Origin: Devosia indica
GTDB lineage: Bacteria; Pseudomonadota; Alphaproteobacteria; Rhizobiales; Devosiaceae
Assembly (NCBI RefSeq): GCF_003056405.1
Contig: NZ_PYVZ01000006.1
Span: forward strand, 124,001-188,000
DNA length: 64,000 bases
Reading direction: 5' to 3'
Shown here: piece by piece, positions 1-64,000 of the stretch
Layout: each line of letters opens with the position of its first letter
How positions within the stretch are numbered: position 1 is the first letter of the stretch
The notes under the pieces: model-generated
What the model was told of the DNA's origin: nothing
What the model saw: the letters and a program-made list of their open reading frames with translations, nothing else
Databases searched by the model: none
Made by a program: the position numbers and the translations under genes

Positions 1-579
1 TAGACGCGTGTCACCTTGCCGCTGAATGGTCGGTTCGGTCGTCCCCAGTTCGTCAATACGGCTGCGGATCACCTCGACGGACTGGGCAACCAGCGCGCTC
101 ATACGCTGATTGATCCCATCGGCCGTCAGCGCAATAGTCAATTTGCCATCGGACGTTTCACCAAAGGACAGTTCCTCGGTGCCCACACCTGCAAGCAACG
201 CGTTGGTCAAGGTGTTCTGCAGGCCTTGAATCGCGGTCCGAGCGGCTTCGGTCTGGGTGGGGTCAGTCAGTTCGATGGTGATGGAAGTGTTGGCGACATC
301 GGTAGTGATGATGTTGCCGATGCCATTTTCGTTCGCCAGAACGTTGCGCGCATCACGCCGAAGATCGGAGAGGCGTTCGCTGACAATACCGTCACGGTCA
401 ACCTCCAAAAGCAGATGCGATCCGCCCTGCAGATCGAGACCAAGGACCATGGCCTGCTTGGGGAGCCAATCGGGCAGCGCGTCGACGACGTCCTTGGACA
501 AGAAATTCGGCGCCGCAAAAAGCAGGCCAATAATCGCGACAAAGAGGATGACCGCTGTACGAATGGGCGAAGATTGCAT
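1..579 (-). CDS. secD: Protein translocase subunit SecD (N-terminal part, cut by window edge)
   Basis: SecD works with SecF and YajC as the proton-motive-force-driven accessory complex of the SecYEG translocon in the inner membrane. The 193 codons visible show one N-terminal membrane helix (about residues 7-27), then the start of the periplasmic P1 domain with the family motif GLDLQGGSHLLLEV around residue 47. A potential Shine-Dalgarno AGGA lies about 9 bases before the ATG at 579. The frame stays open to base 1, so the C-terminal transmembrane half lies outside the window. yajC lies directly upstream on the same strand, the usual yajC-secD order. The call is firm; only the extent is incomplete. 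Confidence 0.95.
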   Translation of the reverse strand, partial: MQSSPIRTAVILFVAIIGLLFAAPNFLSKDVVDALPDWLPKQAMVLGLDLQGGSHLLLEVDRDGIVSERLSDLRRDARNVLANENGIGNIITTDVANTSITIELTDPTQTEAARTAIQGLQNTLTNALLAGVGTEELSFGETSDGKLTIALTADGINQRMSALVAQSVEVIRSRIDELGTTEPTIQRQGDTRL

Positions 580-602
580 CTAGAATAGTCCTGAAAACAC
601 GA

Positions 603-622
603 CCGGAGCCCTTAGGCTCCGG
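603..622 (-). other. Intergenic hairpin between yajC and secD
   Basis: A perfect 8-bp inverted repeat (CCGGAGCC / GGCTCCGG) with a 4-base loop sits in the 58-base gap between the yajC stop and the secD start. On the transcribed (minus) strand it is followed by GTCGTGTTTTC, only a short U-run. It may be a weak attenuator or an mRNA-processing element rather than a full terminator, because secD has no other obvious promoter space. Confidence 0.5.
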
Positions 623-637
623 CGCTAGGCATTTTAG

Positions 638-985
638 TTAGGCGGGCTTGTTGTCGTTGACCGGCTCGGACTTGGAGCGCACATCCGCCACCATGCCGCG
701 CACAACCTTGACCTTGACGCCCTGCGCCACCTCGACTTCGAGGTCTTCGCCGTCGACAGCCTTGGTGACCTTGCCAACAATGCCGCCAGTGGTCACGACG
801 GTGTCGCCGCGGCGGATGGCCGAGAGCATGGCCTGCTGCGCCTTCAGGCGCTTCTGCTGCGGGCGGAAAATCAGAAGCCAGAAGATCAGCACCAGAAGGG
901 CGATCGGCATAAGCTGGATGAAGATGTCAGCCATGCCACCAGGGGCCCCAACCGCGTCCTGAGCATAGGCGGGCGTTACAAACAT
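638..985 (-). CDS. yajC: Preprotein translocase subunit YajC
   Basis: YajC is the small single-span partner of SecDF. The protein (115 residues) has a hydrophobic segment near residues 20-40 (IQLMPIALLVLIFWLLIF) followed by the diagnostic RPQQKR boundary and a KOW-like beta domain with GDTVVTTGGIVGKV. The ATG at 985 is preferred because AGGAG lies 8 bases upstream; a TTG immediately before it (988) is the other in-frame start. It is the first gene of the yajC-secD unit, facing away from the DUF815 ATPase gene. Confidence 0.95.
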   Translation of the reverse strand: MFVTPAYAQDAVGAPGGMADIFIQLMPIALLVLIFWLLIFRPQQKRLKAQQAMLSAIRRGDTVVTTGGIVGKVTKAVDGEDLEVEVAQGVKVKVVRGMVADVRSKSEPVNDNKPA

Positions 986-1186
986 CAAGCGAACTCCTTA
1001 TTGATTCTTTTTTCGTGCGTTGGAGGAAGGGGCGGCCCGGTCCTGTGTCAACAGGCGGTGGACGCTATCGGGCTTGCCTGCACTTGCGCCCCGGCCAAAA
1101 TCGCGCGGACTATACATTTGGGGTTGGCGTATTGCAAAGCCAATAAGGACGCGCAGATTGCCGCGTCAAAGCTGAAGGACGACAGG

Positions 1187-2050
1187 GTGAAGACCAAGGA
1201 CTATCTGAGCCGGATTGCGGACGCGCTTGAGACCATTGCGACCGCCATGTCTCAGGACGAAAGCGCCAGGCGTTTCGAACTGGGCGACGCTGATGCCTAT
1301 CATTGGCAGCGGGAAAGTGGCCAGTTGATGGCCGTTTCCAAGGTTAGCCGGGTTCCCTTGTCGATGCTTCGGGGCATCGATCAGGTCCGTGACATCCTGC
1401 TGGCCAATACCGAGCAGTTCGCCCGCGGCCATGGCGCCAACAATGCGCTGCTCTGGGGTGCGCGGGGCATGGGCAAGTCATCGCTCGTCAAGGCAATCCA
1501 TGCCGATATCGGCGCCCGCGAAGGGTTTGAGCGGCTCGTGCTGGTAGAAATTGCCCGGGAGGACCTAGAGTCCCTGCCCCAATTGATGCGCGCGATCGCC
1601 GCCCAGCCGGCGCGGTTTATCGTCTTTTGCGATGATCTGAGCTTCGACAGCGGGGAAACCAGCTACAAATCCCTGAAGACGATCCTGGATGGCGGCCTGG
1701 AAGGCCGGCCCGCCAATGTGCTGTTCTATGCCACCTCGAACCGCCGTCACCTGATGCCGCGCGACATGATCGAAAATGAACGCTCGACTGCGATCAATCC
1801 AAGCGAGGCCGTGGAAGAGAAGGTTTCGCTGTCTGACCGATTCGGGTTGTGGCTGGGCTTTCACAATTCCGATCAGGAGAACTATCTCGCCATGGTCACA
1901 GGCTATGCCGACTATTATGGCCTCTCGATTGATCCGGAGAGGCTGCGGGCACGGGCCATAGAATGGGCGGCCACGCGCGGTTCCCGCTCTGGCCGGGTCG
2001 CCATTCAGCTCGTCCGATCACTGGCGGGCGAAGAAGGCAAGGCCGTTTGA
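1187..2050 (+). CDS. DUF815-family AAA+ ATPase
   Basis: This is a P-loop ATPase of the DUF815 family (length about 287 residues, as expected), whose cellular role is not established. It has a Walker A GARGMGKSS near residue 98, a Walker B-like stretch RFIVFCDDLSF near residue 145, and a later SLSDRFGLWLGF segment conserved in the family. The frame is open back to 1001, but those extra 62 codons look non-coding. The GTG at 1187 follows AAGGACGACAGG, a usable ribosome binding site, and gives the family length. It is a single gene diverging from yajC and converging on nlpD, with a bidirectional terminator right after its stop. Confidence 0.85.
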   Translation: MKTKDYLSRIADALETIATAMSQDESARRFELGDADAYHWQRESGQLMAVSKVSRVPLSMLRGIDQVRDILLANTEQFARGHGANNALLWGARGMGKSSLVKAIHADIGAREGFERLVLVEIAREDLESLPQLMRAIAAQPARFIVFCDDLSFDSGETSYKSLKTILDGGLEGRPANVLFYATSNRRHLMPRDMIENERSTAINPSEAVEEKVSLSDRFGLWLGFHNSDQENYLAMVTGYADYYGLSIDPERLRARAIEWAATRGSRSGRVAIQLVRSLAGEEGKAV

Positions 2051-2073
2051 GATCTTGCGCGGCAGCACAGCAA

Positions 2074-2103
2074 AAAAGGCCGGAGCACCACTTCCGGCCT
2101 TTT
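2074..2103. terminator. Bidirectional rho-independent terminator
   Basis: An 11-bp perfect stem (AAAAGGCCGGA / TCCGGCCTTTT) with an 8-base loop sits between the convergent DUF815 ATPase gene and the nlpD-like gene. The A-tract on the left and T-tract on the right give a U-run in both directions, so it should end both transcripts. Confidence 0.85.
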
Positions 2104-2127
2104 CCAATCTGGAGGTCTGGGTTCGCC

Positions 2128-3411
2128 TCAGCTTGCCAGCAGGGGCACTGGATCAACCGGGGTAGCGCCTTTGCGCAGCTCAAAGTGGAGCTGTGGCCTG
2201 GACACCGAGCCGGTCTGACCCACAGCGCCGATCGTGTCGCCGCGATTGACCACGGCGCCCTTTGCGACGCTCATCGAGGCCAGGTGAGCATAGGCCGAGA
2301 CATAGCCATTGGGGTGACGGATCAGCACGAGGTTGCCATAACCTTCGACGCCAGAACCGACATAGATGACGGTACCGTTTTCAGCGGCCTTAACCGAAGA
2401 CCCCTCGGGCACATCGATATTGATGCCGGTGCCGCGCGAGGCGGCGAAGTCGGTGATGACACGGCCGGACACGGGCCAGCGGAACTTTTCGCCGGAGGCT
2501 GTAGGTTCAGCGGCCGGAGCGGGCGTGGTCGGCACCGAGGCGACCTGGGTTACTTCGGCACCAGCGGGCGCAACCTCCGGCGCAGGCGCCGGGGACTTCG
2601 CGGTAGTCGCCTGCTGCAGGACATTGCCGCCGGACAGATTGGACGGGCGCGAGGCCGGCATGACCGGAGCGGTCGTCTCCTGGCTGGCGCTGGCCACCTC
2701 GACCCGCTGCGCATTCACCAGATCGGAGCGACCGGGAATGATGATCTTCTGGCCAACAATGATCTTGTCAGGCGAGCTCAGGCCATTGGCGTGCACGATG
2801 GCCTGAGTGGTCACATCATATTTGCGCGCGATGGTGTAGAGCGACTCGCCGCCCGCAATGGTGTGCGTATAGGCGTTGGCGTTGGCGGCAGCCTGTACCG
2901 GCACGCTGGAATTGACCGGCAATGCGGCGCTGGAAGGATTGGTGCCCATAGCGACGGCGGCTGGAGCGGCCGGCAGCGGGGCAAGATTTTGCTGAGCAGG
3001 CATGGCTTGCGTGTTTCCCATAGATGACGACGAACTCAATGCAGGCAGGGCCTGGGTCTGCACCGTGGAGCCAGATGCTCCGATCGGCGAGGTGGCACCG
3101 GAGGGCTGCATGAAGCCGCCATTGACCGGCGCCGGGGGCAGCGTATTGCCGCCGTTCCAGGCTGCGCCGACATTTGCCGGCGGCAGAAATTCCATGCTGG
3201 CAACCTGCACCGGCTGGGGTGCACCTATGGTCGGGGGCATGGGCTGATTGAGGGTTGCGGGGGCCGACTGCGCGACCGAGCCCGTGACGGTGTTGTCGCT
3301 AAAACTGCGACTCCCGAGGCTCGAACAGCCGGACAATCCAACGGCGGCGATCATTACACCGGCAACGGCGACCGCACTTCTATGGGTCCGCGGAAAAACG
3401 CGAATACTCAT
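2128..3411 (-). CDS. nlpD: NlpD-like LysM/LytM-domain lipoprotein, degenerate M23 peptidase
   Basis: This envelope lipoprotein probably activates a septal amidase rather than cutting peptidoglycan itself. The signal peptide ends in a lipobox LSGC (Cys29). A long Ala/Pro/Ser-rich linker follows, then one LysM domain (about residues 181-227), another linker, and a C-terminal LytM/M23 domain (about 325-425). The domain lacks key zinc ligands: the usual H-x3-D start reads GTGINID, and the HxH near the end reads QLHFE. NlpD of enterobacteria has lost the same residues. It lies beside surE, as nlpD does in many proteobacteria. Alphaproteobacterial relatives include DipM and LdpF; the exact orthology is uncertain. 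Confidence 0.85.
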   Translation of the reverse strand: MSIRVFPRTHRSAVAVAGVMIAAVGLSGCSSLGSRSFSDNTVTGSVAQSAPATLNQPMPPTIGAPQPVQVASMEFLPPANVGAAWNGGNTLPPAPVNGGFMQPSGATSPIGASGSTVQTQALPALSSSSSMGNTQAMPAQQNLAPLPAAPAAVAMGTNPSSAALPVNSSVPVQAAANANAYTHTIAGGESLYTIARKYDVTTQAIVHANGLSSPDKIIVGQKIIIPGRSDLVNAQRVEVASASQETTAPVMPASRPSNLSGGNVLQQATTAKSPAPAPEVAPAGAEVTQVASVPTTPAPAAEPTASGEKFRWPVSGRVITDFAASRGTGINIDVPEGSSVKAAENGTVIYVGSGVEGYGNLVLIRHPNGYVSAYAHLASMSVAKGAVVNRGDTIGAVGQTGSVSRPQLHFELRKGATPVDPVPLLAS

Positions 3412-3586
3412 CGGCTTACTCGTACGCAGGTACTCAACAACTGAGCTTGACGCTACGCCGGTAAGGTAAAGACGAGTTTAAGGTCGATGCGATTTGAGCG
3501 AAATCGTATCAGGGTGATTCAGGGGTGGGTAAGGTTAAGGAGGCGGTCCTGGACCCCAAAGATGAACGGAATCCGGAGCGCGCCGC

Positions 3587-4360
3587 CTATCGCCCCTTGA
3601 GCGACAGGCTACCCAGCCGATGCAGGGCGCCGGGGTGGGTCTGCTGGAGCGCGAAAGGCGTCACGGTAATGGCATTGCCCCGGCGCAGGACTTCGAAGTC
3701 CGCCGCGGGATCGAGCGGTTGGGGCGTTTCGGGGATGGCCATGAAGAACTGGCCTTCATTGTCGCTGGGATAATAGCGGATGGGTGAACGCGAGAAGCGC
3801 TGATGCGCGACCGCAGTCAGGCCGACGACTTCCTCGGTGGTACAGAACGGGAAATTGACGTTGTAGAAGACGTCGTCGCCGTCATGGGCCGCCAGGATCG
3901 CCGACACCACTTCGGCGCCGTAGCGGCGGGCATTGGCCCAGTCCGGCTTGTGGGAGACCTCGTAGTCCATGGACTGGCTCATGGCGATGCCGATGGCGCC
4001 TTGCAGCACGCCCTCGCGCGCGCCCGCGGCCGTCCCCGAGCAATTGACGATATCCCCCAGATTCTGACCGGCATTGACGCCCGAGAGCACAAGGTCCGCC
4101 GGCCTGTCACCCAATATATGGGTCATGCCGGCAACCACGCAGTCAGCAGGCGAGCCGCCAGTGACGGCGAAGCGCCTCGGCCCCCTGGTGTCGAATGACA
4201 GTTCCCGGCCAAAGGTGAAGCGGTGCCCTGCCCCGGACTGGTTGCCGTCCGGGGCCACGATCCACACATCATCAGAGATCGCGTGGGCGATATCGGACAT
4301 GATGGCGATGCCGGGCGCGTCGACACCGTCGTCATTGGTAATGAGGATGCGCAGGCTCAT
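3587..4360 (-). CDS. surE: 5'/3'-nucleotidase SurE
   Basis: SurE is a metal-dependent cytosolic nucleotidase acting on nucleoside 5'- and 3'-monophosphates, associated with stationary-phase survival. The 257-residue protein begins with the family signature ILITNDDGVDAPGI, whose Asp10-Asp11 bind the metal, and carries SGVNAGQNLG further on. Its ATG abuts the serS stop codon with no intervening base, so the two are translationally coupled. Confidence 0.95.
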   Translation of the reverse strand: MSLRILITNDDGVDAPGIAIMSDIAHAISDDVWIVAPDGNQSGAGHRFTFGRELSFDTRGPRRFAVTGGSPADCVVAGMTHILGDRPADLVLSGVNAGQNLGDIVNCSGTAAGAREGVLQGAIGIAMSQSMDYEVSHKPDWANARRYGAEVVSAILAAHDGDDVFYNVNFPFCTTEEVVGLTAVAHQRFSRSPIRYYPSDNEGQFFMAIPETPQPLDPAADFEVLRRGNAITVTPFALQQTHPGALHRLGSLSLKGR

Positions 4361-5689
<1,329 letters not shown>

Positions 5690-5805
5690 TGCTTGCTACG
5701 GGCCCTGCCCGCCTCTTCATCGCTAGCGCAGGCCTTGGGTGAGGAGCCCGGAACACGCCTGCGAGCGCTTCGGGCACAGAAAACTGCGCCCGAAATCGAG
5801 CGCAG

Positions 5806-6639
5806 CTAGTCGGAGGATGAGCCAGACATCTCCGCATCCTGTGCGGCCAGGGCCGCCTCGCGGCGCTTCTGGACGTAGCGGACCGACAGGATAGCGAGTT
5901 CGTAGAGAGCATACATCGGCATGGCAAGACCGATCTGCGAGATCGGATCCGGGGGTGACACCAATGCAGCCAACGCCAGGATGCCGACGATGGCGTAGCG
6001 ACGCCCTTTGCGGAGCATGTCGACATTGACCAGATCGATCTGGGCCAGCAGCGTCAACACGACGGGCAACTGGAAACAGATGCCGAAGGCCAGGATGAGC
6101 GTGGTGGCGAGGCCGAGATATTCAGAGACCCTGGCGAGCAACTTGATCTCGTCGGTCTGCATGCCGGCAAAGAAGCCAAGCGCCAAGGGCAGGACAACAA
6201 AATAGACCATGGCTGCGCCGAGCAGGAAAAAGACCGGCGTGGCGACCAGATACGGGATCAGCGCCTTGCGCTCGTGCTTATAGAGCCCGGGCGCCACAAA
6301 GCCGTAGATCTGCGTGGCGACGTAGGGGAACCCCAGGAAAATGGCGCCGAACAGCGACAGGTTGAGCTGGGTGAAGAAGAATTCCTGCGGGGCGGTATAG
6401 ATCAGCTCCATATCGCCAGGATTGGGGTAGATCGAGCGATAGGGATTGAGCAGGATATCGAAAATCTGACCGGCGAAGATGAAACAGACCATCATAAGGG
6501 CCACGACCGCGATGGCACTGCGGATCAGGCGCTTGCGCAGTTCGGTCAGGTGCTCGAGCAGCGGCGCTTCGCTGCCGGCGAGTTCGTCAGCGATCTCGGG
6601 CTTGCTCTTGTCATCGATCTTGGGCTGCGTATCGGCCAT
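5806..6639 (-). CDS. tatC: Sec-independent protein translocase TatC
   Basis: TatC is the polytopic receptor of the twin-arginine pathway that recognises RR signal peptides. Six hydrophobic segments are visible, together with the family stretches LLEHLTELRKRL at the N-terminus and FPYVATQIYGFVAPGLYKHERK after the first periplasmic loop. The length (277 residues) is normal. The ATG directly follows the tatB stop, so tatABC is one operon in the order A-B-C on the minus strand. Confidence 0.96.
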   Translation of the reverse strand: MADTQPKIDDKSKPEIADELAGSEAPLLEHLTELRKRLIRSAIAVVALMMVCFIFAGQIFDILLNPYRSIYPNPGDMELIYTAPQEFFFTQLNLSLFGAIFLGFPYVATQIYGFVAPGLYKHERKALIPYLVATPVFFLLGAAMVYFVVLPLALGFFAGMQTDEIKLLARVSEYLGLATTLILAFGICFQLPVVLTLLAQIDLVNVDMLRKGRRYAIVGILALAALVSPPDPISQIGLAMPMYALYELAILSVRYVQKRREAALAAQDAEMSGSSSD

Positions 6640-7428
6640 TTATTCCGTCTTTCCGGCCGTTTCGGCAGTCTTCTTGCGCGAGGCGCGAGGCTTGGCCGGC
6701 TTTTCGGCCGGTTCGGCGGCCTTGACTGGCGTCTTGCGCGTGGGCTTCGCGGCGGTTGCGCTGCGCGCGGGGCGCGGCTTGTCGGATTTGGCCGTTTCGC
6801 TGGCAGGCACGTCAGCGGCCTGAGCCTTTGCGGACGGTTTACGGGCCGACCTGGATGCTGGTGACTTTCCGGACGCGGCTTTGGCCGTGCCAGCCTTGGC
6901 GGTGGCCGCCCTGGGGGTCGCAGACTTGGAGGTGGAAGATTTGGCCGCAATTGCTGCACTGCCCGCCGCCTTAGCGGGCTCGGCCCCGGATGTCCGCGCT
7001 GGCGCCTTCACCGGTTCGGGCTTGTCGGACGTAAAGCCATACTCGGCAGCCATTTCGTCGGCAGACTTTCTGGCAGGTGCCATGCCAGCCTGTTGCTGGA
7101 TGGCCTCGACCACGCTCTCCTGCTTGGGGTCGGTCGGCTTCAAGGCGCCACTGGGGCTCTCCTGGCCGTCCTTGCCCATGCTGTTGAAATCCTTGCGGAT
7201 CTCGTCGGCCGTTTTCTTGAGCGGCGAAGTAATCGAGGTCCGCAGATTGCGCACCTCATCAAGCCCCGTGGTCCTGTTGATCTCGCGCTGGAACTCGCGT
7301 CCCATGCGCTGGACCTGACCAATCACCTTGCCAATCCGGCCCATGACAACGGGCAGGTCCTTGGGGCCGATAAAGATCAGCGCAACCACGCCGATCACCA
7401 GCATCTCTGTCCAGCCTAGGCCGAGCAT
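6640..7428 (-). CDS. tatB: Sec-independent protein translocase TatB, long basic tail
   Basis: TatB forms the substrate-receptor complex with TatC. Residues 1-22 (MLGLGWTEMLVIGVVALIFI, then GP) are the typical short membrane helix with its glycine-proline hinge, followed by the amphipathic helix to about residue 70. The rest, to residue 262, is a low-complexity Ala/Lys/Pro/Ser-rich tail. It is considerably longer than the tail of enterobacterial TatB and is probably disordered. It lies between tatA and tatC. Confidence 0.93.
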   Translation of the reverse strand: MLGLGWTEMLVIGVVALIFIGPKDLPVVMGRIGKVIGQVQRMGREFQREINRTTGLDEVRNLRTSITSPLKKTADEIRKDFNSMGKDGQESPSGALKPTDPKQESVVEAIQQQAGMAPARKSADEMAAEYGFTSDKPEPVKAPARTSGAEPAKAAGSAAIAAKSSTSKSATPRAATAKAGTAKAASGKSPASRSARKPSAKAQAADVPASETAKSDKPRPARSATAAKPTRKTPVKAAEPAEKPAKPRASRKKTAETAGKTE

Positions 7429-7489
7429 TTATTCAGTCTCCGGACGACGGCCAGGCCGCCTCTCGTGAAATGGTTCAAGGCGGTGCCGC

Positions 7490-7708
7490 TCAGGCGTCCT
7501 TGCTCTTGTCCACTTCCTTGGCATCGACGGTGCTCGGCGCATCTGCATGCAGACGCTCGGCAGGTTTGTCGTCGTCCTTCATGCCCTTCTGGAAGGCTTT
7601 GATGCCGGAGGCAACTTCACCCATCATGCCGGAAATCTTCCCGCGGCCGAACAGCAGGATAACGACGACGGCAACAACGAGAATGCCCCAAATAGACGGC
7701 GCGTGCAT
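7490..7708 (-). CDS. tatA: Sec-independent protein translocase TatA
   Basis: TatA is the pore-forming component of the twin-arginine translocase. In 72 residues it has one N-terminal helix ([20 protein letters not shown]), the FGRGKI hinge, an amphipathic helix ([19 protein letters not shown]) and an acidic C-terminus. It is the first gene of tatABC, 61 bases before tatB and downstream of scpB. Confidence 0.95.
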
Positions 7709-7828
7709 AATGGTCTCCCTAGAACTCTGTTACGCGTTACACGCGATAGATAGACCGAGAAATAGGTTCAAATGCACCTGAACACAAGAACGTGTTCCTT
7801 TTCGCCCTCGGGAAAACCCGATTAACGA

Positions 7829-8509
7829 TCACGTTTCCTCATCTTCGGGGTCCAGATCGCCCAGATCGGCAGGATCGAGCGGATCTTCGTCGTCGCGCAG
7901 GGCGCCGTCGAGGGGCAGCGGAATCTGCATATCGGCCGGCAGGCGACCGGACAGGAGGCCCGCGCCCTTGAGTTCGTCCAGTCCGGGCAGGTCGGACAGG
8001 CTTTCCAGACCAAAATGATCGAGGAAGGCATCGGTGGTGCCGTAGGTGACTGGCCGACCCGGCGTACGGCGCCGGCCGCGCATGCGGACCCAGCCGGCCT
8101 CCATCAAGAGGTCGAGCGTGCCCTTGCCCGTGGCGACGCCGCGCACTTCCTCGATTTCAGCCCGGGTCGCGGGTTGGTGATAGGCGATGATGGAGAGCGT
8201 TTCGAGCGCTGCGCGCGACAGCGGGCGGGTCTCATGTTCTTCGCGCCTGAGCAGGAATCCGAGGTCCTCAGCAGTGCGAAAAGCCCAGCCCTCGCCGCGC
8301 TGGACAAGATTGACGCCACGCTCGGCATAGACTTGCTGCAGCCGCAGAAGCAGTCCCGGAATGTCGACCCCTTCGCCCAGATAAGGCTCAAGATCAGAGG
8401 GGCGCAACGGCACGTCCGACGCGAAGAGCAGGGCCTCAAGAATACGCAGATGGCGGCGCAAGACTTCGCCGGATTGCTCACCAGTCTGTTGCTCACTCAC
8501 TGGCTTCAC
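7829..8509 (-). CDS. scpB: Segregation and condensation protein B
   Basis: ScpB is the dimeric winged-helix (kite) subunit that binds ScpA and SMC in the bacterial condensin complex. The sequence shows the tandem winged helices with ILEALLFASDVPLRPSDLEPYL and a second half with ALETLSIIAYHQPATRAEIEEVRGV, a family hallmark. The tail is acidic. It overlaps the end of scpA by 17 bases, indicating translational coupling. Confidence 0.95.
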   Translation of the reverse strand: MKPVSEQQTGEQSGEVLRRHLRILEALLFASDVPLRPSDLEPYLGEGVDIPGLLLRLQQVYAERGVNLVQRGEGWAFRTAEDLGFLLRREEHETRPLSRAALETLSIIAYHQPATRAEIEEVRGVATGKGTLDLLMEAGWVRMRGRRRTPGRPVTYGTTDAFLDHFGLESLSDLPGLDELKGAGLLSGRLPADMQIPLPLDGALRDDEDPLDPADLGDLDPEDEET

Positions 8510-9317
8510 TCCGCCGACGGCGCATAAACAAGGGGCCGAAGGTTTCAGTCTGGCGAATGTCGATCTGCCCCTGCCGGACCAGTTCCAGGCTGGATGCGAA
8601 GGACGACGCGCGGATTGTGGCCCGCTCGCCGGGTGTCGTCAGATAATCGACCAAGTAGGCGTCGAGCGATATCCACTCCTGGCTTTCGCCAATCAACCGC
8701 TCGAGAATGTCACGCGCGTCCTGCAAGGACCACACGGTGCGCAGGCGCGGGGCATAATCGGTGGCAATGCCGCGTTCGCGCTGGCTCGAATAGGCCTTGA
8801 GCAGATCGTAAAGGCTGGCTTCCCAGATCGAATGCCGGGCAATTTCCATGGGCTCGGGCGCGCCGCGCGGGTAGATCTGGAAGCCGAGGCGCGGCCTTTT
8901 CATCAACCTGTTGGCCGCCGTGCGCATGGCTTCCAGGCGCTTGAGCCGGAACTGCAGCATGGCGGCGAGCATTTCGCCGCTCGGCTCATCGTCTCCGGCT
9001 GCCTGGGGCACCATCAACCGGCTCTTGAGATAAGCCAGCCAGGCTGCCATGACGAGATAGTCGGCGGCGACCTCGATACGACGCTCGCGCACCGTGTCGA
9101 TGAAGCGGAGATATTGCTCGGCAAGCGCCAAGATGGAAATGCCGGAGAGGTCGACCTTCTGACGCCGGGCCAGATCGAGGAGCAGATCCAGAGGCCCTTC
9201 ATAGCCTCCCACATCGACACGCAACACGTCTTCGGCGGCCGGAGGCGCCGGTGGGTCGAACCAGTTGGTTTCTGCCTGCGTCATGGGCTGCCGATCAGGA
9301 TGGCGATCATGTGTCAT
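8493..9317 (-). CDS. scpA: Segregation and condensation protein A
   Basis: ScpA is the kleisin that closes the SMC ring. The N-terminal SMC-head-binding part contains YEGPLDLLLDLARRQKVDL and ADYLVMAAWLAYLKSRLMVP; the C-terminal part is a winged helix. The start is uncertain: GTG at 9338, ATG at 9317 and ATG at 9284 are all in frame without a clear ribosome binding site, and the first ATG is used here. In many Hyphomicrobiales a nagZ gene lies between the SPOR gene and scpA; here only about 45 bases separate them. Confidence 0.92.
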   Translation of the reverse strand: MTHDRHPDRQPMTQAETNWFDPPAPPAAEDVLRVDVGGYEGPLDLLLDLARRQKVDLSGISILALAEQYLRFIDTVRERRIEVAADYLVMAAWLAYLKSRLMVPQAAGDDEPSGEMLAAMLQFRLKRLEAMRTAANRLMKRPRLGFQIYPRGAPEPMEIARHSIWEASLYDLLKAYSSQRERGIATDYAPRLRTVWSLQDARDILERLIGESQEWISLDAYLVDYLTTPGERATIRASSFASSLELVRQGQIDIRQTETFGPLFMRRRRSEASE

Positions 9318-9362
9318 CCTTGTCCGCTGGCGCGGCACGCGTCAAGCAAGGCCATGCCGGGG

Positions 9363-11405
9363 TCAGAGCAAGATGCAGTCGCCGCCGGCAGCCTTTACGT
9401 TGGTGCAGATATTGGACGCAGTTTCGCGCGAATTGGCCGGCACCAGGACGCGGTAGTAGATGCCGCGTTCGCCCAGATCGACGCGCTGGATTTCCAGGTT
9501 GGCGCCACCGAACAACACCCCGTAGCGGGTGGCGATGGCCTGTGCCGACTGGCGTGCGGCCTCTTCGCTGCGCTGTGAGGCCAATTGCACATAGGCCGAA
9601 GCCGCGCCGCCGGACGCGGTTGCGGCCGCCGGTTGCTGCGCAGGCGGTGTCGCCACGGGTTCACTCACGACGGGCGCCGGGGCCGCATTTGCGGCAGCAA
9701 TAGCAGCCGATGCCAGGGTGGCGAAATCGGACGGACGCTCCATCGGTACGCGAACGGTGCTGCCTGGCACGACGGTTCCGGTGGCGTCGACGACGGCAAT
9801 GTCTGAACCAGGCTCGGCAATGCCGGTTGCCGGGACCGTCGTTTCCGGCGCCGTCTCGGCGGCGGCGGCAGGCGTGGGCGTGTCGGTCTGTGCGCTGGCG
9901 ATCAGATCGGGGGTCGAGAAATCGGCGCCCGGCACTTCGGGGACATCGGGGCGATCAACAGGCAGGATGGCCGAACCGGCGAGGCTGTCATCGCCGCTGA
10001 CAATGGTGCCGTCGGGCCGCACGGTGACGGTGCGCACCTTGCGATTGACCAGACCGTCCTGATTGGGATCGACCGTGGTTGCCCCTGAATCGTCGAGCAC
10101 GCCGACGCTGGCGGGGGCGCTGTTGGCGGCAACGACGGCCTCGGTATCGGCCTGATCACGCGAAACCAATTGCTCGCCATCGCCGGTGTTGGCGCCGGAA
10201 ATCTCGTTGAATACCACCGATTGTGGCGCTTCTGGCGTTTCCTCGGCCTCCGGAACTTCCTTGGTCGGGGTCGTATCGGCGACCAGCAATGGCGCCGGAC
10301 CGGTCGTGGTCCCGCCCTGCCCCAGGACCCAATAAAGACCAAATCCGGCAACGGCCAGCAGGCCGACAGCCACCAGAGGTCCGACCACGGCGCGGTTCAT
10401 GCGGCGCGGCTCACGCTGCGGCTCGGCCAGGGCTTCGGTTTCGTTCGGGGTAGCATCGGGATCGCTGCGGCCATTCCCATTGACCCATTCCACATGCGCA
10501 CCAGTGGCGGCGGCAGCGGCGAGGATAGCCTCATCCACCGAACTCATATCGTCGGTGCGGACCGACGGCGCAGGTTCGGCGGGCTTTGGCGCCACGGGCG
10601 TGGCTTCGACAGCTTTAGCGGGTGCCGGTGTGGCGACTGTCGGCGTTGCGAGGCTGCGCAGGGCCGGGCTCGCCGGCGCGGCCGCGGGCGGCGCCATACG
10701 GACAGCCGGGCCGACGAGACGCTCGATCTCATCGAGCGGGTCGACAGGCTCATCGGTCTTTTTGGCCTGAACCGGTTCCGGTGATGCGGACACTGCTGGC
10801 TGCTGCCGTTCGACGGACGGCGTCGGGGCTTGCGGCCTGGCCGAACCGTCGCCAAGGCCGAATATGGGCGGCATGCCGAAATTGTCGTCGCTGCGAGGGG
10901 GCGGTTCGGGTCTTGCTTCAGGCGCGGCCGGCGCTGCGGCCGGTTGCGGGGCCGAGAGGTCTGTCGCCAGTTCTGCCGCGATCAGATCAGCCAGGCTGTC
11001 CTGATCCAGCGGCGCCAGGTTTTCTTCTGACGGCTCGGTGGTGGTGTCGTCCACCTGCTGAGGCGCCTGGGTGGCGGTGGGCGGAGCGCTGCCCTGCCCT
11101 GCATTAAGACCGAAGTCGAAAGAGAACGGCTCGACTTTCGGCGCGGCGGGTGTGGTGTCAGCGCCCGGAATGCGCACTGGTGTCGGAGCGGGCCGGGGCG
11201 CCTGAGCCGTGGCGCTCGGGGATAGATCGGCCCGTGGCGCCGGCTCTGCCCGGGGCTCCCCGGGAATGCGCACGGGCGACGACTGTTCCTTGGCTTGCGG
11301 CTGGTCCCCACGCGCCTCGTCGGCCATCAGGCGCGCCAGCTCGGCAATAAGATCGTCGGGTGCTTCAGTCTGTGCGGCCATCGATTGCGGTTTCGCTGAC
11401 GTCAT
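9363..11405 (-). CDS. SPOR-domain inner-membrane protein
   Basis: This is probably a divisome-associated protein that binds denuded glycan strands at the septum. The 680 residues comprise a long cytoplasmic region rich in Pro/Ala/Glu (about 1-335), one membrane helix (VGPLVAVGLLAVAGFGLYWV, about 340-360), a periplasmic low-complexity linker, and a C-terminal SPOR domain (about 600-680) with AYVQLASQRSEEAARQSAQA. The place between argS and scpA is the conserved alphaproteobacterial position for this family. The low-complexity regions are poorly conserved, so function rests on the SPOR domain alone. Confidence 0.85.
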   Translation of the reverse strand: MTSAKPQSMAAQTEAPDDLIAELARLMADEARGDQPQAKEQSSPVRIPGEPRAEPAPRADLSPSATAQAPRPAPTPVRIPGADTTPAAPKVEPFSFDFGLNAGQGSAPPTATQAPQQVDDTTTEPSEENLAPLDQDSLADLIAAELATDLSAPQPAAAPAAPEARPEPPPRSDDNFGMPPIFGLGDGSARPQAPTPSVERQQPAVSASPEPVQAKKTDEPVDPLDEIERLVGPAVRMAPPAAAPASPALRSLATPTVATPAPAKAVEATPVAPKPAEPAPSVRTDDMSSVDEAILAAAAATGAHVEWVNGNGRSDPDATPNETEALAEPQREPRRMNRAVVGPLVAVGLLAVAGFGLYWVLGQGGTTTGPAPLLVADTTPTKEVPEAEETPEAPQSVVFNEISGANTGDGEQLVSRDQADTEAVVAANSAPASVGVLDDSGATTVDPNQDGLVNRKVRTVTVRPDGTIVSGDDSLAGSAILPVDRPDVPEVPGADFSTPDLIASAQTDTPTPAAAAETAPETTVPATGIAEPGSDIAVVDATGTVVPGSTVRVPMERPSDFATLASAAIAAANAAPAPVVSEPVATPPAQQPAAATASGGAASAYVQLASQRSEEAARQSAQAIATRYGVLFGGANLEIQRVDLGERGIYYRVLVPANSRETASNICTNVKAAGGDCILL

Positions 11406-11478
11406 TTTGCAGCGCCCCTAGAATGCGGAATGTCCTGTCAAGGATTTTGCCGCGTATTTTCACACCAATGCGCCCGAA

Positions 11479-13224
11479 TTATGAAAGCTCTTCGGGTGCA
11501 GAGACCCCCAAAATCCCTAGGCCGTTGCGGATTACCTGGCGAACGGCGTCGACGAGTGCGAGTCGCGCTAGGGTCAACTTCGGGCTCGAAGGGTTAACAA
11601 ATCGTAACTGCGGATCATCCTTGCCCTTGGCCCAGAAGCCATGCAAGGCCCCGGCAAGCTCGTGCACGTAGAAAGCAATGCGATGTGGCTCATGGGCAAT
11701 CGTCGCCGCCGCGACGGTGCGCGGCCAAGCGCCCAGCAGCCGGATCAGCTCGATATCTGCAGCGCTGCCAAGCAGTTCCAGCTCCGCGCCAGCGAGGGCA
11801 GCAGGTGAAATGTCGAGCTCGGGCATGTCGCGTTCCGCTGTGCGGAAGATCGAGCAGGCGCGCGCATGGGCGTATTGGACATAAAAGACCGGATTGTCGC
11901 GCGTCTGTTCCTTGACCAGGGCGAAATCGAAATCCATCGATGCGTCATTGCGCCGGAACAGAAGCATGAAGCGAGTCGCATCGGCGCCGACTTCATCGAC
12001 AACGTCGGCCAGAGTGACCAGGTCGCCGGAGCGCTTGGACATCTTGAATGGCTCGCCATTCTTGAGCAGCCGCACAAGCTGGCAGATGCGCACGTCAATG
12101 TCGGCCTCGCCATGGGAGACAGCCTTCACCGCTGCCTGCAGGCGCTTGACGTAGCCTGAATGGTCAGCGCCGAGCACATTGATCATGTGCTTGAAGCCGC
12201 GCAGATATTTGTTGCGGTGATAGGCGATGTCAGCGGCGAAATAGGTGTAGGAGCCGTCGGACTTGATCAGAGCGCGATCGGTATCGTCGCCATAGTCCGT
12301 TGCCCGGAACAGGGTCTGTTCGCGATCTTCCCATTCCTCAGGCGTCTTGCCCTTGGGGGGGTCGAGGCGCCCTTCATAGACCATGCCTTCTTCACGCAGC
12401 CAGGCCAAAGTCGATTCGATGTCGCCGCCCTCTCCGTGCAGGGTGCGCTCCGAAAAGAACTCGTCATGATGGATATTGAGCTGGGCGAGGTCGGCCTTGA
12501 CCAGTTCCATCATTGCGGCCAGAGCGGCTTCACGCGCGATCAGCACGGCCTCCTGCTCGGGCATCTCTAGCAAGGACTTGCCGTATTCGGACGCTAGCGC
12601 CTTGCCGACGGGCACCAGATAGTCGCCGGGATAGAAGCCGGGCGGAATCTCTATGGCTTCCCCGAGCGCTTCGCGATAGCGCAGCATGGCCGACTGGCCA
12701 AGGATGATGGTCTGCCCGCCGGTGTCGTTGATGTAGTATTCCCGGGTGACATCATAGCCCGACCAGGCCATCAGGGATGCCAAGGCATCGCCAAATACGG
12801 CGCCACGAGTATGGCCGACATGCATCGGACCAGTGGGGTTGGCCGACACATACTCAACATTGACCCGTTCACCCTTGCCCAGGTCGGGCCGGCCGAAATT
12901 TTCTCCCTGGGCGCCGACCGCCCGGAGCACCTGATGCCAGATGGAATCTGCAAGCCGGAAATTTATGAAACCAGGACCAGCAACGTCCACCGAGGTGACG
13001 TCGGGCGCCGATTTGAAACGTTCCACCAGACCGGACGCCACTTCCCGCGGGTTCTTGCCCAGCGGCTTGGCCACGACCATTGCGGCATTGGTCGACAGGT
13101 CACCATGGGCTGGATCGCGCGGCGGCTCCACGACTACGCGCGCAAGCAGCTCGTTGTTGAGCTGGGGATAGTCGGCACGCAGGGCCTCGATGACCCGGGT
13201 AGTGAAGAGGGCGAAAATGTCCAT
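11479..13224 (-). CDS. argS: Arginyl-tRNA synthetase
   Basis: It charges tRNA-Arg. The class I synthetase has the N-terminal Add-1 domain, the HIGH variant HVGH in [20 protein letters not shown] (about residues 128-147), the KMSKS-type loop [16 protein letters not shown], and a C-terminal anticodon-binding helical domain. The length of 581 residues is normal. It lies between dgt and the SPOR gene, all on the minus strand. Confidence 0.97.
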
Positions 13225-13313
13225 GTCAAACCTGTGGGGAGACTGTCCTGGTCACGTTCCCCAACTGGACAGTGAAAACACTTTTTGCGGGAAACGCTCC
13301 TGTGGCGCCGGGG

Positions 13314-14462
13314 TTAACGGAAATCCGGTCGAGCGTCAAACAGACGCTGGTGTTCATCAAGGGCATAGGGATCGGTCATGCCGGCGATAAAGTCGGCGAC
13401 AATACGTGCGCGGTCTGCTCCGTCCACTGCCCTGCCCGCCTCACCCCAGCGGCCCGGCATGTCGGCATCCGCCATATAGGATGCGAAGAGCCGCTCCACC
13501 ACGGCCTCGCTCTCGCGGACTGGCACCATGACGTCCTCATGGCGATAGACGCGCGCAAACAGGAAGGATTTCAGCGCTTTTTCATCGGCCGCCATTGCAG
13601 GAGAGAACTGCACGAGTGTCCGCCCCGCCAGCCGCACATCCTCGGGAGAATCGACTCCGGCCGCGGCAATGTTCTCCGAGCCGGTGGCGATGACATTCTC
13701 GACCGCCCGGGTGATCATGCGTCTCTGGACTTCATGGGTCTGGCGTTTGACGGCGATATCGGGATAACGCTCCAGCACTTCCTCAACGATGGGCCCGGCC
13801 ATCGGGACACCGATGAAATCTTGCAAGGTCACAAGGTTGGCGCGCAGGGCGTCGTCAATGTCATGCGCATTGTAGGCGATATCGTCGGCGATGGCGGCGA
13901 CCTGCGCCTCAAGGCTTGCATAGGTGGCGACCCGCAGATCGGCCGGCGCGGGAATTTCGGCGAGGTCCACCAAATGCGGTAGCGGCCCATTGTGCTTGAG
14001 GATGCCCTCAAGCGTTTCCCAGGTCAGGTTGAGCCCGTCATGCTCGGCATATCGGTTTTCAAGGCGGGTCACGACACGTAGCGCCTGAACGTTGTGGTCG
14101 AACCCGCCAAAGGGCTCCATTGCCCGGTCGAGCGCCCGTTCTCCCGCATGGCCAAAAGGAGTGTGGCCCAGATCGTGGCTAAGAGCGATGGCCTCCGCCA
14201 GATCTTCATCGAGACGCAGCGCCCGTGCAATTGAGCGCGCAATCTGGCTGACTTCCAGTGTGTGGGTCAGACGGTTGCGAAAGTGCCGACCTTCATGGGC
14301 AAGGAAAACCTGGGTCTTGTGTTGCAGACGCCTGAAAGCGGTCGAGTGGATGATGCGGTCCCGATCGCGCTGGAATTCGGAGCGTGTGGGGCTTACGCCA
14401 GCGCCAAAAAGCCGTCCGATGGATTGGGAGGACTTGCTGGCATAGGAGGCGGTATCTCTCAT
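13314..14462 (-). CDS. dgt: Deoxyguanosinetriphosphate triphosphohydrolase-like HD protein
   Basis: HD-domain proteins of this family hydrolyse dNTPs to deoxynucleosides and triphosphate. The metal-binding residues are seen in RNRLTHTLEVSQIARS and ALSHDLGHTPFGHAGERAL (the HD pair). The shorter form typical of alphaproteobacteria (382 residues) is present. The ATG at 14462 has GGAAGAG about 5 bases upstream and is preferred over an in-frame TTG at 14486. It diverges from erpA, which is the standard alphaproteobacterial arrangement. Confidence 0.92.
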   Translation of the reverse strand: MRDTASYASKSSQSIGRLFGAGVSPTRSEFQRDRDRIIHSTAFRRLQHKTQVFLAHEGRHFRNRLTHTLEVSQIARSIARALRLDEDLAEAIALSHDLGHTPFGHAGERALDRAMEPFGGFDHNVQALRVVTRLENRYAEHDGLNLTWETLEGILKHNGPLPHLVDLAEIPAPADLRVATYASLEAQVAAIADDIAYNAHDIDDALRANLVTLQDFIGVPMAGPIVEEVLERYPDIAVKRQTHEVQRRMITRAVENVIATGSENIAAAGVDSPEDVRLAGRTLVQFSPAMAADEKALKSFLFARVYRHEDVMVPVRESEAVVERLFASYMADADMPGRWGEAGRAVDGADRARIVADFIAGMTDPYALDEHQRLFDARPDFR

Positions 14463-14549
14463 CTGGTCTCTTCCGGGCCTTTGCAACGGCGCATTGAACG
14501 CCTATCTTAGGCGGAGCGTTATGACATTACGACTGACCCGGGATATCCC

Positions 14550-14903
14550 ATGACCGACGCCGCACTTGCCGATGCCCCTGCCGTAACCCTTTCGGACCGC
14601 GCCGCCAAGCGTGTGTCGCGCATCCTGTCCAAGGAAGCGCCTGGCACGGTGCTGCGCGTCTCGGTGGCCGGAGGCGGCTGCTCGGGTTTTCAGTACGAAT
14701 ATAATCTGGTGCAGGAAACGCCCGGCGAAGATGACCTTGTCCTGCAAAAGGGTGACGCCACGGTGCTGATCGACTCCCTGAGCCTCGAATTCATGGGCGG
14801 AGCCGAAATCGACTTTGTCGACGACCTGATCGGCCAGTCGTTCCAGATCAAGAATCCCAACGCGGTCGCCTCCTGTGGCTGCGGAACCAGTTTCGCCGTC
14901 TAA
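14550..14903 (+). CDS. erpA: Iron-sulfur cluster insertion protein ErpA
   Basis: This A-type carrier delivers Fe-S clusters to apo-proteins. The HesB/IscA fold carries the three cluster-ligand cysteines: Cys44 in GGGCSGFQY, and Cys109 and Cys111 in ASCGCGTSF. The 117-residue length is typical. It is divergent from dgt with about 87 bases between starts. Confidence 0.93.
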   Translation: MTDAALADAPAVTLSDRAAKRVSRILSKEAPGTVLRVSVAGGGCSGFQYEYNLVQETPGEDDLVLQKGDATVLIDSLSLEFMGGAEIDFVDDLIGQSFQIKNPNAVASCGCGTSFAV

Positions 14904-14961
14904 GCTTCACCTCCTGTGCACCGGACGCTAAGGTCCGGCCGCAACAGGAGGAATCAAGACC

Positions 14962-16059
14962 ATGACCAGCCGCATTGACGACGTGATGGATGCCGCCATC
15001 GCCAATCAAAAAATCGTCGGCGCGGAGCTGATTGTCACCCGTCATGGCGATGTCACCTATCAACGGAGTGCCGGCTGGTTCGATCGGGAGGCCGATCGCC
15101 CGATGATCGATAATGCGATCTATCGGCTGGCCTCGCTTACCAAGCCCATTGTTGCCGCGACGGCCCTGGCCATGGTGGACAAGGCAATGATCGGCGTGGA
15201 CGACCGGGTGAGCCGGCATATTCCCTGGTTTGCGCCTCGCCTGAAGGATGGCCGGGAAGCTGAAATCACGATCCACCACCTGCTTACCCATACTGCGGGC
15301 CTTGCCTACAGCTATCCGCAGGACCCGACGATCTCGACGGGTCTGGGCGCGACCGATCAGGGCCTCGAAGAAAACTTTACCCGTGTTGCAAGCCATCCAC
15401 TCGATTACGAACCAGGAACGGCGTGGCAATATTCCGTGGCCATCGATGTTCTTGGCGCTGTGCTGGCGCAGGTTCATGGGGGTACGCTGGATGACGCGGT
15501 GAAGGCGCACATTACTGGTCCGCTGGACATGGCCGAGACAGGCTTTTTCGTGGCTGACGAGAAACGGCTGGCGAAGCCCTATGCCGATGGTTTGCCGCCC
15601 ATACCGATGTCGGATCCACAGACTGTTCAAGGCGACAATGGACCGCTGGTGTTCTCGCCATCCCGCATCTTCAGCAAAACGGCCTTCCAGTCCGGTGGGG
15701 CGGGCATGGCGGGCACGCCCGCAGACATGCTGCGGTTCTTCGAAGCCCTGCGCAATGGCGGCGGCGGAGTGGTTCGGCAAGAGACGGTTGCGCGTGCCTT
15801 CTCAAACCAGATCGGGAATGTCGAGCGCGTCCCCGGACAACGCTTCGGCTATCTTGGCGCCATCGTCGACGATCCGGTGGCTGCCAATTCGCCCTCGGCC
15901 AAAGGCACGGTCAATTGGGGCGGCGTTTACGGCCATTCCTGGCTTGTCGACCCGGTCAACGGCCTGTGCATTCTTTCCATGAGCAATACGGCAGTTGAGG
16001 GGTGCACGGGGCGCTATCCAAAGGATATCATCGCCGCAGTCTATGCCGACCTGATCTGA
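14962..16059 (+). CDS. Serine hydrolase of the beta-lactamase / class C penicillin-binding-protein fold
   Basis: The sequence has the class C nucleophile motif SLTK (Ser58-Lys61) and a Tyr motif WQYSVA around residue 157. A late GVYGHSW segment stands where the KTG-like element would be. No signal peptide is seen, so the protein is probably cytosolic, which points to an esterase or D-amino-acid-hydrolase type rather than an antibiotic-resistance enzyme. GGAGG lies about 8 bases before the ATG. The substrate cannot be inferred. Confidence 0.85.
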   Translation: MTSRIDDVMDAAIANQKIVGAELIVTRHGDVTYQRSAGWFDREADRPMIDNAIYRLASLTKPIVAATALAMVDKAMIGVDDRVSRHIPWFAPRLKDGREAEITIHHLLTHTAGLAYSYPQDPTISTGLGATDQGLEENFTRVASHPLDYEPGTAWQYSVAIDVLGAVLAQVHGGTLDDAVKAHITGPLDMAETGFFVADEKRLAKPYADGLPPIPMSDPQTVQGDNGPLVFSPSRIFSKTAFQSGGAGMAGTPADMLRFFEALRNGGGGVVRQETVARAFSNQIGNVERVPGQRFGYLGAIVDDPVAANSPSAKGTVNWGGVYGHSWLVDPVNGLCILSMSNTAVEGCTGRYPKDIIAAVYADLI

Positions 16060-16070
16060 GGCGAAATCCA

Positions 16071-16856
16071 ATGTCCCTGCGCATTGCCACCTGGAATATC
16101 AATGGCATCAAGGCCCGGCTGGAGCTGGTGCTGCGCTGGCTGGAGGAGGAAAAACCTGACATTGTCGGCCTGCAGGAGATCAAGACGGTCGACGAAGGGT
16201 TTCCAAGAGCCGAGTTTGAAGCACTCGGCTACAATGTCGAAACGCATGGGCAGAAAAGCTGGAACGGGGTGGCCCTGCTTTCCAAGCTGCCCTTTGACGA
16301 GGTGCATCGCGGCCTGCCGGGCAGTAACGAGGACGAACAGGCCCGGTTGATCGAAGGGGTGTTTTCCATCGATGGGGGCATTGTGCGGGTATGCAATATC
16401 TACCTGCCGAACGGTAACCCGGTGGATACCGAAAAATTCCCCTATAAGCTGGCCTGGATGGATCGGCTCAATGCCTTTGTCGAGGACCGGTTGGCGCTCG
16501 AGGAGCCCTTCATCCTGATGGGTGACTTCAATCTCATACCTGCACCAATCGACGCCCACGACCCCAATGCCTGGTGGGGCGACGCGCTCTACCGGCCGGA
16601 AAGCCTCGAGAAGTTCCGCATTCTGAGGAATATGGGCATGACCGATGCCCTGCGGGCCATCACGGCCGAAGAGGCCTACACGTTCTGGGACTTCCAGGCG
16701 GGAGCATGGCGGCGCAATGCCGGCATTCGCATCGACCATCTGATGCTCTCGCCGCAGGCGGCGGACCGGCTGGACGATGTGGTGGTGCACAAGGATGTGC
16801 GCGGCTGGGACAAGCCCAGTGACCACGTGCCCGTGGAGGGCGCCTTCAGCTTCTGA
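16071..16856 (+). CDS. xthA: Exodeoxyribonuclease III
   Basis: This is a base-excision-repair AP endonuclease and 3'-5' exonuclease of the endonuclease/exonuclease/phosphatase fold. Residues visible include Asn11 (NINGIKARL), Glu36 (LQEIKT), the MGDFNLIPA motif and the terminal SDHVPVEG with Asp251-His252. The ATG at 16071 is chosen because the protein then begins MSLRIATWNING as family members do; an upstream in-frame ATG at 16002 overlaps the previous gene. It starts 11 bases after the serine hydrolase stop. Confidence 0.95.
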   Translation: MSLRIATWNINGIKARLELVLRWLEEEKPDIVGLQEIKTVDEGFPRAEFEALGYNVETHGQKSWNGVALLSKLPFDEVHRGLPGSNEDEQARLIEGVFSIDGGIVRVCNIYLPNGNPVDTEKFPYKLAWMDRLNAFVEDRLALEEPFILMGDFNLIPAPIDAHDPNAWWGDALYRPESLEKFRILRNMGMTDALRAITAEEAYTFWDFQAGAWRRNAGIRIDHLMLSPQAADRLDDVVVHKDVRGWDKPSDHVPVEGAFSF

Positions 16857-16860
16857 GCAA

Positions 16861-17667
16861 TCAGAATTCGGTACTGACAACCACGCCTGAATTGGCCATT
16901 TCGAGAGCAGCGGCGCGCGTTTCGGGCGTCGCCACCGACATGGCGCGATTGAGCAGGTCCTCGGCTGCCGCGAGGTCGCTGGTGCCAAGGCAGGTGGTTC
17001 GCGCGAAGTTGAGCCACATCAGCCCTTCGGCAGGACGCGGTGGATAGCTTTCCATGCCGTTGAACAGAAGGTCGCCCAATTGCGCCTGGGCCAGGCAATG
17101 GCCCTTATGCGCAGCCGATTGCAGCCAGCGGGCAGACAGCATAGGGCTCAGGCCGAGCCCGTCTTCCTGCTGGTAAAGCAAACCAATGCGGTATTGTGCC
17201 TCGGCATCGCCGAAATAAGTGGCCGCATGCATCAGCATACGATGATATTCGGCCGGGTTCTGGGAGACGCCGGCTTCGGGTACGCCCATGCGGAAATACT
17301 CGCCGAGCTTGACGAAGGAATTGGCGACGATGTCGGCTTCGAGCCCGCGCGGCGCGGTGTCGGCATGCTGATTGGCGATCTGTGCGAAGTAGCCGAAGGC
17401 CTTGACCGGGTCCTTGTCGACCCCTTCGCCGTTCTCATACATCGTACCCAATTGCCAGAGCGCCAGAGGCCGACCGGCGGCAGCGTCGCTCTCAAGCGCG
17501 GACAGATAGGTATCATTGGATACAAAGGCGCCCGTTCCATCGAGCGTGCGGGCGAAGTCAAGCGCCGCATCGGCCGCCGTCTGGGCGTACGCAGGGGCGG
17601 CCAGGCCAAAGGCCAGCAACGCTCCGGACACGGCGCAGGCAAGGGACTTGTCCCAAGTGGTGCGCAT
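16861..17667 (-). CDS. exoR: ExoR-like periplasmic Sel1-repeat regulator
   Basis: In rhizobia ExoR is a periplasmic inhibitor of the ExoS(ChvG)/ChvI two-component system controlling exopolysaccharide and motility. This 268-residue protein has a signal peptide cleaved after AYA (about residue 28) and Sel1 repeats, such as LALWQLGTMYENGEGVDKDP, AEAQYRIGLLYQQEDGLG and CLAQAQLGDLLFNG. It also has the ExoR-like stretches IANQHADTAP and HAATYFGDAEAQY. The ATG at 17667 has GGAG 7 bases upstream. The length matches rhizobial ExoR. The two-component partner is not in the window, so the regulatory role is inferred from family resemblance. Confidence 0.72.
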   Translation of the reverse strand: MRTTWDKSLACAVSGALLAFGLAAPAYAQTAADAALDFARTLDGTGAFVSNDTYLSALESDAAAGRPLALWQLGTMYENGEGVDKDPVKAFGYFAQIANQHADTAPRGLEADIVANSFVKLGEYFRMGVPEAGVSQNPAEYHRMLMHAATYFGDAEAQYRIGLLYQQEDGLGLSPMLSARWLQSAAHKGHCLAQAQLGDLLFNGMESYPPRPAEGLMWLNFARTTCLGTSDLAAAEDLLNRAMSVATPETRAAALEMANSGVVVSTEF

Positions 17668-17678
17668 AACACTCCTTT

Positions 17679-17698
17679 CGCCCACAATGCTGTGGGCG
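17679..17698 (-). promoter_or_regulatory. Hairpin in the leader of the exoR-like gene
   Basis: A perfect 8-bp inverted repeat (CGCCCACA / TGTGGGCG, 4-base loop) lies directly upstream of the ribosome binding site of the ExoR-like gene, at the head of a roughly 640-base gene-free stretch. It could be a protein-binding site or an mRNA leader structure; nothing in the sequence decides between them. Confidence 0.45.
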
Positions 17699-18306
17699 CA
17701 TCCGATTGACGATCCCCGTAGCGGGCTCGCCGTTGCAGTGGCCCGGTTGGGAACACCGCATCTGATCAATAAAGATATTGCCCGGATGACGCCGCCGGAC
17801 AAAGCAAAGTCTGAATAAGTCGTAAACGCGCTTTGTGACCGCATTCGGCCCATCCCATCACAACGATGTTCCATGCACCGCGCACCGGTCTGGCACGCGC
17901 TTGCCTGGGGAACCATTCTGGTTCGCAAATGGGTGTCCATTGCCACCGTCTCTGGCGCTTTGCGCCGCTCGTCCTGTCATGCGTTCACGGGGAAGTTGAC
18001 ACAACCCAGGCGCATCTTCGACGCGTCTGGAGGAGTGATCGCATCCGCCCCCGAATGCCATGCGTCCTGCTTTAGGGTCAGATTGTGGCGGGAAACATCG
18101 CCAAATCGTTGATGTGAGATTTCCGCATTCTGAATCGGCATCGTTGTTGCGAAATCGTCACAGATGCTGATGCATGCTTTCCCGCATATTGCAGCGGCCG
18201 CCGCTTGTGGCCATAGTTTGTGCACAACGCCAAGCGCGGGAGACAATGATGAAAACGATCCTGTCCAGCCAGAACACCATTTGTCTGAAACAGGACCAGT
18301 TTATTC
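17699..18306. other. Gene-free region between exoR-like gene and ABC exporter
   Basis: About 610 bases between two divergent genes with no convincing coding sequence. Short open frames in it have no ribosome binding site and no recognisable composition. It must carry the promoters of both flanking genes. Just before the exporter start a 6-bp inverted repeat (TCCTGT / ACAGGA) spans about 36 bases. Confidence 0.5.
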
Positions 18307-20151
18307 ATGTCTTCCAAGAAATCCGCCGGGACAATCGCCGGACGAAAGCAAGCTAGCGCCCCTTTCCAGCTTCCCTTTCTTCGCAGCGTCTCACGGCAAG
18401 AGGCGGCGAGAAACCGTGCGCGCTGGCACCGCTTTCTCTCCTATTACAAGCCGCACCTGCCTTTGCTTGGTGCCGTATTGTGCTGCGCCGTGCTGGTGTC
18501 GCTGACGGCGCTTGCGCTGCCGCTGATCGCCAACCAAATCGTTTCGCGCCTGCCTGACCTGGTCGGCTCGCCCGACGCCGTAGGGCAATTGCTTGCGCTG
18601 GGTGGGGTGCTGCTGGCGATCTTCGCGGTGCAGGCGCTGGCCACCTATTTCGTCGACTATCGCGGCCATGTCATGGGCGCGCGGATCGAGGCCCAAGTGC
18701 GCAGCGAGTTGTTCGAACACTGCCAGAAGCTGTCCTTCAGCTTCTATGACCGGCAGCGAACCGGGCAGCTAATGAGCCGGATCACCAATGACTCGCTGTG
18801 GCTGGGTGAGCTGTTTCACCATGGTCCGGAGGACCTGGCGATCAGCCTGCTCAAATTCACCGGGGCGCTGGCCGTCCTCATCTGGATCGACCCGCTTGTT
18901 GCAGTTGTGATTGTCGGCCTGCTCCCGTTCGCAATGGGTTACGCATTGTATTTCAACAACCGGATGAACAAGGCCTTGCGGACGTCCAAAGAGCGGATCG
19001 CCGGGGTCAATGAGCGGGTTGAAGACGCGCTTGGCGGCATCAGGGTGGTGCAGTCCTTTGCCAATGAAGAGGACGAAAAGGCCCGTTTTGACACCGAGAA
19101 CGCGAAATTCCTGCGCTCGCGGGCCGAGGGCTATCGCAGTGAGGCCATGCTCTGGAGCGGCATGGACGCCTTTGCCCAATTGGTCACTATCGTGGTGATC
19201 GTGTTTGGCGCCATCCGCATATTGGGTGGCGAGATGGATGCGGCGGGCCTGCTTACGCTGTTGCTCTGTGTCGGGGTGCTGCTCGATCCGCTGAAGCGGT
19301 TCGACAATTTCATCCGCCTCTGGCAGGAGGGCTATACGGGCTTTGTCCGGGCCATGGAGCTGCTTGAAGAGCAACCGGACATTGCAGACCGGCCGCATGC
19401 GCGGCCGCTCGACGCGGTGACCGGGGCGATTGGCTTTGAAAATGTCGGCTTTCGCTATGAGGCCGATGGACCCAAAGTGCTCGAAGGGGTTTCCCTCTCA
19501 ATCAGCCCCGGCGAGTTCGTAGCCTTGGTCGGGCCCTCGGGCGTGGGCAAGAGCACCTTGTGCAGCCTGATCCCTCGCTTTTACGACGTTGATGCGGGCA
19601 AGGTGACACTGGATGGCCAGGACGTGCGGGATGTGACGTTGGCGACACTGCGACGCCATGTGGGTGTGGTGCAGCAGGATGTTTATCTGTTCAGCGGCAC
19701 CGTTGCGGAGAATCTGCGCTATGGCCGGGCCGACGCCACCATGGACGAGATCATGGCGGCCGCCCATGCCGCCAACGCGCATGACTTCATCATGGCCCTG
19801 CCCAATGGTTATCACACCGATATCGGGCAGCGCGGCGTCAAGCTGTCGGGTGGACAGAAGCAAAGGCTGACCATTGCCCGGGCGTTTCTCAAGAACCCGG
19901 CCATCCTGATCTTTGACGAGGCGACAAGTGCGTTGGACAATGAGAGCGAACGCGCCATCCAGCAATCCCTGTTGTCTCTGGCCAAGGGTCGCACGACGCT
20001 GGTGATCGCCCACCGTCTGTCCACTATTCGTCACGCAGACCGCATTCTCGTGCTCACGCGCGACGGGATTGTCGAAGAAGGCACGCATGATGCGCTGATG
20101 GCCAAGGCCGGGGTCTATGCTGACCTGCACAGCCTGCAGGGTCGTCTATGA
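18307..20151 (+). CDS. ABC exporter, fused membrane and ATPase domains
   Basis: This is a half-transporter of the MsbA/multidrug exporter type. An N-terminal membrane domain of about six helices (residues 40-330) precedes the nucleotide-binding domain, with Walker A GPSGVGKST, signature LSGGQKQRL, Walker B ILIFDEATSALD and the H-loop IAHRLSTI. The 614-residue length is typical of a homodimeric exporter for lipids or hydrophobic drugs. It stands alone with a large upstream regulatory gap and converges on the ZntB-like gene. The substrate is unknown. Confidence 0.9.
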   Translation: MSSKKSAGTIAGRKQASAPFQLPFLRSVSRQEAARNRARWHRFLSYYKPHLPLLGAVLCCAVLVSLTALALPLIANQIVSRLPDLVGSPDAVGQLLALGGVLLAIFAVQALATYFVDYRGHVMGARIEAQVRSELFEHCQKLSFSFYDRQRTGQLMSRITNDSLWLGELFHHGPEDLAISLLKFTGALAVLIWIDPLVAVVIVGLLPFAMGYALYFNNRMNKALRTSKERIAGVNERVEDALGGIRVVQSFANEEDEKARFDTENAKFLRSRAEGYRSEAMLWSGMDAFAQLVTIVVIVFGAIRILGGEMDAAGLLTLLLCVGVLLDPLKRFDNFIRLWQEGYTGFVRAMELLEEQPDIADRPHARPLDAVTGAIGFENVGFRYEADGPKVLEGVSLSISPGEFVALVGPSGVGKSTLCSLIPRFYDVDAGKVTLDGQDVRDVTLATLRRHVGVVQQDVYLFSGTVAENLRYGRADATMDEIMAAAHAANAHDFIMALPNGYHTDIGQRGVKLSGGQKQRLTIARAFLKNPAILIFDEATSALDNESERAIQQSLLSLAKGRTTLVIAHRLSTIRHADRILVLTRDGIVEEGTHDALMAKAGVYADLHSLQGRL

Positions 20152-20170
20152 ACCGGATGCGCGGGCGGCT

Positions 20171-21172
20171 TCAAAGCAGATGGCGCCTGCGCATCCACCA
20201 TATGATGCCGCCGACAACCGCTACCAGACCGGCGCAGACCAGCCAGAACGCGCCGGCGCTATCGGCAAAGGGAATGCCAGCGACATTCATGCCCAAAAGT
20301 CCGGTAATGAGTGTCAGCGGCGAAAAGACCACGGTGACGGCCGCAAGCAGCAGCATGGTGTGGTTCATCTGCTCGGAGCGCTCGTCGATGATTTCTTCGT
20401 GCACCAGCACGGCGCGCTCGGAAAGCGACTGCAATTCGTCACCCAGACGTGCGGTGCGCATCGCGGCTTCGCGCAGGCGCTGGCGGTCGCGGTCAGACAG
20501 GAATGGCAGATCGGCCATTTCAAGGGCGCTCAGGGCATCGCGCTGAGGCCAGACCAGCCTGCGCAGATTGATCAAGGTACGCCTGAGCTGCTCCAGGCGA
20601 TCCTGGGCATGTTCGGTCCGGTGAGTGATCAGTGTCTCTTCGATCTCATCAAGCCGATCACCCAAAACCTCGATCAAAGGCTCGAGACGGTCCGTGACTT
20701 TCAGCGATAGTCGCGCCACCAGATCGGCCGGTGAAACCGGCGCGTGGCGGGACGTCTCGGCGCTGCCAATGCCCAAAAGCTCGACGATGTTGATTTCCGA
20801 GGCGATGACCACCCGGCCCGCTTCCAGCCATAGGGTGATGATCTGCCGCCCGACATCTTCCGGCGCCGCGCCGGGTCGAACAACGCGAAACATGAGCAGG
20901 GCCTGGTGATCCAGCACGGTGCATCGGGCGCGAGAGCTCGGGGCCGACAAAAGGCCGGCGTGGAACTCGCCCAACTCATTGCGCAACCAGACCTTGAAAT
21001 CCGGGGTCCGCGCATTGCCAGCGACGATTGCAAAGCCGCCGGGTGGTGTTTCAGCGAGCGGGGCACCGGGCTCCTGAGCGACAATGCCGCCCTTGCCATC
21101 AAGGATCAGGGCAGCCCCCACTCCCGAAACGGACTTGCGCGCCGAAAAGTCGGGAGTGGGTATCGAAACCAC
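20171..21172 (-). CDS. zntB: ZntB/CorA-family divalent metal transporter
   Basis: This pentameric cation channel or transporter has a large cytoplasmic N-terminal domain and two C-terminal membrane helices. The signature GMN is present in LITGLLGMNVAGIPF at the end of helix 1, and the second helix is WLVCAGLVAVVGGIIWWM. The GTG start at 21172 follows GAGG with 7-base spacing, only 13 bases after the valS stop, so it is probably co-transcribed with valS. Zinc export or uptake (ZntB-like) is more likely than magnesium transport, but the metal is not certain. Confidence 0.85.
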   Translation of the reverse strand: MVSIPTPDFSARKSVSGVGAALILDGKGGIVAQEPGAPLAETPPGGFAIVAGNARTPDFKVWLRNELGEFHAGLLSAPSSRARCTVLDHQALLMFRVVRPGAAPEDVGRQIITLWLEAGRVVIASEINIVELLGIGSAETSRHAPVSPADLVARLSLKVTDRLEPLIEVLGDRLDEIEETLITHRTEHAQDRLEQLRRTLINLRRLVWPQRDALSALEMADLPFLSDRDRQRLREAAMRTARLGDELQSLSERAVLVHEEIIDERSEQMNHTMLLLAAVTVVFSPLTLITGLLGMNVAGIPFADSAGAFWLVCAGLVAVVGGIIWWMRRRHLL

Positions 21173-21185
21173 GGGCTTGCCTCGC

Positions 21186-23939
21186 TCAGCTCAGACGGGT
21201 GAGTGCGTCCAGGATCTTGCCACGGCGCTGAACAGCGGCCTCACGGCGCAGCTTCTGCTCCTCGATGACCTCTTCCGGGGCCTTGGAAACAAATTGCTCA
21301 TTGCCCAGTTTCTTGTCGATCTGGGCGACCTCGCCGTCGAGCTTGGCCACTTCCTTCTCGAGACGGGCCTTTTCGACAGCAATGTCGATGACGCCGGCAA
21401 GGGGCAAGGCAAAGGTGGAGTCCCCGACAACGAATTGTGCCGACTCGCCCGGCACTTCATTGTGTGGAGAGATTTCGTCAAGGCGGGCCAGGCGGGAGAT
21501 CAGCGAAGTGCCAGCCACAAGGCGGGACAGCGTCTGCTCCCCTGCCCCGGTAACGACCATCTGCAGCTTGGCGCCAGCAGGCACATTCATTTCAGCACGC
21601 ACCGAGCGGACATTGGAGATGACGTCGATCAACCAGGCCAACTCGGCATCGGCGGCGGCATCTTCCAGGCCCGACAGGTCCGGCCATTCGGTGGTGATCA
21701 GCATGCCGTCGCGCGCTGGCCCAAACTTGCCGGTTTCGGCCCAGAGCTCTTCCGTTACGAAGGGCATCATGGGGTGTAGCATAATCAGGATCTGATCGAG
21801 TGCCCAGGCCGCGGTGGCCCGAGTTTCGGCCTTGGCGACTTCGTCTTCACCATTGAAGACTGGCTTGGCGAACTCGACAAACCAGTCGCAGAACGTGCCC
21901 CACACAAAATCATAGGCGCTGTTGGCCGCCTCGTTGAACTTGTAGTCCTCAATACCGGCACGTACCGCCGCAGCGCCGCGCGCAGTGGCCCCAACAATCC
22001 AGCGGTTGAGGGCCAGCGTGTTGGCCTTGGGATCGTAGCCTTCAACGCGGCGGCATTCGTTCATCTCGAGGAAGCGCGCGGCGTTCCAGAGCTTGGTGAC
22101 GAAGTTGCGATAGCCTTCCACGCGGCTGATGGCGAGCTTGAGATCGCGGCCCTGTGCGGCCATGGCAGCCAGGGTGAAGCGCGTGGCGTCGGCACCATAT
22201 TCGTCGACGAGCTTGAGGGGATCGATCACGTTCCCCTTGGTCTTGCTCATCTTCTGGCCCTTTTCGTCGCGGACCAAGGCATGCATGTAAACGGTGTGGA
22301 ACGGCTCCTTGTCGAGGAATTCAAGCCCCATCATCATCATGCGGGCGACCCAGAAGAAAATGATGTCGAAGCCGGTAACCAGCACATCGGTGGGGTAGTA
22401 GCGCTTGAGCTCTGGAGTCTCATCCGGCCAGCCCAGGGTCGAAAACGGCCACAGGGCCGAGGAGAACCAGGTGTCGAGCACGTCCGGATCGCGGGTCAGT
22501 TCGACCGGCTTGCCATAATGCTTATCGGCGAGCGCCTGAGCCTCCGCCTCGTCATAGGCGACGAAGGCCTCATTGTCCGGGCCGTACCAGGCCGGAATCT
22601 GATGGCCCCACCAGAGCTGGCGCGAAATGCACCAGGGCTTGATGTTTTCGAGCCAGGCGAAATAGGTGTTTTCGTATTGCTGCGGCACGAATTTGGTGCG
22701 GCCTTCGCGAACGGAAGCCAGGGCCGGCTCGGCCAGCACATCGGCCTTCACCCACCATTGGTCGGTCAGGAAGGGTTCGATGACGACAAGTTTGGACTTC
22801 TCGTCATGTGGCACCATGATCTTCTTGTTTTCGATGTGGTCGAGACCGCGCGTCGGGTTCTCCTCGGCCAGGGCCGTCAGGTCCGCGACAATGGCCTTGC
22901 GGGCTTCGAAACGGTCCATGCCGCGATATTTCGGCGGGATGAAGTCGGAATCGATGATGGCGCCACGCGTGGTGAAAACATTGATCGGCTCGACACCGGC
23001 GCGGGCGCCGACCTCGAAGTCGTTGAAGTCATGCGCCGGGGTGATCTTCACCGCCCCGGTGCCCAAGGTTGGATCGGCGTATTCGTCTGCGATGACAGGA
23101 ATGCGGCGGCCCACCAGTGGCAGCTCGACGAACTTGCCAATCAGGCCCTGATAGCGCTCGTCCTCCGGATGCACGGCCACTGCGACGTCGCCCAGCATGG
23201 TTTCAGGGCGGGTCGTTGCAACTATGATGTAGTCGCGGATTTCCGTGCCGGTGACATTGCCCTCTTCGTCCGTCACCGGGCACTCGTAAGTCACGCCATC
23301 GGCCAGCGGGTAGCGCAGATGCCACATATGGCCCTTGACCTCGATATTCTCAACTTCGAGGTCAGAAATCGCGGTCTCAAGGCCCGGATGCCAGTTCACC
23401 AGCCGCTTGGCGCGGTAGATAAGGCCACGCTTGTGCAGCTCGACAAACACCTTGGTGACGGCGCGAACCATCTGGTCGTCGGGTTGGCCACGATCGCCCA
23501 TCGTGAATTTCTCGCGGCTGAAATCGGCCGAAGCACCAAGGCGCTTCAACTGATTCATGATCGTGCCGCCGCTCTCTGCTTTCCACTCCCAGACGCGATC
23601 GACAAAGGCGTCGCGGCCCATGGTGCGGCGGTCGAGCTGTTTCTCGGCAAGCTGGCGCTCGACGATCATCTGGGTGGCGATGCCGGCATGGTCGGTGCCT
23701 GGCTGCCAGAGGACATCCTTCTTGAGCATGCGATTGAAGCGGACAAGAATGTCCTGGATGGTGTTGTTGAGCGCGTGCCCGATATGCAGGGAACCAGTGA
23801 CGTTGGGCGGCGGGATGACGATGGTGAAGGTTTCCGCCCCCGGCTTGGCCCCTGCCCCGGCCGCAAAGGAATTGGTTTTTAGCCAGGCATCATAGATGCG
23901 GCCCTCAACGGCGGCGGGCTCGTAGGTTTTTTCTAGCAT
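21186..23939 (-). CDS. valS: Valyl-tRNA synthetase
   Basis: This class I synthetase for valine has HIGH in [17 protein letters not shown], a large CP1 editing insertion, KMSKT in [11 protein letters not shown], and a C-terminal coiled-coil tRNA-binding arm ([20 protein letters not shown] region). The ATG at 23939 gives the usual MLEKTYEP start; an in-frame ATG 24 codons upstream adds unrelated residues. It is 917 residues long. It belongs to the minus-strand block pcm-tolC-popZ-valS-zntB. Confidence 0.97.
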
Positions 23940-24104
23940 TGGGCTACTCGCAACAGCAGCGACCCGCCAGGCGAGACCTAGGCGGGCCGGAGAAAGGTTG
24001 GCAGACTTCAAGCAAATGCTGCGTGCGGGGTCAACTGCAACCAGCCCCGATGCGATGGCGTTTCGTTCCCATCCCCGCTCTCGTCCACGAGGCCAAGATC
24101 AGCC

Positions 24105-24392
24105 ATGAAAGACGCCGCCAAGCTAGGAACCATAATTGCGGGGCTGATCGCAGCGCCGGCAATGGCTGCGTGCCCACCGCCGATGGCAGGCGACACGGCC
24201 GCAGAAATCAGAGCCAATAGTGAGCGCCTAATCTGCCTGCAAAATGAGTTGGCAACGAGCATGGAGCAACGTCGACTTCAGATGCAACTCGATGCAATCA
24301 ACAATCGCTTGCGTGACCTGGACTTGCAGCGGCGGCTCGACAGTCTGCCGCAGCAGCCGACAAACATGGTCCAACCGCCGATATGCCCATAG
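24105..24392 (+). CDS. Small predicted secreted protein
   Basis: The 95-residue frame starts with a plausible Sec signal peptide (AAKLGTIIAGLIAAPAMAA, cleavage near residue 22). Two cysteines (one right after the predicted cleavage site, one near residue 44) and a charged helical stretch of coiled-coil type (ATSMEQRRLQMQLDAINNRL) follow, then a Pro-rich end with a third Cys. The family is not recognised. It runs opposite to its neighbours and ends 2 bases before the popZ stop. The ribosome binding site is weak, but signal peptide plus coiled coil suggest a real gene. Confidence 0.6.
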   Translation: MKDAAKLGTIIAGLIAAPAMAACPPPMAGDTAAEIRANSERLICLQNELATSMEQRRLQMQLDAINNRLRDLDLQRRLDSLPQQPTNMVQPPICP

Positions 24393-24394
24393 GG

Positions 24395-25180
24395 TCACTC
24401 GCCGCGGGACACGCGGGCGATTTCCTTTTCCACCATGCGCTCGACGACCGCTGGCAGGTTCTCGTCCAGCCACTCCTTGAGCATGGGGCGCAGCATGTCG
24501 CGCATCATGGCTTCGATGGTCAGGCCAGGATTGCCGATGCCAAGGGCGCTCAACTTGCCAATAGAGCCGCGGACCGCAGCACGCGTCGCAGGCTCGAGCA
24601 ATTGATCGGCCATATCGGCCGTCAAAGTCGGATCCGGCAGAGACTCTGCCTGAGCCGCAGGCTCTTCCATGGCGGGCTCTGGTTCTGGCGGCGCTTGAAG
24701 CTCAGGCTCAAACGCCGGCTCTGGATCGGGCTCGGGCTGAAATGCGGGTTCCGGGGCAGACTTGGCTGCGGGGGCCGGCGGATCGGCCGGCAGCTCACGC
24801 GCAGGCGCGGGCTCAAAACTGGGCAGGTCGTCTTCGGCGTCGAAAGTCACATCCTCGGCTTCGACCAGTCCGGGCGCCTCGGTCTCAGTGCTCTCCGTGT
24901 CCGCCAGAATGGAATCGAAGCTGAAGCCATCAGCATCTTCTCCCTCTTCAACGATCTGCGAGGGCGACAGAGCCAGGGGCTCGATGTCATCCAGCATGTC
25001 GCTGAGATCGCGATCATCCTGATCCCCCAACGGTTTGGCGGGCGCCGCCTGCATGGGCGGCGGCGCAGATTGCGCGGAAGGGCGGCGCGGTGCACCAGCG
25101 GCATCATCATCGGCAATGATCTGTCGGATGGACGACAGAATCTCGTCCATGGACGGTTCTTTGGGTGCCGGCTTGTTCAT
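24395..25180 (-). CDS. popZ: Polar organizing protein PopZ (DUF2497)
   Basis: PopZ self-assembles into a polar scaffold that anchors ParB-parS and regulatory proteins in alphaproteobacteria. The protein has the conserved N-terminal binding helix (PSMDEILSSIRQIIADD), a long disordered acidic-proline linker (about residues 30-175) and the C-terminal oligomerisation region (AAVRGSIGKLSALG and MMRDMLRPMLKEWLDENLP). The order tolC-popZ-valS is standard for the group. Confidence 0.9.
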   Translation of the reverse strand: MNKPAPKEPSMDEILSSIRQIIADDDAAGAPRRPSAQSAPPPMQAAPAKPLGDQDDRDLSDMLDDIEPLALSPSQIVEEGEDADGFSFDSILADTESTETEAPGLVEAEDVTFDAEDDLPSFEPAPARELPADPPAPAAKSAPEPAFQPEPDPEPAFEPELQAPPEPEPAMEEPAAQAESLPDPTLTADMADQLLEPATRAAVRGSIGKLSALGIGNPGLTIEAMMRDMLRPMLKEWLDENLPAVVERMVEKEIARVSRGE

Positions 25181-25319
25181 CAGTGCCTCTTACTCATGCG
25201 CCCGACCGGGTCGACGTCCGCAGCCGACAACCCTGATTCGTAAGCATTAGCTTAACCACATGGGGGCGACTTAGGAATCATCCCAAGGCTGTAAGTGATG
25301 GTCTTCCACGAAAAGTTGA

Positions 25320-25338
25320 GGCCGGGACATGCCCGGCC
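25320..25338 (-). terminator. Probable terminator hairpin after tolC
   Basis: A perfect 7-bp stem (GGCCGGG / CCCGGCC) with a 5-base loop lies 28 bases beyond the tolC stop. On the minus strand it is followed by TCAACTTTTCG, a short U-run, so termination may be partial and popZ might be reached by read-through. Confidence 0.55.
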
Positions 25339-25365
25339 ATAATATCTTGCAGTATCTTAGGCGAT

Positions 25366-26730
25366 TTACTCGACAACCGTCCGCAGTTCCTGCCAGACAT
25401 CCTCGACCGCCTGGGTATAGGGCACGGCCGTCTTGATCTGGACCGGCAGCCCAAGATCGAGCGCTGTCAGCCGGCCCATGGCGCTCAGCAGAGAAAAGGT
25501 CGCTACGATCTTGCCGTTGGAGGCATTGATCAGCGATTCCCGTGCACTGGTCAGATCGGCCTGGGCGTTCAGCACATCCAGCGTCGTCGCGGTGCCCAGG
25601 TCACGCTCCTGAATGACGCCGTCCAGGACGGTGTTGCTGGAGGTAACGGCAGCCTGCGCGGCGCTGATCTGCGCATCGGCACTCTGGATGCCGGTCCATG
25701 CAGAGATAACCGCCTCCCTGATCTGGTCGTAAGCGCCCATGGCGTCCACTTCCGACTTGATCTGGTTGAGATTGGCCTGGCGTACGCCTGACCCGATGGC
25801 GCCACCCGAATAGATGGGAATGTTGATCTGGAAGCCAAGCGACCCGCGAATGCCGTCCTGTGCGCCGCCGGAGGGGCCCGTCCAGCTCGTGCCGACAGAA
25901 CCAGTCACTGTCGCGGTCGGGCCAAAGGCGGCTTTCGCCGCGTCGCTACTGGCCTGGGCCGAACGGATGCTGGCCTTTGACAACAGAATGGCCGGATGAC
26001 CGATTTCGGCTTCGGAAATGGCGGCGTCAATCGAGCGTGGAATGAGATTGGCATAACCATGGCTGGTCGACAGGCCTTGCGGACGCTGACCAACCAGACG
26101 CTGGAAGGTGGCTTCGCTGGTCTGCAGGGTGCTTAATGCGGCCTGATAGGCGGCCTGGCCCTGCGCAAGTCTAGCCTCCGCCTGTGCCACATCAATGCGG
26201 GTGCCTTCGCCGACATCGAGACGGTCTTGCGCCGACTGCAGCTGAGCCTGGAAGAAGCTGATGTTTTCCTGGCGCAGAGACAGCAACTCACGGCCGCTCA
26301 ACACCGACATATAGGCCTGCACGACCTCGAGCAGAACATTCTGCTCGGTATTGCGGATCTGATACTCGGCCACTTCGGCGGCGGCCCGGGCCGCTTCCAC
26401 ACGAGCCGCGGTACGATTGTTGTCGTAGATGGTCTGATTGTATGACAGGCCGGTCGACAGCGATTGCCCACTCGTCCAGTTGCCGCCCACAAGGCTGGCA
26501 CTCTGGCTGCCGCTGATCGAAGCGCCAATGGTCGGTAGAGCGCCGGCTTTTGCCTGAACAATTCCCTCGGACGAAGCCTTGGCGCTGAGCAAGGCCGATT
26601 GCAGGTCCGGCGCGTATTCGTAGGCTGCGGCCAAGGCCTGGCTGATCGATTGTGCGTGCGCGGCGCCCAGCGACGAGCAGGTCAGCAGAAGCGCACAGGC
26701 AGTCGCCCGCAAAAAACCAAGACTATTCAT
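25366..26730 (-). CDS. tolC: TolC-family outer-membrane efflux protein
   Basis: This is an outer-membrane channel for type I secretion and RND or ABC efflux. The signal peptide ends at GAAHA (about residue 26). Two internally homologous halves of long amphipathic helices follow, with the OEP patterns QALAAAYEYAPDL, VLLEVVQAYMSVLSGRELL and AEIGHPAILLSKASIRSAQA. The ATG at 26730 has AGGAG 9 bases upstream; an in-frame upstream start adds residues before the signal peptide and is rejected. The length is 454 residues. Confidence 0.93.
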   Translation of the reverse strand: MNSLGFLRATACALLLTCSSLGAAHAQSISQALAAAYEYAPDLQSALLSAKASSEGIVQAKAGALPTIGASISGSQSASLVGGNWTSGQSLSTGLSYNQTIYDNNRTAARVEAARAAAEVAEYQIRNTEQNVLLEVVQAYMSVLSGRELLSLRQENISFFQAQLQSAQDRLDVGEGTRIDVAQAEARLAQGQAAYQAALSTLQTSEATFQRLVGQRPQGLSTSHGYANLIPRSIDAAISEAEIGHPAILLSKASIRSAQASSDAAKAAFGPTATVTGSVGTSWTGPSGGAQDGIRGSLGFQINIPIYSGGAIGSGVRQANLNQIKSEVDAMGAYDQIREAVISAWTGIQSADAQISAAQAAVTSSNTVLDGVIQERDLGTATTLDVLNAQADLTSARESLINASNGKIVATFSLLSAMGRLTALDLGLPVQIKTAVPYTQAVEDVWQELRTVVE

Positions 26731-26856
26731 AAACCCGTCTCCTGACCCAATCACCCATACGCGCGGCAAATGGGGTGTACAACCGACTCAGGCCATCCCT
26801 ACCAAACTTTAATTGCATCTTCATGCCCGTGCGTGACCCGATAGCAACATAATGCG

Positions 26857-27510
26857 TCAAAAGACGAACTCTTCTGACGCATCGTTCGACATAATCGGCG
26901 GCAGCATCGCATTGAAATGCGTCCGCGAGACAACACCGTCTGTGGTGCGAATCCAAACCGTCGCGACCCCGGTGCGGCCAGCGCCGGTCACCGCCACAAG
27001 CCGCCCACCGGGGGCCAGCCTTTGCAGATAGGTGTCCTGAACATTTCCAATCGCCCCTTCGAAGACCATGACGTCATATGGGCCCGCATCCAGAGCCGCC
27101 TGCTCATGGGTGAGAACGGCAGCGTTCGCCGCGCCAATCCGACTCAGATTGTGAACCGCAATCCTTGCCAGGTGTTTATCATTTTCATAGGCGACAACCG
27201 AGGCGGCGATTTTGCTTAGAACGGCCGACGAGTAGCCCGTGCCGCAGGCAACATCGAGAACACGGTCTGCCGGATTGATGGCCGCCAGTTGAGCCATGCG
27301 GGCAAATTCGACCGGCGAGGCCAGCTTCCGGCCATGGCCAATGTCGTGCTGGGCATCGCTATAGGCGAGCGCGGCTCTATGTTCGGGCACAAAGTCTTCG
27401 CGCGGGATCGTCAGCAGCGCGGACAACAGGCGTGGCTCCACAACCGAACTTACGGCGATCTGGCTGTCGACCATGGCTTTGCGCGCCAATGAAAAATCAG
27501 TATCGGCCAA
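26857..27510 (-). CDS. Pcm-like protein-L-isoaspartate O-methyltransferase family protein
   Basis: This SAM-dependent methyltransferase has the PCMT layout: MVDSQIAV, then IPREDFVP, then the SAM motif I RVLDVACGTGYSSAVLSKIA, then a Rossmann fold. The alphaproteobacterial tolC-linked group is related to Pcm but not proven to repair isoaspartate. A TTG at 27510 is chosen as start because AGGAGG lies exactly 6 bases upstream; the ATG at 27531 has no such site. It lies upstream of tolC, separated by 126 bases. Confidence 0.82.
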   Translation of the reverse strand: MADTDFSLARKAMVDSQIAVSSVVEPRLLSALLTIPREDFVPEHRAALAYSDAQHDIGHGRKLASPVEFARMAQLAAINPADRVLDVACGTGYSSAVLSKIAASVVAYENDKHLARIAVHNLSRIGAANAAVLTHEQAALDAGPYDVMVFEGAIGNVQDTYLQRLAPGGRLVAVTGAGRTGVATVWIRTTDGVVSRTHFNAMLPPIMSNDASEEFVF

Positions 27511-27657
27511 ATCCGGCCTCCTGCCCCGCATATGCCGGACGTGAATATGCCCTGACGTCCTTCAAGGCAAGAGTCTGCAGCCCCGCGCGGTGACTTATTT
27601 CAAGTTCTGCCAGCGGGACCCGGTCAGACCGAGGCGGAGGCGATCCCCGCACAAGCC

Positions 27658-27870
27658 CTATTCGCGCCGGCCGGAGGGGCTTGGCCGCTTGAACTGGTCG
27701 GTCAGGGCCAGCAGCACAACCATATGCAGGCGCTCCGGCGTGGTGGGCGCCTTGAGGCATTTGACTCGAGACGAGACGGTGTAGCGCGCGCCGTTTCGTT
27801 CACCGGTCGCGGTATAGACGAGGTACTTGCTTGCTTCATCATAGTAGGACGCGGTGACCTTGAACTGCAT
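27658..27870 (-). CDS. Small hypothetical protein
   Basis: The 70-residue frame begins MQFKVTASYYDEASKYLVYTA and has balanced composition with several aromatic residues in its first half, unlike the Arg/Pro-rich shadow frames nearby. No domain is recognised and no signal or membrane segment is seen. A weak AGGCAG precedes the ATG. It sits alone between the Pcm-like gene and tRNA-Cys. It is probably real, function unknown. Confidence 0.5.
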   Translation of the reverse strand: MQFKVTASYYDEASKYLVYTATGERNGARYTVSSRVKCLKAPTTPERLHMVVLLALTDQFKRPSPSGRRE

Positions 27871-28016
27871 AGACTGCCTGCCTGTCCCGACCGGCTACCC
27901 GGACACGCTTGAATAGTGTGCACAGGCCGACCGCCGCCGTGCTGGCCAGAAAATTCACAGTGCAACACACAACCTATTGCATAAGCGATTATCGTCCAAT
28001 AGGTACAGCGCCCAGA

Positions 28017-28090
28017 GGCCGCGTGGCGGAGTGGTTACGCAGCGGATTGCAAATCCGTGTACTCCGGTTCAATTCCGGACGCGGCCTCCA
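28017..28090 (+). tRNA. tRNA-Cys (GCA)
   Basis: The 7-bp acceptor stem GGCCGCG / CGCGGCC, the anticodon stem GGATT / AATCC around loop centre GCA, and the T-arm with GGTTCAATTCC fold as a canonical 74-base cloverleaf. The 3' CCA is encoded in the gene. Confidence 0.96.
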
Positions 28091-28184
28091 TTTCCAAGGA
28101 TGAGCGAAGCTGACCCGAACGCCCTGGGTGGTGCGAACCGTTGCAAGCGGGTAGTTTCCGCGCGTCCAATTCCTGGGAACTGCC

Positions 28185-29372
28185 ATGACCATCGGCGCGC
28201 CAACGATCACCCGTACAGATTATGCCCAACCGGTCATGGCCGGCGTGCTGGCAGCAATTGTCGGCTATGCCAGCACCTTCACGCTCATCCTTGCAGCCCT
28301 CACGGCGGCTGGCGCTTCGCCACAGCAAGCCGGCTCCGGATTGTTCTCGATCTGCATCGCCATCGGCCTTCTCAATATCGTCGTGGCCTGGCGCATCCGC
28401 ATTCCGGTGAGTTTTGCCTGGAGCACGCCAGGAGCGGCCTTTCTGCTGACCGTCGGCGAGCCGGTCGGTGGCTTCCCGGCCGTGGCCGGAGCGTTTCTTG
28501 TATGTGCGGCTCTTGTCGTCCTGACAGGACTCATCAAGCCGCTGGCCCAGGTCATTGCTGCGATTCCAGCGGCCATCGCCAACGCCATGCTGGCGGGCAT
28601 GCTGCTGACGCTTTGCCTTGCGCCACTAAACGCGGTTGCCGAGATGCCCTGGCAAGCCCTGCCCGTCATCGTCGTCTGGGCCGTTAGCCTGCGATTTGCA
28701 CGGCGCTATGCAGTGCCTTTGGCGGTGGTCGCCGCCGGCATAATTCTGGCCACCACAACACAGTTGCCTGAAGGCACGTTTGGCAATGCCTGGCCGGCAC
28801 TGGTGCCGGTTCTACCCAGTTTCACCATCGACGCCATCGTGCGCATTGCGTTGCCGCTCTATGTCGTCACGATGGCATCGCAGAACCTGCCTGGCCTGGC
28901 CGTGATGCGGGCCAATGGTTACGCGCTTCGCCCGTCGCCTCTCTTCACCGTGACCGGGATCGCCAGTGCGGCAACGGCCGTATTTGGCGGGGTGACCAGC
29001 AATCTAGCGGCGATTACTGCTGCAATCTGCGCGGGCCCGGAGGCGCACCCTGACCCTGACAAGCGATGGCCGGCGCCGGTCGCGGCCGGTTTCACCTATC
29101 TCGTGCTGGGTCTTGCCGCCAGCCTGGCCGCGGCATTCATTGCTGCTGTCCCGCCACTGCTGATTCAGGCCGTGGCCGGGCTGGCGCTGTTTTCCAGCCT
29201 GGCTGCCGCCCTGGCCGGAGCGCTGGCCGTTGAAGAAGCGCGTCTGCCGGCAATCCTGACCTTCGTAACAACCGCATCGGGGATAACTGTTGCCGGCGTC
29301 GGGGCACCGTTCTGGGGGTTGGTTGGCGGAATCCTTTTGCTGCTCCTGCTGCGTCAGAGGCAGACCCTTTGA
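28185..29372 (+). CDS. benE: BenE-family benzoate/H+ symporter-like membrane protein
   Basis: This is a polytopic inner-membrane transporter of the BenE family, with about 10-12 hydrophobic segments in 395 residues. Family stretches include IPVSFAWSTPGAAFLL and VLPSFTIDAIVRIALPLYVV, followed by a VTGIASAATAVFGGVTSNLAAITAAIC segment. No aromatic-degradation genes lie nearby, so benzoate is only the family substrate. Its stop overlaps the start of the mobA-like gene, a tight two-gene operon. Confidence 0.85.
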   Translation: MTIGAPTITRTDYAQPVMAGVLAAIVGYASTFTLILAALTAAGASPQQAGSGLFSICIAIGLLNIVVAWRIRIPVSFAWSTPGAAFLLTVGEPVGGFPAVAGAFLVCAALVVLTGLIKPLAQVIAAIPAAIANAMLAGMLLTLCLAPLNAVAEMPWQALPVIVVWAVSLRFARRYAVPLAVVAAGIILATTTQLPEGTFGNAWPALVPVLPSFTIDAIVRIALPLYVVTMASQNLPGLAVMRANGYALRPSPLFTVTGIASAATAVFGGVTSNLAAITAAICAGPEAHPDPDKRWPAPVAAGFTYLVLGLAASLAAAFIAAVPPLLIQAVAGLALFSSLAAALAGALAVEEARLPAILTFVTTASGITVAGVGAPFWGLVGGILLLLLLRQRQTL

Positions 29373-29983
29373 ATGCCTATTTCGTCATTCTGGCCGGCGG
29401 CGGCGGGAGCCGGCTGGGCCATGTTCGCAAGGCAGAAATCCGCCTGGGCGGAGCATCCCTGCAGGAAAGGGTTGCCAATCGGTTACGCATCGATCGAAGC
29501 GCGATTTTGATCTCCACGGGTGCTGGCCTGTCTATACCCAGTGCGATCGGCACTGCCCTGCCCGACCTCGACACGCCGATTGGGGGGCCCCTGGCCGGCA
29601 TTCTCGCGGCGGCGGCACATTTGCGCCATCAAGCATCGACGGACAGTGTGCTGCTCTCGGTTGCAGTCGACACCCCGTTTCTACCTGAGGACTTTGCCTC
29701 TCGGTTGATGGAGCCGCTGGAGCACGGGGCACGGGCGGCGAAGGCGTGCTGGCGGGGCAATGCTTATCCAACCAATGCGGCCTGGCGGCTGGCCGACCTG
29801 CAGGACCTGCCTGAGCAAGCGAGCGCAGGGCCGGTTGCACCAAGCCCCAGGGCGCTTCTGGCGCAATTGGGCGCTGTCTCTGTCGATTGGGAGGCGACGC
29901 ACGCCAGCGATCCCTTCGCCAATCTCAACACCCTTGCCGACCTGATCGACCTCTCTTATCGCGTGCAGGGTTCATCAGACTGA
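29369..29983 (+). CDS. mobA: MobA-like molybdenum cofactor guanylyltransferase
   Basis: This NTP-transferase would attach GMP to molybdopterin to make the guanine dinucleotide cofactor. It has the nucleotide-binding start VILAGGGGSRLGHVRK, the mid-domain IGGPLAGILAA, the metal site VDTPFLP and the C-terminal DPFANLNTLADL typical of MobA. The start is a TTG overlapping the benE stop by 4 bases (TTGA). No other Mo-cofactor gene is in the window. The LAGG loop has one Gly more than usual. Confidence 0.8.
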   Translation: MNAYFVILAGGGGSRLGHVRKAEIRLGGASLQERVANRLRIDRSAILISTGAGLSIPSAIGTALPDLDTPIGGPLAGILAAAAHLRHQASTDSVLLSVAVDTPFLPEDFASRLMEPLEHGARAAKACWRGNAYPTNAAWRLADLQDLPEQASAGPVAPSPRALLAQLGAVSVDWEATHASDPFANLNTLADLIDLSYRVQGSSD

Positions 29984-30079
29984 CAAGATATTCACATGAG
30001 ATGAGATTTGGGGCTTGGCAAACCGGATCGGTTTGGTTACACGGACCTCGCTTCGCCAAGACGGCGTCGCAAGAAGTGT

Positions 30080-30155
30080 TCCGCGATAGCTCAGTTGGTA
30101 GAGCAAGCGACTGTTAATCGCTGGGTCGTAGGTTCGAGTCCTACTCGCGGAGCCA
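30080..30155 (+). tRNA. tRNA-Asn (GTT)
   Basis: The acceptor stem TCCGCGA / TCGCGGA, D-arm AGCTCAGTTGGTAGAGC, anticodon loop CTGTTAA with GTT, T-loop GGTTCGAGTCC and encoded CCA form a full 76-base cloverleaf. Confidence 0.97.
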
Positions 30156-30255
30156 TTTCCTCCCCCAAATTCGACTGAATAGTGTATCCGGGCGATTGCT
30201 CTTGCCGTGCTCGAGGCGTAGGACGGCAGCGTTTTCGTCTTTCCAGCGATTTCCC

Positions 30256-31476
30256 ATGACCACCATTGCCGCGGCCCCCGCGCCCGAAGCGCAGCGCGCT
30301 GCCCTATCTATAATTCTTGCCGTCAGCGGCGCCCATTTCCTCAATGACCTGCTGCAGTTTCTGCTTCCGGCGCTCTATCCCTTGCTCAAGGAAAACTACG
30401 GCCTGAGCTACCTGCAGATCGGCCTTTTGACGCTCGGACAGCAGATTACTGCCTGCCTCCTGCAACCGGCCTTCGGACTGTCAGGCGACCTCAGGCCCAA
30501 GCCCTATTGGCTCGCCTTGTCGATGGTGATCGTGGCGGCAGGCGTTGCCATGCTGGCGGCGGCGAGCGGGTTCTGGCTGCTGTTCTTTGCCGCCGTGGTC
30601 CTCGGCACTGGTTCAGCACTCTTCCACCCCGAAGCATCGCGTGTGGCGCGCATGGCGTCGGGCGGGCGGCTGGGCTTCGCCCAATCGCTGTTTCAGGTTG
30701 GCGGCAATGCGGGCACGGCGCTCGGCCCCCTGGCCGCTGCGTTGATTCTGCTGCCAATGGGCCAAGGCAGCGTCTTCTGGTTCCTGATCGTGGCGGCGCT
30801 CGGCCTGCTGTTGATGACGCATGTGGGCCGCTGGTTTGTCGACCATCAGCGGCAATTGGCCTTGCGACCGACGGTACCGGTCAGCAAGCCGGCGCTGTCG
30901 CGCCAGCGCCTGACCGTAGCCTTCGTGGTGATCGGGGCCCTGCTGCTCAGCAAATTCATCTATATCGAGGGCCTGAAGAGCTACTACGCCTTCTTCCTGA
31001 TCGAGAAGTTCGCTCTCTCCGCCCAAGAGGCGCAATTCTTTCTCTTCGCATTTTTGGGTGCGGTGGCGGCGGGCACATTTATTGGCGGTCCAGTGGGTGA
31101 CCGTTATGGCCGTCTGGCGGTGATCTGGGTGTCCATATTGGGCGCCCTGCCCTTCACGCTGGCCCTGCCCTATCTCGACCTGTTCTGGACCTGCAACATG
31201 AGCATTCTGGTTGGCCTCATTCTCTCATCGGCCTTTTCGGCGATGGTGGTCTACGCCCAGGAACTGGTGCCGGGCAAAGTTGGCATGGTTGCTGGCTTCG
31301 TGTTCGGCTTCGCTTTCGGCATCGGGGCGCTGGGCGCCGCGGTTATGGGCGCTCTGGCGGACTGGCTCGGCATGATCGCCGTGTTCCAGATTTGCGCCTT
31401 CCTGCCGGCGCTTGGTATTCTGACCATATTGCTGCCCAAGACAGCCGAACTGCATCCGGAAAGGACACAAGCATGA
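30256..31476 (+). CDS. MFS transporter of the fosmidomycin-resistance (Fsr) type
   Basis: This is a 12-helix major facilitator of 406 residues. The opening SGAHFLNDLLQFLLPALYPLLKE matches the Fsr family, as does the mid segment FHPEASRVARMASGGRLGFAQSLFQVGGN. Efflux of fosmidomycin or another small compound is the family function, not shown here. The ATG at 30256 gives the family N-terminus. The last bases overlap the ATG of the SRPBCC gene (ATGA), so the two are coupled. Confidence 0.87.
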   Translation: MTTIAAAPAPEAQRAALSIILAVSGAHFLNDLLQFLLPALYPLLKENYGLSYLQIGLLTLGQQITACLLQPAFGLSGDLRPKPYWLALSMVIVAAGVAMLAAASGFWLLFFAAVVLGTGSALFHPEASRVARMASGGRLGFAQSLFQVGGNAGTALGPLAAALILLPMGQGSVFWFLIVAALGLLLMTHVGRWFVDHQRQLALRPTVPVSKPALSRQRLTVAFVVIGALLLSKFIYIEGLKSYYAFFLIEKFALSAQEAQFFLFAFLGAVAAGTFIGGPVGDRYGRLAVIWVSILGALPFTLALPYLDLFWTCNMSILVGLILSSAFSAMVVYAQELVPGKVGMVAGFVFGFAFGIGALGAAVMGALADWLGMIAVFQICAFLPALGILTILLPKTAELHPERTQA

Positions 31477-31925
31477 GCAATGGCATGGAAGCCGACAGCG
31501 AAAGCCAGATCACGCTGACCCGCACCATTGCGGCGCATGTCTCCGACGTGTTCGCAGCCTGGACCGATCCGGCCCTGATCGAGCAGTGGGAGGCCGATGA
31601 GGCCGAGTTCGACGCATTCGAAGGTGGACAATACCGGTTTGTGACCTTTGCCGAGGATGAGGGCGAGACGGATCATGAGGTCAGCGGCGAGGTGCTGACC
31701 TATGTGGAGGACGAACGACTCGTCCTCTCCTGGATTCACAAGGACGAGGACGAAGACAGTGAGTTGATCTTCGTGCTGGACATTATGTTCAAGGCGATAG
31801 CGGACGACAGCACCAGCATTACGCTGACCGAGCGCGGCCTGCCCCATGCAGACGCGCAGACGCGCATTTTTTCGATGGAAGCCTGGAGCGCCGCGCTCGA
31901 AGAACTGGCCGAATTGATGGAATAG
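31473..31925 (+). CDS. SRPBCC / AHSA1-like ligand-binding protein
   Basis: This small helix-grip protein of 150 residues has the AHSA1 pattern: LTRTIAAHVSDVFAAWTDPALIEQW at the start, GEVLTYVEDERLVLSW in the middle and a C-terminal helix WSAALEELAELM. It is very acidic. The ATG overlaps the MFS stop by 4 bases. The family binds hydrophobic ligands; no specific role can be assigned. Confidence 0.85.
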   Translation: MSNGMEADSESQITLTRTIAAHVSDVFAAWTDPALIEQWEADEAEFDAFEGGQYRFVTFAEDEGETDHEVSGEVLTYVEDERLVLSWIHKDEDEDSELIFVLDIMFKAIADDSTSITLTERGLPHADAQTRIFSMEAWSAALEELAELME

Positions 31926-31979
31926 CTCTGAACCGGATCGGTATCGCTGGCGTATTGCCCGAGATAAGTGAGGTTCGCT

Positions 31980-33398
31980 GTGTCCACCGTACTGGTCTGG
32001 CTGCGCAATGATCTGCGCCTTTCTGACAATCCCGCGCTGGATGCAGCGCGGCGCTCTGGTGAGCGCGTCGTTGCGCTTTATGTCCACGAGACCGACGAGG
32101 CAATCCGCGCGCCTGGCGGTGCGGCACGGTGGTGGTTGCATCAGAGCCTTTTGGCTTTGGGCAAGGATCTCGCCGACAATGGCATCGCGCTACAGGTGGA
32201 GACCGGCCCCGCGGCCGAGGTTGTCAACCGGGTTCGGCGTGACGTTGAGGCGGACGCGGTGCACTGGAACCGGCGCTATGCACCCGGGCAGCGGGAAGCC
32301 GATGCGGCCATCAAGGGCGATCTGCGCAAGCAGGGCGTGGACGTCAGGTCGCACGCCGGGAATGTTTTGCTGGAACCCTGGGAAATCGAGACCGGGCAAG
32401 GCAGGCCCTATTCGGTGTTTACGCCATTCTGGAAAGCCCTCAAGGCACGCGACATTGCACGCCCACTGCCAAGGTCTGCGAACGGCGGCAGCACCGTCTC
32501 GACCGGTCGGATCGACGTCGAATACAGACAGCCTGAATGGGCCGGGAAGCTGACACAATATTGGGACATCGGAGAAGCGGCGGCTCAAGAACGGCTCAAG
32601 CGGTTTCTTGAAGAATGTGTCCAGGACTATCCGAAGGGCCGGGACTACCCGGCACAGGCGGTCACTTCACGCCTCTCGGCGCATCTGCGGTTTGGCGAGA
32701 TCAGCCCTCGGCAGATCTGGCACGCAGCATGGGCCTTTGCCCAGGCGCATCCGGACAGCGCATCCGCGGTCGAGAAATTCCTGTCCGAGCTGGCTTGGCG
32801 GGACTTCAGCTTTTACCAGCTCTATCACCGCGACGACATTTCCAATGTGCCGATGCAGCCCAAATATGGCGGCCTGAAGTGGCGCCACGCGCCGGCCCAA
32901 CTCGAGGTCTGGCAGGGCGGACAGACTGGCATCCCGATCATCGACGCCGGGATGCGCGAGCTTTGGGAAACCGGCTATATGCATAACCGGGTGCGCATGC
33001 TGGTCGCCTCGTTCCTGACCAAGAACCTTCTTATCGACTGGCGCGAGGGCGAGCATTGGTTCTGGGATTGCCTGGTTGATGCGGACGACGCCAACAACCC
33101 GGCAAGCTGGCAGTGGGTTGCGGGCAGCGGCCTGGACGCCACCCCCTATTTCCGCATTTTCAATCCGGTGACCCAGGGTGAACGGTTCGATCCGGATGGC
33201 GACTATGTGCGTCGCTGGGTGCCCGAACTGGCAGCATTGCCCAGCAAGTTCATCCATGACCCGAGCCAGGCGCCGGAAGGGGTGCTGGAAGAGGCCGGCA
33301 TTGTGCTGGACGAAACCTATCCGCGTGCCATCGTGGATCTCAAGGAGACCCGCCGGCGTGCCCTCGATGCTTTCGAGGCCCTGTCCGCCGAGGCATGA
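31980..33398 (+). CDS. phrB: Deoxyribodipyrimidine photolyase (class I, CPD type)
   Basis: It repairs cyclobutane pyrimidine dimers using light and FAD. The N-terminal alpha/beta antenna domain begins VLVWLRNDLRLSDNPAL. The FAD domain shows SAHLRFGEISPRQIWHA, TGIPIIDAGMRELWETGYMH, NRVRMLVASFL and ANNPASWQWVAGSGLD, including the electron-transfer tryptophans. The GTG at 31980 has GAGG 6 bases upstream and is chosen over a GTG four codons earlier. The protein has 472 residues. Confidence 0.95.
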   Translation: MSTVLVWLRNDLRLSDNPALDAARRSGERVVALYVHETDEAIRAPGGAARWWLHQSLLALGKDLADNGIALQVETGPAAEVVNRVRRDVEADAVHWNRRYAPGQREADAAIKGDLRKQGVDVRSHAGNVLLEPWEIETGQGRPYSVFTPFWKALKARDIARPLPRSANGGSTVSTGRIDVEYRQPEWAGKLTQYWDIGEAAAQERLKRFLEECVQDYPKGRDYPAQAVTSRLSAHLRFGEISPRQIWHAAWAFAQAHPDSASAVEKFLSELAWRDFSFYQLYHRDDISNVPMQPKYGGLKWRHAPAQLEVWQGGQTGIPIIDAGMRELWETGYMHNRVRMLVASFLTKNLLIDWREGEHWFWDCLVDADDANNPASWQWVAGSGLDATPYFRIFNPVTQGERFDPDGDYVRRWVPELAALPSKFIHDPSQAPEGVLEEAGIVLDETYPRAIVDLKETRRRALDAFEALSAEA

Positions 33399-33555
33399 CC
33401 GGCGCAAATCTATGCTCCAATGATCGCGTGCCGTGACCGGGCCTTGCTTGCGAAGGGGGCTCAGGGAAAAGCGCTGCCGAATCCCGCGCTTGGCGCTTGC
33501 CGCGCCATGATCGTCACCCTACGATAAGTCTCTGTTCCTCCCAGAAAATAGATTC

Positions 33556-34605
33556 ATGGCCAAGCACGAAGACCTCATCTCCGCCATCGGCAATACGCCG
33601 CTGATCCGCCTCAACCGCGTCTCAACGCTGACGGGCTGCGACATCTGGGGCAAGGCGGAGTTTTTGAATCCGGGCCAGTCGGTCAAGGATCGCGCGGCGC
33701 TGTTCATCATCCATGACGCGGTCAAGTCCGGGAAGCTCAAGCCTGGCGGCACTATCGTGGAAGGGACGGCCGGCAATACGGGCATTGGCCTGACACTGGT
33801 GGCCAATTCGCTCGGCTTCAAATCGGTGATCGTCATTCCCGAAACACAGAGCCAAGAGAAGAAGGACGCATTGCGTCTATATGGCGCCGAGCTGATCGAG
33901 GTTCCGGCCAAGCCCTATCGCAATCCGAACAACTACATCAAAGTGTCTGGACGCTTGGCCGAAAAGCTGAATGCGGAATTGCCAAACGGGGCGGTCTGGG
34001 CAAATCAGTTCGACAATGTCTCCAACCGCCGGGCCCATGTGGAAACCACAGGGCCAGAAATCTGGCAGCAGACCAATGGCCGAATCGACGGCTTCATCTG
34101 CGCGGTGGGTTCGGGCGGTACGCTGGCCGGGGTTGCAGAAGCGCTGCGCGCACGCAATCCTGACGTCAAGATCGGGCTGGCCGATCCCGAAGGGGCAGCG
34201 CTCTATGAGTACTATGCCCATGGCGAGCTGAAATCTTCGGGGGGATCGATCACGGAAGGCATTGGCCAGGGTCGCATCACGGCCAATCTGGAGGGCCTCA
34301 AGGTCGATATGCCTTACCAGATATCAGACGCGGAAGCCCTGCCCTATATTTACGACCTGCTTGAGCATGAGGGCCTGTGCCTGGGCGGATCGAGCGCCAT
34401 CAATATTGCTGGTGCCGTCCACATGGCGCGCGATCTCGGCCCGGGCAAGACCATTGTGACGGTGCTGTGCGACTACGGTAACCGCTATGCCAGCAAGATT
34501 TTCAATCCCGAATTTTTGCGCGGCAAGAACCTGCCGGTTCCGGCCTGGATGGAAGAGCGTACGCCCATCGACATCTCGAGCGTGATAGAGCCTGATCCGG
34601 CATAA
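33556..34605 (+). CDS. cysK: Cysteine synthase (O-acetylserine sulfhydrylase family)
   Basis: This PLP enzyme makes cysteine from O-acetylserine and sulfide. The Schiff-base lysine is Lys44 in NPGQSVKDRAAL. The phosphate/substrate loop is EGTAGNTGIGLT and the Gly-rich PLP phosphate loop is AVGSGGTLAG. The protein (349 residues) is longer at its C-terminus than enterobacterial CysK, a form common in alphaproteobacteria. It stands alone with 157 bases upstream in which no other gene is seen. Confidence 0.88.
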   Translation: MAKHEDLISAIGNTPLIRLNRVSTLTGCDIWGKAEFLNPGQSVKDRAALFIIHDAVKSGKLKPGGTIVEGTAGNTGIGLTLVANSLGFKSVIVIPETQSQEKKDALRLYGAELIEVPAKPYRNPNNYIKVSGRLAEKLNAELPNGAVWANQFDNVSNRRAHVETTGPEIWQQTNGRIDGFICAVGSGGTLAGVAEALRARNPDVKIGLADPEGAALYEYYAHGELKSSGGSITEGIGQGRITANLEGLKVDMPYQISDAEALPYIYDLLEHEGLCLGGSSAINIAGAVHMARDLGPGKTIVTVLCDYGNRYASKIFNPEFLRGKNLPVPAWMEERTPIDISSVIEPDPA

Positions 34606-34700
34606 TCCGCAATCGGCAAGACCAGGACCTTCACGAAAGACACATTGCTGCCAACGGCTTGCCTGATAGAATGCCAATCCATTCTAGCGTGTAGGCCAAT

Positions 34701-36152
34701 TTGTTCGGGATAGACGACATTCTCCGCGCCATCGTGGCGGACATGCACCTGGTGGCGCTGATCATGGGCGCCGTCTATCTGCTGGCCTTCGTGTGTGCGG
34801 TGCGGGAAATCCTGAACTCGCGCACCTCGCAGGGTTCCATTGCCTGGCTGCTCTCGCTGATGCTGCTGCCGATTCCGACGGTGCTCCTGTATCTGGTCTT
34901 TGGCTGGAAGTTTTTCGACGACTACGCGACCGACCGCATGCAGAACGGACGCGCCAACAGGCCGTTGCGGGCCCGCGACCTTGCGCTGGTCGACGGAGAC
35001 ACAGACGCCAAATGGCCGGTGCAGGTGCAGGTTTCGGAATTGCCGTTTCTCAAGGGCAATGATGTCGAGCTGCTGGTGGATGGGCAAGCAACGTTCGATT
35101 CGATCTTTGCCGGGATCGAGGCGGCCCAGGAGTATCTTCTGGTCCAGTTCTACATTGTTCGGGACGACAGGCTCGGGCAGGAACTGGCCGAGCGGCTGAT
35201 CGCCAAGGCAAAGTCCGGCGTCGCGGTCTATATGCTGTACGACGATATCGGCAGCACCGGCATGCCAAAGCATTTCCGCCGGGAGCTGCGTGACGCCGGC
35301 ATCAAGGTGTCGAGCTTCAATCAGCGCCACAAATTCCTGCGACTGTTCGGCGCGACGCGCATCAATTACCGCAACCACCGAAAGATCGTGGTGGCTGATG
35401 GTCACCACGCCTGGGTGGGCGGGCACAATGTCGGTGTCGAGTATCTGGGCGAAGATCCAAAGCTTGGCCACTGGCGAGACACCCATGTTCGCGTTTCAGG
35501 GCCGGCAGCGCTTGGGTGCGCCCTGCTGTTCCGGGAGGACTGGGAATGGGCTACGGGCGAACGTCTGCCCAACCGGCCACCATCGGAACTGAGACGCTAC
35601 GGCGACCAATCCGTATTGGTGATGGGCAGCGGACCGGCGGACAAGCTTGAGGAATGCGCCATCGCGTTTACCGACCTCATCGGTCGCGCCCGAAAAAGGC
35701 TTTGGATTGTCAGTCCGTATTTCGTGCCGGATACTGACATCCGCACCGCCCTGTTCGCGGCCCGGTTGCGCGGGGTCGATGTCAGGATCATGCTGCCGGA
35801 CAATCCGGATCACGCCCTGGTGTGGCTGGCGAGCATGGCGCATGCCGATTCCATGGTGCAGCACGACATCTCCGTCTATCGCTACACGGACGGATTCCTC
35901 CACCAGAAGGTGGTCCTGATGGACGAGGAAATGGCCACGGTTGGTAGCGTCAATTTCGACAATCGCTCGTTCGCCATCAATTTCGAGATCACCTTGTGGT
36001 TTACCGACGCCGAAACCATTTCCGGTGTCGATGCCATGCTGACCAAGGATTTTGAATCCTGCCGCCGGGTCGGACTCTCGGAAGTGAACAGCCGCCCCTG
36101 GGCGCTTTACCTGGCGACGCAGGCCGCGCGCCTTCTATCCCCCGTATTGTGA
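34701..36152 (+). CDS. cls: Cardiolipin synthase (phospholipase D superfamily)
   Basis: It condenses two phosphatidylglycerols into cardiolipin at the inner membrane. Two N-terminal helices (about residues 14-30 and 45-65) precede two catalytic HKD motifs: HRKIVVAD in NYRNHRKIVVADGHHAWVGG, and HQKVVLMD followed by VGSVNFDNRS. The start is a TTG at 34701, because the next ATG would cut into the first helix. The length is 483 residues. The next gene begins 9 bases after the stop. Confidence 0.93.
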   Translation: MFGIDDILRAIVADMHLVALIMGAVYLLAFVCAVREILNSRTSQGSIAWLLSLMLLPIPTVLLYLVFGWKFFDDYATDRMQNGRANRPLRARDLALVDGDTDAKWPVQVQVSELPFLKGNDVELLVDGQATFDSIFAGIEAAQEYLLVQFYIVRDDRLGQELAERLIAKAKSGVAVYMLYDDIGSTGMPKHFRRELRDAGIKVSSFNQRHKFLRLFGATRINYRNHRKIVVADGHHAWVGGHNVGVEYLGEDPKLGHWRDTHVRVSGPAALGCALLFREDWEWATGERLPNRPPSELRRYGDQSVLVMGSGPADKLEECAIAFTDLIGRARKRLWIVSPYFVPDTDIRTALFAARLRGVDVRIMLPDNPDHALVWLASMAHADSMVQHDISVYRYTDGFLHQKVVLMDEEMATVGSVNFDNRSFAINFEITLWFTDAETISGVDAMLTKDFESCRRVGLSEVNSRPWALYLATQAARLLSPVL

Positions 36153-36161
36153 GAGTCCCTG

Positions 36162-36875
36162 ATGACCGAGTTCCTGTTCCGCGACGATAGCTATCTGCAA
36201 TCGACTTCAGCCCAGGTGGTCGAGGTCACAGCCGATGGTGGTGTTATCCTGGATCGGACGGTGTTTTATGCCACCTCGGGCGGGCAACCCGGCGATAGCG
36301 GCCAGATTACACGCAGCGATGGCAGCCGGGTCGAAATCGCAACCGCCGTACACCCCGAGGGGGACAAGACCCGCATCGTGCACGTGATGGCCGAGGGGAT
36401 CGCGCCGCCGGAGCCGGGTGAACCTGTCACGGTAGAGATCAACTGGGATCGCCGCTATCGCCTTATGCGCATGCATACGGCCCTGCACCTGTTGTCCGTT
36501 GTCTTTCCCTTCCCAGTGACTGGGGGCTCCATCAGTGAGGACAAGGGGCGGCTGGATTTTGACATGCCGGAGGTGCCAGCGGATCTTGCGGCATTTGAGG
36601 CGCAGCTCAATTCCATGATTGATGCCGATCACACCGTCACGTCAGAGTGGATTAGTGACGCGGAGATGGCTGCGCAAACGGACCTGATCAAAACCATGAA
36701 GGTCAAGCCTCCCATGGGTCAGGGCAAGGTGCGGCTGGTGCGGATCGGAGACGTTGATTTGCAGCCCTGCGGCGGTACGCATGTGGCAGGCACGGCCGAA
36801 ATCGGCCGCGTAGCCTTGGGGAAGATCGAAAAGAAGGGCAAACAGAATCGGCGCGTCAGCCTGCTGTTTGCCTGA
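36162..36875 (+). CDS. alaX: Free-standing alanyl-tRNA editing protein AlaX
   Basis: AlaX hydrolyses Ser-tRNA(Ala) or Gly-tRNA(Ala) in trans. The protein is homologous to the AlaRS editing domain, with the zinc ligands His105 and His109 in MHTALHLL, and Cys203 and His207 in PCGGTHV. The N-terminal segment FYATSGGQPGDSGQI is also conserved. At 237 residues it lacks any aminoacylation domain. It probably shares a transcript with cls, 9 bases upstream, although no functional link is known. Confidence 0.9.
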   Translation: MTEFLFRDDSYLQSTSAQVVEVTADGGVILDRTVFYATSGGQPGDSGQITRSDGSRVEIATAVHPEGDKTRIVHVMAEGIAPPEPGEPVTVEINWDRRYRLMRMHTALHLLSVVFPFPVTGGSISEDKGRLDFDMPEVPADLAAFEAQLNSMIDADHTVTSEWISDAEMAAQTDLIKTMKVKPPMGQGKVRLVRIGDVDLQPCGGTHVAGTAEIGRVALGKIEKKGKQNRRVSLLFA

Positions 36876-36889
36876 GAAGAGCCCAAAGG

Positions 36890-37915
36890 TCAGCGAATGG
36901 GCGGTGCGTAAAACAGGCCGCCATTGGCCCAGAGAGCATTCTGGCCGCGGAGCATTGCTGCGCCGGTCTGTGGTCCGAAATGGCGGTCATATAGCTCGGA
37001 ATAATTGCCGATAGCCCTGATGGCATCGGCCATAAAGGTCGGACGCAGGTCTAGGGCGGCACCGTAGTCGCCCTCGACTCCGAGAACGCGCCGGACGGCC
37101 GGCGTTCTGGCAGCAGACAGTGAGTCGATGTTGAGGCTGGTTACTCCAACTTCTTCAGCCTCAATCAGGGCGAATATGGTCCAGCGCACAATCTGGAACC
37201 ACTGGTCATCCTGATCGCGTACGACCGGTCCTAGGACTTCCTTGGAAATTCTCTCTGGCAGAATGCGATGCAATGCCGGATCGGGCAGTTCGCGGCGAAT
37301 GGCCTGAAGCTGCCGCCCGGAGGCGGAAATAGCCTGGCACAAGCCGCTGCGGTATGCGGTCGCCAGATCAGCGATTTCCTCGTATGCCACCGCACGATAG
37401 CTGGTCTGGTTCGTGAAGAAAAACTCGTCAAGCGCTTCGACTTCACCATAGCTGTCGGCCACGCAGATGCTGACACCATCCAGCTCATATGCAGACACAA
37501 CGCCCATGGCGTTGGGGACGAGAAATGCCTGACCGTCGAAAAAGGCCGGCGCCACATAGCGTGCACCGTAGCGAATATCGCGTCCCATCGTCCACGCACC
37601 ATTGCGCATGAACACATCAACTGCCCCTGTCTCAAGTGGCGCAAAACGGGCCTCGCCGCGATAGGAGCGAAATTCAATCAGGTCAGGATTGCCGAAAATC
37701 GCTGCGGCCAGAGCACGGCACAAATCGACATCGAAGCCGGACCACCGGCCATCAATGTCCTGCTGGGAAAAGCCCGCAAGTGGATTGCTGGAGCCGCAAA
37801 TGAGAAAGCCGCGCTCGCGTACGGCGTCCAGGGTCTGGGCACTAGCGGGCACAGGCCACGCGGCAGCCGACACCAGGGCAGTCAGAAACAGCAATGACTT
37901 GAACAGCTTGCTCAC
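36890..37915 (-). CDS. Second AapJ-like amino-acid ABC substrate-binding protein
   Basis: This periplasmic binding protein of the polar amino-acid family is clearly related to AapJ encoded at 41691-42713: both share LGVEGD, ISKE-LGP, EEVGVTS/EELGVTS and a final PIR. The usual amino-acid-binding SRTTTWT loop of AapJ reads MRNGAWT here, suggesting altered ligand preference. The GTG at 37915 is preferred, with GGAAGG 8 bases upstream and a normal signal peptide (KLFKSLLFLTALVSAAAW). The ATG at 37945 has no such site. It is separated from aapP by a terminator and transcribed the same way. Confidence 0.85.
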   Translation of the reverse strand: MSKLFKSLLFLTALVSAAAWPVPASAQTLDAVRERGFLICGSSNPLAGFSQQDIDGRWSGFDVDLCRALAAAIFGNPDLIEFRSYRGEARFAPLETGAVDVFMRNGAWTMGRDIRYGARYVAPAFFDGQAFLVPNAMGVVSAYELDGVSICVADSYGEVEALDEFFFTNQTSYRAVAYEEIADLATAYRSGLCQAISASGRQLQAIRRELPDPALHRILPERISKEVLGPVVRDQDDQWFQIVRWTIFALIEAEEVGVTSLNIDSLSAARTPAVRRVLGVEGDYGAALDLRPTFMADAIRAIGNYSELYDRHFGPQTGAAMLRGQNALWANGGLFYAPPIR

Positions 37916-37963
37916 CAGGACGGCCTTCCACTTCCCGAGCAGCATATTGGACGGCGCAACAAA

Positions 37964-38000
37964 GGGGTCAAGCGGCTGTCCGGCTTGACCCCCGTTTTTT
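37964..38000. terminator. Rho-independent terminator after aapP
   Basis: A perfect 10-bp stem (GGGGTCAAGC / GCTTGACCCC) with a 9-base loop is flanked by TTTTTT on the right and, on the minus strand, by TTTGTTG after the stem. It lies between the aapP stop and the second binding-protein gene and probably ends the aap operon. Confidence 0.8.
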
Positions 38001-38021
38001 GGCGTTCAACGCTTCCAGCGT

Positions 38022-38825
38022 CTAGTGCAGGATCTGGCTGAGGAACAGCTTGGTTCGCTCGTGCTGCGGATTGGAGAAGAAGGTCTCGGGCTCGTTCTGC
38101 TCGATGATCTGCCCCTGATCCATAAAGATCACACGATTGGCGACCTGACGCGCAAAGCCCATTTCGTGGGTGACGCAGATCATCGTCATGCCTTCTTCGG
38201 CAAGGCTGATCATTACTTCGAGCACTTCCTTGACCATTTCGGGGTCGAGTGCGGAAGTCGGCTCGTCGAACAGCATGATCTTGGGCTGCATGCAAAGAGA
38301 GCGCGCAATGGCAACGCGTTGCTGCTGACCACCGGAAAGCTGGCCGGGGAACTTGTTCGCCTGTTCCGGAATTTTGACCCGCTCCAGATAGTGCATCGCC
38401 GTAGCTTCTGCTTCCGCCTGTGGAATGCCTCGCACCCAGATCGGTGCCAAAGTCAGGTTCTGCAGGATGGTCAGATGCGGGAACAGATTGAAGTGCTGGA
38501 ACACCATGCCAACTTCTCGCCGCACCTCATCGATGCGCTTGAGGTCAGCGGTCAGCTCCGTGCCGTTGACGATGATCTGCCCCTGTTGATGTTCTTCGAG
38601 GCGGTTCATGCAGCGGATGAGTGTCGACTTGCCCGAGCCGGAAGGGCCGGCGACGACAATACGCTCGCCCCGCATCACCTTGAGATCGATGTCACGCAAC
38701 ACATGGAAGTCACCATACCATTTGTGCATGCCGACAACGTCGATTGCCACATCGGTGTCGGACACCTTCATCTGGCTGGCATTGATGGCGCGCTCTTCGG
38801 CGCTGTTGGAGGAAATGTCGCTCAT
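38022..38825 (-). CDS. aapP: General L-amino-acid ABC transporter ATPase AapP
   Basis: This is the energising subunit of the AapJQMP importer. Walker [11 protein letters not shown]-loop [13 protein letters not shown], signature [15 protein letters not shown] and Walker [16 protein letters not shown] are all intact in 267 residues. It is the last gene of the operon, 5 bases after aapM. Confidence 0.95.
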
Positions 38826-38830
38826 TGACG

Positions 38831-39967
38831 TTACCCTTTATGCCCGGTGTCCAGTCGTCGCTCCATCCAGATGGAGTAGCGGGACATGGCGAAACAGAAG
38901 ACCCAGAAAACCATGCCGGCGAAAAGATAGCCCGTAATGGCCTGGGTTGGAGATGACCAATCGATATCGGAACTTGCCGCCTGCACGGTGTTCAACAGAT
39001 CGAAAATCCCGACGATCGATACCAGAGAGGTGTCCTTGAACAGCGCGATGAAGCTGTTGACGATGCCAGGAATGACGTGTTTGAGAGCCTGCGGCAGGAT
39101 GATGAACCACATGGACTTCCAGTAGCTCAACCCCAAAGACGAGGCCGCCTCATACTGTCCGCGCGGCAGCGCCTGCAGGCCACCTCGAACAACCTCGGCG
39201 AGATAGGCCGAGGAGAACAGGGTTACACCCACAAGCGCCCGCAATAACTTGTCGACCGTCGTGCCCTGCGGCATGAAAAGCGGCAACATTACCGACGCCA
39301 TGAACAGCACCGTAATCAGGGGGACTGCGCGCCACAGTTCGATGAACATGATGCACAGCGTCTTGATGATCGGCAGTTTGGATTGCCGCCCAAGGGCCAG
39401 CAGGATGCCGATCGGTATCGAACAGATAATGCCGACAAGCGAGATGATCAGGGTCACCAGCAGGCCACCCCACTGTTCGGTCGGCACCGACGGCATGCCC
39501 AGTACACCACCGTTGAGCAGGTAGAAGCAAACCACGGGGTAGACCACAAAGAACAGGATCGCATTGGTCCGCTTGAACGGGACCCGCGGGATCGCCAGCG
39601 GGATGATCAATAAGGTGCCCAGGGCAAAGACCAGATTTGGCCGCCAATATTCTTCGGCTGGGTAAAAACCGTAGATGAAGAACGTCATGCGGGCCGAGAT
39701 ATAAGCCCAACATGCTCCTGCTGTTTCAACCCGGCATTGCTCAACCGTGCCGCCGGGCGGCACGGCGTCGCCGCCCAGGAAGTTGGGCATGACGAACCCG
39801 TAGATGGGCGGGATCGCCCAGACCAGCAGCACGATCGCCAAAATGGTCAGCAGACTGTCGCTGGGCGTTGCGAAGAGGTTGCGGCGGGCCCAGGCAATCG
39901 GGCCGGCCGTATTGACCGGCGCGGGGGCCGGCTCAACCATTTGTTCCCGAACGAAGGAGAATGACAT
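38831..39967 (-). CDS. aapM: General L-amino-acid ABC transporter permease AapM
   Basis: This HisM-type permease carries the EAA loop that contacts the ATPase ([22 protein letters not shown]), preceded by several membrane helices. A long N-terminal extension, typical of AapM, is present. The ATG at 39967 has AGGAGG exactly 6 bases upstream; the ATG at 40006 is too early. At 378 residues it is normal for AapM, unlike its partner AapQ. Confidence 0.94.
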
Positions 39968-39977
39968 GCTGGACCTC

Positions 39978-41513
39978 CTAGCGTTCCACAAGCGCGACAC
40001 GCGCATTGTACCAGTTCATGAATGCCGACGTCGTCAGTGACAGGGTCAGATAGACCAGCATGGTGATTGCAATCACCTCGATGGCCTTGCCCGTCTGGTT
40101 AAGGGTGGTGCCCATGAAGACGTTGACCAGTTCGGGATATCCGATGGCTGCACCAAGAGACGAGTTCTTGGTGAGGTTCAGATACTGGCTGGTGAGCGGC
40201 GGAATGATTACCCGCATGGCCTGCGGCACGACGACCAGACGCAGCCGGTCCCCTTCCCGTAATCCAAGCGAAGACGCCGCTTCGGTCTGCCCTTTGCTGA
40301 CAGCTTGAATGCCGCTGCGCACGTTTTCAGCGATGAAGGCTGCCGTGTAGATGGTCAGCCCCAGGACCAGGGCCACCATTTCAGGAACAAGCTGCAGGCC
40401 GCCCGCGAAATTGAAGCGCTCCAGCACCGGGATCTCAAAGGCCAGGCTGGCGCCGGTCACCCAGTAGACCAGTGCCGGCAAAGCGATGACGATGAGGACA
40501 GGCAAGGCCAAGGGCAGCTTGCCTTCCGTGGCCGCCGACCGCCGATCGGCGGACAGCATGGTCCAGGCTATGCCAAGCGCGACCAGAGCAGCGCCGAGGA
40601 CGATGATCCCTTCACCAAGCCCGGCGAACATGCCACCAAGCAGGAAATTGGCCACTGCCCAGCCGATGGCGAACCCGATGAAAACCCGGCCATAGCGGCC
40701 ATAAGGGGAGAGGCTGATACCCGCAAGGACCAGTGCGCCGATCAACGGGAACACCGGGCCCAAGGACAGCGCCGGAACGACCGTTCCAAGCAGGCTGATG
40801 GCAAGATATCCGACCCCGAAGGTCACAATCAGCCCTGCGATCCGGGACGCCCGAGAGACGACGACCGGATAGTGACCCGTCTTGGTTCTGACGCGGGTCG
40901 CCCAGACGACCATGGCAATGGCGGCAACAAGAGCCAACACAGCCGTTACGGCAACCCAGAATATCTCAAAATCGGGCAGTGGCCGCGGCACAATAATGCC
41001 GCGCTGATTGACGAAGATGCTGAGGGGTAGTTCGAAAGACTGGCGCACCGCAGGCATGGCCTTGAGCACGGCGAAGTACCAGAAGAAGAGCTGCAGCAGC
41101 AGCGGGATATTGCGGATCACTTCGACATAGACCGTCGCACACCGGGCGATCAGCCAGTTCGAGGACAGACGTGCAACCCCGAGCACAAAGCCGAGCATCG
41201 TCGCAAAGATGATGCCGATGACGGCTACGAGCAGAGTATTGAGCAGTCCGACGACAAAGGCCTGCCAGTAGTAGGAGGAGCGGTCGAACGGAATAAGGGT
41301 GAAACTAATACCGAAGCCAGAGGTCTCGAACAGGAAGCCGAAGCCGGTCGACTTGTTCTGTGCGGCGAGATTCTGCGCTGTATTGAGTATGATCCAAGTG
41401 AGGAAGGCGATAACGAGGCCGGCCACGACCAACTGATAGAAAATGCCTCGAATTACCGGATCATTGTAGAAAGCTGTTCGCGGTGGCCCCGCGATATTGT
41501 CCTGGACGGCCAT
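39978..41513 (-). CDS. aapQ: General L-amino-acid ABC transporter permease AapQ, with extra membrane segment insertion
   Basis: AapQ pairs with AapM to form the translocation channel. It has the N-terminal GFGFLFETSGFGISFTLIPF segment, the first permease half with TVYVEVIRNIPLLLQLFFWYF, and the EAA loop [22 protein letters not shown] near residue 411. The protein is 511 residues, about 110 longer than typical AapQ (about 400). The excess lies around residues 213-333 and adds roughly four hydrophobic stretches (for example IGALVLAGISLSP and GIIVLGAALVALGIAWTML) between the two conserved halves. The frame is uninterrupted, so this is an insertion, not a frameshift. Confidence 0.92.
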   Translation of the reverse strand: MAVQDNIAGPPRTAFYNDPVIRGIFYQLVVAGLVIAFLTWIILNTAQNLAAQNKSTGFGFLFETSGFGISFTLIPFDRSSYYWQAFVVGLLNTLLVAVIGIIFATMLGFVLGVARLSSNWLIARCATVYVEVIRNIPLLLQLFFWYFAVLKAMPAVRQSFELPLSIFVNQRGIIVPRPLPDFEIFWVAVTAVLALVAAIAMVVWATRVRTKTGHYPVVVSRASRIAGLIVTFGVGYLAISLLGTVVPALSLGPVFPLIGALVLAGISLSPYGRYGRVFIGFAIGWAVANFLLGGMFAGLGEGIIVLGAALVALGIAWTMLSADRRSAATEGKLPLALPVLIVIALPALVYWVTGASLAFEIPVLERFNFAGGLQLVPEMVALVLGLTIYTAAFIAENVRSGIQAVSKGQTEAASSLGLREGDRLRLVVVPQAMRVIIPPLTSQYLNLTKNSSLGAAIGYPELVNVFMGTTLNQTGKAIEVIAITMLVYLTLSLTTSAFMNWYNARVALVER

Positions 41514-41651
41514 TGGGCGAAAGTCCCCTTAGCAGAGGGCAGCATGGCGTGGGCATGGACTATTCCAGGGACGACTCGCCAACGCCCGATCGCCCCAGCG
41601 ATCGGGTTGCCCCCGATGGAATAACACGCTTTGCAAACTGCCCAATACGAA

Positions 41652-41678
41652 CTGGCGCCCCCGCAGGAGGGGCGCCAG
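41652..41678 (-). other. Intergenic hairpin between aapJ and aapQ
   Basis: A perfect 10-bp stem (CTGGCGCCCC / GGGGCGCCAG) with a 7-base loop lies 13 bases after the aapJ stop. No U-run follows on the minus strand. Such hairpins after binding-protein genes commonly protect the upstream mRNA from 3'-5' decay and lower expression of the permeases; that role is inferred here from position. Confidence 0.75.
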
Positions 41679-41690
41679 CACTGTTTCGCC

Positions 41691-42713
41691 TTAGCGGATG
41701 GGCATGGCGTACTGCAGACCACCATCGGTCCACAGTGCGTTCAGGCCGCGCTCAAGGCCAATGTCGGTCTCGGGACCAACATGCTTGGCAAAGGATTCGC
41801 CGTAGTTACCAACATGCTTGATGATGCGGTAGGCCCAGTCAGCGGTGAGGCCGATCGGGGCGCCGAAGTCACCCTCGACGCCGAGCAGGCGCTTGATGGC
41901 CGGATTATCGGAACCAAGCATTTCATCGACATTGGCCGAGGTCACGCCCAGCTCTTCAGCTTCGAGCAGCGCGTAGTAGGTCCAGCGGTTGATATAGAAC
42001 CACTGCTCATCACCCTGGCGGACGGAGGGGCCAAGCGGCTCCTTGGAGATGATTTCCGGCAGAATGGCATAGTCGTCCGGATTGCCGAACTTGGAGCGCT
42101 CAGCAGCCAGAGCCGAGGAGTCTGTGGTGTAGACGTCGCAACGGCCATCTTCGAAGGCCTTAACCACCTCGTCCTGGTCGGTGAACACCACCGGCGAGTA
42201 GTCCATGCCGTTGGTCTCGAAGTAGTCGGCGGCGTTGAGTTCGGTGGTGGTGCCGGACTCGATGCAGATGGCCGCACCGGACAGATCCAGAGCAGACGCA
42301 ATGCCATCGGCCTTGCGCACCATGAAGCCCTGACCGTCATAGTACATCGTCCCTGCGAACATGATGCCCAGATCGGTATCGCGGCTCATGGTCCAGGTCG
42401 TGGTACGCGAGAGAATGTCGATTTCACCCGCCGACAGAGCGGCGAAACGCTCCTGGGATGTCAGCGGGGTATAGCGAACTGCCTCGGGATCATCGAAAAC
42501 CGCGGCCGCAACGGCTCGGCAGAAGTCGACTTCAAGCCCGGTCCAGTTGTTGTTGGCATCGGGGGCCGAGAAGCCTGGCACACCACCAGTGACACCGCAC
42601 TGGATATAACCCTTGGCCTTTACGTCATCGAGAGTAGCGGCTTGAGCAGCCGTCGCGCCGAGGCCCAGCGAGGCCGCGATTGCGATCGATACGAGCGCTT
42701 TTTGCATTTGCAT
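41691..42713 (-). CDS. aapJ: General L-amino-acid ABC transporter binding protein AapJ
   Basis: This periplasmic receptor of the broad-range amino-acid importer has a signal peptide ending AAQA (about residue 25), then the family stretch GYIQCGVTGGVPGFSAPD. The ligand-binding SRTTTWTMSRD loop and the conserved LGVEGDFG and NYGE motifs are present. At 340 residues it is typical. It is the first gene of aapJQMP. A 214-base gap separates it from the divergent metC gene and must hold both promoters. Confidence 0.94.
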   Translation of the reverse strand: MQMQKALVSIAIAASLGLGATAAQAATLDDVKAKGYIQCGVTGGVPGFSAPDANNNWTGLEVDFCRAVAAAVFDDPEAVRYTPLTSQERFAALSAGEIDILSRTTTWTMSRDTDLGIMFAGTMYYDGQGFMVRKADGIASALDLSGAAICIESGTTTELNAADYFETNGMDYSPVVFTDQDEVVKAFEDGRCDVYTTDSSALAAERSKFGNPDDYAILPEIISKEPLGPSVRQGDEQWFYINRWTYYALLEAEELGVTSANVDEMLGSDNPAIKRLLGVEGDFGAPIGLTADWAYRIIKHVGNYGESFAKHVGPETDIGLERGLNALWTDGGLQYAMPIR

Positions 42714-42927
42714 TTTTGCCTTTTGTTTCCTGACCCTGTGTTTTCGAGGCCGACCAATGTTCCCGCGGCCCCGAGAGCACCACCGCTTTGAGTGCGGTTT
42801 GGATGCTGCTAAGCATGCAACCTTCTATTGTCCCTAACGTCAAGGGCCGATGGCACGTTGAGTCAGCAAGTCTGTCTCTTTTTTAGCCAGACGCGTGACG
42901 TGAACCGTTTTTGAGCATACCCGAACC

Positions 42928-44115
42928 ATGTCCGATAATACTCCCGAACAGTCCAGCAACCATTCGATCGAAACCATCCTGACACATGGTGGACGGATTC
43001 CGGACAATCAGTTCGGCTTCGTCAATACTCCGGTCTATCGTGGATCAACGGTGCTGTTCAAAACGCTGGCAGATCTGGACGCCCAGTCGCAGGCCTATCT
43101 CTATGGGCGGGCCGGCAACCCGACTACCGAATCGGTCGAGCAAGTGATTACAGAGCTCGAAGGCGCGTATCGCACCAAGCTGGTACCCTCGGGACTGGCC
43201 GCCATAACCATTGCGCTGATGGCATGCGTCAAATCGGGTGACGATATCCTGATTAGCGACAGCGCATACGAGCCGGGCCGCAAGTTTGCAGACGGTTTCC
43301 TTGAGCGCATGGGGGTGAGCGTCCGCTTTTACGACCCCAGAATCGGGTCTGGCCTTGCTGACTTGATGCTTCCCAATACCCGCGCGGTGCTGGCCGAAAG
43401 CCCCGGCTCCCTGACCTTCGAAATCCAGGATATCCCGGCCTTGGCCGCAGCCGCCCATGCCGGCGGGGCTCGACTGATCGTGGACAATAGTTGGGCGAGC
43501 CCGCTTTATTGTCGGCCCCTGTCCCTGGGGGCCGATATCGTCGTACATGCGGCCACGAAGATGTTTGTGGGGCATTCCGACGCTTTCGCCGGGACGATCT
43601 CGACGACCCGCGAAGCCTGGGAAGATGTGGAGCGCGTTCGCACTCTACTGGGCTTCTTCACCTCAGGAGACGAGGCGTTCCTTGTCGCGCGGGGCCTGCG
43701 CACTCTCGCCATCCGGATGAAGGAACATCAGCACCGGGCCATTGAAATCGCCCAATGGCTGGAGGAGCAAGGCGAAGTGGTCAAAGTGCTGCACCCTGCC
43801 CTGCCGAGCCATCCAGACCATGCGCTCTGGCAGCGGGATTTCTCGGGCTCCGGCAGCCTGTTCGGTTTCGTGCTCAAGCCGGCTCCAAAGGCCGCAGTGG
43901 CCGCATTTGTTGACCAGATGCACATTTTCTCCATGGGGTATTCCTGGGGCGGCTACGAAAGTCTCTGCCTGCCGGTATCGATCACCAAGGCGCGGACCGT
44001 CGTGCCATGGACCGAAAAAGGCCAACTTTTCCGAGTGCATACTGGTCTGGAGGGAGTCGAGGACATCAAGGCAGATCTAAGCGCCGCTCTCGACCGCTAT
44101 GCGCGGGCCCGATGA
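42928..44115 (+). CDS. metC: Cystathionine beta-lyase
   Basis: This PLP-dependent Cys/Met-metabolism enzyme cleaves cystathionine to homocysteine. The Schiff-base lysine is Lys211 in HAATKMFVGHSD, and the conserved YGRAGNPTTESVEQ and IVDNSWASPLYCRPL stretches are present. At 395 residues it matches alphaproteobacterial MetC; a cystathionine gamma-lyase or synthase is less likely because of the MGYSWGGYESL segment. No SAM-riboswitch pattern was recognised upstream. The last 19 bases overlap the convergent PAP2 gene. Confidence 0.9.
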   Translation: MSDNTPEQSSNHSIETILTHGGRIPDNQFGFVNTPVYRGSTVLFKTLADLDAQSQAYLYGRAGNPTTESVEQVITELEGAYRTKLVPSGLAAITIALMACVKSGDDILISDSAYEPGRKFADGFLERMGVSVRFYDPRIGSGLADLMLPNTRAVLAESPGSLTFEIQDIPALAAAAHAGGARLIVDNSWASPLYCRPLSLGADIVVHAATKMFVGHSDAFAGTISTTREAWEDVERVRTLLGFFTSGDEAFLVARGLRTLAIRMKEHQHRAIEIAQWLEEQGEVVKVLHPALPSHPDHALWQRDFSGSGSLFGFVLKPAPKAAVAAFVDQMHIFSMGYSWGGYESLCLPVSITKARTVVPWTEKGQLFRVHTGLEGVEDIKADLSAALDRYARAR

Positions 44116-44834
44116 ACAAGCCGGCGCAGACCTTCAAGCGGCTTCATGCTGATCCGTCCGTCAGGCAATTGCGTGAAAAGCCAGCCTTTGCGGGCAAACA
44201 AATTGCGCACGAGATAGGCGCCCAGCATCCCTACGATCAGCCCGGCGAAGACGTCGGTGGGGTAATGCGCCCCGACCGGAACACGGGAAATGGAAACGAC
44301 GATGCCAACTGCCAACAGCAGCGGGAATAGTGGCGGCATCATAAACCCGACCACGAACGCCGTCGCGATCGCAGTTGTGGCGTGACCGCTCGGAAAGCTC
44401 TGGAAGGTCCAGTCGTTTACCACGTTCTGAAAGGAGAAGGCGCCGAAGGTCTCAAACTCCTCCGGCCTGCCCCGCCCGATCAGTCGCTTGAGGACCGTAG
44501 TGATGAGGCCGGGCACTGCAACGCCAACGAATATGAAGGACGAAATAGCGGCCAGTTCACCGCTCGCCTGCCGCCAGGTCCCTTTCAGGGGGAACATTGC
44601 CAGCCGAAGCAGGATCATCAAAACCAGGCTGGGAATAAGAATCCAGTCCGACAGACCATAGTCGGTGATGAAGAAAAAAGGGGCACGCCACGTGTCCGGC
44701 CACTCGATGGCGCCGCGGGACGCGAGGACGTCTATGCTGCCCAACAGACCCAGAATGGCCACCATGCCGACCAGAAAGAACGGCCACGTCTTGCGATCAA
44801 GGCCGAGAGGCCAAGGTTTTTGCAGATCAAACAT
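44097..44834 (-). CDS. PAP2-family membrane phosphatase
   Basis: This integral-membrane lipid phosphatase has the three PAP2 motifs: KRLIGRGRP (Kx6RP), SFPSGHATT (PSGH) and SRVPVGAHYPTD (SRx5Hx3D). Five to six membrane helices lie in 245 residues. The ATG at 44834 is chosen because longer in-frame starts run through the tRNA-Pro gene. It could act on phosphatidic acid, phosphatidylglycerophosphate or undecaprenyl diphosphate; the sequence does not decide. Confidence 0.88.
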   Translation of the reverse strand: MFDLQKPWPLGLDRKTWPFFLVGMVAILGLLGSIDVLASRGAIEWPDTWRAPFFFITDYGLSDWILIPSLVLMILLRLAMFPLKGTWRQASGELAAISSFIFVGVAVPGLITTVLKRLIGRGRPEEFETFGAFSFQNVVNDWTFQSFPSGHATTAIATAFVVGFMMPPLFPLLLAVGIVVSISRVPVGAHYPTDVFAGLIVGMLGAYLVRNLFARKGWLFTQLPDGRISMKPLEGLRRLVHRARA

Positions 44835-44938
44835 GGCTTTCTTGTCCACTGTCCGCCAATGCTTCGTCAAGCTTGTCGGCAGCGCATCAAGCGGCCTTGC
44901 CCTTTGCCTCCGAACACGGTATCGGAAAGCCGCGACGT

Positions 44939-45015
44939 CGGAGTGTAGCTCAGCCTGGTAGAGCACCGGTTTTGGGAACCGGGGGTCCAAAGTTCGAATC
45001 TTTGTACTCCGACCA
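44939..45015 (+). tRNA. tRNA-Pro (TGG)
   Basis: The acceptor stem CGGAGTG / TACTCCG (one G-U pair), the anticodon stem CCGGT / ACCGG around loop TTTGGGA with anticodon TGG, the T-loop AGTTCGAATCT and encoded CCA make a 77-base cloverleaf. Confidence 0.96.
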
Positions 45016-45043
45016 TTCGCCCGCATCGTGTTGAGGACTTTGC

Positions 45044-45349
45044 ATGACCGCCCGAATCTATCGCCCCGCCCGCAACGCCATGCAATCCGGTAAGGGCAAG
45101 TCCAAGCAATGGATTCTGGTCCACGAAGCCACCACGCCGCGCAGTATCGATCCGCTGATGGGCTATACCAGCAGTTCCGACATGAACCAGCAGGTTCGTC
45201 TGTCGTTCGAAACGCTGGAAGAGGCCGAAGCCTACGCCAAGCGCAATGGTATTCCCTATTCGGTCCAGCCCGCCCATGAGCCTACACCGAAGCGCGTGAG
45301 CTATCCCGACAATTTCCGGGCCGACCGCAAGACGCCCTGGACCCACTGA
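45044..45349 (+). CDS. NDUFS4-like accessory subunit of respiratory complex I
   Basis: The 101-residue protein matches the ETC complex I subunit conserved region (mitochondrial NDUFS4, 18-kDa subunit), an alphaproteobacterial accessory subunit. Typical stretches are ARIYRPARNAMQSGKGKSKQW, PLMGYTSSSDMNQQVRLSF and the ending SYPDNFRADRKTPWTH. It is a single gene right after tRNA-Pro and is closed by a terminator. Confidence 0.92.
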   Translation: MTARIYRPARNAMQSGKGKSKQWILVHEATTPRSIDPLMGYTSSSDMNQQVRLSFETLEEAEAYAKRNGIPYSVQPAHEPTPKRVSYPDNFRADRKTPWTH

Positions 45350-45378
45350 GCCTAGTGTTCAGATCTTGATTCGCTTTC

Positions 45379-45410
45379 GCGCCGCAAGAGATTGCGGCGC
45401 TTCGCTTTTT
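45379..45410 (+). terminator. Rho-independent terminator after the NDUFS4-like gene
   Basis: A perfect 9-bp stem (GCGCCGCAA / TTGCGGCGC) with a 4-base loop is followed by TTCGCTTTTT. It lies 30 bases beyond the stop codon, in the 103-base gap before the TraB/GumN gene. Confidence 0.85.
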
Positions 45411-45452
45411 GGCGGTAGCATTACAAGGCGAAATCTTACTTGTGGGGTCATC

Positions 45453-46319
45453 ATGCCGTTCCGCCTGCTGCTGACTTTGCCATTTCTGCTCCTGGCGTCG
45501 ACCAGCCCTGGTCAAGCCGCCCCCGCACTATGGCAGATCAGCGATGAGGACAGCTCCATCTGGATATTTGGGTCTGTCCATCTGCTCAGGGCGGATACCA
45601 ATTGGCGCAGCCCGAAGCTGGACAAGGTGCTCTCAAAGGCTGAGCGCGTCTATTTCGAGACAGATCTCAGCGTGGAGGCACAGATGGCCATGACGCCGCT
45701 GTCGTTCGAGCTGGGCTTTAACCGCGATGGCAGGCTGCTCAACGACATCATAGGTGCAGAGCTTACTGATCGCGTGCGGGAGGCTGCTGGCAGGTATGCC
45801 ATCCCAATGGCGACGTTGCTGACCATGAAGCCCTGGATGGCTGCCACGACCCTCTCGACCGGACCATTGCTGGAGTCGGGGTATGAAGCAGCATATGGCG
45901 TCGAAACCGTGCTTGCAGCAGAGCTCGACGAAAACCGGCTGGGGTTTCTCGAGACGCCCGAACAACAGCTCAACTTTCTGGCTGGTGGAAGCCTCGACGA
46001 ACAGATCGCAATGCTTGAAGGGACCCTGGATACGCTCGACGTCATGCAGTCCGATCTTGACGAAATGGTGCGGGCCTGGGCCGATGGCCAGCCCGAGCAA
46101 TTGGGCGAGCTCTTCATGGCGCAAATGGGCAGCTTCGACCAAAGCATGGTCGAGCGCCTGATCGACTTGCGGAACGCCGATTGGGTCGAGCAGATCGCCG
46201 CCATGCTAGAGCGCAATGAAAGCGCGCTGCTGGTCGTCGGCGCGGCACATTTGGCTGGCGACGCCAGCGTGGTCAGGCTACTTGAGGCGCGTGGATTCTA
46301 TAGCGACCGCCTGCAATAG
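45453..46319 (+). CDS. TraB/GumN-family protein
   Basis: A secreted protein of the TraB/GumN (Tiki-like protease fold) family. The signal peptide ends SPGQAA (about residue 23). The paired family motifs are FGSVHLL near the N-terminus and VVGAAHLAGDASVV near the C-terminus, supplying the two conserved histidines. The ATG at 45453 gives the signal peptide at the very start. At 288 residues it is typical. A metal-dependent proteolytic function is known only for animal Tiki relatives. Confidence 0.87.
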   Translation: MPFRLLLTLPFLLLASTSPGQAAPALWQISDEDSSIWIFGSVHLLRADTNWRSPKLDKVLSKAERVYFETDLSVEAQMAMTPLSFELGFNRDGRLLNDIIGAELTDRVREAAGRYAIPMATLLTMKPWMAATTLSTGPLLESGYEAAYGVETVLAAELDENRLGFLETPEQQLNFLAGGSLDEQIAMLEGTLDTLDVMQSDLDEMVRAWADGQPEQLGELFMAQMGSFDQSMVERLIDLRNADWVEQIAAMLERNESALLVVGAAHLAGDASVVRLLEARGFYSDRLQ

Positions 46320-46323
46320 AAAA

Positions 46324-46347
46324 GGCCAGCAGCGGAAGCTGCCGGCC
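46324..46347. terminator. Terminator hairpin between convergent genes
   Basis: A stem of nine G-C/A-T pairs with one A-C mismatch (GGCCAGCAGC / GCTGCCGGCC, 4-base loop) lies between the TraB stop and the end of the sugar operon. On the minus strand TTTTCTATTG follows, so it mainly terminates the sugar operon. Confidence 0.7.
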
Positions 46348-46371
46348 AGATCTTACAGCTCGCGGTGACGG

Positions 46372-47523
46372 TCAGACGTCCGCGAAACGGGTCCACTTGC
46401 TGTCGTTCTGGCTGGAATTCACCGAAGCGGTGATGAACTGCATGCCTTCGATACCGTCCGCCATGGTGGGCAGCAGGCTCTCGAATTCAGCACCTTCACC
46501 ACGGATGACGGCAGCAAACTGGCTGTAGAGCGTGGCGAAGGCCTCAAGATAGCCTTCCGGATGGCCGGCAGGAATACGCACGTTCATCGAGGCAGCCGGG
46601 GGCACGGAAATAGAGCCACCGCGGGTCAGCAATTGCCGCGGCTTACCGAATTCGGTGAACCACATGTAGTTCGGGTTCTCCTGGCTCCATTCGAGACCAC
46701 CTTTGTCACCATAGACGCGGAGCTGAAGGCCGTTTTCCTTGCCAACCGCAACCTGGCTGGCCCAGAGCATGCCTTTGGCTCCACCTTCAAAGCGCAGCAT
46801 GATGTGGACGTTGTCGTCCAACTGGCGGCCCGGCACGAAAGCGGTCAGATCAGCCGACACGGCTTCCGTCTTGAGGCCGGTGACAAAGCGAAGCAAATTA
46901 TAGGCATGGGTGCCGATATCGCCGATACAGCCACCAGCGCCCGAGCGCGACGGATCAGTGCGCCAGGCGGCCTGCTTGTTATCTGCGTCGGCCGCTTCGG
47001 TGAGCCAATCCTGGGCATATTCGGCCTGAACAACACGAATATTGCCCAAGGCCCCGGACGCGACGAGCTCGCGCGCCTGACGGATCAGAGGGTAACCGGT
47101 GTAGTTGTGTGTCAGCAGGAACTTGGCACCATTGGCCGGTTTGATGTCCGTCAGCTTGCGGGCGTCGTCCAGGCTTGAGGTGATCGGCTTGTCGCATATG
47201 ACGTGGATTCCGGCCTCAAGAAATGCCTTGGTCGGACCGAAATGCATGTGGTTTGGCGTGACGATGGAAACCGCCTGGATGCCATCGGGGCGGGCGGCCT
47301 CAGACTTGGCCATCTCCTCATAAGAGGTATAGATTCTATCCTCGGCCAGACCAAGATTTTTGCCGGATTCCCTGGCGACCTCGGGCCGCGACGACAACGC
47401 GCCGGCGACCAGTTCGAAATCGCCATCTATGCGGGATGCGATGCGGTGTACCTGGCCGATAAAGGCCCCAGTACCACCACCGACCATGCCCAGACGAATT
47501 GGCTTTGCGCCATTTTCAGCCAT
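46372..47523 (-). CDS. Gfo/Idh/MocA-family NAD(P)-dependent sugar oxidoreductase 1
   Basis: The N-terminal Rossmann domain starts RLGMVGGGTGAFIGQVHRIA with the GxGxxG-type loop. The catalytic lysine region CDKPITSSLDDA and the HNYTGYPLIRQAR segment are conserved. The C-terminal alpha/beta domain carries GGCIGDIGTHAYNLLRFVTG with the usual D-x3-H pair. Members oxidise or reduce sugar hydroxyls; the closest-looking members act on inositols and on 3-keto sugar pathways, an inference only. It is the last gene of the LacI-controlled sugar operon, 23 bases after isomerase 1. Confidence 0.87.
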   Translation of the reverse strand: MAENGAKPIRLGMVGGGTGAFIGQVHRIASRIDGDFELVAGALSSRPEVARESGKNLGLAEDRIYTSYEEMAKSEAARPDGIQAVSIVTPNHMHFGPTKAFLEAGIHVICDKPITSSLDDARKLTDIKPANGAKFLLTHNYTGYPLIRQARELVASGALGNIRVVQAEYAQDWLTEAADADNKQAAWRTDPSRSGAGGCIGDIGTHAYNLLRFVTGLKTEAVSADLTAFVPGRQLDDNVHIMLRFEGGAKGMLWASQVAVGKENGLQLRVYGDKGGLEWSQENPNYMWFTEFGKPRQLLTRGGSISVPPAASMNVRIPAGHPEGYLEAFATLYSQFAAVIRGEGAEFESLLPTMADGIEGMQFITASVNSSQNDSKWTRFADV

Positions 47524-47546
47524 TTTTCTCTCCCTGCTCCGACGGC

Positions 47547-48605
47547 TTACGACAAACCGAGCATCTTGCGATTGGCGGCCTGATCGGTACCGCCGCTGGC
47601 AAAATCGTCAAAGGCTTTTTCGGTGACACGGATGATATAGCTCTGGATCAGTTCAGCGCCTTCGCGCGCACCATCTTCCGGATGCTTGAGGGCGCATTCC
47701 CATTCGAGCACAGCCCAGCCCTTGAAATTGTTGGCGGCCATCTTGGAAAAGATTGCCGGGAAATCGACCTGGCCATCACCAATGGAGCGGAACCGCCCGG
47801 CCCGATCCACCCAGGACTGGAAGCCGCCATAAACACCCTGGCGACCCGTCGGGTTGAACTCGGCGTCCTTCACGTGGAAGGCCTTGATGCGGTCCTTGTA
47901 GATGTCGATGTAGTCCAGGTAGTCGAGCTGCTGCAGCACGAAATGGCTCGGATCATAAAGAAGATTGGCGCGCGGGTGATTGTTCACGCGTTCGAGGAAC
48001 ATTTCGTAGGAAACACCATCATGCAGGTCTTCGCCGGGATGGATCTCATAACAGACGTCGACGCCTGCATCGTCGAAGGCGTTGAGGATCGGCGTCCAGC
48101 GACGGGCCAGTTCGTCAAAGGCTTCTTCGACAAGACCAGCGGGACGCTGCGGCCAGGGATAGAGGTATGGCCAGGCCAGGGCGCCTGAGAACGTCGCATG
48201 GCCGGTCAGACCAAGGTTTTGCGAGGCCTTGGCTGCGTGGAGCATGGTCTGCACGGCCCACTCCTGGCGGGCCTTGGGGTTGCCGTGCACGCTGGCGGGT
48301 GCAAAGCCGTCAAAGGCGGTGTCATAGGCGGGATGCACGGCGACAAGCTGGCCCTGCAAATGGGTTGAGAGCTCGGTGATCTCAAGGCCATGGCTATTGA
48401 CTATGCCTTTGACCTCGTCGGCATAAGTCTTTGAACTAGCAGCTTTTTCCAGATCAATAAAGCTCGACACCCAGGTCGGAATCTGCACGCCCTTATAGCC
48501 GAGCCCCGCAGCCCATTTGCAAATATTGTCAAGATTGTCGAAAGGGGCGGCATCGCCCGCGAACTGCGCCAGGAAAATAGCCGGGCCCTTGATGGTGGTC
48601 GCCAT
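47547..48605 (-). CDS. Sugar phosphate isomerase/epimerase-like TIM-barrel protein 1
   Basis: This xylose-isomerase-like (AP-endonuclease-2 superfamily) TIM barrel has 352 residues. Metal-site candidates are Glu and His in CYEIHPGEDLHDG, Asp and His in LLYDPSHFVLQQ, His in IKAFHVKDAEF, and the late Glu in WAVLEWECAL. The ATG at 48605 has GAGGAG 8 bases upstream. Members include hexulose epimerases and 3-keto-glycoside hydrolase-type enzymes; the exact reaction is unknown. It is paired with Gfo/Idh protein 1 downstream. Confidence 0.85.
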   Translation of the reverse strand: MATTIKGPAIFLAQFAGDAAPFDNLDNICKWAAGLGYKGVQIPTWVSSFIDLEKAASSKTYADEVKGIVNSHGLEITELSTHLQGQLVAVHPAYDTAFDGFAPASVHGNPKARQEWAVQTMLHAAKASQNLGLTGHATFSGALAWPYLYPWPQRPAGLVEEAFDELARRWTPILNAFDDAGVDVCYEIHPGEDLHDGVSYEMFLERVNNHPRANLLYDPSHFVLQQLDYLDYIDIYKDRIKAFHVKDAEFNPTGRQGVYGGFQSWVDRAGRFRSIGDGQVDFPAIFSKMAANNFKGWAVLEWECALKHPEDGAREGAELIQSYIIRVTEKAFDDFASGGTDQAANRKMLGLS

Positions 48606-48695
48606 GTGGTCTCTCCTCTTGTTGCCCCGCAAGCCGCACGGATGGGGCCAGTCCTGTTCGTCTCATTGCGGGTTTTGCGGCCCCGCATATATGAC

Positions 48696-48717
48696 GGGCG
48701 GCGATCACTCGCCGCCC
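48696..48717 (-). other. Intergenic hairpin between the two oxidoreductase/isomerase modules
   Basis: A perfect 9-bp stem (GGGCGGCGA / TCGCCGCCC) with loop TCAC lies in the 170-base gap between oxidoreductase 2 and isomerase 1. No U-run follows on the minus strand, so it looks like an mRNA stability or processing element inside the operon. Confidence 0.65.
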
Positions 48718-48775
48718 TGACATGTTAGCCGATACTGTTGACCGGTGTGCAGCACCTGTCAATGAAGTACGTTCA

Positions 48776-49918
48776 TCAGGCCTTCAGGAGGGCCTGCGCC
48801 TCTGCAATGCCGAGTGCGCGCGGACGCTCACAGGTGGTGGTCAGCGTGAGAACCTCGCCGGTTTCACCGGCCTTGAGCAGACCTGTCATCACTTCGACCA
48901 CATGCAACGCGACATCGAGTCCGCAACGAGCGGTTTCGCCATTCTCGATGGAGAGCATCATGTCGGCCAGGCCGGCGCAACGGTAGTTGGCGCGCGGCGT
49001 GTCCTTTTCGAGGTCCTGGTTCGGCTTGCCGAAGGGATGATCCCAAGGCGTGACCGGGGTCCGCGTACCTTCGATGCCCGTGGTGACCAGGTCCCCGCCG
49101 AAGAAGTTCGGATCGGGCACAAAGATCGAGCCTTCGGTGCCGTAGAGCTCGATATTGTGGTGGCCATGGGCCGCCACGTCCCAGCTTGCGCCGATGGTGA
49201 TGATGGCGCCGGAGTGGAACTCAAGCACGCCATGAATGGTGGTCGGGGTGCCAACCTTGATGATGCTGCCCTTGTTCGGACCATCGGCGCTGACGACGCG
49301 CTCGGCCCGCGCCATGTTGGTGAAGGCCGAAAGACGCTTCACCGGGCCAAGCAGGTGGACAAGATCGGTGATGTAATAGGGTCCGAGATCAAGGATCGGG
49401 CCGCCGCCGGGCTGGAAGAAAAAGTCCGGATTGGGGTGCCAATGCTCCATGCCGCGGCTCATCACATGGGTTGTGCCGCTCATGATCTTGCCCAGCTTGC
49501 CCGAATCGATGATCTCGCGGGCCTGCTGATGGGCTCCACCCAGGAAGGTGTCGGGAGCCGAACCGACCTTCAGACCGCGTTCGTCGGCCGCCTTCTTAAG
49601 GGCCAGGCCCTCATCGACAGTCAGCACGAATGGCTTTTCCGAATAGGAATGCTTGCCGGCCGAAATAATATCGTTGGACACCTGATAGTGGGTCGAGGGG
49701 ATCGTCAGATTGACGATCACATCGAGCTCACTGTTCTTGAGCAGCTCGTCCGGTGTCTGCGCTGCCACGCCGAACTCCTCGGCCCGTAACTTGGCGGCTT
49801 CCGGCCGGATGTCGGCCACGGCCCGCACGTCGAGCCCCTTGAACAGGGGCGCAAGGCGCAGATAGGCCGCCGAGATATTGCCGGCACCCATGATGCCGAC
49901 GCCATAAGTCTTTGTCAT
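48776..49918 (-). CDS. Gfo/Idh/MocA-family NAD(P)-dependent sugar oxidoreductase 2
   Basis: The 380-residue Rossmann oxidoreductase begins YGVGIMGAGNISAAYLRLAP (GxGxxS/A variant) and has the catalytic-lysine motif YSEKPFVLTVDEG. The C-terminal domain carries FFFQPGGGPILDLGPYYITDLVHLLGP with the conserved D-x3-Y/H elements. It is only distantly similar to oxidoreductase 1, so the two probably use different substrates or intermediates. Its ATG lies 3 bases after the stop of isomerase 2. Confidence 0.87.
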   Translation of the reverse strand: MTKTYGVGIMGAGNISAAYLRLAPLFKGLDVRAVADIRPEAAKLRAEEFGVAAQTPDELLKNSELDVIVNLTIPSTHYQVSNDIISAGKHSYSEKPFVLTVDEGLALKKAADERGLKVGSAPDTFLGGAHQQAREIIDSGKLGKIMSGTTHVMSRGMEHWHPNPDFFFQPGGGPILDLGPYYITDLVHLLGPVKRLSAFTNMARAERVVSADGPNKGSIIKVGTPTTIHGVLEFHSGAIITIGASWDVAAHGHHNIELYGTEGSIFVPDPNFFGGDLVTTGIEGTRTPVTPWDHPFGKPNQDLEKDTPRANYRCAGLADMMLSIENGETARCGLDVALHVVEVMTGLLKAGETGEVLTLTTTCERPRALGIAEAQALLKA

Positions 49919-49921
49919 GGA

Positions 49922-50671
49922 TCAGACCCCATATCCCTTGAGAGCGGCCGCAGCATTGCGTGCAAAGCGGATGGCATCGCTCGGCTTGTCATGCTCGGCA
50001 ACGAAGTAACGGGCCTTGGTCTTGGCCTTGATCTGGTTGATGTAGTTTGGCCAGTCCAAGGTGCCCATGCCGACATCGGCCCAGCCATCTTCATCGAGTT
50101 TTTCCCCGGCAGGCGCGATGTCCTTGACGTGAACCGCGGTGATGCGGCTGCCAAGTTTGTCCATCCAGAAGATCGGATCCTCGTTGGCGCGGACGACCCA
50201 GGCCAAGTCCATTTCCCACTGCGTATCGGGGGATGCTTCAAGAATGAGCTCGATCGGCGTTTTGCCGTTGGCATCCTTGGTGAATTCCCAGTGGTGGTTA
50301 TGGTAGCCGAAGCCCTTGCCGGCAGCCTTGAAGGCAGCTGCGATTTTCGCGAGCCCCTCGGCAAATTCCTGCCAGTTTCCGCCGCCGGTGCGGAAAGCTT
50401 CGGACGGAGGCGCAGGGCAATAAACGGTCTGAATGCCGACAGTTTCGGCGATCTTGAGGGCCGCGTCGGTGTCCTCAAGCTGACCATAGCCCATATGGGC
50501 GGTCGGCATGGTCAGGCCTGCATTCTTCAGACTCTGGGCAAGTGCCGCAGGGTCCTCGAACTGGCCGCCCCAGCCCTCGACCTGGGTATAGCCCAGGCTG
50601 GACAGGGTCTTGAGCGTGTCGTCGAGGGACGCCTCATTGCGGGCGCTGTAAAGCTGGTACGAAAAGTCCAT
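49922..50671 (-). CDS. Sugar phosphate isomerase/epimerase-like TIM-barrel protein 2
   Basis: This compact xylose-isomerase-like barrel of 249 residues has the metal-binding elements FGYHNHHWEF (His/Glu), WEMDLAWVVRA (Asp) and ITAVHVKDIAP (His, Asp), with a final VAEHDKP (Glu). The ATG at 50671 has GAGG 6 bases upstream and starts the barrel at MDFSYQLYSARNE. It is shorter than isomerase 1 and belongs to a different branch of the superfamily. It is coupled to oxidoreductase 2 (3-base gap). Confidence 0.87.
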   Translation of the reverse strand: MDFSYQLYSARNEASLDDTLKTLSSLGYTQVEGWGGQFEDPAALAQSLKNAGLTMPTAHMGYGQLEDTDAALKIAETVGIQTVYCPAPPSEAFRTGGGNWQEFAEGLAKIAAAFKAAGKGFGYHNHHWEFTKDANGKTPIELILEASPDTQWEMDLAWVVRANEDPIFWMDKLGSRITAVHVKDIAPAGEKLDEDGWADVGMGTLDWPNYINQIKAKTKARYFVAEHDKPSDAIRFARNAAAALKGYGV

Positions 50672-50804
50672 GATTGGCCTCGTCAGGGATGTTTGAAACA
50701 CGGTGTCGCGTCGGACCGGGAGATAGCCTGGCCAGGGGCTGGCGTCGCCGCGCCCGGACAGATCGACTGCCGCAAAAGTAAAGTGGATACCGGAATCCGG
50801 CGGA

Positions 50805-50825
50805 GCGGCGCCCCTGGGGCGCCGC
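50805..50825 (-). other. Intergenic hairpin after the sugar ABC ATPase gene
   Basis: A GC-rich perfect 10-bp inverted repeat (GCGGCGCCCC / GGGGCGCCGC, one base between arms) lies 20 bases beyond the ATPase stop. No U-run follows on the minus strand. It separates the transporter half of the operon from the enzyme half. Confidence 0.7.
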
Positions 50826-50844
50826 CCAATTTGTTGAGACCGGC

Positions 50845-51927
50845 TTAGAGCCGCTCTTCTGTGCCCGCGTCGAACAGCGAACCACGTGCAATATCAAAGC
50901 CGACCTGAATCTTGTCGCCAGCATGGATATCAATGTCGCTGCTGCAACGGAACGTGACCGACACGCCGGCAACAGTTGTCCAGGCCAGGGTTTCGGACCC
51001 CATGGGCTCGACGATTTCGATCTCGGCCTCTGTCTTGAACGGCATATCGGCCGCAGCCTCACCGACGAAGATATGTTCTGGACGAACACCCAGGATCGCC
51101 TTGGTTGAACCAGAGGTGGCACCGACAAAGTCATAGGTACCGACGGGGATGGCCGTGCCGTCTGCCGCAGTGAAGGTAGGACCGTTCAGCGTGCCCTCGA
51201 TGAAATTCATCGATGGCGAACCGACAAAGCCAGCCACGTAGAGGTTGACGGGCTTGTTGTAGATGGTGTGCGGGTCGGCCAATTGCTGAATGACGCCATT
51301 CTTCATGATGGCAATGCGGTCTGCCAGGGTCAGGGCCTCGATCTGGTCATGAGTCACGTAGATCATGGTGTTCTTGAGCCGCTGGTGCAGGCGCTTGATC
51401 TCGACACGCAGATCCGAGCGGAGCTTGGCATCAAGGTTGGACAAGGGCTCGTCGAACAGAAACACGTCAACGTCGCGCACCAGAGCGCGGCCGATGGCAA
51501 CGCGCTGGCGCTGACCACCCGAGAGATTGGCCGGTTTGCGGTTTAGCAAGGGCTCGATCTGCAGGATCTCGGACGCCCGCTTCACGCGTTGGTCGATTTC
51601 CGCCTTGGGCATGCCGGCAACACGCAGACCAAAGGACAGATTCCGCTCGACCGACATCTGCGGATAGAGGGCATAGGACTGAAACACCATGCCTATGCCG
51701 CGGTCCTTGGGTTCTTCCCAGGTGACATTCTTGCCGTTGATGAAGATCTGGCCGTCCGAGACGTCCAGCAGCCCCGCAATACAGTTCAGCAGGGTCGACT
51801 TGCCGCAGCCCGAAGGCCCGAGCAGGACGATGAATTCACCCTTTGCGATGTCGAGATTGAGGTGTTCGAGAACTTTCACGCTACCGAAGTTGAGCGAGAG
51901 GTCCTTGATGGAAACACTGGTTTGCAT
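50845..51927 (-). CDS. ugpC: Sugar ABC transporter ATPase (UgpC/MalK type)
   Basis: The CUT1-family ATPase has Walker A GPSGCGKST, Q-loop MVFQSYALYPQMSV, signature NLSGGQRQRVAIGRAL, Walker B VFLFDEPLSNLDAKL and a C-terminal MalK-like TOBE regulatory region (about residues 240-360). At 360 residues it is normal. These ATPases are often shared between sugar systems; the symbol marks the family only. It is downstream of the two permeases. Confidence 0.92.
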   Translation of the reverse strand: MQTSVSIKDLSLNFGSVKVLEHLNLDIAKGEFIVLLGPSGCGKSTLLNCIAGLLDVSDGQIFINGKNVTWEEPKDRGIGMVFQSYALYPQMSVERNLSFGLRVAGMPKAEIDQRVKRASEILQIEPLLNRKPANLSGGQRQRVAIGRALVRDVDVFLFDEPLSNLDAKLRSDLRVEIKRLHQRLKNTMIYVTHDQIEALTLADRIAIMKNGVIQQLADPHTIYNKPVNLYVAGFVGSPSMNFIEGTLNGPTFTAADGTAIPVGTYDFVGATSGSTKAILGVRPEHIFVGEAAADMPFKTEAEIEIVEPMGSETLAWTTVAGVSVTFRCSSDIDIHAGDKIQVGFDIARGSLFDAGTEERL

Positions 51928-51933
51928 CGGTAA

Positions 51934-52869
51934 TTATCCCTTCACGGCGCCGGCGGCGACGCCGCGTACAAACAGCTTGCCGGACACAAAGTAGATGATC
52001 AGTGGCACAAGCCCGGTCAGCACGGTTGCGGCCATGTTGACGTTGTATTCGGGCGTACCCTGAGCCGAGTTGACGATGTTGTTGAGCTGCACGGTCATGG
52101 GCAGGTTCTGCGTGCCCGCAAAGACTACACCGAACAGGAAGTCATTCCAGATACCGGTGACCTGCAGGATCAACGCAACAACGAAGATCGGCAGCGACAT
52201 GGGCAGCATGATCTCGAAGAAGATGCGCCAGAACCCTGCCCCATCCACGCGTGCTGCCTTGAACAGCTCCTGCGGAAGCGACGCGAAATAGTTACGGAAC
52301 AGCAGTGTCAGGATCGGCATGCCGAAGATGGTGTGGATGAGAATGACAGCCTGCAGAGTGCCGAAGATGCCCAGTTCACGAGTAATCATCACCAGCGGAT
52401 AGAGCATGACCTGATAGGGTATGAACGAGCCGAAGATCAGGATGGAGAAGAAGATTTCCGAACCCTTGAAACGCCAGTTGACCAACGCGTAGCCATTCAC
52501 GGCGGCGATGAAGATGGACACAATGGTCGACGGAATCGTGATCTTCACCGAGTTCCAGAAACCGGGGGCGAGCCCCTCGCAAGTCAAGCCAGTACAGGCG
52601 CTGGTCCAGGCCTTGACCCAGGCATCGAAGCTGATCTGGCTGGGCAGCGCGAAGATGTTGCCGAAACGGATTTCGGGCATCGTCTTGAACGAGGTGACCA
52701 GCATCACATAGAGCGGGAACAGGAAGTAGAGGGTGAAAAAGACCAGGATCGAATAGATGATGATCTTTTGCGGGGTAAAGAAAGGCTTGGGGCGCGGACC
52801 ACGGGGGCCGGATTCCACCTTTGTGTGCGTGTCCGGGGCGGGCCCGGTCATGGTTGCGGTCTGGCTCAT
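51934..52869 (-). CDS. Sugar ABC transporter permease, MalG type
   Basis: The carbohydrate CUT1 permease has six membrane helices, beginning IIIYSILVFFTLYFLFPLYVMLVTSFKTMPEI. The EAA-type loop is EALFKAARVDGAGFW-like (QELFKAARVDGAGFWRIFFEIMLP). It overlaps the end of the MalF-type gene by 4 bases (ATGA), so the two are translated together. Length 311. Confidence 0.93.
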   Translation of the reverse strand: MSQTATMTGPAPDTHTKVESGPRGPRPKPFFTPQKIIIYSILVFFTLYFLFPLYVMLVTSFKTMPEIRFGNIFALPSQISFDAWVKAWTSACTGLTCEGLAPGFWNSVKITIPSTIVSIFIAAVNGYALVNWRFKGSEIFFSILIFGSFIPYQVMLYPLVMITRELGIFGTLQAVILIHTIFGMPILTLLFRNYFASLPQELFKAARVDGAGFWRIFFEIMLPMSLPIFVVALILQVTGIWNDFLFGVVFAGTQNLPMTVQLNNIVNSAQGTPEYNVNMAATVLTGLVPLIIYFVSGKLFVRGVAAGAVKG

Positions 52870-53807
52870 GAGCGGCGACCCTTTCCACCAAATTCAAGAT
52901 AGGCCCAAGGCACCATGATGATCAAAACAGTCAGCAGCATCATCGTTGCCGCAGCGAGACCCTGGCCAATATTGCCAGCGCCGAACATGTAATTGTAGAC
53001 GTATTTGGCTGGCACCTCCGAGGAAATACCGGGACCGCCATTGGTCAGAGCGACCACAAGATCATAAAGGCGGACAATGCCGGAACCAATCAGTACCACG
53101 GCCGTCACCAGCACGCCGCGCATCATGGGAATGACGACGGAGATGTAAGTGCGCCAGGTCGGAATGCCGTCCACACGCGCTGCCTTCCAGATCTCTTCAT
53201 CGACGCCGCGCAGGCCTGCCAGCATGAGCACCATGCAGAAGCCCACGCCCTGCCAGAGGCCAGCGATCAATAGGGCGAACAAAACCATGCGCGGATTGGC
53301 AATCCAGTCGAATGTGAAGCTTTCCCAGCCCAGGTTCCGCATCGTTCCCTGCAGGCCAAGCGTCGGATTCATAATCCACTGCCAGACGAGGCCCGTCACA
53401 ATGAAGGAGAGGGCAAAGGGATAGAGCATGATGGTGCGGAAGGCGCTTTCGAAGCGAATCTTCTGGTCCATCAAAACCGCGAGCAAGAAACCGAACCCGA
53501 GGGTAAAGACCAGCGACATCGCGCCATACGTCACCAGATTCCAGACAGAAACGTTCCAGCGCGAGGTGCCGAAGAGACGTTCATACTGCTCGAAGCCGAT
53601 GAAGTCGCCGCTCGGCAGCAGTCGGGAATTGGTAAATGAGTAGTAGACCGTCCAGATGGTACAGCCAATGAACACGACCAGCACTGTCGCCATCATCGGA
53701 AGGGCGGCGATCTTGGCGGGGACATTGTGAAGGAAGGTTTTTCTAAGGAAGCCGCGCCGACCGGTATTCCCAGCGCCCCTTCCAGTGTCAACGGCTGTAT
53801 CCGCCAT
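52866..53807 (-). CDS. Sugar ABC transporter permease, MalF type
   Basis: The CUT1 permease is the partner of the MalG-type gene. The N-terminal helix is AALPMMATVLVVFIGCTIWTVYYSF, and the ATPase-contact loop is EEIWKAARVDGIPTWRTYISVVIP. Six helices fit in 313 residues. The ribosome binding site GGAGAG lies 8 bases before the ATG. It follows the binding-protein gene after a 93-base gap containing a long hairpin. Confidence 0.93.
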   Translation of the reverse strand: MADTAVDTGRGAGNTGRRGFLRKTFLHNVPAKIAALPMMATVLVVFIGCTIWTVYYSFTNSRLLPSGDFIGFEQYERLFGTSRWNVSVWNLVTYGAMSLVFTLGFGFLLAVLMDQKIRFESAFRTIMLYPFALSFIVTGLVWQWIMNPTLGLQGTMRNLGWESFTFDWIANPRMVLFALLIAGLWQGVGFCMVLMLAGLRGVDEEIWKAARVDGIPTWRTYISVVIPMMRGVLVTAVVLIGSGIVRLYDLVVALTNGGPGISSEVPAKYVYNYMFGAGNIGQGLAAATMMLLTVLIIMVPWAYLEFGGKGRRS

Positions 53808-53828
53808 TACGATTTCTCTCCATAAGGA

Positions 53829-53861
53829 AGTGGTCGACCTTGTCGATCAAGGCCGACCACT
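53829..53861 (-). other. Intergenic hairpin between sugar binding-protein and permease genes
   Basis: A 14-bp stem with a single mismatch (AGTGGTCG-ACCTTG / CAAGG-C-CGACCACT, 5-base loop) follows the binding-protein stop. No U-run follows on the minus strand. Position and strength match mRNA-protecting hairpins that raise binding-protein output relative to permeases. Confidence 0.75.
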
Positions 53862-53900
53862 ACATTTAACGATGAGAACAAGGTCTCATCCAGTCACAGA

Positions 53901-55142
53901 TCAGTCTGCCGACTCGATGATCGAGGCATAACGCTCGACATAGTCGTCGACCGTGATGCTGTCGTCGTCGAGGAACTCGGTGTTGAGATCCTGGAGCTGC
54001 TGCTGGGTGTCGCTGGAGAGAGCGAAGTCACCCGAAGGCAGCAGGCCATTTTCGAGCATGCCAATTGCCTTCTGCATGCAGGGGTTGGCAGCCGACAGAT
54101 CGATATCCGTGCGGATCGGCATGGAACCCTTGACCAGGTTGAAGTTCAACTGGCCTTCCGGCGAGATCAGGATCTTGGCCAGATCGGCCTGAGCCTGAAT
54201 CACGGCCGGATCGGTACCTTCGGGCAGAACCGGGAAGTAGAACGAGTCACCGCCACCGGTCAGCTGATCGCCAAGGCCAAGAGCGGGGAGACATTCATAA
54301 TCTTCACCGGCAACGCCACCCGCAACCTGCAGGTCACCGGCAAGCCAGTCACCATGAATGTTGCCAGCAACTTCGCCAGCCAGGATCTGATTGCCCACGT
54401 CACCAAAGGACGGCACCATCATTTCAGGCGAGATCACCGAACGAAGATTGTCGAGAGCCTCGGCAACCTTGCGGAACTCCGGCCCACGAACAGCTTCGGC
54501 GCTCTTGTCGCGGTTGATGGCGAGCACGAGATCCGAACCACCCAGGCCAGACATCAGCACACCCGGAACACCCGAGAAGGGCCAGCCAGTGGCCAGACCG
54601 AAGGGGAGAATGCCTGCTTCCTGGAGAGCTGGCCAGGAGGCCACATACTCATCCCAGTTGGTCGGCACGGGCTGACCAATTTCCTCATAGGCGGCGGTGG
54701 AGACCCACAGCCAGTCCCAAGAGTGAATGTTGATCGGCAGGCAGTAGATGCCGCCTTCATACATGCACGGCTCAAGCAGGGACTGATCGACGTAGAAGTC
54801 GAGACCGCCCATTTCTTCAACGATCGGAGTCAGGTCGCGCATGAGGCCGGCCTGGATGAGTTCTTCGGCGTCACGGCCGGTATTCATCTGGGTGGCGCCC
54901 ATCGGGTCACCGCCGATAATGCGACTGATGATGACGGGGTTCGCGCCGGTGCCGGAGCCGGCCAGCGCACTATCGACCCAGTTGTTGCCAGTTTGCTCTT
55001 CAAACAGCTCGGCAAATTCGGCAATGGCCGCGGCTTCACCAGCCGAGGTCCACCAGTGGGTCACTTCCAGATCCACGGCATACGCAGACGTGGAGCCAAG
55101 GAAAGCAGTTGCCATAGCGGCAACCACTGCAAACTTTTTCAT
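53901..55142 (-). CDS. Sugar ABC transporter substrate-binding protein
   Basis: This periplasmic family 1 solute-binding protein has a signal peptide ending SAYA (about residue 22). The mature start VDLEVTHWWTSAGEAAAIAEF is typical of glucose/mannose-type binding proteins. An internal IHSWDWLWVSTAAYEEIG and late PVLPEGTDPAVI also fit. The ATG at 55142 has GGAGG 8 bases upstream. At 413 residues it is normal. It is the first gene of the operon, directly downstream of the two LacI operator candidates. The ligand cannot be predicted beyond a sugar. Confidence 0.9.
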   Translation of the reverse strand: MKKFAVVAAMATAFLGSTSAYAVDLEVTHWWTSAGEAAAIAEFAELFEEQTGNNWVDSALAGSGTGANPVIISRIIGGDPMGATQMNTGRDAEELIQAGLMRDLTPIVEEMGGLDFYVDQSLLEPCMYEGGIYCLPINIHSWDWLWVSTAAYEEIGQPVPTNWDEYVASWPALQEAGILPFGLATGWPFSGVPGVLMSGLGGSDLVLAINRDKSAEAVRGPEFRKVAEALDNLRSVISPEMMVPSFGDVGNQILAGEVAGNIHGDWLAGDLQVAGGVAGEDYECLPALGLGDQLTGGGDSFYFPVLPEGTDPAVIQAQADLAKILISPEGQLNFNLVKGSMPIRTDIDLSAANPCMQKAIGMLENGLLPSGDFALSSDTQQQLQDLNTEFLDDDSITVDDYVERYASIIESAD

Positions 55143-55232
55143 AGGTTGTCCTCCCAACGAACACGAGGAGCTTATGCTCCAGCGGTGCACCAATTGCATA
55201 GCTGCTCTTCCAATCAAGCAACCCACAATTGT

Positions 55233-55248
55233 GTGTAATCGATTGCAC
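55233..55248. promoter_or_regulatory. LacI-family operator candidate 1
   Basis: The near-palindrome GTGTAATC-GATTGCAC (one mismatch per half) is centred on CG and has the AATCGATT core typical of LacI-family sites. It lies in the 224-base gap between the divergent lacI and binding-protein genes. Its centre is 35 bp from operator candidate 2. Confidence 0.75.
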
Positions 55249-55267
55249 TACAGCGTACAAACCGGTT

Positions 55268-55283
55268 GTGCAATCGATTTCAG
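55268..55283. promoter_or_regulatory. LacI-family operator candidate 2
   Basis: The palindrome GTGCAATC-GATTTCAG shares the GCAATCGATT core with candidate 1 and matches it in 12 of 16 positions when aligned on the CG centre. Two such sites in one divergent gap suggest cooperative repression of the sugar operon and autoregulation of lacI. Confidence 0.72.
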
Positions 55284-55366
55284 GAGTTTCATACAAGCCT
55301 TGCGGAGATGTCAAGTTCGATTTAGATCGTTTCCATAACTGACAGCGAGAGGGGGCGCTGCCAGCA

Positions 55367-56413
55367 ATGACCGAAACGAGAAAAACGCCGACAATACAAG
55401 ATGTTGCGCGTTCGGCGAACGTATCGACTGCCACCGTGAGCCGCGCGTTGTCGAGCCCCGACAGGGTCAGCGAGAGCACACGGGCCCGTGTTTCGGAGGC
55501 CATTCGTGTAACCGGTTACACTTTGAACCAGGCGGCGCGGTCTTTGCGCCAACGGACGGCAAAAACCATACTGGTAGCCTTGCCCGACATCCGGAATTCC
55601 TTCTTCTCATCCATTCTGGATGCGGTGGAGCGCGAGGCCACCAACCGGGGCTACGGCGTGCTTGTGGCCAACCTGTTCCTAGCCAGATCACCAGCCCAAA
55701 GATTGCAGGATTACATGCTGTCCAATCGGGCCGACGGATTGCTGTTGCTCGATGGCTCGCTGGACCTCTCGTCGCTGCATAGTCTGGTCCGGCCGCCCAA
55801 TTCAGTGCCGCTGGTCGTCGCCTGCGAGGAGATTCCGAACTCGGGATTTCATACCGTTCTGACTGACAATCTGTCGGCGGGCGAGCGCGCGACGCGCCAT
55901 CTGATTGATCTGGGCCATCGCCAGATCGCGCATCTCCTGGGGCCCGAGGGCAATGTGGTCGCGCGTGACAGACTGGCCGGCTACACCAATGCGCTGACAC
56001 AGGCCGATCTTCCAGTGCAACAGCAATGGCTGTTTCGCGGCAACTTCGACATGGAGAGCGGATTTGCTGCCGCCGCACATTTCATGTCCCTCAGCGTGCG
56101 CCCGACCGCAGTCTTTGCCGCCAATGACGAATCGGCAATCGGCTTCTTGTCGGGGTTACGCCAATATGGCCTGACTTGCCCTCGTGACATCTCCATGATC
56201 GGTTTCGACGACCTTGGGGTTGCCGCCCATTATACGCCACCCCTGACGACCATGCGGCAACCGCGAGAATTGCTGGGGCGGATGGCCGCCGAAATGCTGA
56301 TCGACATTCTGGAGGACGCAGAGCACCGGCGCGGCCCCATGCGCATTGTCCTCAATTCCGAACTCATCGTTCGCGAAAGCACGGCACATCTGCCGTTGAG
56401 AACAAGTGGTTGA
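55367..56413 (+). CDS. LacI-family transcriptional regulator of the sugar operon
   Basis: The N-terminal helix-turn-helix and hinge are clear: TIQDVARSANVSTATVSRALSS (residues about 9-30), then VSEATR-type YTLNQAARSLRQ. The periplasmic-binding-like sugar domain follows (residues about 65-340) with FAANDESAIGFLSGLRQYGL and DISMIGFDDLGVAAHYTPPLTTM. At 348 residues it is full length. The divergent position opposite the ABC sugar genes and the paired palindromes in between indicate local control. Confidence 0.93.
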   Translation: MTETRKTPTIQDVARSANVSTATVSRALSSPDRVSESTRARVSEAIRVTGYTLNQAARSLRQRTAKTILVALPDIRNSFFSSILDAVEREATNRGYGVLVANLFLARSPAQRLQDYMLSNRADGLLLLDGSLDLSSLHSLVRPPNSVPLVVACEEIPNSGFHTVLTDNLSAGERATRHLIDLGHRQIAHLLGPEGNVVARDRLAGYTNALTQADLPVQQQWLFRGNFDMESGFAAAAHFMSLSVRPTAVFAANDESAIGFLSGLRQYGLTCPRDISMIGFDDLGVAAHYTPPLTTMRQPRELLGRMAAEMLIDILEDAEHRRGPMRIVLNSELIVRESTAHLPLRTSG

Positions 56414-56471
56414 GAGCATTTGCTTGAGGGGTATGGCCTTGGGGGAAAAATGAGTTAAACAGGCCCTGTTC

Positions 56472-56548
56472 GGTCCCGTAGCTCAGCTGGATAGAGCAGC
56501 AGCCTTCTAAGCTGTTGGTCACAGGTTCGAATCCTGTCGGGATCGCCA
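56472..56548 (+). tRNA. tRNA-Arg (TCT)
   Basis: The acceptor stem GGTCCCG / CGGGATC (one G-U pair), D-arm TAGCTCAGCTGGATAGAGCA, anticodon stem GCAGC / GCTGT with loop CTTCTAA (anticodon TCT), T-loop GGTTCGAATCC and encoded CCA make a 77-base cloverleaf. Confidence 0.96.
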
Positions 56549-56598
56549 ACCCTTTCCGCGATTGCGGCCGAGAGGGCTCGCAGGCGGACGACAGGGCC

Positions 56599-57405
56599 AT
56601 GGAACGTCCCCAAAAAGGGTTGTCCACGCAGCCGAATTGCGTCAACCTGTGGACGCAATTGGGGGCAGATCCACTGGCAAACAACGCAAACCGACCTACC
56701 ATCGTGTTATTCGATCTCGATGGGACATTGGTGCACCACATCAATCCGCGTGTGCTGCAGATGCTGGAGTTCCTTGACGACTGCTCGCACCGCGGGGGCA
56801 GGCTTGTTGCGCGCTTTCGACTGGCGCGCCGGAACCTGACAGCGCCCCGCCGCAGCCCAAAGCTGCTGGTCCATCGGGCAATTCACAAGGTCCGCCGCAA
56901 AAGCGTCGAGCAAATGCTTGAGCCATGTGAAACCATGCGAAGCGTGCTGGAAACGCTCAAGGCCGAGGGCGTGACCCTCGGCGTTGTCAGCAACGGGCTG
57001 GGACGGGGCTACGGACATGACGTTCTGCAGACATTTGATCTGCGGAAGTATTTCAGCGCAGCCATTTTCCGAGAGGATGTGTCCCGCGGAAAGCCATGGC
57101 CCGATTCGATCGTTGCGGCGCTGCATGGACTGGGCCGTGATCTGCGGCGCAGCGATGTCATCTGGTATGTCGGTGATCAGAGCAAGGATATCGGCGCGGC
57201 GCTGGCTGCATCACAGGTGATTGGCCAGACCATCCGCCCCATCGCATTGGGGGCGCGGGCCGCACTCGGCGCGGTAGAATCTCGCCTTTCACCCAGCCAG
57301 ATCATGTGGACGCCGGCCGATTTCGAACGAACGGTTCAGCAGACCTTTGACCTGTATCCGTCAGACTCGCCGCTGATGCCGCACCTCTCGGCGCCACAAC
57401 TCTAA
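56599..57405 (+). CDS. HAD-family phosphatase
   Basis: This haloacid-dehalogenase hydrolase of the phosphoglycolate-phosphatase type has motif I VLFDLDGTLV near residue 38 with the nucleophile Asp, motif II LGVVSNG (Ser/Asn), motif III Lys in SRGKPWPDS and motif IV VGDQSKDIGAA. A positively charged cap segment (RFRLARRNLTAPRRSP) is unusual. The ATG at 56599 avoids overlap with tRNA-Arg, which in-frame upstream starts would enter. Substrate unknown. Confidence 0.85.
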   Translation: MERPQKGLSTQPNCVNLWTQLGADPLANNANRPTIVLFDLDGTLVHHINPRVLQMLEFLDDCSHRGGRLVARFRLARRNLTAPRRSPKLLVHRAIHKVRRKSVEQMLEPCETMRSVLETLKAEGVTLGVVSNGLGRGYGHDVLQTFDLRKYFSAAIFREDVSRGKPWPDSIVAALHGLGRDLRRSDVIWYVGDQSKDIGAALAASQVIGQTIRPIALGARAALGAVESRLSPSQIMWTPADFERTVQQTFDLYPSDSPLMPHLSAPQL

Positions 57406-57408
57406 AGT

Positions 57409-57930
57409 CTAGAAATCGAACCCCATCTGGTTCAGCTCAGCCGACCTGGCGGGGCGCGGGGCTTTGTCGGCTTTGGTCGCGAACAGCGGTGGTTCTGTCA
57501 CGATATTGCCGGGCACCACTGCAGGTTCCGATTTTTTTCGCTCTGACCGACGAGGTGTTGCAGCCATCTCGGTTGTGCCAACGGTGGCTGCACCTGGCGC
57601 GCTGGGCACACTCACTGAGGGCGCTATTTCCTCGCCCGATTCACCCTCGGACTCCCGCAAAGCGATCGCATTGAGCCACTTCACCGCACCGCTGAGTTTG
57701 CCCGCCTTGAGCGTGTAGAGGTTCTCGCGCCCTTTTTTGACCTCGACCACCAGACCGGCAGTCTTGAGAACACGCAAGTGACGAGAAATGGCGGGACGAC
57801 TGATCGAGAACGCGTCCGCCAAGGTGTGCACAGGGATGGGGCCGGACATCAGGATTTCAACGATGCGGCAGCGCGTGGCATCCGCCAGTGCGGAATAGAT
57901 GGCAATGGGGGGCTTTGAGCGTCTGGTCAT
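57409..57930 (-). CDS. ArsR-family winged-helix regulator with low-complexity tail
   Basis: The winged helix spans about residues 8-85 (IYSALADATRCRIVEILM, VHTLADAFSISRPAISRHLRVLKTAGLV). It lacks the ELCVCDL metal-binding cysteines, so it is not an arsenic sensor; it resembles the SdpR-like group. Residues 95-173 form a Ser/Pro/Ala tail of unknown function. The ATG at 57930 is preferred over a TTG at 57966, because a palindrome at 57944-57959 lies between the two and makes a natural autoregulatory site. Confidence 0.82.
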   Translation of the reverse strand: MTRRSKPPIAIYSALADATRCRIVEILMSGPIPVHTLADAFSISRPAISRHLRVLKTAGLVVEVKKGRENLYTLKAGKLSGAVKWLNAIALRESEGESGEEIAPSVSVPSAPGAATVGTTEMAATPRRSERKKSEPAVVPGNIVTEPPLFATKADKAPRPARSAELNQMGFDF

Positions 57931-57943
57931 GCCACCGGTTAAA

Positions 57944-57959
57944 GTAACGGCGACGTTAC
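57944..57959. promoter_or_regulatory. Palindrome upstream of the ArsR-family gene
   Basis: GTAACG-gcga-CGTTAC is a perfect 6-bp inverted repeat with a 4-base centre, ending 14 bases before the regulator ATG. Its size and position suit an ArsR-family dimer binding to its own promoter. Confidence 0.6.
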
Positions 57960-57974
57960 CCGTCAAGCCAGGTT

Positions 57975-58060
57975 GGCACCGGCAAGGGATTGTTCACCAG
58001 GATTCTTTGTCTTTCCTCACATTTGCCTCAAGTCGTCGGCACCGGCAAGAGATTGGTCAC
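57975..58060 (+). repeat. Direct repeat pair upstream of the haemolysin-III gene
   Basis: A 23-base unit starting GGCACCGGCAAG occurs at 57975-57997 and again at 58038-58060 with only two mismatches, 63 bases apart. The repeats lie between the ArsR-family start and the haemolysin-III gene. They may be a duplicated regulatory site or a relic of a small tandem duplication. Confidence 0.65.
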
Positions 58061-58093
58061 ATCCGCGCCACACGATGCGGGCAAGGAGTAAGG

Positions 58094-58783
58094 ATGATGA
58101 CCAAAGCTGCCTATGCTCAAGCCAGAATTGGCATGCGACTGCGACGGGCCTATTCCAGGGCTGAACTAGTCGTGGATGCCATTGTCCACATTCTTGGCCT
58201 CGTGGTTGCGGTGGCGGCAGGATCAATCCTCCTGACCTTGGCGCTGCTGCAAACGGCCCCTGAAGCCTTCCCCGCCCTGGCCGTTTATGTCGCGACCCTT
58301 GTGGTGGTGCTGGGCGTCTCGCTGGCCTTCAACCTCTGGCCCAATTCGCCGGCCAAGAATTTTCTGGCCCGGCTGGACCAAGCGGCGATCTTCCTGTTCA
58401 TTGCCGGCTCCTATACCCCGTTCCTAGCTGTCCTTGGCCAGACACCGAGTGGTGTGGTGATGATGAGCCTGGTGTGGGGTGCGTCGCTGGTGGGGGTGGC
58501 GCTCAAGCTGATTGTACCGGAGCGGTTCGGGCGGGTCGCTATCCTGCTCTATCTGGCGATCGGCTGGAGCGGTGTGCTGGTGTTCCAGTCGCTCGGACAG
58601 GCCCTGCCCTCTTCCACATTGTGGTTGTTGCTGGCGGGCGGGGTGACCTATTCGGCCGGTATCATCTTCCACTTGTGGGAAAAGCTGAAATTCCAGAATG
58701 CCCTCTGGCACGTGTTCGTGGTGGCCGGCGCCAGTCTGCATCTATGGGCCGTCATCGACTGCATGGTCATTGCGCGGCTGTAA
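58094..58783 (+). CDS. Haemolysin-III family (PAQR-like) membrane protein
   Basis: A seven-helix membrane protein of 229 residues, with the opening YSRAELVVDAIVHILGLVVAV, an IFLFIAGSYTPFLAVL segment and a closing FQNALWHVFVVAGASLHLWAV. These carry the conserved His and Asp/Ser positions of the family. AGGAG lies 5 bases before the ATG at 58094; a second ATG follows one codon later. Despite the name, haemolytic activity is not established for most members. The 3' end overlaps the convergent DUF192 gene by 17 bases. Confidence 0.88.
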   Translation: MMTKAAYAQARIGMRLRRAYSRAELVVDAIVHILGLVVAVAAGSILLTLALLQTAPEAFPALAVYVATLVVVLGVSLAFNLWPNSPAKNFLARLDQAAIFLFIAGSYTPFLAVLGQTPSGVVMMSLVWGASLVGVALKLIVPERFGRVAILLYLAIGWSGVLVFQSLGQALPSSTLWLLLAGGVTYSAGIIFHLWEKLKFQNALWHVFVVAGASLHLWAVIDCMVIARL

Positions 58784-59255
58784 TCCGCGGGTGCTCAACT
58801 GTATCGCCTGCCGCGATACCCAGCTCGTCCGAACGTCCGCCGGGGATTTCCAGCACGAATTGAACCGGTCCGTCCGAGGGAATGGACGTGGTGTCGTGCG
58901 GCCGCGCATTGACATGGATGTTCAGGATGGTGCCGTCCGCTTCAATGAAGAGCATATCGAGCGGAATATATGTGTTGCGCATCCAGAACGAAACCGGGCG
59001 CTCTTCCCGGAAGTCGAACAGCATGCCCGCATCGTCCGCCAGTTCCTGACGGTACATCAACCCCTGCGCGCGGGTCTCGGGAGTGTCGACGACCTCAACG
59101 GTGAAAGCGTGTTCGCCATTTTCGGACTGCACGACGAGCCGGGTCTCGTCGCTGCAGGCTGCCAGCGGAAGGCTGATCAGCATGGCTGTTGCGAGCGCCG
59201 CAACGGACCGCAGCGGTTGGGAGACCCGTCGGGTCGAAATCGGCGAACTGTTCAT
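58767..59255 (-). CDS. DUF192-family lipoprotein
   Basis: The 162-residue protein has a signal peptide ending in the lipobox LAAC (Cys34). A DUF192 domain follows with VEVVDTPETRAQGLMYRQEL, MLFDFREERPVSFWMRNTYIPLDMLF and VLEIPGGRSDELG. The family is widespread in alphaproteobacteria with no proven biochemical function. The DNA is shared at the 3' end with the haemolysin-III gene on the other strand. Confidence 0.9.
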   Translation of the reverse strand: MNSSPISTRRVSQPLRSVAALATAMLISLPLAACSDETRLVVQSENGEHAFTVEVVDTPETRAQGLMYRQELADDAGMLFDFREERPVSFWMRNTYIPLDMLFIEADGTILNIHVNARPHDTTSIPSDGPVQFVLEIPGGRSDELGIAAGDTVEHPRITAAQ

Positions 59256-59294
59256 TTTCGGGCAGTGTATCCCTGCTGTGCGACTATGAGGTCC

Positions 59295-59915
59295 CTAGTG
59301 CGAGGACGGCGCCTCGCCCCAGCCGTCGGGCCGAATTTCGGCAACCATCAGGCCCTTGGGGCCCTGACCATAGCGCACCAGCACAAATTGTCCCGGACGC
59401 AATTCCGTGATGCCGAAACGACGCAGGGTTTCCATGTGGACAAAGACGTCCGGCGTGCCGTCTCCGGCTGACAGGAAGCCAAACCCACGAATGCGGTTAA
59501 ACCACTTCACCTCCAGCCGCACCATGCCAGAGGTCGGCTCCACCACAACGTGGGTCCTGGGCGCGGGCATCTGCGATGGATGGCGGGCGGTAGATTCGTC
59601 CATGGAGACAACCCGGAACGCCTGAAGGCCACCCGGGCGGTTCAGGGCCTCGACGACAATGCGCGCGCCCTCATAGGCGGTCTGGTAGCCGTCGCGGCGC
59701 AGACAGGTCACGTGCAGCAGCACATCGGCCATGCCATTGTCAGGAACGATAAACCCAAAACCCTTGCCGGCATCGAACCACTTGATCGTGCCCGCAACCT
59801 CGATGGTGTCGCTGGCTTGCTGATGGTCGCCCTGCATATGGTCGTCACGCAAAGATCCGCCCGACTGTGTCAGGTTGATGGCGTCACGGCCCTCACCACT
59901 GCCTTTGGCCCCCAT
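59295..59915 (-). CDS. Tandem cold-shock-domain protein
   Basis: Two cold-shock domains lie in one 206-residue chain. The first (about residues 40-105) has the RNP1-type KGFGFIVPD; the second (about 130-200) has [18 protein letters not shown]. Both keep the RNA-contacting aromatic residues. The N-terminal 38 residues are variable, and an ATG at residue 27 is an alternative start. Double-domain CspA-like proteins are typical of Hyphomicrobiales. The gene lies 39 bases upstream of the DUF192 gene start on the same strand. Confidence 0.9.
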
Positions 59916-60104
59916 ATTCCAAACGCCTTTTCACTCGCCCGCAACAAGCGGGTACTCCTCACTAGATTTGTGCAGTGTCGCCGATTCAGCGGCAAAAGTT
60001 AAGAAGGTCTTGCGATTTTGTTGACAGGTGCCTGCGCCTGTTGTTGCGGGGCGTGTTTGGGCTTGGTAGGCCTGAGCCGCAATACACAGCCAAAGGAGAC
60101 TGCC

Positions 60105-60527
60105 TTGAAGTATCTGCACACCATGGTGCGCGTCACCGATGTCGAGGAAAGCCTGCGGTTCTATTGCCAGGGCCTGGGCCTCGAGGAGGTGCGGCGCACC
60201 GACAATGAGAAGGGCCGCTTTACCCTGATTTTCCTGCGCGCCCCGGGCGATGAGGGCGGTGAAGTCGAGCTGACCTATAACTGGGATCCCGATCCCGAAC
60301 CCTATGCCGGCGGCCGCAATTTTGGGCACCTGGCCTATCGGGTGCAGGACATTTATGCGCTTTGCCAGCACCTTTCCGACATGGGCGTCACCATCAACCG
60401 GCCCCCGCGGGACGGACACATGGCGTTTGTGCGCTCGCCCGACGGCATTTCGGTCGAGCTGATCCAGGACGGTCATCTCGACCCCAAGGAGCCCTGGGCC
60501 TCGATGCCCAATACCGGCTCCTGGTAG
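60105..60527 (+). CDS. gloA: Lactoylglutathione lyase (glyoxalase I)
   Basis: It isomerises the methylglyoxal-glutathione hemithioacetal to S-lactoylglutathione. All four metal ligands are visible: His5, Glu55 (in EVELTYNW), His75 (NFGHLAYRV) and Glu118 (GISVELIQD). The TTG at 60105 is the start because AAGGAG lies 6 bases upstream and the protein then begins KYLHTMVRVTDVEES as expected. Length 140 residues. Confidence 0.94.
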   Translation: MKYLHTMVRVTDVEESLRFYCQGLGLEEVRRTDNEKGRFTLIFLRAPGDEGGEVELTYNWDPDPEPYAGGRNFGHLAYRVQDIYALCQHLSDMGVTINRPPRDGHMAFVRSPDGISVELIQDGHLDPKEPWASMPNTGSW

Positions 60528-60660
60528 CAATCTGCCAGTGTTAAGCTCTCGCTAACCGTGCCACTTAGCGCGCGGTTAGCGAAACCGCTCTAATTTTAGC
60601 GACCAAACCCCAATGCCCATTGCCTGTTGCGCAATCGCGACACGCCTCGGGAAGGTCGCC

Positions 60661-61137
60661 ATGTCTCGTCTGCTTCGTCTCTTCGCCGCTACTCTTGCCA
60701 CCGCCCTCTTCCTGGCCGGATGCCTGCCCATGGCCATGTTCGCCAGCGGCAGCGGCGCCGGATATTCGGGCCTGAAGCAGGATTGGGGCACTTATGTCAG
60801 CTCCAACAATGTCAATGCGCTGTGCATTTCGCCCAAGCTGCGATTCGTCATCTGGGAGTTCGAAGGGCGGTTCGGGCGCAAGGTGGTGATGAATTCGGGC
60901 TATCGGAACCCGTTCCACAATGCCTCGGTGGGCGGCGCTGACAATTCCTATCATACCAAGTGCATGGCTGCAGACTTCTACATTCCCGGTGTCTCCAAGC
61001 AGGAGCTAATCGCTTTCGCCATGACGGTGGACGGCGTGGGGGGCCTGGGCTGCTATCCGGGCCGGACCTTTATCCATGTCGATGTGCGCGATCGGCCCCG
61101 CGGTTATCGGCGCCCGGTGACCTTTTCGGGCTGTTGA
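60661..61137 (+). CDS. Lipoprotein of the peptidase M15_3 / YcbK-like family
   Basis: A predicted zinc carboxypeptidase-like envelope lipoprotein. The lipobox LAGC places the lipidated Cys at 21. The M15 zinc ligands are His98 and Asp105 in SYHTKCMAADF and His139 in FIHVDV, with the usual MNSGYRNPFHN before them. The ATG at 60661 has AAGG 5 bases upstream. Members trim peptidoglycan peptides or are catalytically uncharacterised. Length 158 residues. Confidence 0.87.
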   Translation: MSRLLRLFAATLATALFLAGCLPMAMFASGSGAGYSGLKQDWGTYVSSNNVNALCISPKLRFVIWEFEGRFGRKVVMNSGYRNPFHNASVGGADNSYHTKCMAADFYIPGVSKQELIAFAMTVDGVGGLGCYPGRTFIHVDVRDRPRGYRRPVTFSGC

Positions 61138-61230
61138 TAAGTCGGCCCGGCGAAAAAAAGCGTACGGGATCAACGCAAACAGGGTTGCACAATCAAAAGC
61201 ACCCCATTATACGACGCCCATCGCGCTGAT

Positions 61231-61305
61231 GCGCCCTTCGTCTATCGGTTAGGACGGCACCCTTTCACGGTGCAGAGAGGGGTTCGATTCCCCTAGGGCG
61301 TACCA
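61231..61305 (+). tRNA. tRNA-Glu (TTC)
   Basis: The acceptor stem GCGCCCT / AGGGCGT (first pair G-U), anticodon stem GCACC / GGTGC around loop CTTTCAC (anticodon TTC), T-loop GGTTCGATTCC and encoded CCA make a 75-base cloverleaf. Confidence 0.96.
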
Positions 61306-61353
61306 CCTTCCCCCTGCTTTTCAAGCATGTGGCAAGGCCAAAGCGATGACCGT

Positions 61354-61428
61354 GCGCCCATCGTCTAGCGGTCAGGACGACGCCCTCTCACGGCGTAAAC
61401 AGGGGTTCGATTCCCCTTGGGCGTACCA
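61354..61428 (+). tRNA. tRNA-Glu (CTC)
   Basis: Same length and frame as the preceding tRNA-Glu: acceptor stem GCGCCCA / TGGGCGT, anticodon loop CTCTCAC (CTC), encoded CCA. It lies 48 bases downstream of the TTC gene, so the two are probably one transcript. Confidence 0.96.
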
Positions 61429-61850
61429 ATCTTTCTTCTCCTTTCTTCGATGATCTGGCCGGTGCTGTGAGTGCGGGCCATGACTTTGTGCCGGACGGCC
61501 TGTTCGCGACCTCCGGTTGTGCATTGGACGTGTCCCGAGGCGCGTGCGTCTCAGTAAAACTAAGTAATAGAGACGTCGCCGCCTCGGAACACCGGGTTTC
61601 TCCTGCCGTCGTGGCCCCTATTGATCGCTCGTCGCAAGGTGACCCGACTGGCAGACGAGCCCTGGAGCGAATCCTGTAACGCGCAACATCAGATGGCACT
61701 GGGGCGGGGTGTCCGGGATTTGCCGGGATTTGCCGGGATTCGGCGGTAAAAGGACCGATAATCCGGGCTTCAACGGGCCGTCGAGAGGCCAGATACGGCA
61801 ACGGCGCCCCGAGAGCGCCGCGCAAGTTCAAATGGCAATGAAGCAGTTGG
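61429..61850. other. Gene-free junction between host tRNA-Glu genes and the prophage
   Basis: No credible gene is seen in this 422-base stretch; open frames on the minus strand run through the tRNA genes. The left half looks like ordinary host intergenic DNA. The right half holds the TGCCGGGATT repeats and a 6-bp hairpin (CGGCGC / GCGCCG, 61802-61820) after the TM2 gene. The host-phage border should lie in here. Confidence 0.5.
61713..61742. repeat. Short tandem repeats near the prophage left end
   Basis: The decamer TGCCGGGATT occurs twice in a row, preceded by a copy with one change (GTCCGGGATT) and followed by the start of another unit. Clustered short repeats just inside a TG dinucleotide (61710-61711) are what the end-binding sites of a Mu-type transposase look like; this reading is an inference. 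Confidence 0.55.
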
Positions 61851-62135
61851 TCAGTTGAAAGCCGCGAGCTCGCCGGTGATCCTGGAACGGACCTTGTCGC
61901 GGTGCTTATCGACCATACTCGGGATCAAAAAAGCGTCGATGATCCACCACAGGAACCCTACGATAATGAAGTAGCTCAGTATCTGCAGGATCGCGGTCCC
62001 CGGGCGGCCGAGGTAGAAGCGATGAAGCGATAGGATGCCCAGGAAGAACCATAGCGCGTAGGCAACACCAGTGCTCTTTTGCTCGTTGGCCACACGCGCC
62101 TCGACGAGCATGTATTTATCGAGATTTGAAGCCAT
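61851..62135 (-). CDS. TM2-domain membrane protein
   Basis: The 94-residue protein has two membrane helices joined by a short loop with the TM2 signature HRFYLGRPGTAILQILSYF, preceded by YALWFFLGILSL. It shares direction with the phage repressor and starts 8 bases after its stop, so it is probably expressed from the lysogenic promoter. TM2 proteins have no defined role in phages; as a lysogen-expressed membrane protein it may affect host or superinfection properties, which is speculation. Confidence 0.82.
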   Translation of the reverse strand: MASNLDKYMLVEARVANEQKSTGVAYALWFFLGILSLHRFYLGRPGTAILQILSYFIIVGFLWWIIDAFLIPSMVDKHRDKVRSRITGELAAFN

Positions 62136-62143
62136 GTATCCCC

Positions 62144-62869
62144 CTAAAGCTTCTGGCCGGCCCAGACGACGCGGCCGGGAATGGTGAGCTTATCAAGTCG
62201 TTGGCTGTCAATGATTTCCTTGGGATAGGCGGCGTTATGCGAGATGAGTTCTATTGTGCCGTCAGTGCGGCGGTTTATGAGCTTAACCAAGACGTCACCC
62301 TCCAGCACGATGACATAAAAGCACCCGGAGCGGATCACCTGGTCGGGGCGCATGTCGACGAGCATGAGCGCACCATCCTTGATGACCGGGTCCTGGCTGT
62401 CTCCACGGCAAGTCACCAGTCCCACCAACGACGGGGAAAGCCCCATCTCCCGCAGCCAGTCGGTTTTGAACGCAAGGCGTTCCGTCACCTCCTCGGCTAG
62501 CGCGACCAGGCCATGCCCCGCTGACGCCTCAACGCCTAACCGCGGTACCAAGGTAAAATCATCGGCCATGACTGCAGGAGCCCTGGTTCCTTCCGGGGTC
62601 GCCTGATCACCCAGCAAAACCCAGTCCGCGGACTTACCAGCGGCTCGTGCAAGAGTGGCCAATGCGAAAAAGGCCGGCCGAGCTTTGCCATCGCGCCATT
62701 TAGCCAGTGCGTCGTTGCTGACCCCGGCAATATCACTAGCCCGCCCCAGCCCCCCGACAGAATCGATGACCGCCTTTAAGCGGCCAGCGATTTCCTCATT
62801 GTGCTCAAAAGCGGAAGTGGGAACGCTTTTCCCAGTTTCATTGGGCGACGAAAAGCGCCCCCAATCCAT
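62144..62869 (-). CDS. Phage repressor, HTH plus S24 (LexA-like) peptidase domain
   Basis: The N-terminal helix-turn-helix (GGLGRASDIAGVSNDALAKWRDGKA without the gap, about residues 40-63) is followed by an S24 domain. The domain has a possible Ala-Gly cleavage site in EASAGHG, the nucleophile Ser in CRGDSQDP and the Lys in VLVKLINR. This arrangement suggests self-cleavage stimulated by RecA after DNA damage. The ATG at 62869 is used; a TTG at 62893 is also in frame and neither has a clear ribosome binding site. Confidence 0.85.
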   Translation of the reverse strand: MDWGRFSSPNETGKSVPTSAFEHNEEIAGRLKAVIDSVGGLGRASDIAGVSNDALAKWRDGKARPAFFALATLARAAGKSADWVLLGDQATPEGTRAPAVMADDFTLVPRLGVEASAGHGLVALAEEVTERLAFKTDWLREMGLSPSLVGLVTCRGDSQDPVIKDGALMLVDMRPDQVIRSGCFYVIVLEGDVLVKLINRRTDGTIELISHNAAYPKEIIDSQRLDKLTIPGRVVWAGQKL

Positions 62870-62929
62870 TGATTTATCGTCACTACTCGTCAATTGGCGA
62901 CACTCTCTGGCTTTTTCGCAACTGGGAAC

Positions 62930-62995
62930 CGTGTTTTAGCGTTGGCAAGTCGCTTTTTGTCGGTTACGTTCGTGTTCAGTTTCGTGTTTCGCGTT
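62930..62995. promoter_or_regulatory. Repeated CGTGTT operator-like array between repressor and ner
   Basis: CGTGTT occurs at 62930, 62971 and 62983, the last two within the longer unit TTCGTGTT, and a variant TTCGCGTT follows at 62988. All copies face the same way within about 65 bases between divergent repressor and ner genes. An inverted pair of the same hexamer lies at 63316-63329. The array is a candidate binding region for the repressor or Ner. Confidence 0.65.
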
Positions 62996-63041
62996 CGCAC
63001 CAGCCGGTCACGCCAATGATCGGTCAGTACAGGGGTTAGAA

Positions 63042-63353
63042 ATGACCAAGACGGAGCCGGTCGTGTGGGACCGGCATGCCATCAAGGCCGAGATCGGCCG
63101 ACGTGGCCTGACTATGGAAGCCATCGCCGAACTGGCAGGGATCAAAGGAAGCCAGGTCCGACACGGCTTGCTGGGTAGCAATCGCACAGGCGCACAGGCG
63201 ATTGCCTCGGCCCTGGGCATCCCATTCCGGACCCTGTTCCCCAACCTCTACCTCAACGGGCGGGCCAACGAGATCAAGACTAGCCGGAGTCCGCGCCACG
63301 CCGCCAGTCAAAACGAACACGTTCGTGTTGACGAGACTCGGAGGGCAAGCTGA
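63042..63353 (+). CDS. ner: Ner/Nlp-family helix-turn-helix regulator
   Basis: Mu Ner is the early negative regulator favouring the lytic cycle. The sequence follows the family closely: WDRHAIKAEIGRRGLTMEAI, ELAGIKGSQVRHGLLGSNRTG and ALGIPFRTLFPNLY (residues about 9-68). The last 30 residues are a variable basic tail whose DNA also carries the AACACG-TT-CGTGTT palindrome. It is the first rightward gene, opposite the repressor. Confidence 0.87.
   Translation: MTKTEPVVWDRHAIKAEIGRRGLTMEAIAELAGIKGSQVRHGLLGSNRTGAQAIASALGIPFRTLFPNLYLNGRANEIKTSRSPRHAASQNEHVRVDETRRAS
63316..63329. promoter_or_regulatory. AACACG-TT-CGTGTT palindrome inside the ner coding end
   Basis: A perfect 6-bp inverted repeat with a 2-base centre uses the same CGTGTT hexamer as the repressor/ner array. 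It lies 24-37 bases before the start of the next early gene and may be an extra operator. Confidence 0.6.
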
Positions 63354-63538
63354 TGGCCCGGTCAATGATTGTCCGCTTTGCTGACCTTCTGCAGCGCCGC
63401 CCGGAGTGGCAGGAGCGCGACGGGGACCGGCACGTTTTGGTCCGCGGCTACTCCCCTCTCGACAATCTGATCTACGGCGCCATTGCGGCCGCGGTGATCC
63501 TTGCCCCCTACATCATCTTTCTGGTGACTCTTCCATGA
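63353..63538 (+). CDS. Small phage membrane protein
   Basis: The 61-residue protein has one membrane helix near its C-terminus (YGAIAAAVILAPYIIFLVTL) after a charged region. The ATG overlaps the ner stop (TGATG) and is preceded by GGAGGG 7 bases upstream, so it is translated with ner. Its stop overlaps the start of the ParB-like gene in the same way. No family recognised. Confidence 0.72.
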   Translation: MARSMIVRFADLLQRRPEWQERDGDRHVLVRGYSPLDNLIYGAIAAAVILAPYIIFLVTLP

Positions 63539-64000
63539 CTATCGAACAGACCGCTGCCGTTCCGGCTCCGGGGACTGACCTGCGCGACATCGCGCTTGCG
63601 CTGATCGACGTGCCCGCCGGCCGTCGCGCCCTTGACCCCGACTGGGTCGAAACCCTGGCTGCCGAGTTCCGGGATAACCGGCAGCGTACTCCAATTGATG
63701 TGCTGCAAGTTGAGGGTCGCTTCGAGCTGGTGACTGGCGGGCATCGCTACGCCGCCAAATTGAAGGCCGGGCACCAAAACATCCGCGCGATTGTCTGGCA
63801 GCGCAGCGACTTCCGACATCACTCCCAGATCAAGCTGGTTGAGATCGCCGAAAACTTCATGCGGCGCGAGCTCTCGGTACTCGACAAGGCCTTCGATGTC
63901 GCCGCCTGGCGCGAGGTTTACGAGACCGTCCAAGGCGCCGTGAAGCGGGGTGGTGATCGCCGCTCCAAGTCAAAGTCTCAAGTTGAGACTTTGATCGGCG
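63535..64000 (+). CDS. ParB-like N-terminal domain phage protein (cut by window edge)
   Basis: The 155 codons visible hold a ParB/RepB/Spo0J N-terminal domain, with VTGGHRYAAKLKAGHQN (the GxxR-type box) and VEIAENFMRRELSVLDKAFDV. In Mu-like phages of alphaproteobacteria such a protein sits in the early region before the transposase. It might bind DNA or act as a nuclease-like CTPase; the C-terminal part that would decide is outside the window. Confidence 0.82.
   Translation, partial: MTIEQTAAVPAPGTDLRDIALALIDVPAGRRALDPDWVETLAAEFRDNRQRTPIDVLQVEGRFELVTGGHRYAAKLKAGHQNIRAIVWQRSDFRHHSQIKLVEIAENFMRRELSVLDKAFDVAAWREVYETVQGAVKRGGDRRSKSKSQVETLIG

Follow-up and report, generated by a model that had tools for sequence, protein, structure and literature searches.

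The aapJ-aapQ-aapM-aapP operon on the minus strand of the window (the whole stretch of 64,000 nucleotides of Devosia indica DNA analyzed here) encodes an AapQ permease of 511 residues, whereas AapQ usually has about 400 residues, with membrane helix 4 connected to helix 5 by a short linker. What, then, are the 116 extra residues found in this linker, how did they come to be there, and what do they do to the transporter? The reading that we favor, with a probability of roughly 0.6, is that an ordinary AapQ was enlarged by a module of four membrane helices that had one origin and spread by recombination, and that would face the lipid, be dispensable for transport, and at most tune assembly, stability, or contacts.

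The aap operon and its AapQ permease

The genes for the solute-binding protein, aapJ (positions 41691 to 42713, minus strand), and for the ATPase subunit, aapP (38022 to 38825, minus strand), are conserved neighbors in related loci. Between them lie aapQ (39978 to 41513, minus strand) and aapM (38831 to 40006, minus strand), the latter encoding a protein of ordinary length. The AapQ protein matched both TIGR01726 (HEQRo_perm_3TM; 64.5 bits, with a cutoff of 42.2) and PF00528 (BPD_transp_1; 47.6 bits, with a cutoff of 26.4). Its EAA-type coupling loop is conserved, residues G408, Q409, E411, A412, G417, and P430 being invariant. Since its core, its EAA loop, and its coupling to the ATPase do not differ from those of other AapQ proteins, the protein should import amino acids. 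The 511-residue AapQ is a length variant, and its length is no criterion for excluding it from the polar amino-acid ABC importer permeases of the AapQ type.

Long and short forms of AapQ

Alignment of 93 distinct AapQ proteins separated 61 short forms from 32 long forms. Between fixed alignment columns, corresponding to residues 190 to 351 of the window protein, the linker measured exactly 46 residues in all 61 short forms and 160 to 162 residues in 31 of the 32 long forms; in the remaining one (L028) it reached 180, and no linker of intermediate length was found among the 93 proteins. The insert lies in frame in the cytoplasmic linker between helices 4 and 5, after the motif W-A-T-R-x-R-T-x-T-G and before (K/R)-(F/L)-P. 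In the window it covers approximately residues 214 to 332 (40518 to 40874, minus strand) and adds 116 residues to the canonical linker. The preliminary description, made from the sequence of this locus, had placed an in-frame insertion of about 110 to 120 residues at 40515 to 40877 within a 511-residue protein with intact flanking conserved blocks; the alignment with the 61 ordinary proteins bears this out, with borders that agree to within one codon and both flanking motifs retained. The GC content at third codon positions was 0.75 in the insert and 0.72 and 0.76 in its flanks, and total GC was slightly higher in the insert (0.64) than in the flanks (0.57 and 0.60).

Two of the aligned or related proteins carry further additions. 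The 180-residue linker belongs to a long AapQ (L028:1501-3090, minus strand) with another 18 residues, several of them acidic, between the third and fourth insert helices (c and d). An AapQ from a Xanthobacteraceae metagenome bin (L097:3947-5296, plus strand) carries its addition elsewhere: a distinct insertion, about 37 residues long, sits in the loop that joins helices 3 and 4.

AapM was said to show no similar change, and this was found to be so: the window AapM has 391 residues, within the ordinary range, and the protein measures 375 to 391 residues beside long AapQ and mostly 368 to 391 beside short AapQ. There was no useful correlation between AapM length and the long form. A second gene for an AapJ-like solute-binding protein follows aapP in the window (36890 to 37945, minus strand; 351 amino acids, about 40% identical to AapJ proteins). 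Homologues of it with more than 55% identity were present at 18 of 19 loci with the long form and at 20 of 60 with the short form, and this gene likewise gave no useful correlation with the long form.

Predicted topology and internal repeat of the insert

An AlphaFold2 model of the AapQ monomer, computed from a 73-row alignment with AapM and AapP left out (mean pLDDT, 80), placed four helices in the insert, at residues 217 to 245 (a), 254 to 266 (b), 272 to 295 (c), and 301 to 322 (d), with block-mean pLDDT values mostly between 82 and 92; helix b is short in the model, at 13 residues. The predicted fold of a short form, that of Devosia nitrariae (L062), contained the same other helices and lacked these four. 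All four segments were hydrophobic in each of the 32 long forms (lowest mean Kyte-Doolittle value, 1.2), in agreement with the roughly four hydrophobic stretches noticed earlier. The predicted cytoplasmic stretches carried positive net charge (+3.6 in the linker before helix a, +1.6 between b and c, and +0.5 after d), whereas the a-b and c-d loops were nearly uncharged (+0.1 and -0.3, respectively). This distribution points to two in-out-in hairpins, so that the insert at 40518 to 40874 is predicted, from the model together with the charge and hydropathy pattern, to add four membrane helices and to leave the orientation of the core unchanged. AapQ would thus illustrate how membrane helices can be added in even number while the topology of the protein is preserved.

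The two hairpins resemble each other. Profiles of hairpin 1 (r1, residues 214 to 271, helices a and b; 40701 to 40874, minus strand) and hairpin 2 (r2, residues 268 to 332, helices c and d; 40518 to 40712, minus strand), which share four residues, scored 25.4 in profile-profile comparison. None of 150 column shuffles exceeded 16.8, and comparisons of the insert hairpins with unrelated membrane windows of AapQ and AapM gave at most 14.5 to 15.4. The two hairpins are thus homologous to each other, and an internal duplication is the likely source of this similarity.

The idea that the insert is a copy of the protein's own helix 4-5 hairpin was suggested by a likeness of its flanks (TG-x-YP before the insert and EG-K-FP after it) and found no support in profile comparison. 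The stretch from helix 4 through the linker to helix a scored 12.5 against that from helix d through the linker to helix 5, below the 95% level of the shuffles (14.2), and the insert hairpins scored at most 13.1 against all short-form windows.

Distribution of the insert

A profile of the insert (A2), built from 31 inserts, was searched in all 136 genomes of the family. It matched in 34 of 75 Devosia genomes (E ≤ 1.3e-32); as 3 of the 75 gave no AapQ match, the long form is present in 34 of the 72 Devosia species genomes having AapQ. Elsewhere in the family a single genome (G123) was matched, with an E value of 2e-5 and at exactly the same site of AapQ. This AapQ has 539 residues (L152:3521-5137, plus strand) with a diverged and longer insert, and that of a genus neighbor (G121) is of normal length. 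The same search in 398 genomes of the order yielded no other credible carrier; the match pairs listed for 111 genomes of the order lay side by side, as in ordinary AapQ.

The preliminary description had named two findings that would refute it, namely, that the long protein is simply the ordinary form of its clade or that it reflects a sequencing error. The former proved half right: the nearest relatives share the insert, as do nearly half of the Devosia genomes with AapQ, but across the remaining 15 genera of the family it is present in a single genome. Long and short AapQ are, on these counts, a long-standing polymorphism of the genus Devosia and not the oddity of a single genome. Sequencing error is excluded, since the insert recurs in many independent assemblies, including those of D. 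marina and D. subaequoris, whose AapQ proteins are 97% and 96% identical, respectively, to the window protein.

The window insert gave no Pfam match above the cutoff, no NCBIfam match, and no convincing PDB match, and Pfam matches such as MFS_1_like and TgpA_N, considered as pointers to a source family, were below the cutoff or scattered over few members. Outside AapQ, no homologue of the insert was found in the whole genomes searched, apart from two weak matches judged to be due to chance: a fragment with stops (G044; E value, 0.008) and an unrelated membrane open reading frame resembling a cation efflux protein (G453; E value, 1e-4). Within what was searched, the insert thus has no known free-standing relative. 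The literature, which was covered in part, yielded no description of a long AapQ, and the term "aap" is absent from the main text of a comparative study of Devosia (PMC6981132).

Three further observations concern particular genomes. Two Devosia genomes with a long AapQ encode, at another locus, an additional AapQ that is diverged and of normal length (G008:C11:239527-240642 and G036:C34:198535-199596). In a less complete genome (G038, locus L153), the aap operon is spread over several frames, probably through assembly errors. For a contig binned as Aquificaceae (L103), a binning error is probable: its AapQ and AapM are close to the Thiotrichaceae proteins.

Evolutionary history of the long form

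Most trees were quick searches with SH-aLRT support only, and the species tree, based on rpoB and rpoC, included some fragmentary or long-branched rows. On this species tree the form of AapQ changes 15 times, with strong branch support for at least 12 of the changes, compared with 3 changes on the tree of the AapQ core, where the long forms fall into three separate groups, and 5 on the AapM tree. Residues 160 to 213 alone, that is, the periplasmic loop and helix 4 arm (40875 to 41036, minus strand), unite the 32 Devosia long forms in one clade with an SH-aLRT value of 98.1, and residues 334 to 511 do so with a value of 96.8; within the latter lies the arm formed by helix 5 (residues 336 to 353 in the AlphaFold2 model) and the next periplasmic loop (residues 333 to 376; 40386 to 40517, minus strand). 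A single long-form clade was rejected by residues 10 to 160 (AU test, P = 7.6e-10) and by residues 376 to 511 (P = 0.012), and the tree of the insert mixes the two main species clades (AU test, P = 5e-7).

Sister genomes differing in form were compared along the operon. Between G056 (a metagenome-assembled genome) and G054, AapJ and AapP are 97% identical, whereas identity is 72 to 78% for AapQ and 78% for AapM; identity at third codon positions falls from 73 to 77% to 53 to 61% in the middle of the operon. The pair G001 and G044 showed the same trend, with agreement at the ends of the operon and difference in its middle, and between Root436 and Root635 the divergence of the middle was weak. 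Close pairs of two long forms showed even identity along the operon.

The simplest account of these data would be a single origin of the insert followed by homologous recombination that swapped stretches of aapQ, sometimes together with aapM. The accessory helix 4-5 hairpin of AapQ would have been enlarged in its cytoplasmic linker by a four-helix membrane module, which had a single origin, a two-helix hairpin having probably been duplicated in tandem, and was then passed on and lost by recombination of aapQ or aapQ-aapM stretches among Devosia species. The signal in the two arms could stem instead from helices 4 and 5 having coadapted with the insert. Neither the internal repeat nor the interspecies exchange had been proposed for this locus before.

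Purely vertical descent of the insert from an ancestor of the Devosiaceae, in which it was lost many times independently and never exchanged between species, would suit the age of the insert, which is only 27 to 34% identical between gene clades while the cores are 73 to 87% identical, and would also suit the diverged carrier in another genus. It would, however, demand many losses on the species tree, each restoring a linker of exactly 46 residues, and it is at odds with the conflict of insert and arm trees with the species tree and with the replaced aapQ-aapM stretches in sister pairs. Repeated exact loss is a weaker account than a single origin with recombination, and we regard it as improbable. 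That several lineages independently acquired insertions at a tolerant site is suggested by the three separate groups of long forms in the core tree; nevertheless, the inserts are homologous throughout, share their end points, differ little in length, and are adjoined by stretches that form one clade, which makes this explanation very hard to credit.

Conservation and possible role of the insert

For the insert, dN/dS was 0.05 to 0.17 in seven of the eight most closely related pairs and 0.35 in the other, compared with 0 to 0.06 for the two AapQ cores in the same pairs. In more distant pairs, where synonymous sites are near saturation, the median for the insert was high, at 0.43. Neither stops nor frameshifts were found in any of the 32 carriers. 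The insert evolves fast yet under purifying selection. Its nearly invariant positions are few (TG-x-YP, A226, V230, F281, M295, and F296). A binding site would fit this pattern less well than selection to keep the insert hydrophobic, of a given length, and well packed.

Under the single-origin reading, the module would add two complete hairpins, each beginning and ending in the cytoplasm, so that the core helices and the ATPase-coupling EAA loop would keep their orientation and transport should persist. Most likely the module is peripheral to the permease, facing the lipid, and most likely it is dispensable because sister species do without it. Any effect would concern how stable the permease is, how it assembles, or which other membrane component it contacts.

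A functionless decoration, hydrophobic and topology preserving and kept because it is harmless, would account for the low sequence conservation, the absence of the insert from sister species, and the high dN/dS in distant pairs. The intact frames in all carriers and the values well below 1 in close pairs speak against it, although low dN/dS could reflect merely the need to fold and to insert into the membrane; we hold this reading to be a serious if tentative one. Selection for contact with a specific membrane protein or regulator, for which the insert would be a docking domain, could explain the same purifying selection, the few nearly invariant positions, and the confidently predicted helices. 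On the other hand, such a domain would not be expected to evolve so fast or to be missing from sister species, and no covarying neighbor was found when AapM length and the second binding-protein gene were tested, so that we consider a docking role unlikely. Rather doubtful, in our judgment, is a two-state trans-species polymorphism in which helix 4, the insert, and helix 5 form an exchangeable membrane cassette, kept within a single genus since the module alters assembly or partner according to niche.

Closely related pairs of long and short forms would allow the effect of an accessory membrane module on a transporter to be tested. For annotation, the length of Devosia AapQ should be expected to vary from about 400 to 510 residues.

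Comparison with known systems

The closest described counterpart is AapQ of the AapJQMP system of Rhizobium leguminosarum (PAAT family), which shares with the window protein the J-Q-M-P gene order, the core sequence, and the accessory helix 4-5 hairpin; the window protein differs in its four further predicted membrane helices in the helix 4-5 linker and in its length (511 versus about 400 residues). In R. leguminosarum AapQ, the substitution P144D lowers transport (PMC2978685). The invariant proline P137 of the motif RNIPLLLQ in the window protein probably corresponds to P144.

The core fold is shared with the permease of an amino acid ABC importer of known structure (PDB 4yms), with a TM-score of 0.81 to 0.82 normalized on the 4yms chains and an E value of 6e-6 for the structure match. 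In sequence, 4yms matches in two pieces, residues 81 to 150 and 376 to 506 of the window AapQ, and it has neither the accessory hairpin nor the insert. The stretch between these two pieces is the accessory region of the AapQ type, which in ordinary AapQ consists of one hairpin (helices 4 and 5).

The architecture of an ABC importer permease is commonly regarded as fixed. In AapQ, orthologues of sister species either have or lack a four-helix membrane module at exactly one position, and recombination can apparently spread such a gain of helices in even number. A specialist may find this two-state polymorphism mildly surprising; the protein itself belongs to a familiar type that here bears an unusual extra module. 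In maltose importers, permeases of the MalF type likewise have helices and a large loop in addition to the ABC importer core, and these additions are regular features of their families. The AapQ insert, in contrast, lies at another position, has no known sequence relation to those additions, and varies within one genus.
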